From Tsukamurella sp. M9C (GTDB lineage Bacteria > Actinomycetota > Actinomycetes > Mycobacteriales > Mycobacteriaceae): a DNA stretch of 64,000 nt. The number at the start of each line of letters is the position of its first letter. The stretch's first letter is position 1. The notes under the pieces were generated by a model that was not told the DNA's origin, searched no databases, and saw only the letters and a list, made by a program, of their open reading frames with translations. Shown in pieces: positions 1 through 64,000 of this stretch. The stretch covers positions 124,001 to 188,000 of the forward strand of contig NZ_JAIULG010000002.1 in NCBI RefSeq assembly GCF_020169415.1. The letters run 5' to 3'. Position numbers and translations under genes: made by a program.

Positions 1-689
1 TCCCGGGGAAGCGCACCGCGGACTTCGCGCTCGACGTGGACTACGCCGTCGGCGCGATCGACGAGCTGCGTCCCGACGTCCTGTTCCTGACGAACCCGAA
101 CAACCCGACGGGGCATCTCATCGCCGAGGACGACCTGATCCGGTTGATCGAGGCGGCGCCGGGCATCGTCATCGTCGACGAGGCGTACGGCGAGTTCAGC
201 GCCGGGCCGTCGGCGGTGCGGCTGTTGGACCGGTTCGCCGGGAAGCTCATCGTGAGCCGCACCATGAGCAAGGCCTTCGCCTTCGCGGGCGGGCGCGTGG
301 GCTACCTGGTGGCCGCGCCGGCCATCGTCGGGGCGATCCAGCTCGTGCGGCTGCCGTACCACCTGTCGGTGTTCACGCAGGCCGCGGCGATCGCCGCGAT
401 CGACCATCGCGCGGAGACGCTGGCGTCGGTGGCGCACCTGTCGGCCGAGCGCGACCGGATCTCCGCGCGGCTGCGGGAGCTCGGCTACGACGTGATCGAG
501 TCGCACGCCAACTTCATCCTGTACGGCGGCTTCGCGGACGAGGCCGCCGCCTGGCGCACCTACCTCGATGGCGGGGTCCTGGTGCGCGACATGCACATCC
601 CGGGGCACCTGCGCGTGTCGGTGGGGCTGGACCACGAGAACGACGCCTTCCTCGCGATCAGCGAGAAGCTGGCGCCCGAGCAGAAGTGA
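1..689 (+). CDS. hisC: Histidinol-phosphate aminotransferase, C-terminal part (5' end outside window)
   Basis: This PLP-dependent class I/II aminotransferase makes L-histidinol phosphate from imidazole-acetol phosphate in histidine synthesis. The reading frame is open from base 3, so the gene begins left of the window; about 229 of the usual 350 or so residues are visible. Family marks are NPNNPTG, the DEAYGEF strand and SRTMSKAF, which holds the PLP-binding lysine. The stop overlaps the hisB start by four bases (GTGA), so the two genes are co-translated. HisC belongs to the same fold family as aromatic aminotransferases, but the adjacent hisB settles the assignment. Confidence 0.93.
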
Positions 690-1312
690 GTGACCGCATG
701 ACCGATCGCATCGCCCGTATCGAGCGCACCACGAGGGAGTCCTCGATCGTGGTGGAGCTCAACCTCGACGGCACCGGCGTCACCGACATCGCCACCGGCG
801 TCCCCTTCTTCGACCACATGCTCACCGCGTTCGGTCAGCACGGCAGCTTCGACCTCACGGTGCAGGCCAAGGGCGACATCGAGATCGACGCCCACCACAC
901 CGTCGAGGACACCTCGATCGTGCTCGGCCAGGCGATCGGCGAGGCGCTGGGGGACAAGAAGGGCATCCGCCGCTTCGGCGACTGCTTCATCCCCATGGAC
1001 GAGACGCTCGCGCACGCCTCCGTCGACGTCTCCGGCCGGCCCTACGCAGTGCACACCGGCGAACCGGAGTACCTGGTGCACTCCGTGATCGGCGGCTACC
1101 CGGGCGTCCCCTACTCGACGGTGATCAACCGCCACGTCTTCGAGTCGCTGGCGATGAACGCCCGGATCGCGCTGCACGTGCGCGTCCTGTACGGCCGCGA
1201 CCCGCACCACATCACCGAGGCGGAGTTCAAGGCCGTCGCCCGCGCCCTGCGCGCAGCCGTGGAGCCGGACCCGCGGGTCACCGGCGTCCCGTCGACCAAG
1301 GGCACGCTCTAG
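686..1312 (+). CDS. hisB: Imidazoleglycerol-phosphate dehydratase
   Basis: HisB dehydrates imidazole-glycerol phosphate to imidazole-acetol phosphate, the substrate of HisC. The protein is 208 residues, the usual length of the monofunctional enzyme. The metal-binding motifs are present: FFDHML near residues 41-46 and DAHHTVEDT near 68-76, with a second His-rich segment ([10 protein letters not shown]) in the C-terminal half. The GTG start overlaps the hisC stop; an in-frame ATG four codons later is the alternative. In Mycobacterium hisH follows directly, but here hisH lies 22.3 kb downstream, so this operon is interrupted after hisB. Confidence 0.96.
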
Positions 1313-1390
1313 CGGATCCCACGCGCCGGGCGCCGCGCAGGCGTCCGGACCCGCTGCGGCGACCCCGTCCTTTCGGAGGGCGAGGCCGCA

Positions 1391-1419
1391 AACAATTTTG
1401 TAGGATCAACAAAATTGTT
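1391..1419. promoter_or_regulatory. Long AT-rich inverted repeat, probable operator of the M61 peptidase gene
   Basis: Two perfect 11-base arms (AACAATTTTGT at 1391-1401 and ACAAAATTGTT at 1409-1419) flank a 7-base centre. A TAGGAT hexamer (1401-1406) inside it could be a -10 element, so a bound protein would block transcription of the gene starting at 1441. The symmetry resembles GntR/FadR-type operators, but no matching regulator lies next to it. It is very AT-rich against the local background, and there is no T-run to suggest a terminator. Confidence 0.6.
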
Positions 1420-1440
1420 CGCGGGAAGTCGGGAGTGCGG

Positions 1441-3345
1441 ATGTCCAAGGTTCGAGGCGTCAGCGCCGTCAGCATCGTGATCGTCCTCCTGGCGGGCCTG
1501 CTGGCCTGCGGGTCGCCGGACCGCTCGGGGAAGGACGCAGGGCAGCAGAAGCCGGTTTCGGTATCGGTGGACGTCACCAATCTGCCGCAGCGCATCATCG
1601 GGGTGAAGCAGTCGATCCCCGTCAGCGCGGGCGAGGTGACCCTGCTCTACCCGCAGTGGCTCCCGGGCAATCACTCACCGTCCGGTCCGATCGACAAGAT
1701 CGCCGGCATCTCCTTCTCCGGTGGTGGGAAGAAGCTGGAGTGGAAGCGTGATCCGCTCAATGTCTACGCGCTCAAGGTGACGGTGCCCGACGGCGTCGAC
1801 ACCCTGGACGCGGCGTTCTCGTACCTCACGCCCACCGACAGCACCCAGGGCCGCGTCGTGATGACGCCGAACATGCTCAACCTGCAGTGGAACGCGGTCG
1901 TCCTGTACCCGGCGGGGAAGCCCGCGAGCGAGATCCCGTTCACCGCGAGCGTCACCTACCCACCCGGATTCGAGGCCGGCACCGCGCTGGACGTCTCCGG
2001 CCGACGCGGCGACACCGTCGACTACCGGACGGTTCCGCTCGACGTGCTCGTCGATTCGCCGGTCTACGCGGGCCGCTTCCACAAGCAGATCGACCTGGCC
2101 CCGGGCGCCGAGGTCCCGGTGCGGCTCCAGGTCTTCGCCGACGCGCCGGAGCAGCTCGAGGCCAAGCCCGAGCACATCGAGCAGCACCGGGCGCTCGTCG
2201 CGCAGGCGATCAAGCTGTACGGATCGCAGCACTACGATCACTACGACTTCCTGCTCTCGCTCTCCGATCAGCTCAGCTCCAACGGGCTCGAACACCAGCG
2301 GTCCAGCGAGAACGGCGAGCCGACCGACTACTTCACGGGGTGGAACCCCGCGGTGGGGAGCGACGATCTGCTCGGCCATGAGTACACGCACTCGTGGAAC
2401 GGCAAGTTCCGGCGCCCGGCCGACCTGTGGACGCCCGACTTCAACACGCCCATGCAGGACAGCCTGATGTGGGTGTACGAGGGTCAGACCCAGTACTGGG
2501 GCAACGTGCTGACCGGTCGGGCGGGGCTGCGGCCGGCGGAGGTCTCCCGCGATGCGCTGGCATCCGTGGTCGCCACGTACACCGACGGCCGCCCGGGCCT
2601 GAGCTGGCGGAGCCTGCAGGACACCACGAACGATCCGATCATCGCGCAGCGCCGCACCAAGCCGTACCGGTCCTGGCAGCTCAGCGAGGACTACTACCAG
2701 GGCGGTCAGCTCGTGTGGCTGGGCGTGGACGCGCGCATCCGCGAACTGACGGGCGACACGAAGTCGCTCGACGACTTCGCCCGCGCCTTCTTCGGCGTCG
2801 ACGCCGAGACGTGGAAGACGCAGAACACCTACGACTTCGACAAGGTCGTCGCGACGCTGAACGGTGTGGTCGCCGACGACTGGGCGACGTACCTGCGCGA
2901 TCGCCTCGACGGCAAGGAGTCGTTCGCCTCGAGCGTCGAGAAGACAGGGTGGAAGTTGGTCTACGACAACAACCCCGGCCCCTTCTTGGCGGCGCAGATG
3001 AAGGCGGCGGAGGGTGCGGCCAACTACACCTACTCGATCGGCCTCAACGTGTCCGCGGCGGGCAAGGTCACCGATGTGCGGTGGGACGGACCCGCGTTCA
3101 AGGCGAAGGTCGGGACGGGGATGACGGTGCTGTCGGTCAACGACGCCGCGTACTCCCAGGCCACGATGCAGACCGCGATCGAGGCGGCCAAGACGAACCC
3201 CGCCCCGATCCGGCTGCAGGTGAAGGACTTCGACCAGACGCGGACCGTCGAGATCGACTACCACGGCGGCCTGCGGTACCCGCACCTGCAACGGATCGAG
3301 GGCACCCCGGACTACCTCAGCCGGATCTTCGCGAGTCGTCCGTAG
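1441..3345 (+). CDS. Secreted M61-family metallopeptidase (glycyl aminopeptidase-like) lipoprotein
   Basis: This is a zinc aminopeptidase-like protein of about 634 residues, probably attached outside the membrane. It starts with a basic, hydrophobic signal peptide ending in a lipobox (LLAC). An N-terminal beta domain of about 200 residues is followed by the catalytic helix with HEYTHSWN at about 313-320; the HExxH-x-WN form is typical of M61. The glutamate in VYEGQ near 345 should be the third zinc ligand. The C-terminal 100 residues look like the degenerate PDZ domain of the family. The ATG at 1441 is preferred because GGGAG (1431-1435) sits five bases upstream; a GTG at 1435 would overlap that site. 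It converges on allB and appears to be transcribed alone. Confidence 0.85.
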   Translation: MSKVRGVSAVSIVIVLLAGLLACGSPDRSGKDAGQQKPVSVSVDVTNLPQRIIGVKQSIPVSAGEVTLLYPQWLPGNHSPSGPIDKIAGISFSGGGKKLEWKRDPLNVYALKVTVPDGVDTLDAAFSYLTPTDSTQGRVVMTPNMLNLQWNAVVLYPAGKPASEIPFTASVTYPPGFEAGTALDVSGRRGDTVDYRTVPLDVLVDSPVYAGRFHKQIDLAPGAEVPVRLQVFADAPEQLEAKPEHIEQHRALVAQAIKLYGSQHYDHYDFLLSLSDQLSSNGLEHQRSSENGEPTDYFTGWNPAVGSDDLLGHEYTHSWNGKFRRPADLWTPDFNTPMQDSLMWVYEGQTQYWGNVLTGRAGLRPAEVSRDALASVVATYTDGRPGLSWRSLQDTTNDPIIAQRRTKPYRSWQLSEDYYQGGQLVWLGVDARIRELTGDTKSLDDFARAFFGVDAETWKTQNTYDFDKVVATLNGVVADDWATYLRDRLDGKESFASSVEKTGWKLVYDNNPGPFLAAQMKAAEGAANYTYSIGLNVSAAGKVTDVRWDGPAFKAKVGTGMTVLSVNDAAYSQATMQTAIEAAKTNPAPIRLQVKDFDQTRTVEIDYHGGLRYPHLQRIEGTPDYLSRIFASRP

Positions 3346-3360
3346 CCGGGGAGCCGGAGG

Positions 3361-4710
3361 TCAGGCCTCGCCGCGGCGGAGCAGGCGACCGTGGGGGGTC
3401 TCGAAGTCGATCTTCTCGCCGCGGAGCCAGGTTCCGCTGACCACGCCGGCGAGGGCGCGGCCGTCGTACGGTGAGATCGCGTTCTTGTGGTGCAGGTGGT
3501 GCACGTCGACGACCTGCGCGGCCTCCGGCTCGAAGATCGCGAAGTCGGCGTCGAAGCCGAGGGCGATGCGGCCCTTGCGGGTCATGCCGGCCAGCTTCGC
3601 CGGGTTCGCCGACATCCACTCGAGGACCTGCTCGAGGGAGATCCCGCGCTTCTTGGCCTCGGTCCAGATGAGCTGCAGGCCCAGCTGCAGCGACGCGACG
3701 CCGCCCCAGGCCACACCGAAGTCGCCGTTCTCGACGTCCTTGAGGTCGATCGTCGAGGGGGAGTGGTCGGAGACGATGCAGTCGATGGTTCCGTCCAGCA
3801 GGCCCTGCCACAGGAGTTCCCGGTTCGAGGCCTCGCGGATCGGCGGGCAGCACTTGAAGGCGGTGCCGCCGTTGGGGATCTCCTCGGCGAGCAGCGTGAG
3901 GTAGTGCGGGCAGGTCTCGACCGTGAGCTTGACCCCGTCGCGGCGGGCGGTCGCGATCATCGGCAGCGCGTCCGACGAGGAGAGGTGCAGGATGTGCGCC
4001 CGCGCCCCGGTCCAGCGGGCGCGCTCGATGACATCGGCGATGGCCACGTTCTCCGCGCCGCGCGGGCGGGAGGCGAGGAACTTCGAGTACTTGTCGCCCT
4101 CGGGCTCCGGTGCGTGGTCGATGGCGCGCGAGTCCTCGGCGTGCACGATCATCAGCGAGTCGAACGTGGCCAGCTCGGCCATGTCCTCCTCCATCTCATC
4201 GGCGGTGAGGTGGGGGAACTCGTCGACACCCGAGTGCAGCAGGAAGCACTTGAAGCCGAACACGCCGTCGTCGTGCAGCCCGCGCAGCTCGCCCTTGTTG
4301 CCCGGGACGGCACCGCCCCAGAAGCCGACGTCGATGTGGGCCTTGGGGCCGGCCACCTCGCGCTTGATGCGCAGGGCCTCGCGGTCGACGGTGGGCGGGA
4401 TGGAGTTGAGCGGCATGTCGACGAGCGTGGTGACGCCACCCGCGGCAGCGGCCTTGGTGGCGGACTCGAAGCCCTCCCACTCGGTGCGCCCGGGCTCGTT
4501 GACGTGTACGTGCGTGTCGACGAGGCCGGGGATCATCACCTGATCGTCGGTCAGCTCGACGACCTCGCGGCCGGTCAGGCCGTTGCCGAGCGGCTCGATG
4601 GCGACCACCCGGCCGTCCCGGATGCCGACCTCGCGCGCTACCGTCCCGGCGGTCGTGACGATGCGGCGGCCGCGGACCACCAGGTCGTACTCGGCGGTGT
4701 CGGTGCTCAT
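3361..4710 (-). CDS. allB: Allantoinase
   Basis: The cyclic amidohydrolase opens allantoin to allantoate in the cytoplasm. The 449-residue length fits AllB. The metal site is complete: HVH at 67-69, the lysine to be carboxylated at about 154 (FGFKCF), histidines at about 190 (HAED) and 242 (HLSS), and Asp 315 in SDHSP. The AllB-type segment NEPGRTEWEGFESATKAAA follows the first motif. The start has a good ribosome site (AAGGAG eight bases upstream). It is transcribed alone, divergently from the allantoin-type permease operon, with a TTCCG-N5-CGGAA operator 20 bases upstream of its start. Dihydropyrimidinase is the nearest alternative; the neighbours favour allantoin. Confidence 0.93.
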   Translation of the reverse strand: MSTDTAEYDLVVRGRRIVTTAGTVAREVGIRDGRVVAIEPLGNGLTGREVVELTDDQVMIPGLVDTHVHVNEPGRTEWEGFESATKAAAAGGVTTLVDMPLNSIPPTVDREALRIKREVAGPKAHIDVGFWGGAVPGNKGELRGLHDDGVFGFKCFLLHSGVDEFPHLTADEMEEDMAELATFDSLMIVHAEDSRAIDHAPEPEGDKYSKFLASRPRGAENVAIADVIERARWTGARAHILHLSSSDALPMIATARRDGVKLTVETCPHYLTLLAEEIPNGGTAFKCCPPIREASNRELLWQGLLDGTIDCIVSDHSPSTIDLKDVENGDFGVAWGGVASLQLGLQLIWTEAKKRGISLEQVLEWMSANPAKLAGMTRKGRIALGFDADFAIFEPEAAQVVDVHHLHHKNAISPYDGRALAGVVSGTWLRGEKIDFETPHGRLLRRGEA

Positions 4711-4729
4711 GCAGGTTCTCCTTCGCTAG

Positions 4730-4750
4730 AAATTCCGAGTCGCGGAATTT
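4730..4750. promoter_or_regulatory. Purine-regulon palindrome upstream of allB
   Basis: AAATTCCG and CGGAATTT flank the five bases AGTCG, giving eight perfect arm bases around the shared core TTCCG-N5-CGGAA. It lies 20 bases before the allB start, where a repressor would block transcription or initiation. Similar sites precede the other units of the cluster. The IclR protein at 19882-20646 is the likely binder (inference). Confidence 0.7.
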
Positions 4751-4849
4751 CGTCTCGATCCTGGGGCCACACTAGGTGTGACCTGCGCCACTCGTCAAGA
4801 TCGGTGTTTCCGGTGTGTAGCGATCATATTCCGACATGCGACATGGCCC

Positions 4850-4880
4850 TTGACAGAGTGACTGAGATAGGTCTTACTTA
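4850..4880 (+). promoter_or_regulatory. Candidate promoter of the allantoin permease operon
   Basis: A perfect -35 hexamer TTGACA occupies 4850-4855. A T-rich stretch (CTTACTTA, 4873-4880) lies 17-19 bases further on and is the only plausible -10. The operator at 4901-4917 lies just downstream of the expected transcription start, as for a repressor roadblock. Confidence 0.45.
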
Positions 4881-4900
4881 TCGCTACCAGTGGAACACCA

Positions 4901-4917
4901 TTTCCGCACAACGGAAA
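4901..4917. promoter_or_regulatory. Purine-regulon palindrome upstream of the permease operon
   Basis: TTTCCG and CGGAAA flank CACAA, a perfect core match to TTCCG-N5-CGGAA. It sits 39 bases before the ATG at 4956, between the candidate promoter and the ribosome site. It is the second box in the allB/permease divergent region. Confidence 0.7.
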
Positions 4918-4955
4918 AGATTCGAGCGGTCAGCCAGCAAGAACGAAGGCCCAGC

Positions 4956-6497
4956 ATGACAGAAGAACTCACCCCCCGCGTCGCGGCGCAGGCGAATCCG
5001 ATCCGGCTCGGTGACGCGGACGTCGCCGACGTTCCCGACGTGGACGCGCTGAACCGGCTCAGCGCCGGCCTCTACAACCAGGACCTCGCGCCGACGAAGC
5101 GGGCGGGCCGCACGTGGGGCGGCTACAACATCTTCACCCTGTGGGCGAACGACGTGCACAGCCTCGGCAACTACGCCTTCGCGATCGGCCTGTTCGCGCT
5201 GGGCCTCGGCGGGTGGCAGATCCTGCTGGCCCTCGGCCTCGGCGGCGTGTTCCTGTTCGTCCTGCTCAACTTCTCCGGCTTCATGGGGGAGAAGACGGGC
5301 GTTCCCTTCCCGGTCATGAGCCGCATCTCCTTCGGCATCCGCGGGGCGCAGATCCCCGCGCTGATCCGCGGTGTCGTCGCGATCGCCTGGTTCGGCATCC
5401 AGACCTACCTCGCCTCGGTGGTGCTGCGCATCATGATCGTCGCGGTCGCTCCGGGCGCGGCGACTCTCGATGAGAACCGCTTCCTCGGACTCTCCACCCT
5501 CGGCTGGATCTCCTTCCTGGTCCTGTGGGCGATTCAGCTCGTCATCGTCAGCTACGGCATGGAGATGATCCGCAAGTACGAGGCCTTCGCGGGGCCGGTC
5601 ATCCTGGTCACCATGGCGGCTCTAGCCGTCTGGATGCTCAGCAAGGCCGATTGGTCCATCGCGTGGACCACGCCGGAGTCCACGACGGGACTCGACATGT
5701 GGCTGCAGATCGTCGGTGGCGCCAGCCTCTGGGTCGCGATCTACGGCACCTTCGTCCTCAACTTCTGCGACTTCACCCGCAACGCGACGTCCAAGAAGTC
5801 CATCGTGCGCGGCAACTTCTTCGGCATCCCGCTCAACATGCTGCTGTTCGGCGCCATCGTGATCACGCTGGCCGGCGCCCAGTTCAAGATCAACGGACAG
5901 GTCATCGAGTCGCCCGCCGACATCGTCCAGACGGTGCCGAACACGCTGCTGCTCGTCCTCGCGTGCCTCGCGCTGCTCGTGCTCACCGTGGCGGTGAACC
6001 TGATGGCGAACTTCGTCGCCCCGATCTACGCGCTCAACAACCTGTTCCCGAAGCACCTGAACTTCCGCAGTGCGGGCCTCATCTCGGGCGTGATCGGGCT
6101 GGTCATCCTGCCCTGGAACCTGTACAACTCGCCCGCCGTCATCACGTACTTCCTCGGCGGCCTCGGTGCTCTGCTCGGCCCGCTGTTCGGCATCGTCATG
6201 GCCGACTACTGGCTGATCCGCAAGTCGAAGGTCAACGTGCCCGACCTGTACTGCGACCTGCCCGACGCGCCGTACTTCTACAAGGGTGGCGTGAACCCGC
6301 GTGCCGTCGTCGCGCTCGTTCCCACTGCCGGCGCCGCGCTGCTCATGGCCTTCGTGCCCGCCTTCCACGTGGTCTCGAACTACTCGTGGTTCATCGGAGC
6401 CGGCCTCGGCGCGCTCGTCTACCTCGTGGTGGCCGACCGCAAGGGCCCGTTCGTCGACGTCTCCGGCGAGCCGATCGCCGTCCCCAGCAAGCACTAG
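4956..6497 (+). CDS. NCS1-family allantoin/purine permease
   Basis: This 513-residue protein is a cation symporter for a nucleobase or allantoin. The N-terminal motif DLAPTKRAGRTWGGYNIF and the PVMSRISFGIRGAQIPA and WFGIQTY segments are hallmarks of NCS1 carriers such as PucI, HyuP and Mhp1. Twelve hydrophobic helices are expected. The ATG at 4956 has GAAGG six bases upstream; the longer open frame from 4890 has no ribosome site and covers the operator. It is first in a four-gene operon with a hydantoin/allantoin-racemase-like gene 10 bases downstream. Allantoin is the most likely substrate, but hydantoins or uracil cannot be excluded. Confidence 0.85.
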   Translation: MTEELTPRVAAQANPIRLGDADVADVPDVDALNRLSAGLYNQDLAPTKRAGRTWGGYNIFTLWANDVHSLGNYAFAIGLFALGLGGWQILLALGLGGVFLFVLLNFSGFMGEKTGVPFPVMSRISFGIRGAQIPALIRGVVAIAWFGIQTYLASVVLRIMIVAVAPGAATLDENRFLGLSTLGWISFLVLWAIQLVIVSYGMEMIRKYEAFAGPVILVTMAALAVWMLSKADWSIAWTTPESTTGLDMWLQIVGGASLWVAIYGTFVLNFCDFTRNATSKKSIVRGNFFGIPLNMLLFGAIVITLAGAQFKINGQVIESPADIVQTVPNTLLLVLACLALLVLTVAVNLMANFVAPIYALNNLFPKHLNFRSAGLISGVIGLVILPWNLYNSPAVITYFLGGLGALLGPLFGIVMADYWLIRKSKVNVPDLYCDLPDAPYFYKGGVNPRAVVALVPTAGAALLMAFVPAFHVVSNYSWFIGAGLGALVYLVVADRKGPFVDVSGEPIAVPSKH

Positions 6498-6507
6498 GAG
6501 TCCCGCG

Positions 6508-7230
6508 ATGCGCATTCTCGTCGCCAACGTCAACACCACGGAGTCCATGACGGCCGCGATCGCCGAGTCGGCGCGCTCCGCGGCCTCTCCCGGCACCGAG
6601 ATCGTCGGGATCACGCCGCGCTTCGGCGCGGACTCGTGCGAGGGGAACTTCGAGTCCTACCTCGCCGCGATCGCCGTCATGGACGCGATCACGCGCTACG
6701 AGGGTCCCTACGACGCGGTGATCCAGGCGGGCTACGGCGAGCACGGCCGCGAGGGGCTGCAGGAGCTGCTGGAGGTGCCCGTCGTGGACATCACCGAGGC
6801 TGCGGCGTCGACCGCGATGTACCTGGGCCACAAGTACTCCGTCGTCACGACTCTCGACCGCACGGTCCCGCTCATCGAGGACCGGCTCAAGCTGGCCGGA
6901 CTCGACGCCCGCTGCGCGTCGGTGCGCGCGTCGGGTCTCGGCGTGCTCGAGCTGGAGTCCGAGCCCGAGCGGGCCGTCGAGGCCATCGTCGCTCAGGCGC
7001 GGGAGGCCGTCGAGCGCGACCACGCCGAGGTCATCTGCCTCGGGTGCGGCGGCATGGCGGAGCTGGAGGAGAAGGTCTCCGCCGCGACGGGCGTCCCCAT
7101 CGTCGACGGGGTGCGCTCCGCCGTGACGATCGCCGAGGGGCTCGTACGCATGGGCCTGAAGACCTCCAAGGTGCGCACCTACGCCCCGCCGCGGCCCAAG
7201 GTCGTGACGGGCTGGCCCTTCCAGAACTGA
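6508..7230 (+). CDS. Asp/Glu racemase family protein, hydantoin/allantoin racemase-like with one catalytic Cys missing
   Basis: The 240-residue protein belongs to the hydantoin/allantoin racemase branch of the Asp/Glu racemase superfamily. Such enzymes interconvert the stereoisomers of allantoin before allantoinase. The family uses two cysteines as acid and base. The second is present (C180 in CLGCGGMA), but the position of the first, in a segment usually reading ACFGDPG, reads AGYGEHG with glycine at 75. A one-base mechanism or another reaction is therefore possible. The ATG has AGGAG seven bases upstream and lies 10 bases after the permease gene. Confidence 0.75.
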   Translation: MRILVANVNTTESMTAAIAESARSAASPGTEIVGITPRFGADSCEGNFESYLAAIAVMDAITRYEGPYDAVIQAGYGEHGREGLQELLEVPVVDITEAAASTAMYLGHKYSVVTTLDRTVPLIEDRLKLAGLDARCASVRASGLGVLELESEPERAVEAIVAQAREAVERDHAEVICLGCGGMAELEEKVSAATGVPIVDGVRSAVTIAEGLVRMGLKTSKVRTYAPPRPKVVTGWPFQN

Positions 7231-7295
7231 AGCTCCTATCGGGTAGTCGTTCGAGAAGCAGGACGGCCGCGCCACATTCCGGCGAAGGGATGCAC

Positions 7296-8711
7296 ATGAC
7301 CACGACTGAGGCGCCGAAGAAGAAGCGCTGGTACAGATCCCTGTTCGTCCAGGTGTTGATCGGCATCGCAGCCGGAATCGCCACGGGCATCTTCTTCCCG
7401 GGATTCTCGGACCACCTCGCTCCGCTGGGCCAGGGCTTCATCAAGCTCATCAAGATGCTGGTGTCGCCGCTGATCTTCCTCGTGGTGGTGACCGGTATCG
7501 CCAAGGTCGGCAGTATGGCCGCTCTCGGCAAGATCGGTGCGAAGGCCCTGCTGTGGTTCACGGTGTGCACCACGTTCGCGCTCGCGCTGGGGCTCGTGGT
7601 CGGCAACGTCGTCCGCCCGGGCGAGGGCCTGAACATCGACCCGTCGACCCTCGACGCGAGCGCGCTCGATGAGAAGACGCACGGCGAGACCCTGCCGGGC
7701 GGCGTCGACTTCGTCATGAACATCATCCCGACCTCCGTGGTCGACGCCTTCGCGAAGAACAACCTGCTCCAGGTGCTGTTGTTCGCGGTCCTCTTCGGCG
7801 TGGCGCTCGCGGCGATCAGCGAGAAGGTCCAACCCGTCCTGCTCGAGGTCATCGACCAGGCGATGCACGTGATCTTCCGGATCGTCAGCTACATCATGTA
7901 TCTGGCGCCGATCGGTGCGTTCGGCGCGATGGCCTTCACCGTGGGGAACTACGGCGCCGACTCGCTCAAGTCCTTCGGCATGCTGGTGCTCGCGTGCTAC
8001 GGCGCCGCCGTCGTCTTCATCCTCATCCTCGCGGTCGCGGTGCGCCTGATCACCGGTGTGAGTACGTGGAAGTTCCTCAAGTACTGCCGCGAGGAGTTCA
8101 TGCTCGCGCTGGGCACGGGGTCGTCCGAGGCCGTGATGCCGTCGATCATCAAGAAGCTGGACGCGGCGGGCTGCGACCGATCGGTGGTCGGTCTGGTGAT
8201 CCCGACCGGCTACTCGTTCAACCTGGACGGCGCGGCGATCTACCTCTCGCTGTCGATGATGTTCCTCGCGCAGGCGGTCGGCGTGGACCTCAGCGTGGGG
8301 CAGCAGATCACGATCATGGGAATCCTGATCCTCAGTTCCAAGGGGATGGCCGGCGTCCCGGGCTCCGCGTTCGTGGCGTTGTCCGCCACGGCCGCTGCGG
8401 TCGGTGCCTTCCCGGTGGCCGCGGTCGCCCTGCTCCTCGGCGCCGACCGCCTCATGGACTCGATGCGTGTGGCGACCAACCTGCTGGGCAACTGCCTCGC
8501 CACCTTCGTCATCGCGCGGTGGGAGGGCCTGCTCGACACGGAGAAGATGAAGGCGGTCCTGGAGGGCACGCTCGTCGTCGACGATCCCGACGACGTGCGC
8601 GCGCACCCCGGCCACGGCGCGGCCGCGTTCCCGCCGCGTGCCGATGCCGTAGCGCCGGCCGCGGCCGGCGCCGAGACGACCGTCGATGCCGAAGGGGCGA
8701 AGAATGTCTGA
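7296..8711 (+). CDS. dctA: Dicarboxylate:cation symporter of the DAACS (DctA/GltP) family
   Basis: The protein is a secondary transporter for C4-dicarboxylates or acidic amino acids, 471 residues with about eight transmembrane segments and two re-entrant loops. Diagnostic motifs are GTGSSEAVMPSI (serine-rich hairpin) and GYSFNLDGAAIY, and the order of features fits DctA. AAGGGA lies five bases before the ATG at 7296; the ATG at 7290 would overlap that site. It sits within the allantoin operon and its end overlaps the next gene by eight bases. Its physiological substrate here could be a carbon product of the pathway rather than succinate or malate. Confidence 0.82.
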   Translation: MTTTEAPKKKRWYRSLFVQVLIGIAAGIATGIFFPGFSDHLAPLGQGFIKLIKMLVSPLIFLVVVTGIAKVGSMAALGKIGAKALLWFTVCTTFALALGLVVGNVVRPGEGLNIDPSTLDASALDEKTHGETLPGGVDFVMNIIPTSVVDAFAKNNLLQVLLFAVLFGVALAAISEKVQPVLLEVIDQAMHVIFRIVSYIMYLAPIGAFGAMAFTVGNYGADSLKSFGMLVLACYGAAVVFILILAVAVRLITGVSTWKFLKYCREEFMLALGTGSSEAVMPSIIKKLDAAGCDRSVVGLVIPTGYSFNLDGAAIYLSLSMMFLAQAVGVDLSVGQQITIMGILILSSKGMAGVPGSAFVALSATAAAVGAFPVAAVALLLGADRLMDSMRVATNLLGNCLATFVIARWEGLLDTEKMKAVLEGTLVVDDPDDVRAHPGHGAAAFPPRADAVAPAAAGAETTVDAEGAKNV

Positions 8712-9465
8712 CACCACCGCTCCGGCTGGTCCCGAGGCCACGGTCGCGATCCTCGGCAGCTGGGGCTATTACGGGCTCCTCGACGACGCCCGCGCATACC
8801 CGGTGGACACGCCCTACGGCGCGCCGTCGGACGACGTGGTGATCGGGAGCGCGCACGGCCGGCGCGTCGCGTACCTGACGCGGTCCGGCCGCGAGCGGAC
8901 CATCCCGCCGCACAAGATCAATCACCGCGCCAACATCTGGGCGCTGCACCACCTCGGCGTGCGGCACATCCTCGCCGCCACGCCCGCCGGAGCCTTCGAC
9001 CCCGCGGTGGGCGTCGGCACCGTCGTCGTCCCGGACCAGCTCGTCGACCGGACCGGGCGCACCGACGACACCTTCCACGACGACGAGGACGTCCGGGTCT
9101 CGTTCGCGCAGCCCTTCTCCGAACCGACCCGCGCCGCCGCGATCGACGCGCTCCGCGACCAGCGCTGGGTCGTCGCCGATGGCGGTGTGGTCGTGGCGAT
9201 CCGCGGCCCGCGCTTCTCGACCGCGGCCGAGTCCCGCTGGTACGCGGCGCAGGGCTGGGACGTCGTGTCGACCACCCCGTACCCGGAGGCGGCGCTGGCC
9301 CGCGAGCTCGGCATGGGCTATGCCTGCGTCGCGCTGGTCACCGATCACGACGTCATCGCCGAGACCCCGTGGCCCGTCAGCCAGGAGCGGGTCCAGGAGG
9401 AGCTCGACGCGAACACCCTGCGCCTACGCGAGGCGCTCGTGCGTGCCGCGGCGACCCTGTCCTGA
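8704..9465 (+). CDS. MTAP/PNP-family nucleoside phosphorylase
   Basis: This 253-residue protein resembles methylthioadenosine and purine nucleoside phosphorylases of the trimeric type, which split nucleosides with phosphate to release the base. Visible family segments are an ILGSWG phosphate loop, HKINHRANIWAL in place of the usual NYRANIWAL, GPRFSTAAE and a C-terminal TDHDV base-binding region. Being last in the allantoin permease operon, it more likely feeds purine bases into catabolism than serves methionine salvage (inference). The methionine normally found in the sugar site (NMT or NMS) reads STTPYPE here, so substrate specificity is open. Confidence 0.72.
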   Translation: MSDTTAPAGPEATVAILGSWGYYGLLDDARAYPVDTPYGAPSDDVVIGSAHGRRVAYLTRSGRERTIPPHKINHRANIWALHHLGVRHILAATPAGAFDPAVGVGTVVVPDQLVDRTGRTDDTFHDDEDVRVSFAQPFSEPTRAAAIDALRDQRWVVADGGVVVAIRGPRFSTAAESRWYAAQGWDVVSTTPYPEAALARELGMGYACVALVTDHDVIAETPWPVSQERVQEELDANTLRLREALVRAAATLS

Positions 9466-9488
9466 CCGACGGACCTCCACGCCACAGG

Positions 9489-9523
9489 GAAGTGCCCCTC
9501 CCGGAATCCGGGAGGGGCACTTC
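9489..9523. terminator. Perfect 17-base hairpin between convergent genes, bidirectional terminator
   Basis: GAAGTGCCCCTCCCGGA (9489-9505) pairs perfectly with 9507-9523. It starts 23 bases after the phosphorylase stop and ends 13 bases before the stop of allE on the other strand. The arms begin with GAAG and end with CTTC, giving only short A/T ends. Confidence 0.8.
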
Positions 9524-9536
9524 ACGTATCGGCTCG

Positions 9537-10358
9537 CTACAGGGCGATCTGGCGGTTGACGTCCTTGTAGAGCAGGTAGCGGAAGTTCGACGGTCCGCCG
9601 GCGTAGCAGGCCTGGGGGCAGAAGGCGCGCAGCGACATGTAGTCGCCCTCCTGCACCTCGACCCAGTCGCCGTTGAGGCGGTAGACGGCCTTGCCCTCCA
9701 GGACGTACAGGCCGTGCTCCATGACGTGGGTCTCGGCGAACGGGATCGACGCGCCCGGCTCGAACGTCACGATGTTGCAGTGCATGTCGTACGCCAGGTC
9801 CTGCGGATCGAGGATCCGGGTGGTGCGCCACTTGTTGTCGGTGCCCGGCATCGGCGAGGGCTCGATGTCGCGCTCGTTGCCGACGGCGACCTTCGGCGTG
9901 TGCCCGGCGAGCGGCTCGTAGCGCTTGCGGACCCACTGGAAGACGGCGGCACCGTCGGACGTGTTGGCTACCGACCAAGACGTGCCCGCGGGGATGTACG
10001 CGTAGCCGCCCTCGGTGAGGGTGTGCGCCTCGTCGTCGATCGTCACCTGCAGGGTGCCCTGCGTGACGAGGAGGAAGCTCTGGACCTCGGGCTGCGGCTC
10101 CGGCGCCTCCGAGCCGCCGCCGGGGGAGACCTCGACGATGGACTGCGCGAAGGTCGTCGAGCCGCCCGCGACGGGGCGGTTGAGCACCCACGCGCGGGTG
10201 TTGGTCCAGCCCGGGAAGACCGAGGTCACGATGTCGCGCATGACGCCGCGCGGGATCACGGTGTAGGCCTCGGTGACGATGGCGCGATCCGTGAGCAGGT
10301 CCGTCTGCGGCGGGTGGCCGCCCTGCGGCGAGTAGTAGACGGGGGCGGACGAGCTCAT
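9537..10358 (-). CDS. allE: (S)-ureidoglycine aminohydrolase, bicupin
   Basis: The enzyme hydrolyses (S)-ureidoglycine, formed from allantoate, to (S)-ureidoglycolate and ammonia. The 273-residue protein has two cupin domains (about 60-125 and 185-260). The second carries the Mn ligands in a pattern like EPGASIPFAETHVMEHGLYV. The N-terminal YSPQGGHPPQTDLLTDRA and the LNRPVAGGSTTFAQ segment are typical of YlbA/AllE. Its ATG overlaps the stop of the upstream DUF6986 gene (ATGA), so the pair is translationally coupled. Confidence 0.9.
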   Translation of the reverse strand: MSSSAPVYYSPQGGHPPQTDLLTDRAIVTEAYTVIPRGVMRDIVTSVFPGWTNTRAWVLNRPVAGGSTTFAQSIVEVSPGGGSEAPEPQPEVQSFLLVTQGTLQVTIDDEAHTLTEGGYAYIPAGTSWSVANTSDGAAVFQWVRKRYEPLAGHTPKVAVGNERDIEPSPMPGTDNKWRTTRILDPQDLAYDMHCNIVTFEPGASIPFAETHVMEHGLYVLEGKAVYRLNGDWVEVQEGDYMSLRAFCPQACYAGGPSNFRYLLYKDVNRQIAL

Positions 10359-11629
10359 CGGGTCTCCTCGGGCTGGGTGATGGTGGGGCGGTTCAGGGCG
10401 AGGTCGCGCACCGTCTCGACGGTGACCTCGGCGGCGGACGCGACCTCGGCGGCGGTGACCGCCCCGCAGGTCACGCCGCGATGGATGAAGGACGCGAGCG
10501 CGCGGGCCGTCGCCGGCTCGTCGAGGATCGCGGAGTCGATGCGGTGCACGTAGTTCCGCAGCCGGGTCGCGGCGGCGGGGAAGCCGTCGCGGTAGAAGGC
10601 GTAGGTCGCGAGGAACCGCGTGACGAGCTGAGCCGGGTGCAGATCCCAGCCCTGGTAGATGCCGCGCTCGAGGTGGCGGCGCACCAGCCGCGCGTGCAGG
10701 CGCCAGGCGTCGGCCACGTGGGCGGGATCGCCGATCGGCAGGATGTTCGTGGAGCCGTCCGAGAGGTGCACGCCCGTTCCGGCGACGGCCAGCTGCATGA
10801 CGTTCTTGGCGTGGTCCGCGGCGGGGTGTTCCATCGACTGGTACTGCGCGGCGATGCCGAGCGAGGCGGAGTAGTCGTAGGTGCCGTAGTGCAGGGAGGT
10901 GACCCGCCGGTCGGCGGCGTGCAGCAGGGTGGCGACGGGTGCGGTGCCGTCGGCCCCGAGGATCACCTGGGGCGTCTCCACCTGCACCTCGAAGCGGAGC
11001 CGGCGCTCGCCCAGGCCCAGTGCGGTCTCGAGGCCGCGGCTCGCGTCGACCATCGCCTCCACCTGGCCGGCCGTGGTCACCTTCGGCAGCGTGATGGTGA
11101 GTCCCTCGGGCAGCGGGCCGGCCGCGACGAGACCGCTGACGAACAGGTCGAGGGTCCGAAGTCCGCGGGCGCGGGTGGGCGCCTCGAAGCACTTGAAGCG
11201 GATGCCGATGAACGGGGCCGTCGACCCGTTGGCCACGGCCTTCGTCACCGCGTCGACGGCGCGGGCCACGTCGGCGTCCTCGGCGTCGTCGCCGCGGTCG
11301 CCGTAGCCGTCCTCGAAATCGAGCCGGATGTCCTCGATCGGCTCCTCGGTCAGCTTGCGCCGCACCAGATCCGGGAGATCTCGGTCGTCGAGGCCCAGGG
11401 TGCGGGCGACCTCGTCCAGGCCGCCGGCGGCGTCGGCCGCCGCGAAGGCCTGCTCGCCCCACTCCCGAGTCGTCTCGGGTGTGAATCGGTCGGCCGGCAG
11501 GTAGACGGTGTGCACGGGCTGCCGGCGACCGTCGTCTCCGGGGAATTCGCGGGCCAGGAGCGCATCGGTGTCGGCCAGGCGGCGATCGATCGAGGCCAGG
11601 GCGTCGTCGGAGAGCGAGCGGCTGGGCAT
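10355..11629 (-). CDS. HpcH/HpaI/CitE-like aldolase-lyase (DUF6986 type)
   Basis: The 424-residue protein looks like a divergent member of the malate synthase/citrate-lyase-beta/HpcH TIM-barrel group. These enzymes make or break C-C bonds, often with glyoxylate, using Mg or Mn. Likely metal and active-site segments are RLDFEDGYGDRG (about residues 103-114), GIRFKCFE, RFEVQVETPQ, LHYGTYDYSASLGI and YQGWDLHPAQL. It is coupled to allE by a 4-base overlap and preceded by GGAGG eight bases from the ATG. A role in disposing of glyoxylate or processing ureidoglycolate is inferred from that coupling only; the reaction is not known to me. Confidence 0.75.
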   Translation of the reverse strand: MPSRSLSDDALASIDRRLADTDALLAREFPGDDGRRQPVHTVYLPADRFTPETTREWGEQAFAAADAAGGLDEVARTLGLDDRDLPDLVRRKLTEEPIEDIRLDFEDGYGDRGDDAEDADVARAVDAVTKAVANGSTAPFIGIRFKCFEAPTRARGLRTLDLFVSGLVAAGPLPEGLTITLPKVTTAGQVEAMVDASRGLETALGLGERRLRFEVQVETPQVILGADGTAPVATLLHAADRRVTSLHYGTYDYSASLGIAAQYQSMEHPAADHAKNVMQLAVAGTGVHLSDGSTNILPIGDPAHVADAWRLHARLVRRHLERGIYQGWDLHPAQLVTRFLATYAFYRDGFPAAATRLRNYVHRIDSAILDEPATARALASFIHRGVTCGAVTAAEVASAAEVTVETVRDLALNRPTITQPEETR

Positions 11630-11661
11630 GGGTCCTCCGTCAGAGCTGAATGGAAAAGAAA

Positions 11662-11676
11662 TTCCGTATGGTGGAG
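11662..11676. promoter_or_regulatory. Degenerate purine-regulon palindrome upstream of the DUF6986-allE unit
   Basis: TTCCG-TATGG-TGGAG keeps one full half-site of TTCCG-N5-CGGAA and three of five bases of the other. It lies 33 bases upstream of the start codon at 11629, in the 106-base gap between this unit and guaD. It is weaker than the other copies and is supported mainly by its position. Confidence 0.45.
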
Positions 11677-11735
11677 TCTACGCCGGTCCTTTGCTTCGCA
11701 CAAGGATATTCGCGACGTCGTCCGACCGCTTCGCC

Positions 11736-13019
11736 CTAGGCCGCGACCTCGTCCCCGCCGATCCACACGCGCGCGACGTCCGCGGGGGTGGCCAGGGAGA
11801 AGATCTTCGCGAGGGCGTTCTCCGCCGAGGCCGCGTGCCGCAGGCACACGTCGAGCGGTTGGCCGTTGTGGGGGCGCACCAGGATGGCGTCGAACTGGCT
11901 CCCTGTCGAGAGGTCGCCGACGTCGTCCAGGCCGAGCGCGCTCGCGCCCGCCCGGGTGGCGAGGTACAGCAGGTGGGCGGCGGTGAGCGGCACCCCGTCG
12001 GACATCAGGAGCTGCTGCATGAAGTACGCCTGCAGTCCCTCCTTGAACAGGGAGAAGCCGCTGCCCGCGCCCACGTCCGAGCCGAGGGCCACCTGGACGC
12101 CGTGTTCGAGGTGGCGCCGCAGTGGGAACGATCCGCTGGCGAGAGCCGAGTTGGACGTCGGGCAGTGCGCCACCGCGGCGCCCGCGCTCGCCAGCAGCGC
12201 GAGCTCGGGATCGGTCGGATGCGCGTTGTGCGCCAACACCGAGCGCTCGTGGATGAGCCCGTGGCGGTGGTAGGTGTCGAGGTAGTTCGGCGATCCGGGG
12301 AACTGCTCGATCACGGCGGCGATCTCGGCGGGGTTCTCGTTGATGTGGGAGGTGAACCACAGGCCCGGGACGTCCTGCATGAGCGCGGCCCCGCTGGCGA
12401 GCATAGCGGGCGTGGTGGAGTACGAGAACCGGGGCGTGACCGCGTATCGCAGTCGACGGTGCCCGTGCCAGCGCTCCGCGAGCTTGCGGCCCTCGTCGTA
12501 CGTCCGTTCCGGCGTGCTGAGCAGCGGCTCGGGCAGGTTGTGGTCGCTGGTGACGAGTCCCGCGGTGACGCGCACCCCGACCCGATCGGCCTCGGCGAAG
12601 AGGGCGTCCACCGCATCGGCGAAGTGCGAGCCGAAGACCAGCGCAGTGGTGGTTCCCGCGGCGGTGAGGCCCGCAAGGAATTCGCCGGCGATGGTGCGGG
12701 CGTACTCCGGATCCTCGAGCTTGCACTCCTCGGGGAGCGCGCACTGGTCGAGCCAGTCCAGGAGCGGCATCCCGAGGCCGCCGATGGCGCGGACCTGCGG
12801 GTAGTGGACGTGGGTGTCCACGAAGCCGGGGAGGAGGACGCCGTCGCGGACGTCGACGACCTCCGCCTCGGGGTAGTTGTCGGCGATGGTCCGGAAGTCG
12901 CCCCGATCGACGATCTTCCCGTCCTGGACCGCGAGGCCGGCATCGTCGGCGGAGCGGAGAGTGCCTCCGGCGAAGGGACTTTCGGGCGTGTCGAGCACCT
13001 GGGCGCGGTAGATGATCAT
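11736..13019 (-). CDS. guaD: Guanine deaminase
   Basis: The zinc amidohydrolase deaminates guanine to xanthine and so supplies the dehydrogenase encoded just upstream. The 427 residues are typical. Motifs are PGFVDTHVHYPQ (H70, H72), FTSHINEN, HCPTSNSALASG and LGSDVGAGSG with the metal Asp. The ATG at 13019 has AAGGAG upstream inside xdhC and overlaps the xdhC stop (ATGA). Last gene of the xdhA-xdhB-xdhC-guaD unit. 8-oxoguanine deaminase and similar hydrolases are relatives, but the VDTHVHYPQ form and context favour GuaD. Confidence 0.93.
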   Translation of the reverse strand: MIIYRAQVLDTPESPFAGGTLRSADDAGLAVQDGKIVDRGDFRTIADNYPEAEVVDVRDGVLLPGFVDTHVHYPQVRAIGGLGMPLLDWLDQCALPEECKLEDPEYARTIAGEFLAGLTAAGTTTALVFGSHFADAVDALFAEADRVGVRVTAGLVTSDHNLPEPLLSTPERTYDEGRKLAERWHGHRRLRYAVTPRFSYSTTPAMLASGAALMQDVPGLWFTSHINENPAEIAAVIEQFPGSPNYLDTYHRHGLIHERSVLAHNAHPTDPELALLASAGAAVAHCPTSNSALASGSFPLRRHLEHGVQVALGSDVGAGSGFSLFKEGLQAYFMQQLLMSDGVPLTAAHLLYLATRAGASALGLDDVGDLSTGSQFDAILVRPHNGQPLDVCLRHAASAENALAKIFSLATPADVARVWIGGDEVAA

Positions 13020-13825
13020 GCGGGGTCTCCTTGAACGGCTGAGGGGAACCGGACGAGCAGGTCGGCGGCGACGCTCACGGCGATGGTCGCCGGATGTTTG
13101 CCGCCCAGGGCGCTCAGCCCGATGGGGGATTGGATGGTGTCGATGGTCGCGGCGTCGTGTCCGGTGTCGGCGAGCATGGCGCGGAAGCGGGTCCACTTCG
13201 CGGCGGAGCCGATGAGGCCGACGCTGCCCAGGCCCGGCGTCCGCAGGACCTGGTCGCACAGGCTGAAGTCCTCGGCGTGATCGTGGGTCATGATCAGCAC
13301 GTGGCAGCCCGCGGGCAGATCCTCGAGGACCTCCTCGGGCAGCATCGAGTGCCGCAGGTGCACGGTGGCCTCACCGGGCTCCAGGGCGCCGGCGGCCTCG
13401 ATCTGCTCGGGGCGCGAATCCGTCAGGTACAGCTCGACGTCGTGGCGGGACAGGATCCGCGCGAGTTCGAGGCCGACGTGGCCCACCCCGAAGATCGCGA
13501 CCGCCGGTACCACCGGGAGCGGCTCGAACAGGAGAACCACCTCGCCTCCACAGCATTGGCGCCCGTGTTGATTGCGGGCCTTGTCGTTGAGGCGCAACGT
13601 GAGCGTCTCGGGCGTCGCGACCGCGTCCCGGAGCATCTCCCGGGCCCGGTCGATCGCCGTCAGTTCGAGATTGCCGCCGCCGATCGTGCCGAATTCGCCG
13701 TCGGCGGTGGCGATCATCTTGGCGCCCGCCTCGCGCGGAGCGTGCCCGCGGACCCCGATCTGAGTGATCAGGACCGCGGAGACGCGTTGCCGACGCAGGC
13801 GGGCGGCGTCGCCCAGCCAGGTCAT
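13016..13825 (-). CDS. xdhC: XdhC-type molybdenum cofactor chaperone
   Basis: XdhC binds the molybdenum cofactor, promotes its sulfuration and inserts it into xanthine dehydrogenase. The 269-residue protein has the N-terminal XdhC/CoxI domain (CCGGEV near the middle) and the C-terminal Rossmann-like domain with IFGVGHVGLELA and IMTHDHAEDF, ending in GLSALGGKHPATIAVSVAADL. The ATG at 13825 follows the xdhB stop by seven bases, and its own stop overlaps guaD. Longer open frames upstream lie inside xdhB and are not used. Confidence 0.92.
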   Translation of the reverse strand: MTWLGDAARLRRQRVSAVLITQIGVRGHAPREAGAKMIATADGEFGTIGGGNLELTAIDRAREMLRDAVATPETLTLRLNDKARNQHGRQCCGGEVVLLFEPLPVVPAVAIFGVGHVGLELARILSRHDVELYLTDSRPEQIEAAGALEPGEATVHLRHSMLPEEVLEDLPAGCHVLIMTHDHAEDFSLCDQVLRTPGLGSVGLIGSAAKWTRFRAMLADTGHDAATIDTIQSPIGLSALGGKHPATIAVSVAADLLVRFPSAVQGDPA

Positions 13826-13832
13826 GGCGGGC

Positions 13833-16246
<2,414 letters not shown>

Positions 16247-16250
<4 letters not shown>

Positions 16251-17737
16251 GACAGCTCCTCTCGGGCCGTGGTCTCGGCGTGGAGCTTCTCGAGCGAGCG
16301 GCCCAGCATGGCCACCCGGTAGCGCCCGGAGGCCCGGTGATCGTCCATCGGGGTGCCCTCCGCGCGCAGCACCTCGGCGGCGGCGCGCACGGTGTCCTCG
16401 GACCAGGGGCGCCCGACGAGTGCCTGCTCGGTCGCGGTCGCACGGAGCGGGGTCGCCGCCACGCCGCCGAGCCCGATGGCGGCGCGGGTGACCGTGCCGG
16501 CGTCCACGGTCAGCGCGAAGGCGACCGCGACGCTGGAGATGTCGTCGAAGCGGCGCTTGGCGATCTTGTGGAACGCGGTGAGCGGGCTCAGCGGCAGAGG
16601 GATCCGGACCGCCTTGATGAGCTCGTCGGGGCGGCGCACCGTCGCGCGGTAGCCGGTGAAGTAGTCCGCGAGCGGGACCGTGCGCTCGCCGTCGCGCGAG
16701 GCCAGGACGAGGCGGGCCTCGAGTGCGAGGAGCGCGGGCGGGGTGTCGCCGATCGGCGAGCCGGTCCCGAGGTTGCCGCCCAGCGTCGCGGCGTTGCGGA
16801 TCAGCCGGGACGCGAACTGCGGGAAGACCTGGGCCAACAGGGGGACGCGCCCACCGAGGCGGCGTTCGATCTCGGACAGCGTCAGCGCCGCGCCGATCTC
16901 GAGTTCGTCCTCCTCCCAGCGCAACTCGCGGAGCTCGGGCAGGCGGTCGATGGCGACCACGAGGGGCTCGCGCCGTCCCTTGAGGTTGACGTCGACGCCG
17001 AAGTCGGTGGATCCGGCGACGAGGACGGGGGAGTCCTCGCCGGCGAGCAGGTCGAGGACTTCGCCGAGTCCGGCGGGCCGGACGAACCGTCCCTGCGGAC
17101 CGTCGACCACGGTCGGGGCGGCGGCGGGGGCTGCTGCAGCACGTCGGGCGGCGAGTGGATCGTCGGCCGCGGGTTCCGCGGGCAGGCCGTAGGCGGCGTC
17201 CCGGATCGGCCGGTAACCCGTGCAGCGGCACAGGTTGCCGGAGAGAGAGTGCAGGTCGAAGCCGTTGGGGCCGTGCTCCTCGTCGTGGGCGGGGCAGGCG
17301 TCGCTTCCGGTTTCCGGTGCGTCGGCCGCGGCCCGGTCGGGCCGGTAGTACTCGGCCGCCATGCTGCAGATGAAGCCGGGCGTGCAGTAGCCGCATTGCG
17401 ATCCGCCGCGGAGCGCCATGGCGGTCTGGACCGGGTGCAGGTCGTCCGGCGCGCCGAGTCCTTCGGAGGTGATCACCTCCTGGTCGGCGAGGGCGGCTGC
17501 GGGGGTGAGGCAGGCGTTGATCGCGGTCCAGCGTGTGCGGTCGGCCGGGGAGTCGGCGTCGCCGGGGCGGGCCACGAGGATCGAGCAGGCGCCGCACTCA
17601 CCCTCGGCGCAGCCCTCCTTCGCGCCGGTAAGGCCCTGGTCGCGAAGCCAATCGAGGGCACTCGTGTGTGCCGGGCCGGTGAAGGGTCGGGATCGACCGT
17701 TCACGGTCACATGACATCCGGTCAGCGTTTCGGTCAC
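16247..17737 (-). CDS. xdhA: Xanthine dehydrogenase, iron-sulfur/FAD subunit
   Basis: This subunit carries electrons from the molybdenum centre to NAD. The first 165 residues hold two [2Fe-2S] clusters: GCAEGECGAC with a later Cys, and CGYCTPG with LCRCTGY. A Pro/Ala linker leads to the FAD domain with RLIRNAATLGGNLGTGSPIGD. I chose the GTG at 17737, giving 496 residues, because AGGGA lies seven bases before it. An ATG at 17764 is possible, and the frame stays open to 17842. The unit reads on into xdhB, xdhC and guaD. A regulon palindrome lies 151 bases upstream. Confidence 0.92.
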
Positions 17738-17887
17738 CGCTGCATCCCTACTGAACCGCGGCATGCGGTTCCGACAGGCATGGTTTGCGAGGCTGAGCTG
17801 GACCGCTGGTTTTCCATGCGAACACGATCCAGTGCATTTCATGATAGGTGACGGGGGTCACATCGGGAAGAGCTTTTCGGAATCTTC

Positions 17888-17903
17888 TTTCCGCATCACG
17901 GAG
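17888..17903. promoter_or_regulatory. Purine-regulon palindrome upstream of xdhA
   Basis: TTTCCG-CATCA-CGGAG matches TTCCG-N5-CGGAA in nine of ten arm bases and shares CA after the first half-site with the 4901 copy. It lies in the 210-base gap between xdhA and the permease at 17948, upstream of xdhA only, because the permease gene ends here. Confidence 0.65.
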
Positions 17904-17947
17904 TGTGATGCGGGAGCCGTTCCGGCTCGGCCCTGCGTCGTTGCAGG

Positions 17948-19423
17948 TCAGCCGCCGATCAACGCGGTGATCGGTCCTCGGACGAAGTAGAGGATGAATC
18001 CGATCGAGACCGCCCACAGTAGCCAGTGCGCCTTCTGACCGCGACCGCTGAGGAGGCTCAGGAGGGCCCACGTGATGAAGCCGACACCGATGCCGTTGGC
18101 GATCGAGTAGGTCAGCGGCATGGTGACGATGGTGAGGAAGGCGGGCAGGGCCACCGAGAAATGGGTGAAATCGATCTCCCGGATCTGTGCCACCATCATC
18201 GATCCGACCACCACCAGGGCCGCCGCGCCGACCTCCATCGGGATCACGCCGATGAGCGGCGCGAAGAACATCGATCCCAGGAACAGCACGCCGGTCACGC
18301 AGGCGGCCAGGCCGGTGCGCGCGCCCTCCGCGATGCCGGACGCCGAGTCGACGAAGACGGTGTTCGACGAGCCGGACGTCGCGCCGCCGGCGACCGCGCC
18401 CATGCCCTCGATGACGAAGGCGGACCGGATGCGGGGGAAGGTCCCGTCGGGCTGGCCGACGCCGGCCTGGCGGGCGAGGCCGGTCATCGAGCCCATGGCG
18501 TCGAAGAAGTTGGTGAAGACCAGCGTGAACACCAGCATCGTGGCCGCCAGCGCACCGACCCGCTCGAACGCCCCGAACAGGTCGAACTGTCCGACGAGGC
18601 TGAAGTCGGGCAGCGCGACGATCTGGCTGGGCAGCTCAGGAGCGCTGAGGTTCCAGCCCTTCGGGTCGGGGTGCGTCGGGTCGCCGACGGTGCCGAGCTT
18701 GGCGAAGTGCTGCACGACGATCGCGGCGAGGGTCGCGACGACCATACCGATGAGGATGGCTCCGGGGACGCGGCGGGCGATGAGCACGGCGATCAGCAGC
18801 AGGGCGAAGATGAAGATCGCGGTGGGAAGCGTTTCGATCGAGCCGTCGTGGCCGAGCTGGACCGGCGGGCCGGCCGGGGTGCGCGTGACGAAACCCGAGT
18901 TCACGAACCCGATGAAGGCGATGAACAGGCCGATGCCCACCGTGATCGCGGTCTTGAGCTCGGCCGGGACCGCCCGGAAGATCGCCGTCCGGATGCCTGT
19001 GGCGCCGAGTACGACGATGATCACGCCGTTGATGATCACCAGGCCCATCGCCTCCGGCCACGTGACGTCCTTGACGACCGCGACCGCGAGGAAGGAGTTC
19101 ATGCCGAGGCCGGCGGCGAGCGCGAAGGGGAGGCGCGCGACCAGGCCGAAGAGGATCGTGATGACGCCCGCCGTCAGGCCCGTTACGGCGGTGACCTGGA
19201 CGAATCCGAGCTTGCCCTCGAGCGCATCGGACGAGCTGCTCAGGATCAGGGGGTTCAGTACGACGATGTAGGCCATCGCCACGAAGGTGACGAGGCCGCC
19301 CCGGATCTCCCGGGGGATCGTCGAGCCGCGGCGGGTGATCTCGAAGAAGCGGTCCAGGAACTGCGAACTCGCCGGGCTCTCGACGCGTTCGTCGGCCCCG
19401 TTCTGTTCTTGCTGGCTGGTCAT
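17948..19423 (-). CDS. NCS2/AzgA-type purine permease
   Basis: The 491-residue membrane protein should import purine bases such as guanine, hypoxanthine or adenine with protons. The segments FVAMAYIVVLNPLIL, LAAGLGMNSFLAV, DAMGSMTGLARQAG and GATSGSSNTVFVDSASGIAEGART are those of the AzgA branch rather than the xanthine/uracil branch. Twelve to fourteen transmembrane segments are expected. The ATG at 19423 has GAGGACC upstream; the longer frame to 19615 would read through the operator. It is transcribed alone, with a TTCCG-N5-CGGAA site 129 bases upstream. Confidence 0.88.
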   Translation of the reverse strand: MTSQQEQNGADERVESPASSQFLDRFFEITRRGSTIPREIRGGLVTFVAMAYIVVLNPLILSSSSDALEGKLGFVQVTAVTGLTAGVITILFGLVARLPFALAAGLGMNSFLAVAVVKDVTWPEAMGLVIINGVIIVVLGATGIRTAIFRAVPAELKTAITVGIGLFIAFIGFVNSGFVTRTPAGPPVQLGHDGSIETLPTAIFIFALLLIAVLIARRVPGAILIGMVVATLAAIVVQHFAKLGTVGDPTHPDPKGWNLSAPELPSQIVALPDFSLVGQFDLFGAFERVGALAATMLVFTLVFTNFFDAMGSMTGLARQAGVGQPDGTFPRIRSAFVIEGMGAVAGGATSGSSNTVFVDSASGIAEGARTGLAACVTGVLFLGSMFFAPLIGVIPMEVGAAALVVVGSMMVAQIREIDFTHFSVALPAFLTIVTMPLTYSIANGIGVGFITWALLSLLSGRGQKAHWLLWAVSIGFILYFVRGPITALIGG

Positions 19424-19551
19424 GGTGGTCCTCTCGGTCCGAAACGCCGGGCGGGGCCCGTCGCGTTCAGGCGCTCCGGGGAGCGGCGGCGAAGTGGGGC
19501 TGATCGAAGGCGACGCGTGGTGGCGATCGCGTGGGGCTCCGCAGATTTGCG

Positions 19552-19566
19552 TTCCGCCCATCGGAA
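19552..19566. promoter_or_regulatory. Perfect purine-regulon palindrome upstream of the AzgA-type permease
   Basis: TTCCG-CCCAT-CGGAA is a perfect copy of the 15-base motif. It lies 129 bases upstream of the permease start at 19423. Confidence 0.72.
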
Positions 19567-19796
19567 ATGTGATTCCGATCACGTTGAGTGAAGCATGCGG
19601 CCTGGGGGCTGTCAAGCAGAAGTTCTGCGCGATTCTCGCCGACTTCCGCCGGGCGACAACACTTGCCGGACGAGACCGGTGGATCGAGGGGGCATCTACG
19701 CGAGCCGAGGCTCCGAGAGCTGTTCCGTATCGTGGCGGATGACTTTCGGTCAGCAGGCGTGGTTCAGCTGCCTTGTCCGCAGTGGATCGAAATCAA

Positions 19797-19811
19797 TACC
19801 GCAATACGGAA
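19797..19811. promoter_or_regulatory. Purine-regulon palindrome upstream of the IclR gene (autoregulation)
   Basis: TACCG-CAATA-CGGAA matches the motif in nine of ten arm bases. It ends 70 bases before the regulator's ATG at 19882, a position that suits autorepression. Confidence 0.6.
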
Positions 19812-19881
19812 CGCAGGATGGAATTGTGAGCGTACCGTCGGGATTGGAACAGCAAACGATCAGACGTTCGGGGAGGCGATC

Positions 19882-20646
19882 ATGGCGGGGAAGTCCACCT
19901 CCGGTGTGCAATCTGTGGAGCGCGCTTTCGAGTTGCTCGAGCTCATGGGGCGCGCCGGCGGCGAGTGCTCGCTGAGCGAACTGTCCGCGGGCACGCCGCT
20001 CCCTCCACCCACGATCCACCGCCTACTCCGCACGCTCGTGGGTATCGGCTACGTCCGGCAGCTGCCCAATCGGCGCTATGCACTCGGGCCCCGGCTGATC
20101 CGGCTCGGTGAGGTCGCGAACCGGCAGCTCGGTGCCGTGGCCGTGCCCGTGCTCCAGGCGCTGGTCGACGAGCTCGAGGAGACCGCGAGCCTCGCGGTCC
20201 TCGACGGCGACATGGTCATCTACACGGGACAGGTTCCTTCGCAGCACAGCATGCGCACCAACAACGAGGCCGGTCGCCGGGTCAACCTGCACAACAGTGG
20301 CGTCGGCAAGGCGGTGCTCGCCGAGCTCGACGACGCGCGCATCGTCAAGCTCGTCGGGCAGGCCGGTATTCCCGCGCCGACCGCGAACAGCGTCAGTACG
20401 TTGTCCGGCGTCTTCGCCGAGGTGGAGAAGATCCGTGCCCGCGGCTACTCGATCGACGACGAGGAGCAGGAGGTGGGGGTTCGCTGCTACGCCATGGCGG
20501 TGCCCGGCGCCCCGACCCCGATGGCCGTGGGCATCTCGGGCCCGGTCTCGCGGCTCAGCGCCGACTTCGTCGACCGCGCGATCCCCGCCCTGCAGCGGGC
20601 CACCGGCATCATCTCCGACGCCCTGATCGGCGCCCGCGAGATCTGA
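19882..20646 (+). CDS. IclR-family regulator, candidate regulator of purine/allantoin catabolism
   Basis: The 254-residue protein has an N-terminal winged helix-turn-helix (about residues 8-70; SLSELSAGTPLPPPTIHRLL) and the C-terminal IclR effector domain, including VGKAVLAEL and RGYSIDDEEQEVGVRCYA. IclR members such as AllR control allantoin use and respond to pathway intermediates like glyoxylate. The ATG at 19882 has GGGAGG five bases upstream; the frame upstream is open but has no site. Its place at the edge of the cluster and the palindrome before its own start support local control. Activation or repression cannot be read from the sequence. Confidence 0.88.
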   Translation: MAGKSTSGVQSVERAFELLELMGRAGGECSLSELSAGTPLPPPTIHRLLRTLVGIGYVRQLPNRRYALGPRLIRLGEVANRQLGAVAVPVLQALVDELEETASLAVLDGDMVIYTGQVPSQHSMRTNNEAGRRVNLHNSGVGKAVLAELDDARIVKLVGQAGIPAPTANSVSTLSGVFAEVEKIRARGYSIDDEEQEVGVRCYAMAVPGAPTPMAVGISGPVSRLSADFVDRAIPALQRATGIISDALIGAREI

Positions 20647-20649
20647 CGA

Positions 20650-20802
20650 TCAGTCGAGCCACTCGATGACGGCCGGACGCCGCGCCGACGCCGCCGCGGA
20701 GAAGTCGCGGAGCGCGAGGAAGTGTCCGGTGATGTTTCCGCGCGGGTCGAACGGGACCTCGGCGTCGAAGAACGCCGCGGCCGGCACGATCGCCGTCGTC
20801 AT
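20650..20802 (-). CDS. Small 50-residue hypothetical protein
   Basis: A short frame lies tail-to-tail with the IclR gene and starts about 100 bases from the oxidoreductase gene. I do not recognise the product. Almost every codon ends in G or C, as in the real genes nearby, and the sequence is soluble with a central FDPRGNITGHFLALRDFS segment. No strong ribosome site is visible. It could be a real small gene or a remnant. Confidence 0.4.
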   Translation of the reverse strand: MTTAIVPAAAFFDAEVPFDPRGNITGHFLALRDFSAAASARRPAVIEWLD

Positions 20803-20900
20803 GCGGTCGAGTACGGAGCGTGGTCTCCAGGCGGCAACGGACTTTCCGTCCCGGTGAGCCGAACCGGAATGGATCCCGGCGCTGCGCAGTTGTGCAGGGC

Positions 20901-21842
20901 ATGGCGAAAGTAGTGGTGGCACAGGCGTTCGGAGGGCCGGAGGTCCTCGAGGTGATCGAGCGGGAGCTGCCCGCCCCGGGGCCGGGCGAGGTGGTCGTCG
21001 AGTTCCGGGCGATCGGCGTCAACCCCATCGACTACAAGCTCTATAGCGGAGCGTTCGGCGACGATCCGTCCACGCTGCCGCAGACCGTCGGGAGCGAGGG
21101 TGCGGGGGTGGTGACCGCAGTCGGTCCCGACGCCGTCGGACCGCGCGGCCCGATCTCCGTCGGCGACGAGGTCGTCGTCTACCGGGGAGACGGCGTCTAC
21201 GCCTCCTCGGCGATCCAGTCGGCCCAGGCGGTGCTCCCGAAGCCCGCGGGCCTGGGCTGGGAGGACGCCGCCGGGCTGCTGCTCACGGGCGCGACCGCGT
21301 GGGACGCCGTCGAGCGCATCGGCGTCGCCGCCGGCGACACCGTGCTGATCCACGGCGCAGCCGGCGGGGTCGGGTTGCTGGCGGTGCAACTCGCGCGGCT
21401 CCGCGGCGCCACCGTGATCGGCACCGCACGGGCCGCCAATCACGAGTACCTGCGTGGCCTCGGTGCTACCCCCGTCGAATACGGCGACGGGCTCGCGGAC
21501 CGAGTGCGCGCGCTGGCGCCGGACGGCGTGAGCGCGGCCATCGACACCGTCGGCACCGACGAGGCGGCGGACGTCTCGCTCGACCTCGTCGCCGACCGGA
21601 AGCGGATCGTCACCATCGCGGGATTCGGCCGCGCAGTGCAGGACGGCTTCCTCGCGATCGGCGGGCCCGACCCGGACAGTGCCCGCATTCGCGACGAGGC
21701 CCGCGGCCCGCTGCTGGACCTCGCAGGCGAGGGAAAGCTGGTGAACGCGGTCGCCAAGACGTTCCCGCTCGACGACGCCGCGCGGGCGCACACCGAGCTG
21801 AAGGCCGCGCACCCGATCGGGAAGTTCATCCTGATCCCGTAG
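20901..21842 (+). CDS. Zinc-independent quinone/NADPH oxidoreductase of the MDR family
   Basis: The 313-residue protein belongs to the quinone oxidoreductase branch of the medium-chain reductases. A GroES-like domain (FRAIGVNPIDYKLYSG) is followed by the Rossmann motif HGAAGGVGLLAVQLA near residues 150-165. No zinc-ligand cysteine set is present. The ATG at 20901 is the only start that gives a family-like N-terminus (MAKVVVAQAFGGPEVLEV). Its stop and that of the convergent esterase gene both lie in a perfect 14-base palindrome (21837-21850). The substrate is unknown. Confidence 0.87.
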   Translation: MAKVVVAQAFGGPEVLEVIERELPAPGPGEVVVEFRAIGVNPIDYKLYSGAFGDDPSTLPQTVGSEGAGVVTAVGPDAVGPRGPISVGDEVVVYRGDGVYASSAIQSAQAVLPKPAGLGWEDAAGLLLTGATAWDAVERIGVAAGDTVLIHGAAGGVGLLAVQLARLRGATVIGTARAANHEYLRGLGATPVEYGDGLADRVRALAPDGVSAAIDTVGTDEAADVSLDLVADRKRIVTIAGFGRAVQDGFLAIGGPDPDSARIRDEARGPLLDLAGEGKLVNAVAKTFPLDDAARAHTELKAAHPIGKFILIP

Positions 21843-21844
21843 TA

Positions 21845-23026
21845 CTACGGTGCGCCCGCCAGGTGTTCGAGCAGAAGTGCCGCCCATTGGGCCTCGTCGT
21901 GTCCGCCGGAGTAGACGGTGTGCTCCACGTCGTGGCCCGCGCGGTCGGCGGTGGTCGCGAGGTCGGCGACTGCGGGGGTGAGTTCCTCCTCGAAGGCCCC
22001 GGACGCCAACCGGATCGAGAACGCTCGGGACGGGCAGGCGGCGATCAGGTCGTGGATCCAGTCCTGTCGCGCCGCGACGTCCGCGGGCCGGCCCGTGAGG
22101 CCGGGGCGCCACCAGACGGAGGGGGAGTACGCGAGTACCTCGTCGACGAGCCCGGGGTGCCGCGCCGCGAACGCGAGTGCGGCCAGGCCGCCGAGGCTCT
22201 GCCCGGCGATCGTCACCCTGCCCGGGGAGTCCAGGCGTTGTAGCGCAGCGGGAAGGATCTCGTCCGTGATCGCCGCGAACAGCTCGTCATGGGCGCCGAG
22301 GAACCGGAGCCGCTCCGCGGGGTCGGCGGGGGAGTCGATGCCGAGCACGGCGCACCGTCGGCCCGAGGCGGCGAGGACGTCGGGCAGGCGGAACCGGTCG
22401 AGCCACGCGTCGGCGTCGAAGGCGATGAGCAGTTCCATCGACCCTGGGCCGGACGGTGCGGACAGTCGGTACCGGAGGGGCTCCGGGCCCAGGTCGATGG
22501 TGCGGTCGAGCGCCGTGGACGTCGCGGCCGCGGGCGCGGTCCAGGCGTCGAGCCGGGGTGCGTCCGGCCCGGCCAGGAGCGATCCGAACGGCGAGCCGGC
22601 CAGCGCCGCAGCGTTGTGCGGGTCGATGCGTGCGCGGCGGAGCAGCTCGCGCGGGGGTGGGATCTCGGGCCCTGCGTGGCCCGCGGCGCGCAACGGGAGC
22701 ACGCGGTAGGTGGCCAGCACGTCGCGCGGCACCGCGAGCTCGGCGAACCAGAGGTCGCTCGCGGCCCGGCGCCGCATCATTCCGAGGGCGACGTGCCGCT
22801 TGTCGGTGAGACGGTTCACCCAGAGGTACGCGCCCCCGGTCGGGTCGTCGGGAGCAGGGCGCCACGTGAACAGCGCCCGGACCCGCGTCGGGTCGTCGGG
22901 GTCGTCGGTGAGCAGTGGGCTGGTGAGCGACCGCAGCCCTGCCATCGCTATGGCCGAGACAGGTTCCGTCCCGTGGACGATGCAGCGTCGCAGCGCATCT
23001 GCCGACGGCTCCGAGCGGATCGTCAC
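21845..23026 (-). CDS. Enterochelin-esterase-like (Fes-type) serine hydrolase
   Basis: The 393-residue protein has an N-terminal Fes-like beta-sandwich (FTWRPAPDDPTGGAYLWVN) and a C-terminal esterase D-type alpha/beta hydrolase. The nucleophile is in AGQSLGG, and the catalytic His in SGGHDEAQW near the end. Fes enzymes cleave ferric trilactone siderophores, but no siderophore genes lie near, so the substrate may differ. The GTG start overlaps the stop of the upstream membrane-protein gene (GTGA). Confidence 0.82.
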   Translation of the reverse strand: MTIRSEPSADALRRCIVHGTEPVSAIAMAGLRSLTSPLLTDDPDDPTRVRALFTWRPAPDDPTGGAYLWVNRLTDKRHVALGMMRRRAASDLWFAELAVPRDVLATYRVLPLRAAGHAGPEIPPPRELLRRARIDPHNAAALAGSPFGSLLAGPDAPRLDAWTAPAAATSTALDRTIDLGPEPLRYRLSAPSGPGSMELLIAFDADAWLDRFRLPDVLAASGRRCAVLGIDSPADPAERLRFLGAHDELFAAITDEILPAALQRLDSPGRVTIAGQSLGGLAALAFAARHPGLVDEVLAYSPSVWWRPGLTGRPADVAARQDWIHDLIAACPSRAFSIRLASGAFEEELTPAVADLATTADRAGHDVEHTVYSGGHDEAQWAALLLEHLAGAP

Positions 23027-23553
23027 GTCTGCGGTCCCGGCTGCGTCGCGGGCTCCGCGTTCCGAGGCTCGACTCGGGCGCCCCGGCGGATGTAGTAGGC
23101 CGCAATGAAGGCCGTGGCCCCGAAGACGGCGCAGAGTACGGTGCCGACGACGTCGTTCGAGTGCTCCTGCTTGCGGACCATCCGTGTCCCTGCGTAGTCA
23201 TACGGGGACGGATCGGCTGAGATCCCGCGCTGGCGTGCGGCACGTTGGGCTTCGAAGCGGGAGGCGGGCGCACCGGCGGGCGCGTACAGGTCGAACGCCG
23301 AGCCCGCCTCCGAGAGCACCATCCAGCAGGTGTCGGCCGGCCCCATGCTCCGGCCCTCACAGCGCACCGCTCCGCCGGACCCCCGCGCGACGTCAGCGCC
23401 CAGGGTGATCGCACCCCAGGTGGCGACGATGCCCATCATGACCAGCAGAACCGGCAGTACCTTCACTGCAAGGCGGTCGTTCTCCGCCGCGAGTTCGGCG
23501 CGATAGGCCCGCGCCTCCTCGCTGCCCTCGTCCGCCCTGTCGAAGACCCCCAT
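23023..23553 (-). CDS. Two-helix membrane protein of unknown function
   Basis: The 176-residue protein has transmembrane segments at about residues 31-55 and 140-160 with a roughly 85-residue loop between them, which contains two cysteines. I recognise no domain. The ATG at 23553 is preceded on its strand by TATTAC nine bases upstream, a possible -10. It is coupled to the esterase gene by a GTGA overlap, so the two are probably expressed together. The gene is divergent from hisH. Confidence 0.7.
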
Positions 23554-23597
23554 GCGGCAAGCGTAATACTGCGATGCACCGCCTCTGCGGGGCCGAT

Positions 23598-23603
23598 TAG
23601 GCT
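23598..23603 (+). promoter_or_regulatory. Candidate -10 of hisH
   Basis: TAGGCT ends seven bases before the hisH ATG, the spacing of a near-leaderless actinobacterial promoter. GGGGAG between them could also act as a ribosome site, so the two readings compete. Confidence 0.4.
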
Positions 23604-23610
23604 GGGGAGC

Positions 23611-24240
23611 ATGAAGAAGGTGGCGATCCTCGACTACGGCTCCGGCAACATCCGGTCGGCGCATCGCGCGATGGAGCGCGCCGGGGCCGAGGTCACCGTG
23701 ACCGCGGACGCGAAGACCGCCCTCGCCGCCGACGGCCTCCTCGTGCCGGGCGTCGGCGCCTACGAGGCGTGCATGGCGGGCCTCAAAGCGGTGCAGGGCG
23801 ACCGGATCATCGGCGAGCGGCTCGCGGGCGGCCGGCCGGTCATGGGCATCTGCGTGGGCATGCAGATCCTCTTCGAGAAGGGGATCGAGTTCGGCGTCGA
23901 GACCGAGGGCTGCGGGGAGTGGCCCGGCACCGTCGAACGCCTGCAGGCGGAGGTCGTGCCGCACATGGGGTGGAACACCGTCGAGGTGGCCGAGGGCTCG
24001 AAGCTGTTCGCGGGTACCGACGCCGACACCCGCTACTACTTCGTGCACTCCTACGCCGCCCAGACGTGGGAGCTGGACATCGCCGACCACATCCGCGCCC
24101 CGAAGGTCACCTGGGCCGACCACGGAGGCCGGTTCGTCGCCGCCGTCGAGAACGGGCCGCTGTGGGCCACGCAGTTCCACCCGGAGAAGAGCGGAGACGC
24201 GGGCGCGGTGCTGCTGAAGAACTGGGTGGACACGCTGTGA
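23611..24240 (+). CDS. hisH: Imidazole glycerol phosphate synthase, glutamine amidotransferase subunit
   Basis: HisH releases ammonia from glutamine for HisF. The 209-residue protein has the class I triad: Cys in GICVGMQ, and His and Glu in FHPEKSG. The N-terminus ([20 protein letters not shown]) is canonical. It restarts the histidine operon 22.3 kb after hisB, apparently with its own promoter. Its stop overlaps the GTG of the next small membrane gene. Confidence 0.97.
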
Positions 24241-24491
24241 GCGGCCGACGGGGCCTCTCGCTCGGGCGGCTCGCGCTGTTCTCGCTCGGCGCGGCGGTCG
24301 CTGTGCTGGCCGTCGTGGTCATCCTGCTCAACGTGCTGCGTCCGAGCCCGTGGGTGAGCCTGCTCATCGTCGCCGTCGGCCTCGTGGGGGCGGTCGCCGC
24401 GATGGGGATCGTCTCGAACCGCATCGTCGGGCGCGCCGTCGAGGACCAGCAGGACCGGGAGCCCGGAAAGTCGGATGACACGACGCACTAG
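24237..24491 (+). CDS. Small two-helix membrane protein inside the his operon
   Basis: The 84-residue protein has two hydrophobic helices (about 14-32 and 38-60) and a charged C-terminal tail. Its GTG overlaps the hisH stop (GTGA), and priA starts nine bases after its stop, so it is part of the operon. I do not recognise a domain, and a role in histidine synthesis is not implied. Confidence 0.75.
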
Positions 24492-24494
24492 GCT
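24489..24494 (+). promoter_or_regulatory. Candidate -10 of priA
   Basis: TAGGCT lies six bases before the GTG of priA and overlaps the stop of the membrane gene. There is no Shine-Dalgarno sequence, so an internal leaderless promoter is likely. Confidence 0.5.
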
Positions 24495-24500
24495 GGTCGC

Positions 24501-25235
24501 GTGAGTCTGGTACTTCTTCCCGCAGTCGATGTCGCCGAGGGCCGGGCCGTGCGCCTGGTGCAGGGGGAGGCCGGCAGCGAGACGGCCTACGGGTCGCCGC
24601 GCGACGCCGCCCTCGCCTGGCAGAACGACGGGGCGGAGTGGGTGCACCTCGTCGACCTCGACGCCGCCTTCGGCAAGGGCAGCAACCGCGAGCTCCTCGC
24701 CGGCGTGATCGGCGAGCTGGACGTCAAGGTCGAGCTGTCGGGCGGCATCCGCGACGACGACTCCCTCGCGGCGGCGCTCGCGACGGGCTGTGCCCGCGTG
24801 AACCTCGGCACCGCGGCCATCGAGAACCCGGAGTGGTGCGCCAGCGCGATCGCCCGTTACGGCGACAAGATCGCCGTCGGCCTCGACGTCAAACAGCTCG
24901 ACGGCCAGTGGCGGCTGCGCGGCCGCGGCTGGGTCACCGACGGCGGCGACCTGTGGGAGGTCCTCGAGCGGCTGAACAACGACGGCTGCAGCCGCTACGT
25001 CGTCACCGACGTCTCGAAGGACGGCACCCTCACCGGCCCGAATCTCGACCTCCTCGCCGCCGTGGCCGCCGCCACGGACGCGCCCGTCGTCGCCTCCGGC
25101 GGCATCTCGGCGCTCGAGGACCTGACCGCGATCGCCACCCTCGTCGAGCAGGGTGTGGATTCCGCGATCATCGGCAAGGCCCTCTACGCCGGGCGGTTCA
25201 CCCTCCCCGAGGCGCTCGCCGCGGTGTCGCGCTAG
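24501..25235 (+). CDS. priA: Bifunctional phosphoribosyl isomerase (HisA/TrpF)
   Basis: In Actinobacteria this (beta/alpha)8 enzyme isomerises both ProFAR (histidine) and phosphoribosyl anthranilate (tryptophan). The 244 residues match PriA. The two catalytic aspartates are in [10 protein letters not shown] (about residue 10) and [15 protein letters not shown] (about 175), and phosphate is held by SGGIRDDDS and ASGGIS. No trpF is found between trpE and trpA in this window, as expected when PriA serves both pathways. GTG start. Confidence 0.93.
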
Positions 25236-26098
25236 TGGCCGCCCTTCCCGCCGGTTTCACGGCCGATCCCGACCGGCTCCTCGCCCTGGCGAGCGAGGCG
25301 CTCGACGTCGTCGCACCCCGCTTCATCGAGGGCGTCGGCGCGCCCGCGTCCGTCGCGAAGGGCCCGGCCGACTTCGCCACCGATCTCGACCTCGAGCTCG
25401 AGCGGCGCATCACCGCGGCCGTCGCCGAGGCCACCGGCATCCCGGTGCACGGCGAGGAGTACGGCGGGCCCGCCGTCGACGAGGGCACCGTCTGGGTCCT
25501 CGACCCCATCGACGGCACCTTCAACTACTCCGCCGGCTACCCGGCCACCGGCACCCTGCTCGGCCTGCTGCACGACGGTAAGCCGGTCGCCGGCCTCGCG
25601 TGGTTCCCGCTCGTCGGCGACGCTTTCGCCGGCCACGTCGCGGGCCCCGTCCGCAACCGCGGCGAGGAACTGCCGCCGCTCGGCCACGCCGGCCTGGACG
25701 ACGCCATGATCGCCGTCGGCAGCTTCAGCCGCGGCAGCAACGGGCACTTCCCCGGCGACTACCGCTACGCGATCCTCGGCGAGGTCTCGCGCCGCGTCGC
25801 CCGCGTGCGGCAGTTCGGCTCGACGGGCGTCGACCTCGCCTACACCGCCTCGGGCGCGCTGGGCGGCGCCGTTGTCTTCGGCCACCACGCGTGGGACAAC
25901 GCCGCCGGCGCGGCGCTGGTCATCGCGGCCGGCGGCCGGGTGACCGACCTGTCCGGCGAGGACTGGCACGTCGGCTCCGACTCCGTGCTCGCGGGCGCCC
26001 CCGGCGTCTACGACGAGCTGCTTGCCATCGTGCGGTCGGTCGGCGCACCGTCGGACTACCGCGGCGAACCCGGGCACTCCGGAACCCTGAGCTACTAG
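25235..26098 (+). CDS. impA: Inositol-monophosphatase family phosphatase in the his operon
   Basis: The 287-residue protein is a Mg-dependent phosphatase: GEEYGG and DPIDGTFNY provide the first metal ligands, and WDNAAGAALVIAAGG is the C-terminal signature. The GTG starts on the last base of the priA stop. A family member in this position (impA) is conserved in Mycobacterium between hisA and hisF. Inositol-1-phosphate or histidinol phosphate are both possible substrates. Confidence 0.88.
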   Translation: MAALPAGFTADPDRLLALASEALDVVAPRFIEGVGAPASVAKGPADFATDLDLELERRITAAVAEATGIPVHGEEYGGPAVDEGTVWVLDPIDGTFNYSAGYPATGTLLGLLHDGKPVAGLAWFPLVGDAFAGHVAGPVRNRGEELPPLGHAGLDDAMIAVGSFSRGSNGHFPGDYRYAILGEVSRRVARVRQFGSTGVDLAYTASGALGGAVVFGHHAWDNAAGAALVIAAGGRVTDLSGEDWHVGSDSVLAGAPGVYDELLAIVRSVGAPSDYRGEPGHSGTLSY

Positions 26099-26122
26099 AG
26101 AGATTCGAAGGAGGCCGATCCG

Positions 26123-26899
26123 ATGACGGTGGCCGTGCGCGTGATCCCGTGCCTGGACGTCGACGACGGGCGCGTCGTCAAGGGCGTCAACTTCCAGAAC
26201 CTGCGCGACGCGGGCGATCCCGTCGAGCTGGCCGCCGCGTACGACGCGCAGGGCGCCGACGAGCTGACCTTCCTCGACGTCACCGCGTCGAGCTCCGGCC
26301 GCGGCACCATGCTGGAGGTGGTGCGCCGCACCGCCGAGCAGGTCTTCATCCCGCTCACCGTCGGCGGCGGCGTCCGCTCTGTCGAGGACGTCGACACCCT
26401 GCTCCGCGCCGGCGCCGACAAGGTCTCCGTGAACACCGCCGCGATCGTCCGCCCCGAGCTGCTCCGCGAGCTCTCGAACCGGTTCGGCAGCCAGTGCATC
26501 GTGCTCTCCGTCGACGCCCGCACCGTGCCGGACGGCGACGAGCCGACACCGTCGGGCTGGGAGGTCACCACGCACGGCGGCCGCAAGGGCACCGGCATCG
26601 ACGCCATCGAATGGGCCCGTCGCGGTGAGGAACTCGGTGTGGGGGAGATCCTCCTCAACTCCATGGACGCCGACGGCACCAAGGCCGGCTTCGACCTGCG
26701 GATGATCGCCGCGGCCCGCGCGGCGGTGCACATCCCGGTCATCGCCTCAGGCGGCGCGGGCGTCGTCGAGCACTTCGCGCCGGCCGTGGAGGCGGGCGCC
26801 GACGCCGTGCTCGCTGCGAGCGTCTTCCATTTCGGGGACATGACGATCGGGCAGGTCAAGGACGAGATGGCGGGACACGGACTGGTGGTGCGACGGTGA
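26123..26899 (+). CDS. hisF: Imidazole glycerol phosphate synthase, cyclase subunit
   Basis: HisF joins PRFAR with ammonia from HisH to give imidazole glycerol phosphate and AICAR. The 258-residue TIM barrel has [16 protein letters not shown] with the catalytic Asp near residue 11, the second catalytic Asp in [14 protein letters not shown], and the phosphate loop ASGGAGV. A strong ribosome site (GAAGGAGG) precedes the ATG. Its stop overlaps the hisI start. Confidence 0.97.
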
Positions 26900-27243
26900 C
26901 GGGACTCGATCAGGGCATCGCGGCCCGGCTCAAGCGCAACGCCGACGGCCTCGTGGCCGCGATCGCCCAGGAGGAGGGCACCGGCGACGTCCTCATGATG
27001 GCCTGGATGAACGACGAGGCCCTCGCGAACACGCTCGCCACCCGCAGGGGCACGTACTACTCGCGGTCGCGGCAGCAGCTGTGGGTGAAGGGCGAGACCT
27101 CGGGGCACGTGCAGGAGGTGCTCGACGTGCGTCTCGACTGTGACGGCGACACCGTCCTGCTCACCGTCCGGCAGACCGGGCCCGCGTGCCACACCGGCAC
27201 GCACTCCTGCTTCGACGGGGACCTGCTGCTCGGCCGGGAGTGA
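26896..27243 (+). CDS. hisI: Phosphoribosyl-AMP cyclohydrolase
   Basis: The 115-residue enzyme opens the adenine ring of PR-AMP. The zinc ligands are in DVRLDCDGD (Cys and Asp) and [12 protein letters not shown]. This is the stand-alone form without the pyrophosphohydrolase domain, as is usual in Actinobacteria. The GTG overlaps the hisF stop. Last gene of the his block; it converges on bcp with three bases between stops. Confidence 0.96.
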
Positions 27244-27246
27244 CCG

Positions 27247-27705
27247 TCAGCCGCTGAGCGTGCGGAGGAAGGCCAGCGTCTCCTCGACGTGCGCCACCGC
27301 CCGCAGCTCGCCCACCACGATGTGCAGCACGGTCCCGTCGGCGTCGATGAGGAAGGTCTGTCGGCGTACCGGCGCCATCGCGAACTTGCCCCGTTTGACG
27401 TCGTACTCGGCGGCGACCGCTCCGTCGGCGTCGGTGAGCAGCGGGAAGCCCGGCTCCATGACGTCCGCGAAGGCCTGTGTGCGCACCAGCGGGTCCATGC
27501 TGATCCCGATCCGGGCCGTGCCGCGGCGGTCGAACTCCTCGCCCGCGTCGCGGAATCGTCCGACCTCCGCGACGCACACCGGCAGGCCCGCCGTGAGGTA
27601 GAAGAAGACCGCCGCGCGGCCGTCGCCGCGGAGCTCGGAGAGGGTGCGGACGGTGCCGGTGCGGTCGGGAAGGGCGAAGTCCGGGGCCTGCTGGCCGATG
27701 CGCAT
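27247..27705 (-). CDS. bcp: Peroxiredoxin of the Bcp/AhpC-TSA family
   Basis: A thiol peroxidase of 152 residues. The peroxidatic Cys is C44 in GLPVCVAEVGRFRD. The usual PGCT reads PVCV, and the Cys five residues later that resolves many Bcp proteins is replaced (EVG for EAC), so it should act as a 1-Cys enzyme or use a partner thiol. The ATG at 27705 has no ribosome site; TAGGTT lies seven bases upstream. The same gene (bcpB) lies between hisI and trpE in M. tuberculosis. Confidence 0.87.
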   Translation of the reverse strand: MRIGQQAPDFALPDRTGTVRTLSELRGDGRAAVFFYLTAGLPVCVAEVGRFRDAGEEFDRRGTARIGISMDPLVRTQAFADVMEPGFPLLTDADGAVAAEYDVKRGKFAMAPVRRQTFLIDADGTVLHIVVGELRAVAHVEETLAFLRTLSG

Positions 27706-27712
27706 GACCACG

Positions 27713-27718
27713 AACCTA
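27713..27718 (-). promoter_or_regulatory. Candidate leaderless -10 of bcp
   Basis: TAGGTT on the minus strand ends seven bases before the bcp ATG. It shares the 37-base gap with the trpE promoter on the other strand, so the two promoters overlap. Confidence 0.45.
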
Positions 27719-27728
27719 CCGGCGCTGG

Positions 27729-27734
27729 GATAAT
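27729..27734 (+). promoter_or_regulatory. Candidate leaderless -10 of trpE
   Basis: GATAAT lies eight bases before the ATG of trpE, with ATGACC/TGACCA 18-19 bases upstream as a weak -35. There is no ribosome site and no room for a leader peptide or attenuator if transcription starts at or near the ATG. The same GGGATAAT block precedes trpB. Confidence 0.5.
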
Positions 27735-27742
27735 GGCAGGCG

Positions 27743-29299
27743 ATGAGTACCGCACAGCAGCCGAACCTGCAGCCCGACGGCGCGACCACCAGCCTGGACG
27801 AGTTCCGCGCGCTCGCGGACCGGCACCGCGTGGTGCCGGTCATCCGTACGGTGCTCGCCGATGCCGAGACCCCGCTGTCGGCCTACCGCAAGCTCGCCGG
27901 CGGGCGCCCCGGCACGTTCCTCCTCGAGTCCGCCGCCGCGGGCCAGTCGTGGAGCCGGTGGTCCTTCGTCGGCGCGCCCGCGCCCGCCGCGCTCACCGTC
28001 GTCGACGGAGCCGCCACCTGGATCGGGAAGGCGCCCGCCGGCGCACCGTCGGGCGGCGACCCGCTCGAGGCCCTGGGCGAGGTGCTGCGGCTGCTGAGCT
28101 CGGAGCGGATCGAAGGGCTGCCGCCGCTCAACGGCGGCATGGTCGGCTACCTCGCCTACGACGCGGTGCGGCGCCTGGAGCGGCTGCCGGACACCACCGT
28201 CGACGACCTGCACCTGCCGGAGATGGTGTGGCTGCTCGCGACGGACCTCGCCGCGATCGACCACCACGAGGGGACGATCACCCTCATCGCCAACGCGGTG
28301 AACTGGGACGGCTCCGCCGACCGGGTGGACGAGGCCTACGCGGACGCCGTCGCGCGGCTCGACGCGATGGAGGCCGCGCTGGCCGCGCCCCTCGCCTCGT
28401 CGGTCGCGTCCTTCACCCGGCCCGAGCCGGAGTACACCGCCCAGCGGACCGTCGAGGAGTACAGCGCGATCGTCGAGAAGCTGGTCGGCGACATCGAGGC
28501 CGGTGAGGCCTTCCAGGTGGTGCCGAGCCAGCGCTTCTCCGTGCCGTCCGACGCGGACCCGATCGACGTCTACCGGGTACTGCGGGCCTCGAACCCCAGC
28601 CCGTACATGTACCTCGTGCAGGTGCCCGCGCCCGACGGCTCCGTCGCCTTCTCCATCGTCGGCTCCAGCCCCGAGGCGCTGGTCACCGTCGCCGACGGGA
28701 CCGCCACGACGCACCCGATCGCCGGCACCCGCTGGCGCGGCGCGTCCCCGGAGGAGGACCTGCTACTGGAGAAGGACCTACAGGCCGACGAGAAGGAGAA
28801 CAGCGAGCACCTGATGCTCGTCGATCTCGGCCGCAACGATCTCGGCCGGGTGTGCACGCCGGGGACCGTCCGGGTCACGGACTACCGGCGCATCGAGCGC
28901 TACAGCCACGTGATGCACCTGGTGTCGACGGTCTCCGGCGATCTCGCGCCCGGTAAGCAGGCGCTCGACGCGGTGGCCGCGTGCTTCCCCGCCGGCACCC
29001 TCACCGGGGCGCCGAAGGTGCGCGCGATGGAGCTCATCGACGAGGCCGAGATCACCCGCCGCGGGCTCTACGGCGGCATCGTCGGCTACCTCGACTTCGC
29101 CGGCGACGCCGACACCGCGATCGCCATCCGGACCGCCGTGCTCAAGGACGGCACCGCCTACGTCCAGGCCGGCGGCGGCGTCGTCGCCGACTCGGTCGGG
29201 GAGTACGAGTTCAACGAGTCGCGGAACAAGGCATTGGCCGCGCTGAAGGCCGTCGCCGCGGCGAACACCCTGCGCGGCGTGGCGGAGGAGGCACGATGA
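27743..29299 (+). CDS. trpE: Anthranilate synthase component I
   Basis: TrpE makes anthranilate from chorismate with ammonia from its glutamine partner. The 518 residues are full length. The N-terminal domain has the tryptophan-feedback site ([18 protein letters not shown]), and the chorismate domain has [32 protein letters not shown] and the final [10 protein letters not shown]. The trpG/pabA amidotransferase is not in the window. Its stop overlaps the next gene (ATGA). Confidence 0.96.
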
Positions 29300-29997
29300 A
29301 CGGCAAGCGGAACCTCGCGATCGCCTCGGTCCTGCTCGCCGCGGCTGCGGGCGCGGTGTGGGGCTCGGGACGGATGTCGTGGATGGGGGTGACCATCGCC
29401 GACGGGCTCTCGCCCGAGCGGACCATGGAGGTCGCCGGGAACACCTGGGCACCCGCGCTCTCGGCGCTGTGGCTGGTCTTCCTCGCGGCGATCGCCGCGG
29501 CGCTGGCGCTGAAGAACTGGGCCCGCGGGGTCGTCGCCGTCATCGTCGCGGTCGCCGCGATCGGCGCCGCCTACCCGGCGGTCACGGTGCTGACGCAGGA
29601 ACCCGACATCGGCTACCTCGAGAAGATTCTGCGCGACGCCCCGGGCGGCGGCGACGCCGGCACCGCCGTCATGGGCAACAAGGACTACATCTCCCAGGTC
29701 GACCCGACGACGGCGGGCCCGTGGGTCGCGATCCTCGGCGCCCTCCTCGCGGTCGGCGCGGCGGTGCTGCTCATGCGCGGGCTGCGGGGCGGCGGCATGG
29801 GATCGAAGTACGTCTCGCCCGCCGCGCGCCGCGCCGAACTGGAGCAGCGCGTCTTCGACGACACCGCCGCGGAGCCGGCCTCCGAGCGCGACCTGTGGGA
29901 CGCGCTCGACGGCGGGGACGACCCCACCGAGGCGGGCGGCGCCCGTCCCGACGCGGGCGAGGGGGCCGGACCCGAGCGCCCACGGACCGAGGGCTAA
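29296..29997 (+). CDS. Trp-operon-associated membrane protein (TIGR02234-like)
   Basis: The 233-residue protein has four hydrophobic segments (about 7-24, 53-72, 77-96, 150-170), with a loop of about 50 residues between the third and fourth and an acidic C-terminal tail. A membrane protein in this position, overlapping trpE and upstream of trpC, is conserved in mycolic-acid actinobacteria (Rv1610 in M. tuberculosis). Its function is unknown. Confidence 0.85.
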
Positions 29998-30037
29998 TGT
30001 TGGAGCACGCTCGACGACCCACGAAAGGCCTCCAGCC

Positions 30038-30852
<815 letters not shown>

Positions 30853-30856
<4 letters not shown>

Positions 30857-31752
30857 TCCCGCGCGCCCCGGCGCTCCAGCTCGCGCAGCGCGATCTGGAT
30901 CGCGCCGCGCACCGGATCGACCGTGAGGACCCGCAGGTCGGAGATGCCGCGCATCCCCAGGTGATGCCGCACCCGGCGCTGTAGCGCCGGCTGATGCACG
31001 GCGAGGCCGCCCGCGAGCACGACGGGGCCCGCCGAGCCGATCCGCTCGGCGACCGAGACGGCGATGTGGGTGAGTGCGATCGCGGCCTGGTCGACGATGT
31101 CGGTGCTCACCGGGTCGCCCGACTGGGCGAGCTCGAAAACCACCCGGGCCCGGCCCGCCCAGTACCGCCGCTCCTGCTGCGCGTAGAAGTGATCCAGCAG
31201 TTCGTCCGGGTCCTGCAGGCCGCAGTCGGCGGCCAGCTGCTGGCCGAGGTGATCGGCGGGCTCCTCGCGGTCGAGGCGGATCAGGGTGCGGCGCACCGCC
31301 TCCTTCGCGACCCAGTAGCCGCTTCCCTCGTCGCCCAGCAGATAGCCCCAACCGCCCGCGCGGGCGTGCTTGTCGCCCGCTCGGCCCCACGCGACGGCGC
31401 CGGTACCGGAGATGACCGCCACCCCGTCGCGCACGCCGGCCGCAGCGAGGATCAGCTGGCTGTCGTGCACCACCCGGATCCGGGCGCCCGGGATGCGCTC
31501 GGCGAGGAGTGCGGTGAGCGTGGCCGCGCCGGCCGGGGTCTCCACCCCGGCGGCGCCCGCGCACACCGCGCCCACGTCGTGGACGCCGAGCCGGCCGAGC
31601 GCGATGTCGAGCTGGCGACCGGCCTCGTCGCGGCCCACGGACGAGATGTTCGCGCTGCCGGCGAGCGCCTCGGCGACCACCACGCCGTTCTCGGCGCGGA
31701 CGGCCTGCGTCTTGGAGCCTCCGATGTCGAGGCCGATCACCGCGGTGCTCAC
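30853..31752 (-). CDS. BadF/BadG-type ATPase family kinase, probable amino-sugar kinase
   Basis: The 299-residue protein is an ASKHA-fold kinase similar to N-acetylglucosamine kinases. Visible are the phosphate-1 loop ([12 protein letters not shown]), [22 protein letters not shown] and the adenosine-side [10 protein letters not shown]. It is coupled to the sugar porter by a GTGA overlap, and the pair is divergent from a HutC-type regulator with DasR-like sites. This points to phosphorylation of an imported amino sugar (inference). GTG start. Confidence 0.78.
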
Positions 31753-33176
31753 TGGGACACGGCCCCCGTCTTGTCGGCGTCGGTGGGCCAGGTGCCGTTG
31801 TTCTGCCAGTAGTGCTGGATGTCCTCGAGCTTGCGGCCCTTGGTCTCCGGTGCGAACTTGAGCACGAACAGGAAGGCGACGACGGTCAGGGCCCCGAAGA
31901 CGGCGAAGGTGCCGGTGCCGCCGAGCAGTTGGCTGTTGAGCATCGTCAGCGTGACCTGGGCGACGATGGCGTTCGCCACGAGGTCCGAGGTCAGCATCGC
32001 CGACGAGCCGTAGGCGCGGAGCCGGGCGGGGAAGGCCTCGCCGGCGTACACCCACACCAGGGAGCCGAAGCCGAACGAGAAGCCGATCACGACCAGCACC
32101 AGGCCGGCGAAGCCGACGACGCCCGCGGTCTCGTGGTTCTTGAAGTCGCCGTCGGCCATCTGGTAGGCGAGGATCATCACGGCGAAGGCGAGGATCATGG
32201 TGCCGATGCCGCCGAGCAGGATGGGGCGGCGGCCGAACTTGTCGACGGTGAAGATCGAGACGACCACGGCGAGCAGGCCGAAGAGCTGCACGAAGGCGGG
32301 CAGCATGTACTTGCCGAAGTTCCCCTCGTAGCCCATCGACGCGAAGATGTCCGGGCTGTAGTAGATGATCGCGTTGATGCCGGTGATCTGGATGAAGAAG
32401 CCGAGGACGACGACGAAGAAGGTGGCGCGCAGGTAGGGCTGGCGGAAGAGCTGGCTGAGCTTGCCGCCCGTCTCGTCGGAGAGCTGGGCGCGCATCTCAT
32501 CGAGTTCGGCCTCGATGCCGGCGGCGGTGGAGTCGGGCTCGACGGAGATGAGTGCGGCGCGGGCCTCGTCCTCGCGACCGCGGGTCATGTACCAGCGGGC
32601 GGTATCGGGAAGGCGCACGAGCAGGAGCGTGACGATGATCGCGGGCACGGCGGCGACGCCGAGCATCCACTTCCACGAGGTGGTGCCGAGGCCGGCGAGC
32701 AGGTAGCCGAGCACGTAGCCCAGGATGATGCCCACGATCGTGGCGAACTGGTAGGCCACGAGCATCGCGCCGCGGCGCTTCGCGGGCGCGGATTCGGCCA
32801 CGAAGACCGGGACCACCACGACCGAGACGCCGACGGTGAGGCCGAGCATGAACCTCGCGAACAGGAGGAGGGGCACGGTCGGTGCGAGGGCGCCGAACAG
32901 GGCGAAGATCGTGTAACCGGCGCCGACGGCGATCATCGCCTTCTTCCGGCCGACCTTGTTGGCGAACCAGCCGCCGACGATCGCGCCGAGGATCTCGCCG
33001 ACGACGACGACCGTGGCCAGCGCCTGGGTCATCCCGTCGCCGAGGCCGAAGTCCTGCCGGATGAAGTCCTTCGCCGCGGCGATGTTCGACGTGTCGTAGC
33101 CGTAGATCACGCCGAGGCTCGCCGCCGCGACGCCGACGAGGACCGCGCTCGATTTCGCAGCCTGCGTACTGCTCAT
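31749..33176 (-). CDS. MFS sugar porter (SP family)
   Basis: The 475-residue, 12-helix carrier has the sugar-porter motifs: GRKKAM after helix 2, RRGAML after helix 4, PDTARWYMTRGR in the central loop, QITGINAIIYYSP in helix 7 and PETKGRKLEDI at the C-terminus. AAGGAG lies seven bases before the ATG. The operon continues into the kinase. Two DasR-like palindromes lie 25-70 bases upstream. The substrate is likely a hexose or amino sugar. Confidence 0.88.
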   Translation of the reverse strand: MSSTQAAKSSAVLVGVAAASLGVIYGYDTSNIAAAKDFIRQDFGLGDGMTQALATVVVVGEILGAIVGGWFANKVGRKKAMIAVGAGYTIFALFGALAPTVPLLLFARFMLGLTVGVSVVVVPVFVAESAPAKRRGAMLVAYQFATIVGIILGYVLGYLLAGLGTTSWKWMLGVAAVPAIIVTLLLVRLPDTARWYMTRGREDEARAALISVEPDSTAAGIEAELDEMRAQLSDETGGKLSQLFRQPYLRATFFVVVLGFFIQITGINAIIYYSPDIFASMGYEGNFGKYMLPAFVQLFGLLAVVVSIFTVDKFGRRPILLGGIGTMILAFAVMILAYQMADGDFKNHETAGVVGFAGLVLVVIGFSFGFGSLVWVYAGEAFPARLRAYGSSAMLTSDLVANAIVAQVTLTMLNSQLLGGTGTFAVFGALTVVAFLFVLKFAPETKGRKLEDIQHYWQNNGTWPTDADKTGAVSQ

Positions 33177-33200
33177 GTCATCTCCTTGAAGTCGGCTCCA

Positions 33201-33216
33201 AGTGGTCTACACCATT
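33201..33216. promoter_or_regulatory. DasR/HutC-like operator, site 1
   Basis: AGTGGTCTACACCATT differs at three positions from the DasR consensus ACTGGTCTAGACCACT. It lies between the divergent porter and regulator genes. Its centre is 30 bases (about three helical turns) from site 2, which favours cooperative binding. Confidence 0.65.
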
Positions 33217-33230
33217 TGGAGTAGGCTAAG

Positions 33231-33246
33231 AGTGGCATAGACCACT
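33231..33246. promoter_or_regulatory. DasR/HutC-like operator, site 2
   Basis: AGTGGCATAGACCACT has perfect AGTGG/CCACT ends and differs at three positions from the DasR consensus. It ends 20 bases before the GTG of the GntR gene. Confidence 0.68.
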
Positions 33247-33265
33247 TTGACCGTCAAGGGGTAAT

Positions 33266-34039
33266 GTGGAACACATGACGCTCCCTCGTTCGTCGCACAC
33301 CGAGCCGCCGCGCTACTTCCGCGCCAAACTCGAGCTGCAACGCCGCATCGGCGACCTCGGGCACGGGGACACCCTGCCCGCCGAACGCCGGCTCGCCGAG
33401 CAGCTCGGCGTTTCGCGCACGACCCTGCGCAAGGCACTGGCCGAGCTGTCCGCCGAGGGGGTGCTGCGCCGCGAGCACGGCAGCGGCACCTACGTCGCGC
33501 CGCCCAAGATCGTCCGGGTCCGACAGCTCACCTCGCTGAGCGAGGACTTCGGCGTCGACGGCAAGCAGGTGAGCTCACAACTGCTCTCGTGCGACCACAT
33601 CACTGCGGACGCGGAGACGCAGGTGGCCCTCGAACTCCCGCGCGGGGCGCGCGTGTACCGCGTCACCCGGCTGCGCATCGTCGACGACGAGCCGCTGGCC
33701 ATCGAGATGGCCCACCTGCGGGGCCCGCTCCGCGGACTCGCCACGCGTCTCGAGGAGCAGGCGTCGCTGTACCGCGTGCTCCGCGAGCAGTACGCGCGAT
33801 CGATCACCGCGGTCGAGGACACCGTCGAGACGGCGCTCGCCTCGCCGTCCGAGGCGGAGCTGCTCGGAGTCACCGCCGGGCACCCCCTGCTCATGGTGCA
33901 CCGCCTGGGCCGGGACGCCGAGGGCCTCGCCCTCGAGTGGACCCGCAGCATCTACCGCGGCGACCGGTTCAAGTTCGTCGCCCGCGCGACGAGCCCGGCC
34001 GCGACGCTGGACGTCGCGGCCGGGCCGTCGGAACTCTGA
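33266..34039 (+). CDS. GntR-family regulator, HutC subfamily (DasR-like)
   Basis: The 257-residue protein has a winged helix (about residues 15-85, with LPAERRLAEQLGVSRTTLRK) and a UTRA effector domain (about 100-240). HutC members bind phosphorylated sugars or similar ligands, and DasR senses GlcN-6-P. The GTG at 33266 is five bases after AAGGGG; the ATG at 33275 is too far from it. The two DasR-like operators upstream and the kinase/porter genes on the other side suggest a local repressor relieved by the kinase product. Confidence 0.87.
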   Translation: MEHMTLPRSSHTEPPRYFRAKLELQRRIGDLGHGDTLPAERRLAEQLGVSRTTLRKALAELSAEGVLRREHGSGTYVAPPKIVRVRQLTSLSEDFGVDGKQVSSQLLSCDHITADAETQVALELPRGARVYRVTRLRIVDDEPLAIEMAHLRGPLRGLATRLEEQASLYRVLREQYARSITAVEDTVETALASPSEAELLGVTAGHPLLMVHRLGRDAEGLALEWTRSIYRGDRFKFVARATSPAATLDVAAGPSEL

Positions 34040-34052
34040 GGACGCTCCCGCG

Positions 34053-35057
34053 TCACTTGTCGGTGATCGGCAACCCCGGCGGGTTGATTTCCGACGCGGG
34101 CACGGCCTCGGCCTCGAGTCCCCACCGCTGCAGCACCTTGGCGTAATCACCGCTGCGGATCGTTGACTCCAGGGCCGCCTGCACGGCGCGGATGATGCCG
34201 CTGTCCTTCTTCGTCGTCGCGCCGATGAGCCCCTGCAGTGTCGAGCCGGCGCCGGACACCCGGCCGACGATCTTCGTCGCGTTCGGGGTGCCCTTGGTCT
34301 GCGCGACGTGGAAGGCCGAAATGGGGTTCGGGCCGAAGTAGGCGTCGATCTGGCCCGACGCGAGCGCGGCGTAGGTACCGGTGTTGTCCTGGTAGTTCTT
34401 GATCGAGATGCCCGGCTTGCCCGCGGCGCGCAGATCCGCGTCGTAGCGCTGCAGGATCCGCTCCTGGTTCGTACCGGACCCGACGGCCACGGTCTTCCCG
34501 GAGAAGGAATCCCCGCCCGCGAAGGTGAACGTGGAGGACTCCTGGACCTCGACGGCGAGGTCGTCCTTGCGGTACGTGGCGAAGTCGTACTTCTGCTTAC
34601 GCGCCTCCGTGACGGTGATGTTCGAGACGCCCAGGTCGAACTGGCCGCTGTCGATGCCCAGGAACAGGCCCTCCCACGAGGTGTTGGACTCCTCGAGCTT
34701 GAGGCCGAGGGCGCCGGCGATGAGGTACGCGATGTCCGACTCGTCACCGATGAAGACGCGCTCGTCGTCGGTCGCGGGGAAGTAGAACGGCGCATTGCCG
34801 GCGCCTGAGCCGTGCGCGACTCGGAGCACTCCTCGATCGCGGACCGCCTGGGGGAGTAGGGCCGCCGCCGCCTCGTCCTTCGCCGGCACGATCCGGTTCT
34901 GTTTGCTGGTCAGGTTGAGTTGCTGCCCTGCTGCGCCGGTCACGCTCGCGGTCGTCGACTCGGTGGTCTGCCCGCCGCAGCCCGCCAGCACCGAGCCCGC
35001 GAGAGCGAGGGCCGCGACGAGGGCGGGCAGACGATGTCGAGCGGAACGGGTGGTCAT
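34053..35057 (-). CDS. ABC transporter substrate-binding lipoprotein, polar amino-acid type
   Basis: The 334-residue family 3 solute-binding protein captures an amino acid or related solute outside the membrane. A signal peptide ends in the lipobox LAGC (Cys 27). The body has the two-lobe pattern, with SDIAYLIAGALG and LFLGIDSGQFDLGVSNITVTE. AAGGAG precedes the ATG. It is the last gene of a four-gene unit and overlaps the ATPase gene (ATGA). Confidence 0.9.
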   Translation of the reverse strand: MTTRSARHRLPALVAALALAGSVLAGCGGQTTESTTASVTGAAGQQLNLTSKQNRIVPAKDEAAAALLPQAVRDRGVLRVAHGSGAGNAPFYFPATDDERVFIGDESDIAYLIAGALGLKLEESNTSWEGLFLGIDSGQFDLGVSNITVTEARKQKYDFATYRKDDLAVEVQESSTFTFAGGDSFSGKTVAVGSGTNQERILQRYDADLRAAGKPGISIKNYQDNTGTYAALASGQIDAYFGPNPISAFHVAQTKGTPNATKIVGRVSGAGSTLQGLIGATTKKDSGIIRAVQAALESTIRSGDYAKVLQRWGLEAEAVPASEINPPGLPITDK

Positions 35058-35845
35058 GCGGTCTCCTTGGTGGTCCAGTGGGCGAGGAAGGTGCGGGTGC
35101 GATCGGTGGCAGGGCGGTCGAGTACGGCGGTCGGCGTCCCGACGGCGACGACGCGGCCCCGGTCGAGAAAGACGATCCGATCCGAGATGCGGCGGGCGAG
35201 GGCCAGTTCGTGGGTCACGACGACGAGGGTCCGGCCCTCGGCAGCGAGCTCGGCGATGACGGCGTTCACCTCGCCGACCAGCTCGGGGTCGAGCGCGGAG
35301 GTCGGCTCGTCGAACAGGATCAGATCCGGGTCGAGGGCGAGGGTGCGCGCGATCGCGACGCGTTGCTGCTGGCCGCCGGAGAGCTGACCGGGGTAGTGGC
35401 CGGCGTGCGCGCCGAGCCCGACCCGGTCGAGCAGATCGCGGGCCCGGGCATCGGCCTCGGTCCGGCTGCGGCCCAGCGTCAGGCGCTGCGGTCGCGCGAC
35501 GTTCTCCGCGGCGGTGAGGTGTGGGAACAGGTTGAACTGCTGGAAGACGAAGCCGATGCGGGCGCGCTGACGGCGCAGCTCGCGCTCGGGCAGCGCGACG
35601 AGGTGATCGCCGCGCCGCCGGACGCCGATCAGGTCACCGTCGACCCGGACGACCCCGGAGCTCGGCTCCTCGAGATGGTTGAGCAGCCGGAGCAGCGTCG
35701 ACTTGCCGGACCCGGACGGTCCGATGATCGAGACGACCTCGCCCGGCGCGACGGTGAGGTCCACGCCGCGGAGCACCTCGTCGTGGCCGAAGCGTTTCGA
35801 CAGGCCGACGGCCTCCAGGCGCGGACGCGGAGCGGTGGCGGTCAT
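35054..35845 (-). CDS. Amino-acid ABC transporter ATP-binding protein
   Basis: The 263-residue ATPase drives the importer. It has Walker A GPSGSGKST, the Q-loop FVFQQFNLFPHL, signature LSGGQQQRVAIAR and Walker B LILFDEPTSALD followed by the switch His in VVVTHEL. This pattern is typical of the GlnQ/HisP type. The ATG at 35845 overlaps the permease stop and has GAAGGAG upstream. Confidence 0.93.
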   Translation of the reverse strand: MTATAPRPRLEAVGLSKRFGHDEVLRGVDLTVAPGEVVSIIGPSGSGKSTLLRLLNHLEEPSSGVVRVDGDLIGVRRRGDHLVALPERELRRQRARIGFVFQQFNLFPHLTAAENVARPQRLTLGRSRTEADARARDLLDRVGLGAHAGHYPGQLSGGQQQRVAIARTLALDPDLILFDEPTSALDPELVGEVNAVIAELAAEGRTLVVVTHELALARRISDRIVFLDRGRVVAVGTPTAVLDRPATDRTRTFLAHWTTKETA

Positions 35846-36756
35846 GTGGACTTCTCCTTCTTCGCGGGTTTCGTGGCCCCGTAGCCGCGCGCGAGGCGCT
35901 TCTCGAGGTAGTGCTGGCCGATCGACAGGACGGTGGTGAGCACGGCGTACCAGGCGACGGCGACGAGCAGCAGCGGAATGATCCGGCCGTTGCGGCCGTA
36001 CACCACCTGAACCTGGTAAAACAGGTCTGGCAGCGCCAGGATGAAGACCGCTGTCGTGCCCTTGAGCAGGCCGATCACCTCGTTCGCGGCGGGCGGCACG
36101 ATGGTGCGCAGCGCCTGCGGCAGCGTGATCCGCAGCAGGTGTGCGGCCGGCGGGATCCCGAGCGCGCGGGCCGCGTCGTGCTGGCCCTCCGAGACACTGA
36201 GGATCCCGGCCCGCACGATCTCCGAGCCGTACGCGGCCTGATTCAGGACGATGCCGATCACCGCTGCGGTGTACGGCGACAGCAGGTCCTTCGTCGGGGA
36301 GTCGACGAAGGTCGGCCCGAACGGGATGCCGAGGCCGAGCGTTGGGTACAACGCCCCGAGATAGCCCCAGAACAGGATCTGCACGATGAGGGGGATCGAC
36401 CGGAACAGCCAGATGAAACCGAAGCTGAAGGCTGCGAGCACCCGATTGCCGGACAGCCGGGCCAGGGCGAGCGCGCCACCGAGGAGGAAGCCCAGGACCG
36501 CACCGATCACGGTGAGCTGGATCGTGAACCAGAGCGCCTCGAGGATCGTCGGACTGAACAGGTAGGCGCCGAAGGTGGGCCAGTCGAAGCGGGGGTTGGT
36601 GACGGCCGAGACCGCGAGCTGCGCGAACAGGACGGCGGCGACCGCGACCGCGATCCAGCGGCCCCATTGCACGCGGTGCCGAACGGGCAGTCCGGCGAGC
36701 TCGGCGAGCTCGGGATCGGTGGCGGCCGGCTGCGGCCGGGTGAGGGCGAGGGTCAT
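35842..36756 (-). CDS. Amino-acid ABC transporter permease
   Basis: The 304-residue membrane subunit has about five transmembrane helices and the coupling motif around AALGIPPAAHLLRITLPQAL. ANEVIGLLKGTTAVFILALP is characteristic of the HisM/GlnP family. A single permease gene implies a homodimer. The ATG overlaps the stop of the GNAT gene upstream, and its own stop overlaps the ATPase gene. Confidence 0.91.
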   Translation of the reverse strand: MTLALTRPQPAATDPELAELAGLPVRHRVQWGRWIAVAVAAVLFAQLAVSAVTNPRFDWPTFGAYLFSPTILEALWFTIQLTVIGAVLGFLLGGALALARLSGNRVLAAFSFGFIWLFRSIPLIVQILFWGYLGALYPTLGLGIPFGPTFVDSPTKDLLSPYTAAVIGIVLNQAAYGSEIVRAGILSVSEGQHDAARALGIPPAAHLLRITLPQALRTIVPPAANEVIGLLKGTTAVFILALPDLFYQVQVVYGRNGRIIPLLLVAVAWYAVLTTVLSIGQHYLEKRLARGYGATKPAKKEKST

Positions 36757-37463
36757 GACTCTCCGGTCGGTCGGGCGGGCGGCTGGACGAGGAGCAGTGG
36801 GATCGACGCGCGGAGCCGGAACCCGAGCCCCTCGTACACCGCTCGGGCGCCGGTGTTCTCGGCGGACGTGTGCAGGAACGGGACGTCGCCGCGGGCACGG
36901 ATGTGGTGCCCGACGGCGCGGACGAGGCGGGTCGCAAGTCCCCTGCCGCGGTGGGCGGGGTCTGTACACACCGCGCTGATCTCGGTCCATCCGGGCGGGC
37001 GCAGGCGTTCCCCGGCGAGCGCGATCAGCCGACCGGAGTCGTCCCGCAGGCCCAGGTAGAGCCCCAGTTCGACGGTGCGTCGCTCGAACGGCCCCGGGCG
37101 GGTGCGCTCGACCAGATCGAGGATCTCGTCGGCGTTCCGGGGGCCGAGCACCTCGGCCTCCTCGTCGGGCGCCGTCGCGAGGGCGGCGCCGTCGTACTGG
37201 ACGAGCGGGATCTCGTCGACGATCCGCCACCCCGCGGGCAGCGGCCCGCGCACGCCGCGGAGGGAGAGCGGCGTGCCAGGGACGGCGAGACGGGCCAGGG
37301 CCGCGAAGTCCTCGGTGGTCGGCCGCGGCGGGTGGCCGACGAAGCGTGCGACGTCCGGCCGGTAGCGGACGACCGCCCCGTCGCCGAGGCGGAAGCGGGC
37401 GTGCGCGCCGTACAGGGAGGCCCGCACGGGATCGTCGAGGACATGGCCGAGCGTGGTGGTCAT
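36753..37463 (-). CDS. GNAT-family N-acetyltransferase (FR47-like), first gene of the ABC operon
   Basis: The 236-residue protein has the acetyl-CoA binding motif in the C-terminal half: ISAVCTDPAHRGRGLATRLVRAV, here read as V-x3-PxxRGRGxA, then LHTSAENTGARAVYEGLGF. The N-terminal half is a degenerate GNAT-like fold. An ATG at 37463 is chosen; the frame is open four codons further. Its ATGA overlap with the permease ties it to amino-acid import, perhaps acetylating the imported compound (inference). Confidence 0.82.
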   Translation of the reverse strand: MTTTLGHVLDDPVRASLYGAHARFRLGDGAVVRYRPDVARFVGHPPRPTTEDFAALARLAVPGTPLSLRGVRGPLPAGWRIVDEIPLVQYDGAALATAPDEEAEVLGPRNADEILDLVERTRPGPFERRTVELGLYLGLRDDSGRLIALAGERLRPPGWTEISAVCTDPAHRGRGLATRLVRAVGHHIRARGDVPFLHTSAENTGARAVYEGLGFRLRASIPLLLVQPPARPTGES

Positions 37464-37538
37464 GCCCGGAAACACTCGTCGCGGAAACGGATTCGCGGAA
37501 CGTTTGGCGTCGCTGTGATTCCACTTTGACGGAGTAGG

Positions 37539-37544
37539 GATAAT
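37539..37544 (+). promoter_or_regulatory. Candidate leaderless -10 of trpB
   Basis: GATAAT lies seven bases before the GTG of trpB, in the same GGGATAAT context as at trpE. No ribosome site or clear -35 is visible. It would give trpBA independent transcription after separation from trpEC. Confidence 0.45.
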
Positions 37545-37551
37545 CGTTCCT

Positions 37552-38886
37552 GTGAGCCTTCCTGAAGCCAGTACCGGACTGTCCGAACGATCGGCCTTCG
37601 AGCCGGACGGGACCGGTCATTGGGGTGCGTGGGGCGGTCGGCACGTGCCCGAGGCGCTCATGGCGGTGATCGAGGAGGTCGCGGCCGAGTTCGAGAAGGT
37701 CCGGAGCGATCGGGAGTTCCTCAGTGAGCTCGACCGGCTGCAGCGGCAGTACACGGGTCGGCCGTCGCCGCTGTACCCCTGCGTGCGCCTGAACGAGTAC
37801 GCCGGCGGCGCGCAGATCTATCTCAAGCGCGAGGACCTCAACCACACCGGCAGCCACAAGATCAACAACGTCCTGGGGCAGGTCCTCCTCGCCAAGCGGA
37901 TGGGCAAGCCGCGGGTCATCGCGGAGACCGGCGCCGGACAGCACGGGGTCGCGACCGCCACCGCGTGCGCCCTGCTCGGCATCGAGTGCGTCGTCTACAT
38001 GGGCAAGGTCGACACCGACCGCCAGGCGCTCAACGTCGCGCGGATGCGGCTCCTCGGCGCCGAGGTCGTCGCGGTCGCCTCGGGTTCGGCGTCGCTCAAG
38101 GACGCCATCAACGAGGCCCTGCGCGACTGGGTCAGCAACGCCGACACCACCTACTACTGCTTCGGCACCGCCGCGGGGCCGCACCCGTTCCCGTTGATGG
38201 TGCGCGACCTGCAGCGGATCGTCGGCATGGAGGCGCGCGAGCAGATCCTCGAGGCCGAGGGCCGCCTGCCGGACGCGGTCTTCGCGTGCGTCGGCGGCGG
38301 CTCCAACGCGATCGGCATCTTCCACCCCTTCATCGCGGACGAGAGCGTGCGCCTGATCGGTTGTGAGGCCGCGGGCGACGGTGTCGAGACCGGACGGCAC
38401 GCCGCGACCTTCACCGGCGGCAGCCCCGGCGCCTTCCAGGGCTCGTACTCGTACCTGCTCCAGGACGAGGACGGCCAGACCATCGAATCGCACTCGATCT
38501 CGGCCGGATTGGACTACCCGGGCGTCGGGCCCGAGCACGCGCAGCTCAAGCAGGACGGCCGCGCCGAGTACATCCCGATCACCGATGCGGAGGCGATGGA
38601 GGCGTTCGCCCTGCTGTGCCGCACCGAGGGCATCATCCCGGCGATCGAGTCCGCGCACGCCGTGGCCGGCGCGCTCGAGCTGGGCCGGGCGATGGGGCCG
38701 GACGCCCTGATCGTGGTCAACCTGTCCGGCCGCGGGGACAAGGACGTCGACACCGCGGGGAAGTGGTTCGGCCTCCTCGACGACCACGGGGACGTGGTCG
38801 GGCAGAAGGTCGTCGGCGAGGACTTGAACACCGAGCTGCGGGACGCGCAAGCGCGCGCGGCGACGAACACGGGGGAGAGCAAGTGA
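37552..38886 (+). CDS. trpB: Tryptophan synthase beta chain
   Basis: TrpB condenses indole and serine with PLP. The 444-residue chain has the PLP lysine in [27 protein letters not shown], the phosphate loop [10 protein letters not shown] and the C-terminal NLSGRGDKD. The N-terminal extension before the GRHVPEAL segment is about 30 residues, normal for actinobacterial TrpB1. The stop overlaps trpA (GTGA). Confidence 0.97.
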
Positions 38887-39662
38887 GCGCACTGGCACCG
38901 GTCTTCGAGCAGTGCCGCGCGGAGAACCGCGCCGCGTTGGTGACCTACCTGCCCTGCGGGTACCCGACCAAGCAGGGCGGGCTCGACACCGTCGTCGCCA
39001 TGGTCGAGGCCGGCGCGGACATCGTGGAGCTGGGCATCGCCTACAGCGACCCGGTCATGGACGGCCCCGTCATCCAGCGCGCGGCGGACGACGCCCTCCG
39101 GGGCGGCATCCGCGTGCGCGACGTCTTCGCCTACGCGGAGGCCGTCGCCGCCGCGGGCGCTGCGCCCGTGGTGATGACCTACTGGAACCCCGTGCTCAAG
39201 TACGGCGTCGAGGCCTTCGCGCGGGACCTCGCGGCCGCCGGCGGCAAGGGCCTGATCACCCCGAACCTCATCCCCGACGAGGCCGACGAGTGGATCGCCG
39301 CGGCCGATCGGTACGGCCTGGACAAGATCTTCCTCGCGGCACCGTCGTCGACGCCGGAGCGGCTCGCGATGACGGCGAAGGCCTCGTCGGGCTTCCTCTA
39401 CGCGGCGTCGACGATGGGCGTCACCGGCGCGCGCGATGCCGTCGACAACGTCGCGCCGGAGCTCGTCGCGCGTATCCGTGAGGTCTCCGACATCCCCGTC
39501 GGCGTAGGGCTCGGCGTGCGCTCGCGCGCGCAGGCGGCGGAGATCGCCGCCTACGCCGACGCGGTGATCGTCGGCTCCGCTCTGGTCAGCGCCGCCGGTC
39601 GATCGATCGACGCCGTCCGCTCGCTGACCGCCGAGCTCGCCGCCGGTGTCCGCCGCGCCTGA
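38883..39662 (+). CDS. trpA: Tryptophan synthase alpha chain
   Basis: TrpA cleaves indole-3-glycerol phosphate and channels indole to TrpB. The 259-residue TIM barrel has [19 protein letters not shown] with the catalytic Asp, and GVTGARDAV and [13 protein letters not shown] for phosphate. The usual PFSDP reads AYSDP here, a mild variant. GTG start. Its last 17 bases overlap the predicted start of the diguanylate cyclase gene. Confidence 0.96.
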
Positions 39663-40827
39663 CCGACCGGCGCCCGCCGGGCGCGGGCCCCACCGGACGT
39701 CCTGGCGGCGACTACTGCGGCGCGGCGGGCGAATTCTGCTCGACGGCCGTGCCTGGCGCAGCGCCGGGCAACAGGAATACACGTACATGACGACCGCGAT
39801 CCGGTACCTCCACGGAGAGCGCACCCTGCGGATCGCCGTCGCCCTGCTCGCGATGATGATGCTCCCGTTGGCCCTGGTGATGCAGTTCAACCCGATGGGC
39901 CCGCAGGGAGTCCCGGCGCGGGTGGTGCATCTGAGCGTCGCGGTGATCGGCTTCCTCCTCGGGGTGCGATGGCTCGTGGGGCGATGGCCGTCGGCCCGGG
40001 AGGCCATGTGGTTCCTGTTCCTCTCCGACCTGTTCATCGGCATCGCCGTCGCCGTCCTGTCCGACCCCACCGCACGGATCTGCGGCACGATCCATCTCGC
40101 GATGGTGGGGCTGTTCGCGGCTTTCTTCCTCGGCTGGCGGATCCTGCTGCTGCACTGCGTGTACGCTCTGTTGCTGATAGCCGGACTGACCGGGCACGCG
40201 ATCCTCACCGAGGGGCGGACCCTCGTGGACCTGTACGTCTACACCACGCCGGCGATCACCACCGTGGTCGGCCTCCCCGTGGTGATCCAGGTGGTCGTCG
40301 AGCTCGGCCGGCACGGCGCCGCCAATATCACCCAGGAGTGGAACGTCGACAGCCTGACCGGTGCGTACAGCCGGCGCGGCATGAATCTCGCGATCCGCAG
40401 GACCGCGCGCCGGGCGACGGACGACGGGGTTGTGTTGGTCGGTGCGCTGGACCTCGACGGGTTCAAGCAGTTCAACGACACCCGCGGCCACGGGGCCGGC
40501 GATCAGCTGCTGCGCGACGTCGTCGACCGGCTCAAGACGGTGCCGCGCGTGCTCGTCGGTCGTTTCGGCGGCGACGAGTTCGGGATCGTCGCGTTCCGGG
40601 GCGGTTCCGAGGACGCGGCGCGCACCCTCGGCGAGCTCAGGGCGCTCCTCCGTCCGCGCGATGCTACGGACGACGGCAGGATCCCCGGCAGCCTCGGCAT
40701 CGTGATCGCGCCCGGTAGCGACCGGTCGCGCGTCGACGATCTCGCGCTCGACGCCGACGCGGCGCTGTACGAGGCCAAACGTTCGGCGACGTCCGCGGTC
40801 GTCGTGCGTGACCTGGCCCAGCGCTGA
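39646..40827 (+). CDS. Membrane-bound GGDEF diguanylate cyclase
   Basis: The 394-residue protein makes c-di-GMP. About 45 basic N-terminal residues are followed by five or six transmembrane helices (about 60-235) and a GGDEF domain with an intact GRFGGDEFG at about residues 305-313. No RxxD inhibitory site precedes it. The GTG at 39646 inside trpA is preferred over the ATG at 39787, because the neighbouring paralogue (40908-41787) aligns with the segment encoded upstream of that ATG. The transmembrane region is not a sensor domain I recognise. Confidence 0.82.
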   Translation: MSAAPDRPAPAGRGPHRTSWRRLLRRGGRILLDGRAWRSAGQQEYTYMTTAIRYLHGERTLRIAVALLAMMMLPLALVMQFNPMGPQGVPARVVHLSVAVIGFLLGVRWLVGRWPSAREAMWFLFLSDLFIGIAVAVLSDPTARICGTIHLAMVGLFAAFFLGWRILLLHCVYALLLIAGLTGHAILTEGRTLVDLYVYTTPAITTVVGLPVVIQVVVELGRHGAANITQEWNVDSLTGAYSRRGMNLAIRRTARRATDDGVVLVGALDLDGFKQFNDTRGHGAGDQLLRDVVDRLKTVPRVLVGRFGGDEFGIVAFRGGSEDAARTLGELRALLRPRDATDDGRIPGSLGIVIAPGSDRSRVDDLALDADAALYEAKRSATSAVVVRDLAQR

Positions 40828-40907
40828 GCGAGAGGCCGGGCATCCGAGTCCGTGCCGCCACCAGTACAGGCACCCCGGTAATGACCGGAACTAAGCGTTG
40901 ACCGCTG

Positions 40908-41787
40908 ATGCGCGGCGATCTGCGGGCCCGTGGTGGAGAGCGGTCGATTTACCGCACCCCGCCGCCGGGAATCCGGCGTGGCGCGCGACTCGAGTGGAAG
41001 CCCTCGATTAGCGCGCAGCGGTTCCTGCGCGCGGTGCGGCGCCGGCTCACCGAGCGCGATCGCTGGCGGGACGCCGGGCGCGAGCACTTCGCGATGGCGC
41101 AGTACTGGCTGCGACTGCATGGCGGCGGGCTCGCGCTGAGGGTCGCGGTGGGCGGTCTCGCGCTGATGATGGTGCCGCTGTGCATCGGGATCCTGTTCTC
41201 CGAGGGCCGGCCCACGACGCCCATCGCCATGGTGGTCTTCGTCGCCGCCTCCAGCGGCAGCGCCGTGCTGGGGGCCTGGTGGCTGCGACTGCGGAATCCG
41301 AGGGCGCCGGACGCCATCCGGTTCGTGGCGACCGCGGATCTGTGCCTGTTCGTCGGCTGTATGGCCCAGTCCGGCATCGCGCGGATCAGCGGCACCATCC
41401 ACCTCGGCACGGCCACCTGTCCGGCGATCAACTCCTCGTCGACACGGGCAAGGCGCTGCACGACGGGCTCCCGAGACGATCGTGTCCCGGATGGGCGGCG
41501 ACGAATTCGTCGTGGTGGCGCTGCGATCGTCGCGCGCCGCCGCCGACATCGTGGTGGCAGGCATGCGCGTCCTGGTCGTCGGAGACGGAACCAGGGAGTG
41601 GCCCGTCGCCGGCAGCGCCGGCGCCGTGGTGCTCCCGCAGCTGAGGCCCGGCGGGCTCGCGGCCGCCGTCGCCGAGGCGGACCGGGCGCTCTACGAGGCG
41701 AAGGCCGATCGATCCCGACGCATCGTGGTCCTCGAGCGCGAGAGCGACGCCGCCCCCGGAGAGGCACCGGGCGATTCCGCGCCATGA
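40908..41787 (+). pseudogene. Decayed tandem paralogue of the diguanylate cyclase (internal deletion plus frameshift)
   Basis: The first part (40908 to about 41408) aligns with the N-terminus and first helices of the upstream cyclase, ending in SGTIHLG against CGTIHLA. The sequence then jumps to GHLSGDQLL (from 41411), which corresponds to GHGAGDQLL about 390 bases later in the intact gene, in another frame. A second frame change near 41470 leads into RMGGDEFVVVAL, which runs to the stop at 41787. The GGDEF motif survives but the N-terminal half of the catalytic domain and the last helices are gone. The frame-linked 40908-41795 frame is therefore not a working gene. Confidence 0.8.
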
Positions 41788-41845
41788 CGCGGTGATCGGC
41801 GTCACCACCAGGGAAACGAAGGTGAGAACCGGACCTCCGGACCGG

Positions 41846-41851
41846 TAGGCT
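41846..41851 (+). promoter_or_regulatory. Candidate leaderless -10 of the ABC-F gene
   Basis: TAGGCT ends eight bases before the GTG of the ABC-F gene. No Shine-Dalgarno sequence is present. Confidence 0.5.
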
Positions 41852-41859
41852 GGACCGTT

Positions 41860-43488
41860 GTGATCACCGCGACCGACCTCGAAGTGCGCGCCGGCGTCCG
41901 CACCCTGCTGACCGCGCCGGGCGACCAGTTGCGCGTGCAGGCGGGCGACCGGATCGGCCTCGTCGGCCGCAACGGCGCCGGCAAGACCACGACGATGCGC
42001 ATCCTCGCCGGCGAGGGCGAGCCCTACGCCGGGAAGATCATCTCCTCGGGCGACGTGGGATACCTGCCCCAGGATCCGCGCGAGGGCGACCTGAACGTGC
42101 TCGCCAAGGACCGCGTCCTCTCGGCCCGCGGCCTCGACCAGATCGTCGCGCAGATGGCCAAGCAGCAGGTGCGCATGGGCGAGCTGGTCGGCGACGAGCT
42201 GGACACCGCGGTCCGCAAGTACGGCAACCTCGAGGAGCGCTTCTCCTCGCTCGGCGGCTACGCCGCGGAGTCCGAGGCCGCCCGGATCTGCAACAGCCTC
42301 GCGCTGCCCGAGCGGGTGCTCGAGCAGCCGCTGCGCACCCTCTCCGGCGGTCAGCGCCGCCGCGTCGAGCTGGCGCGCATCCTGTTCGCCGCGTCGGACG
42401 GCTCCGGCGGCAAGTCCGACACCACGCTGCTGCTGGACGAGCCGACCAACCACCTCGACGCCGACTCCATCGGCTGGCTGCGCAGCTTCCTGCAGAACCA
42501 CGACGGCGGCCTCATCGTGATCAGCCACGACGTGGACCTGCTGTCCGACGTCGTCAACCGCGTCTGGTTCCTCGACGCAGTGCGCGGCGAGGCCGACGTC
42601 TACAACATGGGCTGGAAGAAGTACATCGACGCCCGCGCCACCGACGAGCAGCGCCGGCGCCGCGAGCGCGCCAACGCCGAGAAGAAGGCGGGCGCCCTGC
42701 GCGTCCAGGCCGCGAAGATGGGCGCCAAGGCGACCAAGGCCGTCGCCGCGCAGAACATGCTGCGCCGCGCCGAGCGCATGATGAGCGAGCTCGACGACGT
42801 GCGCGTCGAGGACAAGACGGCGCGGATCAAGTTCCCCGCGCCGGCGCCCTGCAGCAAGACGCCGCTGATGGTCAAGAACCTCACCAAGACCTACGGCTCG
42901 CTGGAGATCTTCACCGGCGTCGACTTCGCGATCGACAAGGGCTCGCGCGTCGTCGTCCTCGGGCTCAACGGCGCGGGCAAGACGACCCTGCTCAAGCTGC
43001 TCGCTGGCGTCGAAACGCCGGACACGGGCGGGCTCGAGCCCGGCCGCGGCCTCAAGATCGGCTACTTCGCGCAGGAGCACGACACCCTCGACGACGAGGC
43101 GTCCGTCTGGGACAACATCCGGCACGCATCGCCGGACGCGGGGGAGCAGGACCTGCGCAGCCTGCTCGGCGCGTTCATGTTCACCGGCCCGCAGCTCGAG
43201 CAGCCCGCGGGCACGCTGTCCGGCGGCGAGAAGACCCGCCTCGCCCTTGCCGGGCTGGTCTCCTCGGCCGCGAACGTGCTGCTGCTCGACGAGCCGACCA
43301 ACAACCTGGACCCCGTCAGCCGCGACCAGGTGCTCGAGGCGCTGCGCTCATACGAGGGCGCCGTCGTCCTGGTCACGCACGACCCGGGCGCCGCCGAGGC
43401 GCTCAACCCGGAGCGCGTGATCCTGCTGCCCGACGGCACCGAGGACCACTGGAACGCCGAGTACCAGGAGCTCATCGAGCTCGCCTGA
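41860..43488 (+). CDS. ABC-F family ATPase (ribosome-associated type)
   Basis: The 542-residue soluble protein has two ATP-binding cassettes and no membrane part. Walker A motifs are GRNGAGKTT (about 36-44) and GLNGAGKTT (about 367-375); signatures are LSGGQRRR and LSGGEKTR; Walker B is LLLDEPTNHLD and LLLDEPTNNLD. A basic linker of about 80 residues (about 255-335) joins them, as in translation factors of this class. In M. tuberculosis the corresponding gene (Rv1473) sits next to acnR-acn. Antibiotic resistance cannot be inferred from sequence. Confidence 0.9.
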   Translation: MITATDLEVRAGVRTLLTAPGDQLRVQAGDRIGLVGRNGAGKTTTMRILAGEGEPYAGKIISSGDVGYLPQDPREGDLNVLAKDRVLSARGLDQIVAQMAKQQVRMGELVGDELDTAVRKYGNLEERFSSLGGYAAESEAARICNSLALPERVLEQPLRTLSGGQRRRVELARILFAASDGSGGKSDTTLLLDEPTNHLDADSIGWLRSFLQNHDGGLIVISHDVDLLSDVVNRVWFLDAVRGEADVYNMGWKKYIDARATDEQRRRRERANAEKKAGALRVQAAKMGAKATKAVAAQNMLRRAERMMSELDDVRVEDKTARIKFPAPAPCSKTPLMVKNLTKTYGSLEIFTGVDFAIDKGSRVVVLGLNGAGKTTLLKLLAGVETPDTGGLEPGRGLKIGYFAQEHDTLDDEASVWDNIRHASPDAGEQDLRSLLGAFMFTGPQLEQPAGTLSGGEKTRLALAGLVSSAANVLLLDEPTNNLDPVSRDQVLEALRSYEGAVVLVTHDPGAAEALNPERVILLPDGTEDHWNAEYQELIELA

Positions 43489-43522
43489 CCTCGGTGCCCG
43501 ACGGCGCCGTTGTGGACGCCCG

Positions 43523-44317
43523 TCAGGGGAGGATCGAGTCGACGTAGCCGCCGTCCACGCGGACGGCGCCGCCGGTGGTCGCCGAGGCGAGCGGCGAGCT
43601 GAGGTAGACCACCATGTTGGCGATCTCCTCGGGCTCGATGAGGCGCTGGATCAGCGACTGCGGGCGGTGCAGGCGCATGAACTCGCGCTGCGCCTCCTCC
43701 CACGGCAGGTCGCGGCTCACGAGCTGGTAGACGAAGTCCTCCACGCCGCCGGTGTGCGTCGGTCCGGCGATGACCGAGTTCACGGTGACCCCGGTGCCCG
43801 CGGCCGCTTTGGCGAAGCCGCGGGACGCGCCGAGCAGCGCGGTCTTCGAGACGCCGTAGTGGATCATCTCGGCGGGGATGACGATCGCCGAGTCACTGGC
43901 GATGTTGAGCACGCGGCCCCAGCCGCGGTCGATCATGCCGGGCAACAGCAGCCGGGTCAGACGCACTGCGGCGAGCACGTTGACGTCGAAGTAGCGGCGC
44001 CACTCGTCGTCGGTGACCTCGAGCGGGTCCTCGGCGCCGAACACCCCCAGGTTGTTGACCAGCACGTCGACCACGCCGAGTTCGGAGACCGCGTGCCCCG
44101 CCTCGACCTCGACGGTGACGTCGGCGACGACGGGCACGAGCTCGGCGCCCGGCACCTCCTCCCGGATCGCGGCGATGGCACCGTCGACCCGGCCCTCGGA
44201 CCGGCCGTTGATCCCGACCCGCGCTCCCGCCCGCGCCAGGCCCACGGCGATGGCGAGGCCGATGCCCTGGGTGGATCCGGTCACGAGGGCGGTCCGCCCG
44301 CTCAGGTCGATACGCAT
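43523..44317 (-). CDS. Short-chain dehydrogenase/reductase
   Basis: The 264-residue protein has the classical cofactor motif TGSTQGIGLAIAVG, with Arg 38 (GINGRSEGR) suggesting NADPH, NNLGVFG, the catalytic Ser in NIASDSAIV and YGVSKTALLG. The C-terminus VRVDGGYVDSILP is ordinary. The substrate is unknown. The ATG at 44317 has no ribosome site but TAGTGT lies seven bases upstream. It stands 25 bases after the sortase-like gene on the same strand. Confidence 0.9.
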   Translation of the reverse strand: MRIDLSGRTALVTGSTQGIGLAIAVGLARAGARVGINGRSEGRVDGAIAAIREEVPGAELVPVVADVTVEVEAGHAVSELGVVDVLVNNLGVFGAEDPLEVTDDEWRRYFDVNVLAAVRLTRLLLPGMIDRGWGRVLNIASDSAIVIPAEMIHYGVSKTALLGASRGFAKAAAGTGVTVNSVIAGPTHTGGVEDFVYQLVSRDLPWEEAQREFMRLHRPQSLIQRLIEPEEIANMVVYLSSPLASATTGGAVRVDGGYVDSILP

Positions 44318-44324
44318 GCTTTCG

Positions 44325-44330
44325 ACACTA
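44325..44330 (-). promoter_or_regulatory. Candidate leaderless -10 of the SDR gene
   Basis: TAGTGT on the minus strand ends seven bases before the ATG at 44317, so the gene may be transcribed separately from the sortase pair just upstream. Confidence 0.45.
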
Positions 44331-44342
44331 GCCGCGGGACGG

Positions 44343-44939
44343 TCAGGCGCGCTCCGCGTAGACGAGGTCGTTGTTCTCGTAGCCCATCGGCGGGCCGATG
44401 AACTTCCCGCCGCAGGTGACGAGGATCAGCGTCTCCGGGCCGTCGAGCCGGTTGAGATCGTCGGTCGGGAGGACGCCCTTGTGCACGGACGCGGTCCGGG
44501 TGACCCGGTAGGCGACCTGTGCGCCGTCCTTGCCGGTCAGCGTGACGGAGTCGCCCCGAGCGAGTCCGGAGAAGCGCTTCGCGTAGCCCGCGCCCTGCCG
44601 GGCGTCGTCGACGTGCCCGGTGACGACGACCGAGCCGGCGCCCGATCCCGGCAGCGCGGAGTCGACCCACCAGCCGAGCCGGTTCACGTCCGTCGGCGGA
44701 TACAGGGCGCCCTGGGAATCGGTGGCGACGGCATCGATCGGGGCCTGCGCCCCGTCGACGGTGACGGCGACCGGTGTGGTCGGCTCCGCCGCCGTCGCGC
44801 TCACCGGGGGCCGCAGGTCGCTCTGCGCGCTCGGGTTCGACGACGGTGCCGCCGCCGTCCCCTCGACGGTGCTCCCGCAGCCCGCGAGGGCGAGCACCGC
44901 CGCGGCGGCGACGAGGAGCGAGGACGTGCGGCGCGGCAT
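44343..44939 (-). CDS. Class F sortase-like lipoprotein
   Basis: The 198-residue protein has a signal peptide with lipobox LAGC (Cys 21) and a sortase domain from about residue 60. The catalytic His is in VTGHVDD (H109) and Cys in LVTCGG (C176). The Arg that usually lies in the strand after the Cys is not evident: that stretch reads GYENNDLVYA. A lipid anchor instead of a transmembrane helix is unusual. It starts on the last base of the upstream surface-protein gene (TGATG), so the two are translationally coupled. Confidence 0.82.
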   Translation of the reverse strand: MPRRTSSLLVAAAAVLALAGCGSTVEGTAAAPSSNPSAQSDLRPPVSATAAEPTTPVAVTVDGAQAPIDAVATDSQGALYPPTDVNRLGWWVDSALPGSGAGSVVVTGHVDDARQGAGYAKRFSGLARGDSVTLTGKDGAQVAYRVTRTASVHKGVLPTDDLNRLDGPETLILVTCGGKFIGPPMGYENNDLVYAERA

Positions 44940-46093
44940 CAGAGCGTCCGTCCGGACGGGATCGACGCGATCGGGACGCGGACGCCGGGGTTACGGACCA
45001 CCGGGCCGGCGCCGATCCTCGAGTTCGTCACGCGGACGAGGAACTGCGGCGTCAGGCGCACGTCGAATGCGACGGCCGCGGCGTCGCGGACGTAGCCCGC
45101 GGGGGCGGCGGTCTCGATGGCGCGGTAGCAGCCCGACGGCAGTGAGAAGGCGGCGACGCCGTTCTCGCCGGTGGTAACGGCGCGGACGGCCTCATCGGAG
45201 CCGCAGCGGGCGATGACGAAGGACGCGCCCGCGAGCGGGGCACCGGTGACGCGGTCGGTCTTGACCAGGGTCCCGTTGGTCTCGACCTCGCCGGGCGGGA
45301 TCGTGACGCCGCAGCGGAAGCGGAAGGCCAGCCGATTGACACCGTTGCCCTCGACGCGCGAGTAGGCGTGCGGGCCGAGCAGCACGCAGGAGGACGGCCA
45401 CGCGGTGGGCACCACGCTGACGCAGTCGCGGGGGAAGGCGCCCCCGCCGTTACCGGCGCTGTCGGTGCGCGCGCCGCCCAGCGGCCGCCAGGAGTCGCAC
45501 TCGGCGACCGCGTACTCCGAGGCGACGCCCCGGCCGTCCTGGTCGCGGGCGGCGACCGTGAAGCGGACGGTGCGGTTCGGCGGCGGCGTGGTCGACGTCG
45601 GCGGGACGATGCCGCCGCGCTCGAGGCTGAAGATGAAGTCGACGCGTCCCGAGGTCGACGTCCTCGTCTGCACCGACGGTGAGACGAGGTGCCAGTTGGT
45701 CGGCACGTTCTCCATCGTGGCGCGGACACAGGGCCCGGTCACCGTCGTCGCCCCGCCGTGCGACAGCGTCGCCGCGGGGCCGCCGGAGCAGCCCTGGACG
45801 CGGACCGTCGCGCCGGGGACGCCGATGCCCTGCGTCTTCGCGTCGATGATCTGCACGGCGCCCACGGTGAGCCGCCCGGGTGGTCCCTGCGGCGGCGTCG
45901 TGGTGGTCGGCGCCGGCGTGGTCGGGAGCGTGATGGTCGGCGACGGGGTGGTCGCCGGGGTGGTGACCGGTGCCGGGGCCGGCGTCGTCGGTTCGGCGCT
46001 CGCGACGGCGGGCATCAGCCCCAGCATCGGGATGAGCACAGCTGGTAGCGCCAGCGCGCCTCGGATCCGGTTCCTCCGGGTCGTGTTCCGCAT
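44939..46093 (-). CDS. Secreted SpaA/prealbumin-like repeat protein without LPXTG anchor
   Basis: The 384-residue protein has a signal peptide (cleavage near ASAEP, about residue 34), a Pro/Thr-rich linker (about 35-72) and three prealbumin-like repeats beginning near 74, 175 and 272. The last contains GTLVKTDRVTGAPLAGASF, typical of SpaA-type pilin domains. There is no LPXTG motif, hydrophobic tail or charged end; the protein stops with VPIASIPSGRTL. GAGGAGG precedes the ATG at 46093. Its coupling to the sortase-like gene suggests the two act together on the cell surface (inference). Confidence 0.8.
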   Translation of the reverse strand: MRNTTRRNRIRGALALPAVLIPMLGLMPAVASAEPTTPAPAPVTTPATTPSPTITLPTTPAPTTTTPPQGPPGRLTVGAVQIIDAKTQGIGVPGATVRVQGCSGGPAATLSHGGATTVTGPCVRATMENVPTNWHLVSPSVQTRTSTSGRVDFIFSLERGGIVPPTSTTPPPNRTVRFTVAARDQDGRGVASEYAVAECDSWRPLGGARTDSAGNGGGAFPRDCVSVVPTAWPSSCVLLGPHAYSRVEGNGVNRLAFRFRCGVTIPPGEVETNGTLVKTDRVTGAPLAGASFVIARCGSDEAVRAVTTGENGVAAFSLPSGCYRAIETAAPAGYVRDAAAVAFDVRLTPQFLVRVTNSRIGAGPVVRNPGVRVPIASIPSGRTL

Positions 46094-46178
46094 CGCGTCC
46101 TCCTCGTGGTGATTCCCCCTGCGGCGATGTCCGCCGACATGAGGGAATCGCACGGCGACGCGGATTCCGTTAGCCGTG

Positions 46179-47417
46179 TTACGCGATCGTTATGGCCCGC
46201 TCCACGGCCACGAGCACCGCCGACGCCCCGTCCTCCGCAGCGATCGCCCTGCTCAGGGCGCCCGCGGCGGCGCGATACCGAGGGTCGTCCACGGCGGCAC
46301 GTATCGCGTCGGCGAGGGGGGAAACCGTGACCTTCGTCCGAGGGATCGGGGCGGTCGCCGCGCCGAGCGCATGGATGCGGTTCGCCCAGAAGAACTGGTC
46401 CGCGCCGGGCGAGGGGAGCGGCACCGTCGGGACGCCGGCGCGGAGGGCGGACGCGGTGGTGCCCGCGCCGCAGGAATGCACGACGGCCGCGAGGCGAGGG
46501 AACAGCCACGAGTACGGGGCGGCACCGATGTTCAGGACGTCGGCGCGGTCCGGGACGCGCAGCCCGGCGCCGCCCGCCTGAACGATCCCGCGCACGCCCG
46601 CGCGGGCGAGCGCCTCGTCGAGGACCGCGGAGAGACGGTCGCGCTCGGCGGTGTCGACCATGAGCGAGCCGAGGCCGACGAGGACGGGCGGCGGACCGTC
46701 GGCGAGGAAGGCTTCGAGATCGCCCGACGGTGCCCATCCGTCCGGCTCGGGGGACCACCAGTACCCGGTGACGTCGATGCCGGGGCGCCAGTCGGCGGGC
46801 CGGGGCAGGACGGCGGGTGACCAGCCGCCGAGGATGGGCTGCTGCGCCGCCGCGCGGTCCCGCCGGAGCCAGCGGGCGGAGCGCCGCGGGAGCTCGAGAT
46901 CGCGGCGCAGGTCGGCGATCACGCCGTTGTACAGAGTGTCGACGGTGCGCTCGGCGGCCCGGCCCGCCGCGAGATTGAGCGCACCGCCCATCGACCGGGC
47001 GGCCATCAGGCTGGGCGGGAACGCGCGCGTGGCGGAGATCGGCTGCAGCCGCAGCGGAATCCCCGGGGCGCCCCGTGCCTCCGCGAGCGCCTGGCCCGCG
47101 GGTTCGGCGAAGGGCGTCATGAGCACGACGTCCGCGGGGACGTCGTCGACCGCGTCGAGGATGTTCCGGCTGAGCTGCCGGATCCCCGCGGGCTTGACCA
47201 GCGCCATGGCGTCCCCCAGGGAGGGCTCGCCGGACGGTTCGCCGAGGTCGAGGTCGATCGCGCGGGCATCGAGGCCGAGGGCTGCGGTCTCGTCGGCGAG
47301 CTCGGTGTTGGTGGTGATGGTGACCGTGTGGCCGGCGCGCTGCAGGCGCAGTCCGAGCCCGGCGAGGGGCGTCGTGTCGCCGCGCGAGCCGTACGTGGCG
47401 ATCAGTAGGTGGGCCAT
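46179..47417 (-). CDS. UGT/MGT-type glycosyltransferase (GT1 family)
   Basis: The 412-residue protein has the N-terminal acceptor domain start LIATYGSRGDTTPLAGLGLRL and the C-terminal donor-site segment SCGAGTTASALRAGVPTVPLPSPGADQFFWANR. The usual HGGAGT reads SCGAGT. Relatives glycosylate sterols, macrolides or lipids. It lies 22 bases downstream of the TetR gene, is transcribed with it, and is the probable target of its control. No signal peptide is present. Confidence 0.87.
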   Translation of the reverse strand: MAHLLIATYGSRGDTTPLAGLGLRLQRAGHTVTITTNTELADETAALGLDARAIDLDLGEPSGEPSLGDAMALVKPAGIRQLSRNILDAVDDVPADVVLMTPFAEPAGQALAEARGAPGIPLRLQPISATRAFPPSLMAARSMGGALNLAAGRAAERTVDTLYNGVIADLRRDLELPRRSARWLRRDRAAAQQPILGGWSPAVLPRPADWRPGIDVTGYWWSPEPDGWAPSGDLEAFLADGPPPVLVGLGSLMVDTAERDRLSAVLDEALARAGVRGIVQAGGAGLRVPDRADVLNIGAAPYSWLFPRLAAVVHSCGAGTTASALRAGVPTVPLPSPGADQFFWANRIHALGAATAPIPRTKVTVSPLADAIRAAVDDPRYRAAAGALSRAIAAEDGASAVLVAVERAITIA

Positions 47418-47439
47418 GGTGTGCCTCGATTCGATGGGG

Positions 47440-48051
47440 TCAGGGTGCGCACGCGCGGAGGAAGGCGTCGACGAGGTCGTCGGCGTAGCCGTCCAGATCG
47501 AAGTAGGGGTCCACGATCCGGCTGAACATGGCGTTGCCGATCGCCCCGCGGACGGCGGAGGCGATGGACGCGGGGTTGATCGGACGGAACTCGCCGGTGT
47601 CCACGCCCTGCCGGAGGATGGCCTCGAGCTCGACGCGCCCGCGGGCGTCGTCGTGCTCGGTATCGACGGGCAGGTCCCACAGGCGGATGCCGCCCTTGCC
47701 TCGGAAGCCGTTGCCGATCTCGGTGATCGCGACCTGGTGCGCGGGGTGGGTCGCGAGGTAGCCGAGGTGCGCGCGGATGTGGGCCTCGAGCTTGCCGCCG
47801 GCCGTCGGGGCTGCGTCGACCGCCGGGACCATGACCTCGAACAGGGTGCGGTAGCATTCGGAGACGACCGCCGCGATGAGGGAGTCCTTGTCGCCGAAGT
47901 GGTAGAGCACCACGCTCATCGCGACGCCGGTGCGGTCGGCGATCTTGCGGACGGAGGCCTGCGCGTAGCCGAGCTCGGCGATGGCGTCGATGGCGCAGGC
48001 GGTGATCTGGGCGCGCCGGGCCTGCTCGGTGAAGGTCTCGGTAGATCGCAT
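47440..48051 (-). CDS. TetR-family repressor
   Basis: The 203-residue protein has an N-terminal helix-turn-helix (about 28-60; ASVRKIADRTGVAMSVVLYHFGDKDSL) and a C-terminal ligand domain of the BetI/PsrA kind. The ATG has no ribosome site. A -10 TATAGT lies six bases before it and a -35 CTGACA 18 bases further up, so the transcript is probably leaderless. Four GATC-centred half-sites at exact 10-base spacing cover the promoter and start codon, a clear sign of autorepression. The glycosyltransferase is co-transcribed. Confidence 0.88.
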   Translation of the reverse strand: MRSTETFTEQARRAQITACAIDAIAELGYAQASVRKIADRTGVAMSVVLYHFGDKDSLIAAVVSECYRTLFEVMVPAVDAAPTAGGKLEAHIRAHLGYLATHPAHQVAITEIGNGFRGKGGIRLWDLPVDTEHDDARGRVELEAILRQGVDTGEFRPINPASIASAVRGAIGNAMFSRIVDPYFDLDGYADDLVDAFLRACAP

Positions 48052-48077
48052 GATCTAACTATAGATCACTTGATCTA
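48042..48077. promoter_or_regulatory. Four-half-site TetR operator array over promoter and start codon
   Basis: TAGATC (48042-48047), GATCTA (48052-48057), TAGATC (48062-48067) and GATCTA (48072-48077) repeat every 10 bases, forming three overlapping palindromes with 4-base centres. The strongest core is TAGATCA-CT-TGATCTA. One half-site lies inside the coding sequence, just after the ATG. Confidence 0.75.
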
Positions 48078-48087
48078 GCTATGTCAG
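48058..48087 (-). promoter_or_regulatory. Leaderless promoter of the TetR-glycosyltransferase operon
   Basis: On the minus strand CTGACA (-35), an 18-base spacer and TATAGT (-10; 48063-48058) lead to the ATG six bases later. Each hexamer matches the sigma-70-type consensus in five of six positions. The operator half-sites fill the spacer. Confidence 0.65.
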
Positions 48088-48860
48088 AGGAGCCGGTCCG
48101 CCGGCGACGTAGCTCCCGACGGTTCCACGTAGTACTCGGTGCCGACCAGCGGTGCGAGCACCCACGCGGGCAGGTGGAGCACCAGCCGCAGGATCCGCGC
48201 GACGGTCCCCGACTTCGCGATCTCCGACCGGTGGGCGGCGAGCGCGCGCTGCTTGGCGGCGACGTGCCGGCGCACGTCGACGCGGTGCGTGATCTGCGCC
48301 GCCGGCGTGAACCAGGTGCGCGCCTGCTCGAGGTGGCCGGGTCGCAGGAACCGGAGGCGGACGGCGATCGCCAGGACGCGCAGGATCGACTCCCGCGGCG
48401 CGGTCGCCTCGGCGAGCCGGATGCCGGTGAGTTCCGCTGCGCGGCGGGCGATGTGGTGCACGGCGAGGTGGTCGCGGTGCCGGTATCCGCCGGCCTCGTC
48501 GGAGCCGAGCAGCAGGTCGGCGGATACCTCGTGCAGGATCGCCGCGAGCCGCTCCGCCGGTTCGTCGACGCCGGCGCGCGCGAGCCTCACCCGGCCCGGA
48601 GGATCCGGGTACAGCTCGCCGCCGTGGCCGCTGTCCGCGTAGCCGAGCCACCGCACCTCGTGGACGCCCAGTTCCGCGGCGGCGGCGGACAACTCGTCGA
48701 GCCGTCGTCGGGGGTCGGGCTCGTCGTCGCCGCGCATCATCCCGTCGGTGGCGACCACGATCACCACCCGGTGTCCCTCCGCCGCGAACCGCGCGAGGGT
48801 TCCGCCCGCGAGCAGCGTCTCGTCGTCCGGGTGGGCGTTGAGCGCGACGACCGAGGCCAT
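48084..48860 (-). CDS. PIG-L/LmbE-family N-deacetylase
   Basis: The 258-residue zinc hydrolase has the family motifs: LNAHPDDETLLAGGTLA near the N-terminus and GYRHRDHLAVH in the middle. Members deacetylate GlcNAc conjugates such as the mycothiol precursor or antibiotic intermediates. It differs from MshB and Mca in the C-terminal half, so the substrate is open. The ATG at 48860 has no ribosome site; TATACA lies six bases upstream. A glycosyltransferase is encoded just downstream. Confidence 0.85.
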   Translation of the reverse strand: MASVVALNAHPDDETLLAGGTLARFAAEGHRVVIVVATDGMMRGDDEPDPRRRLDELSAAAAELGVHEVRWLGYADSGHGGELYPDPPGRVRLARAGVDEPAERLAAILHEVSADLLLGSDEAGGYRHRDHLAVHHIARRAAELTGIRLAEATAPRESILRVLAIAVRLRFLRPGHLEQARTWFTPAAQITHRVDVRRHVAAKQRALAAHRSEIAKSGTVARILRLVLHLPAWVLAPLVGTEYYVEPSGATSPADRLL

Positions 48861-48935
48861 GCGCTCTGTATAGCAGTTCCGGGGCCGCCGGGCCCGCCGC
48901 CGGTCCGCCACCGCCGGGTGGCGGACCGTGCGCGG

Positions 48936-50600
48936 TCAGGCGTCGCGGAGTTCGCGGCGCAGGATCTTCCCGGTCACCGTCTTCGGCAGCTCCGCGACGA
49001 TCCGAACGTCGCGGGGGTACTTGTACGCGGCCATCCGCTCGCGGCAGTGCGCGATGAGCTCCTCCGGCGCGGCCTCGGCGCCCGGCAGGAGGCTGACGAA
49101 GGCCCGCACGGTTTCGCCCCGGACCTCGTCGGGGACGCCGACGACGGCGGCCTCGCGGACAGCGGGGTGCTCGGCGAGCACGTCCTCGACCTCGCGCGGC
49201 CACACCTTGTACCCGGAGGCGTTGATCATGTCCTTCTTGCGGTCCACGATGAACACCCAGCCGCGCTCGTCCATGAAGCCCACGTCGCCGCTGTGCAGCG
49301 CGCCGCCGGGGAGCCCGGCCGCGGTCTCCTCGGGTTTGTTCCAGTACCCCGCGACCACCTGCGGCCCCTCGGCGACGATCTCGCCGATCTCCCCGAGCGG
49401 GAGGTCGGCACCGTCGTCCCCGACGATCCGCACCGCCGTCGACGGGGCCGGCAACCCGACGGACAGCGCGCCCGAGTTCGGGTCGACGGGGATCTCCACG
49501 CCGAACGGCGAGACCGTCATCGGGCTCGTCGTCTCGGTGAGGCCGTAGGCGTTGTGCAGCGGCCGGCCCGTGGCCTCGGCGAAGCGCCGCGCGGCCGTCG
49601 GGGAGATCGGCGCGCCGCCCGAGTACACCGACGCGAGCGAGGCGAACGCGTCCCGGTCGTAGTCGGGATGGTTGAGCAGCGCGTTGAACGCCGTGACCGC
49701 GCCGATCGTGCAGGTGGGGCGGTGCTCGCGCATCGTCTCCAGCATCACCGCGGGGTCGAAGCGGTACGCCAGGATCATCGGCATCGGGGCGAGCATGCTC
49801 AGCGCGATGTGCCCGATGAGGCCCGTGATGTGGAACAGGGGAGCGATCGCCAGCACCGCCGCGTCGGGGCCGGGCGCGAACGTCGCCGCGTCCCGGTAGA
49901 CGGTGGCGGTGAAGACCACGTTGCGGTGGGTATTGATCGCGCCCTTCGGCTTCCCGGTGGTCCCCGAGGTGTAGGTGAGGAAGGCGGTGTCGCCGGGCCC
50001 GGGGGAGACGGGCGGTGGCACCTCGCCGCGGTGCTCCTCGACGAACTCCAGCAGGTCCTTCGCGCCCTCCGGCGTCGCCCGGCGGGGTCCGGGGAACAGC
50101 CGGGGATCGGCGCGGGTCTGCAGGTCGAGGCCGCTGGTGGTGAGCACCGTGCGGACCGCGGTGCCCGGCACCACGTCGCGCGCGACGTCCTCGTACAGGT
50201 CGTCGAGCGCGAGGAGCGCGGTCGCGCCGGAGTCGAGGAGCAGGTTCTCGAGCTCGCGGGCGCGGCTCATCGGGTTGATCGACACGGTGCACCCGCCGGC
50301 CTTCCAGGCCGCGACCATCCCGATCACGAACTGGGGCACGTTCTGCAGGTAGAGCGCGAGCCGGTCGCCGGGCGCGAAGCCCTCCGCGAGCAGTCCGGCC
50401 GCCAGCGCGTCCGTCAGCGCGTCGAGCTCCCGACGGGTGATGGTCCCGTCGAAGTAGCGGATCGCCGCCTGGTCGGGATGGCTCGCGACGCCCGCTCGGA
50501 ACATGTCGAGCGCGCTGTCGAAGGCGATGTCCACCTCCGCGGGCAGCGACTCGTACCGGCCCACCCAGGGGCGCTGCGCGGATCCCGTCACGGTGCTCAC
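48936..50600 (-). CDS. AMP-dependent acyl-CoA synthetase/ligase
   Basis: The 554-residue enzyme activates a carboxylic acid with ATP and CoA. It has the P-loop YTSGTTGKPKGA, the adenine motif YGLTETTSP, the hinge VDRKKDMINASG and the C-terminal lysine in KTVTGKILRREL. It resembles long-chain or aromatic acid:CoA ligases. The GTG overlaps the stop of the cyclase-family gene, so the two are co-translated and likely serve one catabolic route controlled by the divergent AraC protein. Confidence 0.9.
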   Translation of the reverse strand: MSTVTGSAQRPWVGRYESLPAEVDIAFDSALDMFRAGVASHPDQAAIRYFDGTITRRELDALTDALAAGLLAEGFAPGDRLALYLQNVPQFVIGMVAAWKAGGCTVSINPMSRARELENLLLDSGATALLALDDLYEDVARDVVPGTAVRTVLTTSGLDLQTRADPRLFPGPRRATPEGAKDLLEFVEEHRGEVPPPVSPGPGDTAFLTYTSGTTGKPKGAINTHRNVVFTATVYRDAATFAPGPDAAVLAIAPLFHITGLIGHIALSMLAPMPMILAYRFDPAVMLETMREHRPTCTIGAVTAFNALLNHPDYDRDAFASLASVYSGGAPISPTAARRFAEATGRPLHNAYGLTETTSPMTVSPFGVEIPVDPNSGALSVGLPAPSTAVRIVGDDGADLPLGEIGEIVAEGPQVVAGYWNKPEETAAGLPGGALHSGDVGFMDERGWVFIVDRKKDMINASGYKVWPREVEDVLAEHPAVREAAVVGVPDEVRGETVRAFVSLLPGAEAAPEELIAHCRERMAAYKYPRDVRIVAELPKTVTGKILRRELRDA

Positions 50601-51562
50601 TTCACCACGACCGGGTTGACGGGCGCGCCGCTGCCCTGCGCGATCTTCAGTGGGGCGGCGGTGTACATGAACTCGTAGACGCCGTCGGCGGCGCAGTCCG
50701 CGGCCAGGGCCTCGAGGTCGGTGATCTCCGTGAAGACCACGCCGAGGTTGCGCATCAGCGCGCAGTGCAGGGTGAGCGCGACGCCGTTATTCTGGTCGGT
50801 CGTCACCTCGTTGGCGATGGTGTCGGTCACCAGGTTGGGGATCTCGTTGTCGGCGAACCACTGCACCAGTTCTGGGCTGTACTGCAGGCCGGGCTCGCAG
50901 AAGCCCTCGTAGAAGGCGTCGCCGAGCTCGAAGAAGAGCTGCAGGTAGTTGGTGCGGATGAGCAGCACGTCGCGCGGCCGCAGCTGCACGCCCTGCGCGG
51001 CGGCGCACGCCTCGAGGTCGGTGTGGTCGAAGGTCTCCGCGGTGTCGAGGTGCTCCTTGCCCCGGAAGCGCGCCATGTCGAGCAGCACGCCGCGGCCCAC
51101 CACGCCGCGCTGCGCGATCGGCTCCACGCTCGCCACGTCCATGCCGCCGACCGTCGTGCGGGCGTCGTAGCCGTTCCACAGCTTGCCGTCGTACCAGACG
51201 TGGCCGAGCGCGTCGTACTGCGTGGAGCCCTGCAGGAAGGCGTCGATCTTGTCGTCGGCGTAGTGCAGGCCGCCGGGGAACTGCGGCGCCTCCGCGCCGT
51301 CCCACGTCGCCTCGTCCATGATCTGCGTGCGCACCGCGGGGCTGCGGCCGGGCCAGACGGGATCGCCCTTCGGATCGCCGATCAGCCGCTGCAGCGTGAA
51401 GACCTTGCCGGTGCGGACCAGCGTCGCGGCGGCGACCGCCTGCTCCGGGCCGAGGTAGTTGAGCGAGCCCACCTCGTCGTCGGGGCCCCACTTGCCCCAG
51501 TTCGACGGTGCCTGGGCGAGCAGGTCGCCGAGGGCGGGCGCGGTCACGGTCTGTTCGGTCAT
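50597..51562 (-). CDS. Cyclase-family metal hydrolase (kynurenine-formamidase-like fold)
   Basis: The 321-residue protein belongs to the cyclase family (PF04199). The N-terminal WGPDDEVGSLNYLGPEQ, QYDALGHVWYDGKLWNG with the metal-binding His, and RPRDVLLIRTNYLQ support this. It is longer than bacterial kynurenine formamidases. The ATG at 51562 has GAGGACCG upstream. It is the first gene of a two-gene unit with the acyl-CoA synthetase, 149 bases from a divergent AraC gene. Likely a lactone or amide hydrolase; the substrate is unknown. Confidence 0.83.
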   Translation of the reverse strand: MTEQTVTAPALGDLLAQAPSNWGKWGPDDEVGSLNYLGPEQAVAAATLVRTGKVFTLQRLIGDPKGDPVWPGRSPAVRTQIMDEATWDGAEAPQFPGGLHYADDKIDAFLQGSTQYDALGHVWYDGKLWNGYDARTTVGGMDVASVEPIAQRGVVGRGVLLDMARFRGKEHLDTAETFDHTDLEACAAAQGVQLRPRDVLLIRTNYLQLFFELGDAFYEGFCEPGLQYSPELVQWFADNEIPNLVTDTIANEVTTDQNNGVALTLHCALMRNLGVVFTEITDLEALAADCAADGVYEFMYTAAPLKIAQGSGAPVNPVVVK

Positions 51563-51711
51563 CGGTCCTCCTGGTTCGACGGTGCGCCGGGTTCGCCCGG
51601 CGGTGACGCGTGTCACAATCGAAGGTAGGAAGCGCGCGGCGGCGGGACGTTCGCCCGCGCGCACGGTTCTTGCGCGCAGGCGCACGCGCCGCGGGAGGGG
51701 AGGAGCAGGGC

Positions 51712-52665
51712 GTGCCGTACACGATCGACGGCCTGGTCACCGGGTCCGAGCGGCGCCTCACCGGTTCCCGCGCGCACGGAGCGTGGCGGGATTGGTGCAG
51801 CGGCGTCCACGGCGAGTTCGACATCTCCTTCGACGGCGACGGCTACCGCGGCGACGTGCTGCGCCAGCGCACCGAGGAGTACCAACTGGTCTCCTGGACC
51901 AGCCAGCGCGAGCACGTGCGCCGCGACGCCCGCGGCATCCGCAACGACCCGCGCGGCCATTACGAGCTGTTCATGCCCCTGAAGGGCGCGCTGCACGTGG
52001 GCGGCGACGTCACCGAGAGCGCGCTGATGCCGGGCGAGATGGTGCTCGTCTCGATCGATTCGCCGTTCGTGCTCGCGCACGAGGACGACGCCTCCGCGCT
52101 GGCCCTGCTCATCCCCGAGCACCGGGTCTCGCGGACGCTCGGCTCGGTCGCCAAGGAGGGCGTGCGGCTGCGCGGCGGCCGCGGGCTGGGCCGGGTCACC
52201 CGGGACCTCGCGGCGGCGCTCATCGACGAGCGGGAGCAGCTCACGGCGGCGGAGTTCGACGCCGCCTGCGACCGCGCCGTGGACCTGTTCTGCCTCGCCG
52301 CCAGCGGGGAGGCCGACGGTGCCGGCGCCGCCGACGACGACGTCCGGGCCGCGGTGCTCCGGCACGTGCGCGCCCACGCCACCGAGCCGGACCTGAGCCT
52401 GGCGGGCGTCGCGGCTGCCGTCGGCTGGTCGGCGCGGCACATCCAGGCGGTGCTCTCCCGCACCGGCGAGACCTTCTCCGACGCCGTGCGCGGCGAGCGG
52501 CTCGATCTGGCCCGGGACCGGCTCACCGATCCGCGGTGGGCCGCTCGCGGGATCGCGTTCATCGCCGACTCGGTGGGTTACGGCTCGGCGAGCGCGTTCA
52601 GCACCGCCTTCAGCCGGCGGTTCGGGCGCTCGCCGCGGGCGCACCGAGCCGGCGCCGCCGACTGA
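51712..52665 (+). CDS. AraC-family transcriptional regulator
   Basis: The 317-residue protein has an N-terminal AraC-binding-like domain (cupin type; RNDPRGHYELFMPLKGALHV) and a C-terminal double helix-turn-helix (about 225-315) with IAFIADSVGYGSASAFSTAFSR. The GTG at 51712 is supported by AGGAG six to seven bases upstream; the frame open to 51610 has no such site. It is divergent from the cyclase/acyl-CoA synthetase genes, its probable targets, and convergent with jetC. Confidence 0.87.
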   Translation: MPYTIDGLVTGSERRLTGSRAHGAWRDWCSGVHGEFDISFDGDGYRGDVLRQRTEEYQLVSWTSQREHVRRDARGIRNDPRGHYELFMPLKGALHVGGDVTESALMPGEMVLVSIDSPFVLAHEDDASALALLIPEHRVSRTLGSVAKEGVRLRGGRGLGRVTRDLAAALIDEREQLTAAEFDAACDRAVDLFCLAASGEADGAGAADDDVRAAVLRHVRAHATEPDLSLAGVAAAVGWSARHIQAVLSRTGETFSDAVRGERLDLARDRLTDPRWAARGIAFIADSVGYGSASAFSTAFSRRFGRSPRAHRAGAAD

Positions 52666-52707
52666 CGCACGCGACCCGCGCAGCCGCGCCGGGGGGCGGC
52701 GGACCGG

Positions 52708-55700
52708 TCAGCGCGACGGGGCGAGCTCGCCGAACGTCGCGTACCGGGCGTCCGAGCGGGCACCGTCGGGCGTGACCTGCTTGTCCACCAGGATCACCTG
52801 CCCGATGAAGGGCTCGACGATGCCGACCATGCGGATCGGGGCGGCGATGAGGAGCTGGAAGCCGAACTGCTCGAACGCCCGCAGCGACTGCGCCGAGAAG
52901 CGCTCGTCCGACTTGCTGAAGGCCTCGTCGAGCATGAGCGGCGCGAACGCGGGCTCGTTCGATCCGTCGATGCCGTGGCTGCCCAGGGCGAAGCTCAGGG
53001 CCGCCGCGAGGCAGAACGCGACCAGCTTCTCCTGCTCGCCGCCGGAGTTGGTGGCGGTGTTGCGGTAGGTGACCACCGCGGGGGCGTCCGGCTCGGCCCC
53101 GACGGCGTTCTCCTTGCCGTAGAAGGAGTAGCCGGTGCGCACGTCGAGGACGTTCTCCGTCCAGCGGCGCGACTCGGGGTCGTCGCCCGTCAGGCGCAAC
53201 ACCAGGCCGCGGATGCGCTTGAACTGCGCCGCCATCGCGGCCGGCTCGGCGCGCTTCGCGGCGGGGGCGTCGCGCACCATCTCGTCGACCAGCTTGGCGA
53301 ACTCCGTCGCCTCCGGCGTCGGGCGGGCGGCGTAGGCGATCTGCAGGTAGGTGCCCTCGTTGAACTCCACCCGGCGCAGGCCCGCGTTGACGTCGGCGAT
53401 GCCGCGGGTGATGGCCCGGTGGGTGTCGTCGACCTCCTTGAACAGGTTCGACACCGAGTGGCTGACGTCGGTGGTGATGAGCCGGCGGAACTTCTCCGTG
53501 GCGGCGGCGAGCCCGTGCGCGACGAGGTTCTCGTGCACCGCGACGAAGTCGGGAGCGGAGGCGGCATCGGCGGACAGCTCCGTCGAGGCGTCGGGCCACT
53601 CGCGCAGGAACTGCTCGGCGGTGCGGACGATCCGCGCCTCGGCGGCGTCCCGCTCCGCCGTCGCGGCGGCCTGCTGGCGCTCCAGCTCCGCGCGGAGGTC
53701 GGCGCGGACCTCGCCGAAGGAGTCGAGCGTGAGCCGCCGGGGCTTCGCCTCGTCGGCGGTGAGCAGGTGCCACAGGGCGGTCGCGAGGAAGTCCTCGTCT
53801 TCGCTCGTCAGCTTCGGGGCGCTCTCGGCGTCGATCTTCTCGAACTCGGCGAGCAGATCGTCGAACTCGGTGCCGGCGCGGTTCATCGTCTCGGTGAGGG
53901 CGCCGATGCGGGTCTGCGCCTCGGCCAGCTCGCCGTAGGCGTTGTCGGCCTGCAGCTCCAGCTCCCCGAGGTCCGCGTTGCCGGAGCGGGCGTCGGAGAT
54001 CCGGTCGGCCAGCTCCTCGGCCTCGGCCTTCGCCGCCCAGTGGTCGAGCTCGGCCCACGACGTGTAGCCCAGCACGCCGGCGGCGCTGTCGGTGACGGCC
54101 TTGTGCTCGGCGAGGTCGTCGCGCAGTGTCGCCGACGCCTCGGCGGCCTTGGCGTGCACGGCGGCCAGCTCGTCGCGGCGGCGCTGCAGTGCCTCGCGCT
54201 TGCTGCCGGTGTTGGTGCCCAGCACCCACTGCGAGCGGTCGGCGACGGCGCGGCGGTCGTCCTTGCGGAACCGGCCGCCCGCGTTCTTCACCAGGCCCTC
54301 GGCGGTGACGGCCTGCTCGTGGCGCTCCAGTTCGGCGGGGGAGTCCACGCAGGTGTGCCGCGCGGCGCGCGCGACCGCGCCGGACAGCCATCGTCCGGCC
54401 TCGGTCGACGTGTCCACCGTCAGCTTGGCGGCCAGGGAGCCGGGATCCGGGCGGGTGGGGTCGGCACCGTCGACCACCTGGTACGTGAGCACGCCCTGGA
54501 CGCGGTTGGCGTTGACGTAGTCGGCGACGGCGCGCTGGTGCTCGGCGGGGACCAACAGCGTCGTGGCCAGCGGGCGCAGCACGCGCTCGGCGGCGCCCGC
54601 CCAGGTCGCCTGCTCCGCGGGCCTTACGTCGATCAGCTCCGCCGCGTACGGAAGTTCCTCCGCGGGAACGCCGGTGGCGCGGGCGATCACGTCGCGCTGG
54701 TCCAGCAGCGCGGGCGGCAGCAGCGAGGCGCGGCGGTCGAGCACGGACAGCTCGTCGTCCACGGACTCGACGGCGCGGCGCGCGTCGGACTCGTCCGTGT
54801 ACGCGGAGTGCACGCGCCCCGCGAGGGCCTCGGCGGCCTCGGTCGCGCGGTCGCGGATGCCGGGGACCTGCTCACGCAGCGCGGCGAACTCCTCCGCCGA
54901 CTCGGGCGCGCGCTCGCCGAGCTTCTCCACCGCGGCGGCGAAGCGTTCGTAGGCGCGCTGGCGGGCCTGGGTCTGCAGCTCACGCGACTGGAGCTCGGCC
55001 TCGAGCACGCCGACCTCGCCCTGCTCCTGCCGGAGCCGGTGCAGCAGGTCGTTGTAGCGGATCTTGCGCTCCTCGGCGCGGTCCTCCCAGCGGGCGATCT
55101 GCGCGTCGGTGCCGGCCCGCTCGCCCTCGATCCGGTCCATCTGCTCCTGCAGCAGCCGCAGCTTGTGCCCGCGCAGGTAGGACCGCACGGGTGCGCCGAG
55201 CAGGTCGGCCGCGCGGGTCGTCCCGACGGTGGCGGAGCGGTACTTCTCGTACGCCTCCGGCATCGGCCGCAGCACCTTCTCCTGCGCCTCGGCGCGCGCG
55301 GCGGCCCGGTAGGCCTCGTCGAGCTGGGTGAAGTTCTCCACCAGGCGCTCGGCGCGGGCGTAGGTCTGCGGCCGGTCGAGCATGTACGTCCGGATGAAGG
55401 CGTCGAGGTCGCCGACGTTCTTCATGGCCTTGGCCTTACCGAGCAGCGCGAGCGCGGCCGAGGAGGTGCCGATGCCGACGCGGCGGCGCAGCGCGTCCTG
55501 ATAGGCGGCCTGGGTGTCGAAGGACTCGACGCCGCTGTGCCGGGAGCGCCAGCCGCGGGTGTCGAAGCCGGCGGTCGCCCACTCCTGCAGGTCGAGCAGA
55601 TCGAAGGCGCCCGAATGCAACTGGTACCAGGACTTGAGCGAGGCGCCGTCGGTGCCGCTGCCCGGGAACCACTTCACGGCGACGGCCGTGGTCACGTTGC

Positions 55701-56070
55701 CGGCGCCGTTGTCGTAGGTCGCGGCGACGGCAGACCAGGTGGCCGAATCGCCGCGCAGGTACTGGACCTTGGACTGCTGGTGCTCGTCGTCGTTGACCGA
55801 CCATGCGCCGCGCACGTAGTCCGCCATGGAGCGGGCGGCGCGCTTGGCGCCCTTCGCCGTCATGTCCGCGGAGGCGTTGAAGGACTGGTCGTAGGTGGGC
55901 AGCAGCACCACCGAATGCGCGTCCATCAGCGAGCTCTTGCCCGAGCCCGACGGGCCGGTGAGGATCACGCCCCGCTCGTCGATCGGGAAGTCCTTGTAGC
56001 CGTCGAAGGTGCCCCAGTTCACCACCTGCAGGCGGGTGAGGCGGTACTGGCCGAGATGCTTGCGGGTCAC
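52708..56070 (-). CDS. jetC: Wadjet/MksB-type SMC ATPase (JetC)
   Basis: The 1120-residue protein is the SMC-like motor of a JetABCD/MksBEF condensin. It has an N-terminal head with Walker A GPSGSGKSSLMD (about 39-50), long coiled coils (about 300-480 and 640-900) with a hinge-like region between, and a C-terminal head with the signature NSGGEQEKLV (about 1005) and Walker B LMLDEAFSKSD (about 1045). The GTG overlaps the jetB stop. Wadjet systems extrude and cut plasmid DNA; relatives organise chromosomes. The nuclease subunit gene (jetD/mksG) does not follow: an AraC gene converges 42 bases downstream. Confidence 0.9.
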   Translation of the reverse strand: MTRKHLGQYRLTRLQVVNWGTFDGYKDFPIDERGVILTGPSGSGKSSLMDAHSVVLLPTYDQSFNASADMTAKGAKRAARSMADYVRGAWSVNDDEHQQSKVQYLRGDSATWSAVAATYDNGAGNVTTAVAVKWFPGSGTDGASLKSWYQLHSGAFDLLDLQEWATAGFDTRGWRSRHSGVESFDTQAAYQDALRRRVGIGTSSAALALLGKAKAMKNVGDLDAFIRTYMLDRPQTYARAERLVENFTQLDEAYRAAARAEAQEKVLRPMPEAYEKYRSATVGTTRAADLLGAPVRSYLRGHKLRLLQEQMDRIEGERAGTDAQIARWEDRAEERKIRYNDLLHRLRQEQGEVGVLEAELQSRELQTQARQRAYERFAAAVEKLGERAPESAEEFAALREQVPGIRDRATEAAEALAGRVHSAYTDESDARRAVESVDDELSVLDRRASLLPPALLDQRDVIARATGVPAEELPYAAELIDVRPAEQATWAGAAERVLRPLATTLLVPAEHQRAVADYVNANRVQGVLTYQVVDGADPTRPDPGSLAAKLTVDTSTEAGRWLSGAVARAARHTCVDSPAELERHEQAVTAEGLVKNAGGRFRKDDRRAVADRSQWVLGTNTGSKREALQRRRDELAAVHAKAAEASATLRDDLAEHKAVTDSAAGVLGYTSWAELDHWAAKAEAEELADRISDARSGNADLGELELQADNAYGELAEAQTRIGALTETMNRAGTEFDDLLAEFEKIDAESAPKLTSEDEDFLATALWHLLTADEAKPRRLTLDSFGEVRADLRAELERQQAAATAERDAAEARIVRTAEQFLREWPDASTELSADAASAPDFVAVHENLVAHGLAAATEKFRRLITTDVSHSVSNLFKEVDDTHRAITRGIADVNAGLRRVEFNEGTYLQIAYAARPTPEATEFAKLVDEMVRDAPAAKRAEPAAMAAQFKRIRGLVLRLTGDDPESRRWTENVLDVRTGYSFYGKENAVGAEPDAPAVVTYRNTATNSGGEQEKLVAFCLAAALSFALGSHGIDGSNEPAFAPLMLDEAFSKSDERFSAQSLRAFEQFGFQLLIAAPIRMVGIVEPFIGQVILVDKQVTPDGARSDARYATFGELAPSR

Positions 56071-56855
56071 TGCTGCTCCTCGGTCTCGTTCTCCGGCCGG
56101 CTCTCCGGTTCGACGGTGCCGTCCTCGCCGTCGTCGACGGGGGCCGCCGCCTCGCCCAGGTCCTGATCGGTGCTGGCGAGGTCGCGGTACGCGGCGGTGT
56201 AGAGGTCCACCTGCTCGGGGGTGAGCAGGGACGCGATCACCGAGTGCACGGCCCACCGGTCGCTGGTGCCGACGCGGCGGATCAGGCGGCGGGTCTCCAG
56301 CTGGTTGATCGCGGCGTCGGCCTTCTTCACGAAGCCGGCCTCGTCGGTGTCGCGCGCGGGTCGGAAGGTCAGCAGGTGGTCGATCATCTCCTGCCGCTCC
56401 ACGACCGCCGTCTCGTCCGGGCTGGACAGGTGCTTGAGCCGCAGGAACAGCGCCAGCACCGAGGCGGCGAGCGAGAGGCTCTGCGCGCGCAGCAGATTCC
56501 GCTGCCGCGGGTCGTTCTCGCTGACCTGGCGCGTGAAGGCGTGCTTGGTCTCGCGGTTGATCTCCAGCAGGAGGTTCAGCTCGGAGAGCCTGCTGCGCAG
56601 CAGCGTCTCCTCGGCCTCGATCACGGCCCAGTTCTTCGACCGCGACGAGACGTGCGGCGCCGCGATCAGCTCCTGCAGCGCGTAACAGACCGAGTTCGGC
56701 AGCGCGGAGGTGTCGCCATCGAAGCGGGGCGCGGTGTCGGCGCCGCGCAGCGACTTGATCGCCTCGTCGTCGGCGATGCTGAAGTCGGCCAGGTCGATCT
56801 CGGGGAGCACGTCGTCCGCGATGTCCAGTGCGGCGTCGAGCGATTCGTCGGTCAT
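56067..56855 (-). CDS. jetB: JetB/MksE kite subunit (DUF4194)
   Basis: The 262-residue protein fits the winged-helix kite subunit that binds the kleisin. The core (about 60-215) contains HAFTRQVSENDPRQRNLLRAQ and ASVLALFLRLKHL. The last 45 residues are acidic and probably unstructured. It starts one base after the jetA stop and overlaps the jetC GTG, so the three genes form one tight operon. Confidence 0.85.
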   Translation of the reverse strand: MTDESLDAALDIADDVLPEIDLADFSIADDEAIKSLRGADTAPRFDGDTSALPNSVCYALQELIAAPHVSSRSKNWAVIEAEETLLRSRLSELNLLLEINRETKHAFTRQVSENDPRQRNLLRAQSLSLAASVLALFLRLKHLSSPDETAVVERQEMIDHLLTFRPARDTDEAGFVKKADAAINQLETRRLIRRVGTSDRWAVHSVIASLLTPEQVDLYTAAYRDLASTDQDLGEAAAPVDDGEDGTVEPESRPENETEEQQ

Positions 56856-56856
56856 G

Positions 56857-58362
56857 TCACTCCTGCTCGAACAGCGTGGTGGGCTCGGGCGCGGCCGAGG
56901 CGGGGGTCAGGGGCGGGAGCGCGGCGGCGAAGGCGATGTGCGGCACCGTCATCTCGCGGGGCCCCCGTTTCGTGTGCGCGACGACGGTGACCAGGCGGTC
57001 CTCGTCGACGGTGCCGTACCGCGCGCCGAGCGACCAGACGCCGACGACGTCGCCGGCGCGGGGCGCGTCGATCGCGGCGAGGATCTCGGTGATGTCGGCA
57101 CCGTCGGACGCGCTGACCTGCTGGTTGATGGCGGAGGCGAGTGCGTCCCAGTCGATCGCCTCGCGGCCGACGAGGCGGGCGGGGTCGATGGTGAACTCAC
57201 CGGAGGTCTCGCGCACCTCGGGCGGCAGGGTGACGATGCCGTCGTGGAAGCGCAGGGCGCCGACGGAGCTGGTGTCGACGGCCGACATGGGGACCGCGAG
57301 GCCGGTGTCGCGGCCGGCGGAGACGGTGTCGAAGGCGTCGACGGCCGCGCGCTGCGCCTCGGTGATGCGGGCGCGCAGCGACTGGTACTGCAGGAAGTCG
57401 CCGTCCTTGACGAAGGTGTTGATGCGGCGATACACCTGGCCGCGGATCTCGTCCACGCGCTGGACCTGCATCCACATGCGGTCGAGGAAGCCGGTGAGGG
57501 AGTCTCTGAGGTCGTCCGGCAGCTCGACCTCGTGCACGACGGAGGCGACCGAGGTCTCGAGCTGGCGGCGCAGGCGGTGGTCCGAGAGCAGCGTGTAGAA
57601 GGCGTCGAAGGCCTTGCCCTCGGGCGTGTTCGCCAGCTCGTCGTGGCCGTCGAAGAGGCGCTGCAGCGTCTTCGCGTAGGCCTCGGCTTCCGTGGAGTCG
57701 GAGGCGTCCAGGCCGTGGGTGAGGAGGGCCCGGGTGTGCTCGCGGAGCTTCTCGCCGTAGCCGAGGATGTCGGCCGGCATGCGCTCGGCGAGGGAGCTGA
57801 CGATCTTGAGGTCGTCGACCACCTTGTCGCGGTCGTACTCGGGGATGAGGCCCTGGCGCAGGGCCTCGCGTCGCTGGGTGAGCTCGGCGATCTGCTGGTC
57901 CAGGGCGCGGAGGTGGTCGTCGGGGTCCGCGCTGACGGTGACCGCGACCGCCGACAGGCGGGCCGTGACGAGCTCGAGCGCGGTCTCGGTGGCGACGTTG
58001 CGGTCCAGCGACACCGCCTGCACCTGGCCGAGGGCCGTCGTGGCGCCGCGGGTGAGCTGGATGACCTCGCGGTCGTCTTCGTCGAGGGTGCGGGAGACGA
58101 AGCCGTGCTTGACCCACTGGTCCAGGACGTCCGGACCGGCCGGGACCGGTCGGGCGCGCTCGGTGAAGTGGCTCTGCAGGGACTGCAGGTCGACGGTGAG
58201 CGCGTCGCCCAACTCCTCCGCGTCGACGGGGCCCGTGCCCAGCCGCGCCGCCATCAGTGCCAGGTAGGCGACGGCGTGGGGGGAGCGGAGCAGGCGGAGC
58301 GCGACGTCGTTGTCGGCGTTGTCCGTGAACGCGGCGTACAGCTGCGCGGCCGACTGCGCCAT
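56857..58362 (-). CDS. jetA: JetA/MksF kleisin subunit (DUF3375)
   Basis: The 501-residue protein matches DUF3375, the kleisin of Wadjet and MksBEF complexes. Its order of features is a helical N-terminus (ALRLLRSPHAVAYLALMAARL), a central helical region and a C-terminal beta-rich part (DRLVTVVAHTKRGPREMTVPH). Length agrees with JetA. A strong ribosome site (GGGAGG) lies six bases before the ATG at 58362. First gene of the unit; it is divergent from the GDPD gene across 98 bases. Confidence 0.87.
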   Translation of the reverse strand: MAQSAAQLYAAFTDNADNDVALRLLRSPHAVAYLALMAARLGTGPVDAEELGDALTVDLQSLQSHFTERARPVPAGPDVLDQWVKHGFVSRTLDEDDREVIQLTRGATTALGQVQAVSLDRNVATETALELVTARLSAVAVTVSADPDDHLRALDQQIAELTQRREALRQGLIPEYDRDKVVDDLKIVSSLAERMPADILGYGEKLREHTRALLTHGLDASDSTEAEAYAKTLQRLFDGHDELANTPEGKAFDAFYTLLSDHRLRRQLETSVASVVHEVELPDDLRDSLTGFLDRMWMQVQRVDEIRGQVYRRINTFVKDGDFLQYQSLRARITEAQRAAVDAFDTVSAGRDTGLAVPMSAVDTSSVGALRFHDGIVTLPPEVRETSGEFTIDPARLVGREAIDWDALASAINQQVSASDGADITEILAAIDAPRAGDVVGVWSLGARYGTVDEDRLVTVVAHTKRGPREMTVPHIAFAAALPPLTPASAAPEPTTLFEQE

Positions 58363-58447
58363 CGTGTACCTCCCCTTGCGTATGCGACGGTCCAGTGTAT
58401 CGGGGAGCCCTTCATGTCGCGGACAGGTCGGGTTCACCGTGGCGGCC

Positions 58448-58453
58448 TAGCGT
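58448..58453 (+). promoter_or_regulatory. Candidate leaderless -10 of the GDPD gene
   Basis: TAGCGT ends seven bases before the ATG at 58461. No ribosome site is visible in the gap. Confidence 0.45.
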
Positions 58454-58460
58454 GCGGTTC

Positions 58461-59483
58461 ATGAACCTGCGGCGTCCGACGATCATCGCTCTGTCTCTCG
58501 CGCTGCTGGTCGGGGCGGCTCCGGCCGGCGCGGCGCCGCGGACCGTCGACCTGCAGGCGCACCGGGGCGGGCTCGGCCTGCAGACGGAGTCCACGCTGGA
58601 GGGCTTCTCCGCAGCGATGCGGCTCGGCGTGACCACGCTGGAACTGGACACGCAGGTGACGAAGGACCGGACGGTCGTGATCACGCACGACCGGAAGGTG
58701 GACGCACGCAAGTGCGCGGACACCGCGCCGGCGACGCCCGGCGACCCGCAGTACCCGTACGTCGGCAAGTACGTCCGCGACCTGACCTACGCCCAGGTCC
58801 GGACGATGAACTGCGGATACGAGAAGGTCACCGCCTCGCAGCGCGTGGTGGCGGGAGCCCGCATCCCCGAGTTGCGCGAGCTCTTCGACCTCGTCCGCGC
58901 GCGCCGGTCGCCGGTGCGGATGAACATCGAGACGAAGGTGGAGGCGGGGGCACCGTCGGAGACGGCGCCACGAGGCGAGTTCGTGCGGGCGGTGGCGGGG
59001 GAGATCACGCGCTCCGGCCTCGCCCGGCAGGTCACGATCCAGAGCTTCGACTGGACCGCCCTGCGGGAGATCGGGCCGCTGCTCCCGGGCGTCGGGCTGA
59101 TCGCGCTGACCAACGGCGAGCAGTTCCTGCAGACGGGGAAGCCGGGCGGGTCGCCGTGGCTGGGGCTCGACGTGGACGCCTACGGCGGCGACTGGGTGCG
59201 GGCCGCGAAGGCGACCATCCCCGGACTGACCGCCGTCTCGCCGGTGCAGGGCGATCCGCAGGACGGCGGCGTCGGCGACGCGGACTTCGTGCGCTTCACA
59301 AAGCCGGAGCTGATCCGACGGGCGCACGGCCTGGGCCTGAAGGTCATCCCGTGGACGGTCAACGATCCCGCGACGATGCGGGCGCTGCTGCGGGACGGCG
59401 CGGACGGGCTGATCACCGACTACCCGGACCGCGCCCGTGCGGTGTTCCGCGAGCTGGGGATCGCGCTGCCCGCCTCCTCGTAG
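58461..59483 (+). CDS. Secreted glycerophosphodiester phosphodiesterase
   Basis: The 340-residue protein has a signal peptide (about residues 1-25, ending GAAPAGAAP) and a GDPD domain. The catalytic motif QAHRGG comes near residue 34, with ELDTQVTKDRTVVITHD providing metal ligands and the second His. WTVND and DGLITDYPDRA close the barrel. It hydrolyses glycerophosphodiesters outside the membrane, releasing glycerol-3-phosphate and an alcohol. The ATG gives a normal signal peptide; the longer frame does not. Confidence 0.93.
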   Translation: MNLRRPTIIALSLALLVGAAPAGAAPRTVDLQAHRGGLGLQTESTLEGFSAAMRLGVTTLELDTQVTKDRTVVITHDRKVDARKCADTAPATPGDPQYPYVGKYVRDLTYAQVRTMNCGYEKVTASQRVVAGARIPELRELFDLVRARRSPVRMNIETKVEAGAPSETAPRGEFVRAVAGEITRSGLARQVTIQSFDWTALREIGPLLPGVGLIALTNGEQFLQTGKPGGSPWLGLDVDAYGGDWVRAAKATIPGLTAVSPVQGDPQDGGVGDADFVRFTKPELIRRAHGLGLKVIPWTVNDPATMRALLRDGADGLITDYPDRARAVFRELGIALPASS

Positions 59484-59508
59484 GGGCGGACGGACCAGCA
59501 CTTTCGGT

Positions 59509-59528
59509 GCGTGTCGGCGACGACACGC
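59509..59528 (+). terminator. Hairpin 25 bases after the GDPD gene
   Basis: GCGTGTCG pairs perfectly with CGACACGC across a GCGA tetraloop (a GNRA loop). No T-run follows, as is common in high-GC actinobacteria. Confidence 0.5.
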
Positions 59529-59613
59529 CGCTCGTCGACCGCAGGAATCCACCGAGGCTCTCGGGTGCTCTCGGCGTGCCCCGGACGTGGTGTCGGGTAC
59601 GAATCATCATTCA

Positions 59614-59628
59614 CGTGTGCAACACACG
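59614..59628. promoter_or_regulatory. Palindrome upstream of the DUF218 gene
   Basis: CGTGTG-CAA-CACACG is a perfect 6+3+6 palindrome. It lies 51 bases before the ATG at 59680, in an AT-richer stretch, and could be an operator. No cognate regulator is adjacent. Confidence 0.35.
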
Positions 59629-59679
59629 ACTCAGTGGTGTAGTTTTCCACCGATAGACTCATTTGTCACGGAGGGCAAC

Positions 59680-60441
59680 ATGCGTGTCTCTGGTTTCTTC
59701 CGCTCGATCGTTTCGCTGACGGCCGCCGTTGCGGTCGCCGCCACCCTGGCGACGGGGACGGCGGGGGCGGCACCGTCGACCACCACGTCGTCGACGTCCC
59801 TGACCAACCAGGCGATCGACCGCCAGGCCGCGGGCGACACCGCGGGCGCGCAGGCCGCCATCAATCAGATGCCGGTCGACCAGGCGCAGAAGGTCGTGGC
59901 CCTGATGACGAACGTCAACAAGGCGCTGACCTTCCCGCTCACCGACCAGGTGCCCGGCGGCGTCGCGCCCGGCACCGCGATCGTCATCCTCGGCTTCGGC
60001 CTGGAGAACAACGGTGCGATGCGGCCGATCCTCGTCGAGCGGCTGACCAAGGGGCTCGCGGTCGCGCAGGCGTACCCCGCATTCCCGATCGTCGTGACCG
60101 GCGGCGCGCCCAAGGCCGGCAAGACCGAGGCCGCGGCGATGAAGGAGTGGCTGCTCGCGCAGGGCGTCTCCGGCACCCGCATCTACACCGAGGAGAAGGC
60201 GGGCTCGACCCAAGGCAACGCCATCAACACGGCGGTCCTCATGCGGCAGAACGGCTTCGGCAACGGCGCGGTGCTCGTCACCTCCGCCGACCACACCCGG
60301 CGTTCGGTCGCCGACTTCCTCGTCGCCGGCATCACGCTGCAGGCCGTCGTCGCCTCCGACGCGAAGATCCAGTCCGGGCCGATGTCCGCGAGTGGCGTGG
60401 CGGGCGTCTACCGGGACGCACGCGGCGTCGCCAACCTCTAG
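59680..60441 (+). CDS. Secreted YdcF/DUF218-family protein
   Basis: The 253-residue protein has a signal peptide (about 1-28, ending AGAAP) and a DUF218 domain from about 95. Family segments are AIVILGFGL, IVVTGGAPKAGKTEAAAM, EEKAGSTQGNAINTAVLM and LVTSADHTRRSVADF. DUF218 proteins such as SanA and YdcF act in the envelope and some bind SAM; the role is unclear. The ATG at 59680 has GGAGGG five bases upstream. Confidence 0.87.
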   Translation: MRVSGFFRSIVSLTAAVAVAATLATGTAGAAPSTTTSSTSLTNQAIDRQAAGDTAGAQAAINQMPVDQAQKVVALMTNVNKALTFPLTDQVPGGVAPGTAIVILGFGLENNGAMRPILVERLTKGLAVAQAYPAFPIVVTGGAPKAGKTEAAAMKEWLLAQGVSGTRIYTEEKAGSTQGNAINTAVLMRQNGFGNGAVLVTSADHTRRSVADFLVAGITLQAVVASDAKIQSGPMSASGVAGVYRDARGVANL

Positions 60442-60449
60442 CCCGACGG

Positions 60450-60482
60450 TGCCGTGGGCGGGTTCGACACCCGCTCACGGCA
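60450..60482 (+). terminator. Strong hairpin after the DUF218 gene
   Basis: TGCCGTGGGCGGGT and ACCCGCTCACGGCA form a 14-pair stem with one G-T pair around the loop TCGAC. It starts nine bases after the stop codon and separates this gene from the VOC gene. Confidence 0.65.
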
Positions 60483-60571
60483 ATCGGCGGCGCAGGCCGA
60501 TTCAGCGATCGTCAGCGCCGTGTCGATCGAAATCTGGAAACTTGTCGGCCCGGTGTGCCACCGTTGTCGCC

Positions 60572-61396
60572 ATGACCGCGTACCACGCCCCGCTGGGCGC
60601 ACCCGTGTGGATCGACCTCATGACCTCCGACGTCGAGCAGGCCGTCGAGTTCTACGGCGCCGTCTTCGGTTGGGAGGCGGAGCCCGCCAACGACGACTTC
60701 GGCGGGTACCGCAACTTCCGGGTGAACGGGAACCGCGTCGCCGGAGTCATGTCGCCGCCCGACGGTGGTGGTGGCCCCGGCGACGTCTGGTCGACCTACC
60801 TGCGGGTGGAGGACGCGAAGGCGTCGCTGCGCGCGGCCACGGACGCGGGCGCCTCGCTCGTGGTCCCGGTCGTGCCGGTGGCCGACCTGGGGCGCTTCGC
60901 CTTCGTCATCGACCCGGTCGGCGCGGCCATCGGCATCTGGGAGCCGGGGAAGCACGAGGGCTTCGTCGAGCGCGGCGTGCCCGGTACCCCGTACTGGTTC
61001 GACTGCATGAGCCGCAGCTACGACGCGACCAGGGCCTTCTACCGAGACGTCTTCGGCTGGGAGTCGGAGGAGATCGGCAGCGGGGGGCAGGAGGGCTCTT
61101 TCGGCCCGGACCGCTACAGCCAGGTCTTCACCGGTACGGGCGCGCAGCGGGACGCGGTCGCGGGAATCATGGACGCGGCGCCGCTCTTCGACTCGGGCGT
61201 CTTCGGCGAGGGCATGCCGTCGTTCTGGCAGGTGTACCTGACGGTCGAGGACACCGCCGCCGCCGAGCAGCGCATCGTGGCCGCGGGTGGCGAGCTCCTC
61301 CGCGCGGCGGAGGTGACGCCCTGGGCCACCATGGGATCGGCCAAGGATCCGGGCGGCGCGGTCTTCCTCTACGCGACCCCGCCCGAAGGGCGCTGA
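60572..61396 (+). CDS. Two-domain VOC (glyoxalase/bleomycin-resistance fold) protein
   Basis: The 274-residue protein has two vicinal-oxygen-chelate domains, residues 10-125 and 140-268. Each starts with a metal-strand pattern (WIDLMTSDVEQAVEFYGAVFGWE and WFDCMSRSYDATRAFYRDVFGWE). The expected metal His in the first strand is replaced by aromatic or acidic residues, so catalysis is doubtful. Similar proteins in actinobacteria are annotated as glyoxalase-like or hydroxylase. The ATG at 60572 has no clear ribosome site. Confidence 0.85.
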   Translation: MTAYHAPLGAPVWIDLMTSDVEQAVEFYGAVFGWEAEPANDDFGGYRNFRVNGNRVAGVMSPPDGGGGPGDVWSTYLRVEDAKASLRAATDAGASLVVPVVPVADLGRFAFVIDPVGAAIGIWEPGKHEGFVERGVPGTPYWFDCMSRSYDATRAFYRDVFGWESEEIGSGGQEGSFGPDRYSQVFTGTGAQRDAVAGIMDAAPLFDSGVFGEGMPSFWQVYLTVEDTAAAEQRIVAAGGELLRAAEVTPWATMGSAKDPGGAVFLYATPPEGR

Positions 61397-61452
61397 GCCG
61401 CACCGAAGATCACGTTTGGGCGTCGGCAACCGGATCGCAAGGCCGACGGGGC

Positions 61453-61458
61453 TACGCT
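61453..61458 (+). promoter_or_regulatory. Candidate leaderless -10 of the Pro/Gln-rich membrane-protein gene
   Basis: TACGCT ends six bases before the ATG at 61465, with no ribosome site in between. Confidence 0.4.
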
Positions 61459-61464
61459 CCCCGC

Positions 61465-62253
61465 ATGACCTACAACCAGGGCGGATACCAGCAGGGCGGT
61501 CCCTACCCCCAGGGCGGCGGGCAGGTGCCGCCGCACCAGGGCCGGCCCCCGCAGCAGGGCGCTCCGTACGGCGGCCCGCCGCAGCAGCCCGGGCAGCCGT
61601 GGGGCGCCCCGCAGCCTCCGCCGGGACAGCCGGCGTACGGTCGGCCGGGACAGCCGCAGTACCCGCAGTCGGGGCAGCCCCAGTACGGGCAGCAGCAGTT
61701 CGTTGGGCCGGGTCAGTACGCCGGCCAACCCGGGCCCTACGGGCAGCAGCCGGGGCAGTTCGGTGCACCGGGCCCGGCGGGGCCGGGCGGTCCGGCACCG
61801 TCGGCGAGCGGTGGCGTCGGCACGATCCTGCAGTTCCTGATCGCCGGCGCCGGCGCGCTCGTGATCCTGGGTGCCTTCCTGCCGTGGGCCAGCGCGTCGG
61901 CGAAGATCGGCGGCACGTCGATCACGAGCTCGGCGTCGGGGATCGACGGTAGCGACGGCTGGATCACGCTGTTCGCGGCGCTCATCGCCGGCGGCGTCGC
62001 GGTCGCGGCGGCGGTCGTCACCACGACGGGAGTACCGCTGCGGCTGATCTCCGGCATCGTCGCGACCGTCGCGGGGCTCGGGATCACCGGCCTCGCCGGC
62101 TACGACCTCGCGAACGTCGTGAAGCTGACGTCGACGTACTCGTCGATGGTCGACGTCTCGGCCGGCATCGGCCTCTACCTGACCCTGCTCGCGGGCATCG
62201 CGATGCTCGGGTTGGGCATCGCGACCCTCGTCCCGGCGCTGACGAAGCGCTAG
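61465..62253 (+). CDS. Membrane protein with Pro/Gly/Gln-rich N-terminal tail
   Basis: Of 262 residues, about the first 115 form a low-complexity tail of repeated GQPQYG/PQQGxPYG units, probably unstructured and cytoplasmic. Four transmembrane helices follow (about 122-143, 170-190, 195-220 and 233-258). The pattern is common among actinobacterial proteins that assemble at poles or septa, but I recognise no family. Its stop shares the bases CTAG with the stop of acnR on the other strand. Confidence 0.8.
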   Translation: MTYNQGGYQQGGPYPQGGGQVPPHQGRPPQQGAPYGGPPQQPGQPWGAPQPPPGQPAYGRPGQPQYPQSGQPQYGQQQFVGPGQYAGQPGPYGQQPGQFGAPGPAGPGGPAPSASGGVGTILQFLIAGAGALVILGAFLPWASASAKIGGTSITSSASGIDGSDGWITLFAALIAGGVAVAAAVVTTTGVPLRLISGIVATVAGLGITGLAGYDLANVVKLTSTYSSMVDVSAGIGLYLTLLAGIAMLGLGIATLVPALTKR

Positions 62254-62813
62254 GGACGCCGCACGCTCTCCTCGACCAGGTCGAGCACCGCCTCGAGGCC
62301 CGCCGTCGGCCGGCCCGAGGCGAGGTGGGTGACTAGCCCGTCGAGCACGAGGTCGAGGTAGCTGAGGATGACGTCGGTCGGCAGGTCGTCGCGCAGCCGG
62401 CCGCGCTGCTTCTGCCGCTCCAGGCGGCGCAGCGTGGCCTCGGTGAGCTCGGCGCTGCGCTCGGTCCACTCGGCGCGGAAGTCGCCGTCGTTCTTCAGCC
62501 GGCGCGCGATCTCCAGCCGGGTGCCCAGCCAGTCGAAGCGCTCCGGATGGCTGAGCATGTCGCGCATGACCTGCACGAGGCCCTCTTCCGCGGCGATGTC
62601 GGCCATCCGCTCGGCGTCCTCGCGGGCGAGCGCCAGGAACAGCGCGTCCTTGTCGCGGAAGTGGTGGAAGATCGCGCCGCGCGAGAGGTCTGTGGCGGCC
62701 TCGAGCCGGCGGACGGTGGCCCCGTCGTAGCCGTACTCGGCGAAGCAGGTCCGCGCACCGTCGAGGATCTGGCGGCGCCGCGCGGCGAGGTGATCATCGC
62801 TCACCTTGGGCAT
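62250..62813 (-). CDS. acnR: TetR-family repressor of aconitase
   Basis: The 187-residue regulator has an N-terminal helix-turn-helix (TVRRLEAATDLSRGAIFHHFRDKDALF, about 32-58, quoted here as the span from TVRR to DALF) and the AcnR-type ligand domain, ending in LDLVLDGLVTHLASGRPT. In Corynebacterium AcnR represses acn, which lies upstream in the same direction, as here. AGGAG lies six bases before the ATG. The operator before acn is outside the window. Confidence 0.87.
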   Translation of the reverse strand: MPKVSDDHLAARRRQILDGARTCFAEYGYDGATVRRLEAATDLSRGAIFHHFRDKDALFLALAREDAERMADIAAEEGLVQVMRDMLSHPERFDWLGTRLEIARRLKNDGDFRAEWTERSAELTEATLRRLERQKQRGRLRDDLPTDVILSYLDLVLDGLVTHLASGRPTAGLEAVLDLVEESVRRP

Positions 62814-62863
62814 GTGGATGCTCCTGATCGAACGGGGACGGTTACTCGTTTGTCCACTACGCG

Positions 62864-62900
62864 GACGGCGGGCCCGGCCGCTGGGGCCGGACCCGCCGTC
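62864..62900. terminator. GC-rich hairpin between acn and acnR
   Basis: GACGGCGGGCCCGGCC and GGCCGGACCCGCCGTC pair over 16 positions with one mismatch around a 5-base loop. It starts 21 bases after the acn stop, so it should end or attenuate acn transcripts before acnR. No T-run follows. Confidence 0.6.
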
Positions 62901-62920
62901 ACTGGTCGAGACTGAAGCGA

Positions 62921-64000
<1,080 letters not shown>

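Follow-up and report, generated by a model that had tools for sequence, protein, structure and literature searches.

A nuclease-free jetABC (MksBEF-type) operon of the Wadjet type I group in Tsukamurella

The jetABC operon and its surroundings

We report on an operon of three genes on the minus strand in a 64,000-nucleotide stretch of the Tsukamurella sp. M9C genome (hereafter the window). The first gene, jetA/mksF (56857..58362), encodes a kleisin of the DUF3375 family (501 aa), the second, jetB/mksE (56067..56855), a KITE subunit (DUF4194/MksE, 262 aa), and the third, jetC/mksB (52708..56070), an SMC-type ATPase of 1120 aa. Reading of the sequence places the jetA start at the ATG at 58362, preceded by the ribosome-binding site GGGGAGG; jetA and jetB are 1 nt apart, and the GTG start of jetC at 56070 overlaps the jetB stop by 4 nt (GTGA). 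The three reading frames are intact and their translation is coupled. A scan for consensus promoters and terminators found none, which is a weak test in a high-GC actinobacterium.

JetA matches Pfam PF11855 (DUF3375; E=2e-96) and JetA chains in the PDB (E=4e-9), and JetB matches PF13835 (DUF4194; E=2e-30) and PF21980 (MksE; E=2e-6). For JetC, the matches are to PF13555 (AAA_29; E=9e-23), PF13558 (SbcC_Walker_B; E=3e-20) and, over nearly its full length, to JetC chains in the PDB (E=6e-57), together with a weak N-terminal match to PF04310 (MukB; E=4e-5). Its Walker A motif (GPSGSGKS), signature (SGGE) and Walker B motif (LMLDE) lie at residues 39, 1009 and 1045, respectively. The PADLOC models for Wadjet type I gave 1016 bits for JetA1, 273 bits for JetB1 and 1080 bits for JetC1. 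Pfam, PADLOC and the reading of starts and motifs thus agree with the initial annotation, which described an intact, tightly coupled jetABC with Walker and signature motifs. As in Wadjet type I, JetA, JetB and JetC are encoded in a single operon; as in MksBEF, the kleisin, KITE and SMC genes stand together without MksG and the SMC ATPase motifs are present.

The statement that no jetD lies at the locus also held. On the side where jetD would lie, a convergent gene for an AraC-family regulator (51610..52665, plus strand; Pfam HTH_18 and AraC_binding_2) ends 42 bases beyond jetC, and upstream of jetA a divergent gene encodes a glycerophosphodiester phosphodiesterase (GDPD; 58395..59483, plus strand; PF03009, E=1e-35), the listed start of which is mechanically the first start codon, such that the true start may be later. 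Both genes are outside the system. The upstream site, with GDPD and DUF218 genes, is conserved across Tsukamurella, and the GDPD orthologues adjoin jetA. The region downstream of jetC varies: araC, cyclase and AMP-ligase genes are found in the window, in locus L021 and in T. tyrosinosolvens, the only ones where araC adjoins jetC, several congeners lacking it there, while in L018, L019, L020 and L024 jetC is directly followed by a PIG-L-like deacetylase gene (assigned on the resemblance of its first residues to an annotated gene family).

One near-identical copy is deposited on a plasmid. NZ_LR134444.1 (L153; 22,295 bp) is recorded as the circular 'plasmid 2' of T. tyrosinosolvens; it starts within jetA, has the gene order of the window, and its jetC is annotated as two pieces. 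This record is probably a misassembled chromosomal fragment, and since it is the sole plasmid record of this kind we rejected the idea that the operon is mobile or plasmid-borne.

Search for jetD and age of the nuclease-free lineage

The genome that holds the window comprises 4.73 Mb in 110 contigs and is listed as 100% complete. JetD_C (PF09983) had no match in it, and the Corynebacterium glutamicum control was matched; PF11796 (DUF3323) also had no match, which is uninformative because the control genomes gave none either. A 14-row profile of actinobacterial JetD proteins found nothing at E<=1 in 16 Tsukamurella genomes, the window's included, and matched all four positive control genomes with E values from 3e-136 to 6.5e-83, three of these (G043, G018 and G169) having contributed nothing to the profile. 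Across the genus, JetA was present in 16/16 species and JetD_C in 0/16. The JetD nuclease that is part of Wadjet type I is therefore lacking in both operon and genome; the search for jetD that the initial annotation had proposed, with positive controls matched, rules out a copy elsewhere, and its suggestion that JetABC might borrow such a nuclease finds no candidate of the JetD family in this genome or in the 15 other Tsukamurella species. Plasmid restriction by cleavage is not expected without JetD. We also looked for a degraded remnant of jetD or of alkZ (see below) by scanning ten Tsukamurella loci in all six frames with relaxed settings; the best match reached only E=0.57 and this candidate was rejected.

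Among named organisms its nearest relatives are species of Tsukamurella; the JetA of T. ocularis is 97% identical. Among 301 genomes of the family, 130 had a DUF3375 match and 59 a JetD_C match. Approximately 80 loci across the family and the class were scored for JetA, JetB, JetC and an adjacent JetD, and trees were computed for JetA and JetC with a quick method (LG+G4), which gave long-branch warnings. In both trees the window falls in a well-supported clade that is almost devoid of jetD (48 of 49 rows without it for JetA, 45 of 46 for JetC). Subclade I comprises Tsukamurella, the genera g7, g11, g13, g17 and g19, and g95, which belongs to a different family of the class; subclade II comprises g9, g30 and g31. 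Because the trees warn of long branches, the clade of Tsukamurella and its sister genera is more secure than the deep placements, among them that of locus L088 (genome G245). L088 carries the sole jetD within the clade (L088:5307-6701:-), apparently intact with the motifs ENLE and YWGDID, so that the clade is not strictly nuclease-free. This jetD may have been retained or regained; if retained, subclades I and II lost jetD separately.

Taken together, the genus survey and the trees rule out a recent loss of jetD in this strain and indicate that the operon's lineage has long been nuclease-free rather than having arisen by a recent deletion. The comparison with relatives' loci, also proposed earlier, thus placed the operon in a nuclease-free clade that extends across genera in both the JetA and the JetC tree. 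The initial description of a Wadjet system without its fourth gene stands as regards a jetABC without nuclease, and has to be amended in that this is an old condition common to several genera.

Other states of these loci were also seen. Outside the clade, L073/L074, L107/L108 and L109/L110 have an intact jetABC and have lost a jetD that close relatives keep; these losses are apparently more recent and independent. Orphan partial JetD frames occur at G219:C1:2591900-2592268 (L157) and G110:C11:189415-189816 (L156), with no jetA or jetC nearby, and both genomes carry a nuclease-free operon. At L127 (G514) JetA ends at 8038 and JetB starts at 13596, about 5.6 kb apart, and the stretch yielded no JetC; the operon may be interrupted.

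Selection, kleisin divergence and an AlkZ-like neighbour

For the window against eight congeners, dN/dS values (Nei-Gojobori) range between 0.105 and 0.258 for jetA, 0.084 and 0.218 for jetB, and 0.067 and 0.116 for jetC, showing that jetABC is under purifying selection. The jetA frame is uninterrupted in 15 of the 16 Tsukamurella genomes. In the remaining one, Tsukamurella sp. PLM1 (L025, 9890-15681; listed as 83% complete), frameshifts break jetA and jetC, possibly as sequencing errors rather than as pseudogenes. These data bear on the reading that the operon is a decaying Wadjet remnant, now without its effector and heading for loss. Repeated loss of jetD, with at least eight changes of jetD state required by the trees overall, is in keeping with it; however, the open frames, with the sole interrupted copy perhaps a sequencing error, the dN/dS values of jetA, jetB and jetC, each well below 1, and the spread of the nuclease-free clade over many genera contradict decay, which we regard as very improbable.

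The operon coexists with other SMC systems. A canonical Smc is encoded in the same genome (G000:C9:34334-37861), and, elsewhere in the sample, a distinct jetABCD-type operon (L154, L155) is found in G470 and G487 in addition to the nuclease-free one. G066, G275, G101 and G281 also have the nuclease-free operon plus another jetA, which lies about 5-6 kb from a jetD. As these six genomes carry both copies, the jetD-bearing and nuclease-free forms are not alternatives of one locus.

The subunits have diverged unevenly. At columns at least 90% conserved among JetD-bearing rows, JetC has kept 0.91 in subclade I, to which the window belongs, and 0.81 in subclade II; for JetA the corresponding fractions are 0.53 and 0.31. 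In leave-out controls, single JetD-bearing groups kept 0.81-0.98 of the JetA columns and the deepest group 0.59. Unlike the motor, the kleisin has lost residues that are conserved in JetD-bearing systems, among them three arginines replaced in the window (A128, K250 and T334). We considered whether the lost positions mark a docking site for JetD, an idea weakened by the deepest JetD-bearing group at 0.59 and by L088: its kleisin is also without the three arginines and it yet has jetD, so they are not simply a JetD-docking site.

In the genera g7, g11, g13, g17 and g19 the jetD position, immediately downstream of jetC and on its strand, is taken by a gene for an AlkZ-like DNA glycosylase at 10/10 loci (L057, L066-L072, L114 and L115; e.g. 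L114:11700-12818:+). The assignment to PF06224 was confirmed for three loci (best E=4e-77), which rules out that the gene is a divergent jetD. Its start codon lies between -4 and +16 nt from the jetC stop in nine of the ten loci, the nearest listed start in L070 being at -41, and seven of the ten genes have, within the part scanned, a Q-S/A-Q motif, which we take to be the AlkZ catalytic motif. In the literature searched we found no mention of Wadjet and AlkZ together. Tsukamurella lacks an AlkZ-like orthologue: its only homologue, encoded elsewhere, is a paralogue with about 27% identity, and the locus bears no remnant; in the branches g9, g30 and g95 no AlkZ-like gene follows jetC.

This association could mean that JetABC partners a nuclease or DNA-processing enzyme outside the JetD family, in the sister genera perhaps the AlkZ-like glycosylase. 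The constant position and strand of the gene speak for such a partnership. Against it, the five genera share wider synteny and the ten loci are therefore not independent events, AlkZ is a glycosylase and not a nuclease, and the gene is missing from Tsukamurella, remnants included, and from g9, g30 and g95; as an explanation of the operon we find it improbable. A broader and speculative scenario, to which we attach low confidence, is that the lineage dropped plasmid cutting before the genera diverged, that the kleisin and not the motor was remodelled, and that one branch gained the AlkZ-like DNA-repair partner in the jetD slot, giving a genome-maintenance complex.

Proposed function and relation to known systems

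Our data suggest that the product of the operon is probably an MksBEF condensin without nuclease, belonging to the Wadjet I group, which as a second condensin would entrap or extrude DNA without cutting it. A non-cutting complex, as considered in the initial annotation, is the natural reading of a nuclease-free operon and fits the old nuclease-free lineage. In the mechanism we propose, JetC would be the ATPase motor, JetA the kleisin closing the ring and JetB a KITE dimer, and the complex would entrap and extrude loops of chromosomal DNA alongside canonical Smc; it may also act on circular DNA without cleaving. By analogy with characterised relatives, loop extrusion and a chromosomal target would be expected, and we infer a housekeeping role rather than one in defence. 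Retention throughout the genus and purifying selection speak only indirectly for a contribution to chromosome organisation or segregation.

Silencing of viral circles has been proposed for Smc5/6, and a parallel can be drawn to a non-cutting anti-plasmid system in which JetABC loads on and fully extrudes small circular DNA and thereby blocks its replication, expression or partition. Such a role is possible, given that the related MksBEFG of C. glutamicum targets plasmids rather than the chromosome (PMC7083940), and it would accord with the strong matches to the Wadjet I models and with JetABC being regarded as a sensor of circular DNA (PMC10586767). The presence of the operon in every sampled Tsukamurella species and the conserved upstream genes are, however, more core-like than expected of a patchy defence system, and we consider an anti-plasmid function unlikely, preferring the second condensin.

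Wadjet-group complexes have been studied as plasmid destroyers, and the profiles used for finding defence systems match this operon strongly; it may therefore be counted as plasmid immunity. With a genus-wide nuclease-free lineage kept beside Smc, and in some genomes beside a separate copy that has jetD, nature provides a comparison by which to study an SMC motor without its cutter, and the same comparison bears on how defence and chromosome-organising condensins interconvert. A nuclease-free MksB has reportedly been studied in Mycobacterium smegmatis. As nuclease-free Wadjet-group complexes have already been described (PMC7617805, PMC10586767), including several members without MksG/JetD that were checked via structure prediction of the neighbouring proteins (PMC7617805), the Tsukamurella operon adds one more and is not a new kind. 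The parts worth following are the AlkZ association and the uneven divergence of the kleisin.

Compared with Wadjet type I (JetABCD, also MksBEFG or EptABCD), the operon shares subunits A, B and C, gene order, operon coupling and the PADLOC and PDB JetC matches, and differs in that the genome is without JetD/MksG, locally or elsewhere. Within the same bacterial order, the C. glutamicum system has the same subunits A, B and C; unlike the Tsukamurella operon it has the MksG nuclease, its JetD having been matched as our control, and it acts on plasmids only (PMC7083940, PMC10123090). Enterobacterial MukBEF is likewise a Wadjet-group condensin without MksG (PMC7617805), and JetC shows the weak N-terminal match to MukB; however, MukBEF replaces Smc-ScpAB, whereas the Tsukamurella genome retains Smc. 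MksBEF of Pseudomonas aeruginosa is likewise a three-subunit MukBEF-like condensin without nuclease; it is found beside Smc-ScpAB and contributes to chromosome organisation (PMC10586767, PMC7083940). A chromosomal function has been shown for this system only, and it is of a different lineage, the operon in the window matching the type I JetABC models.
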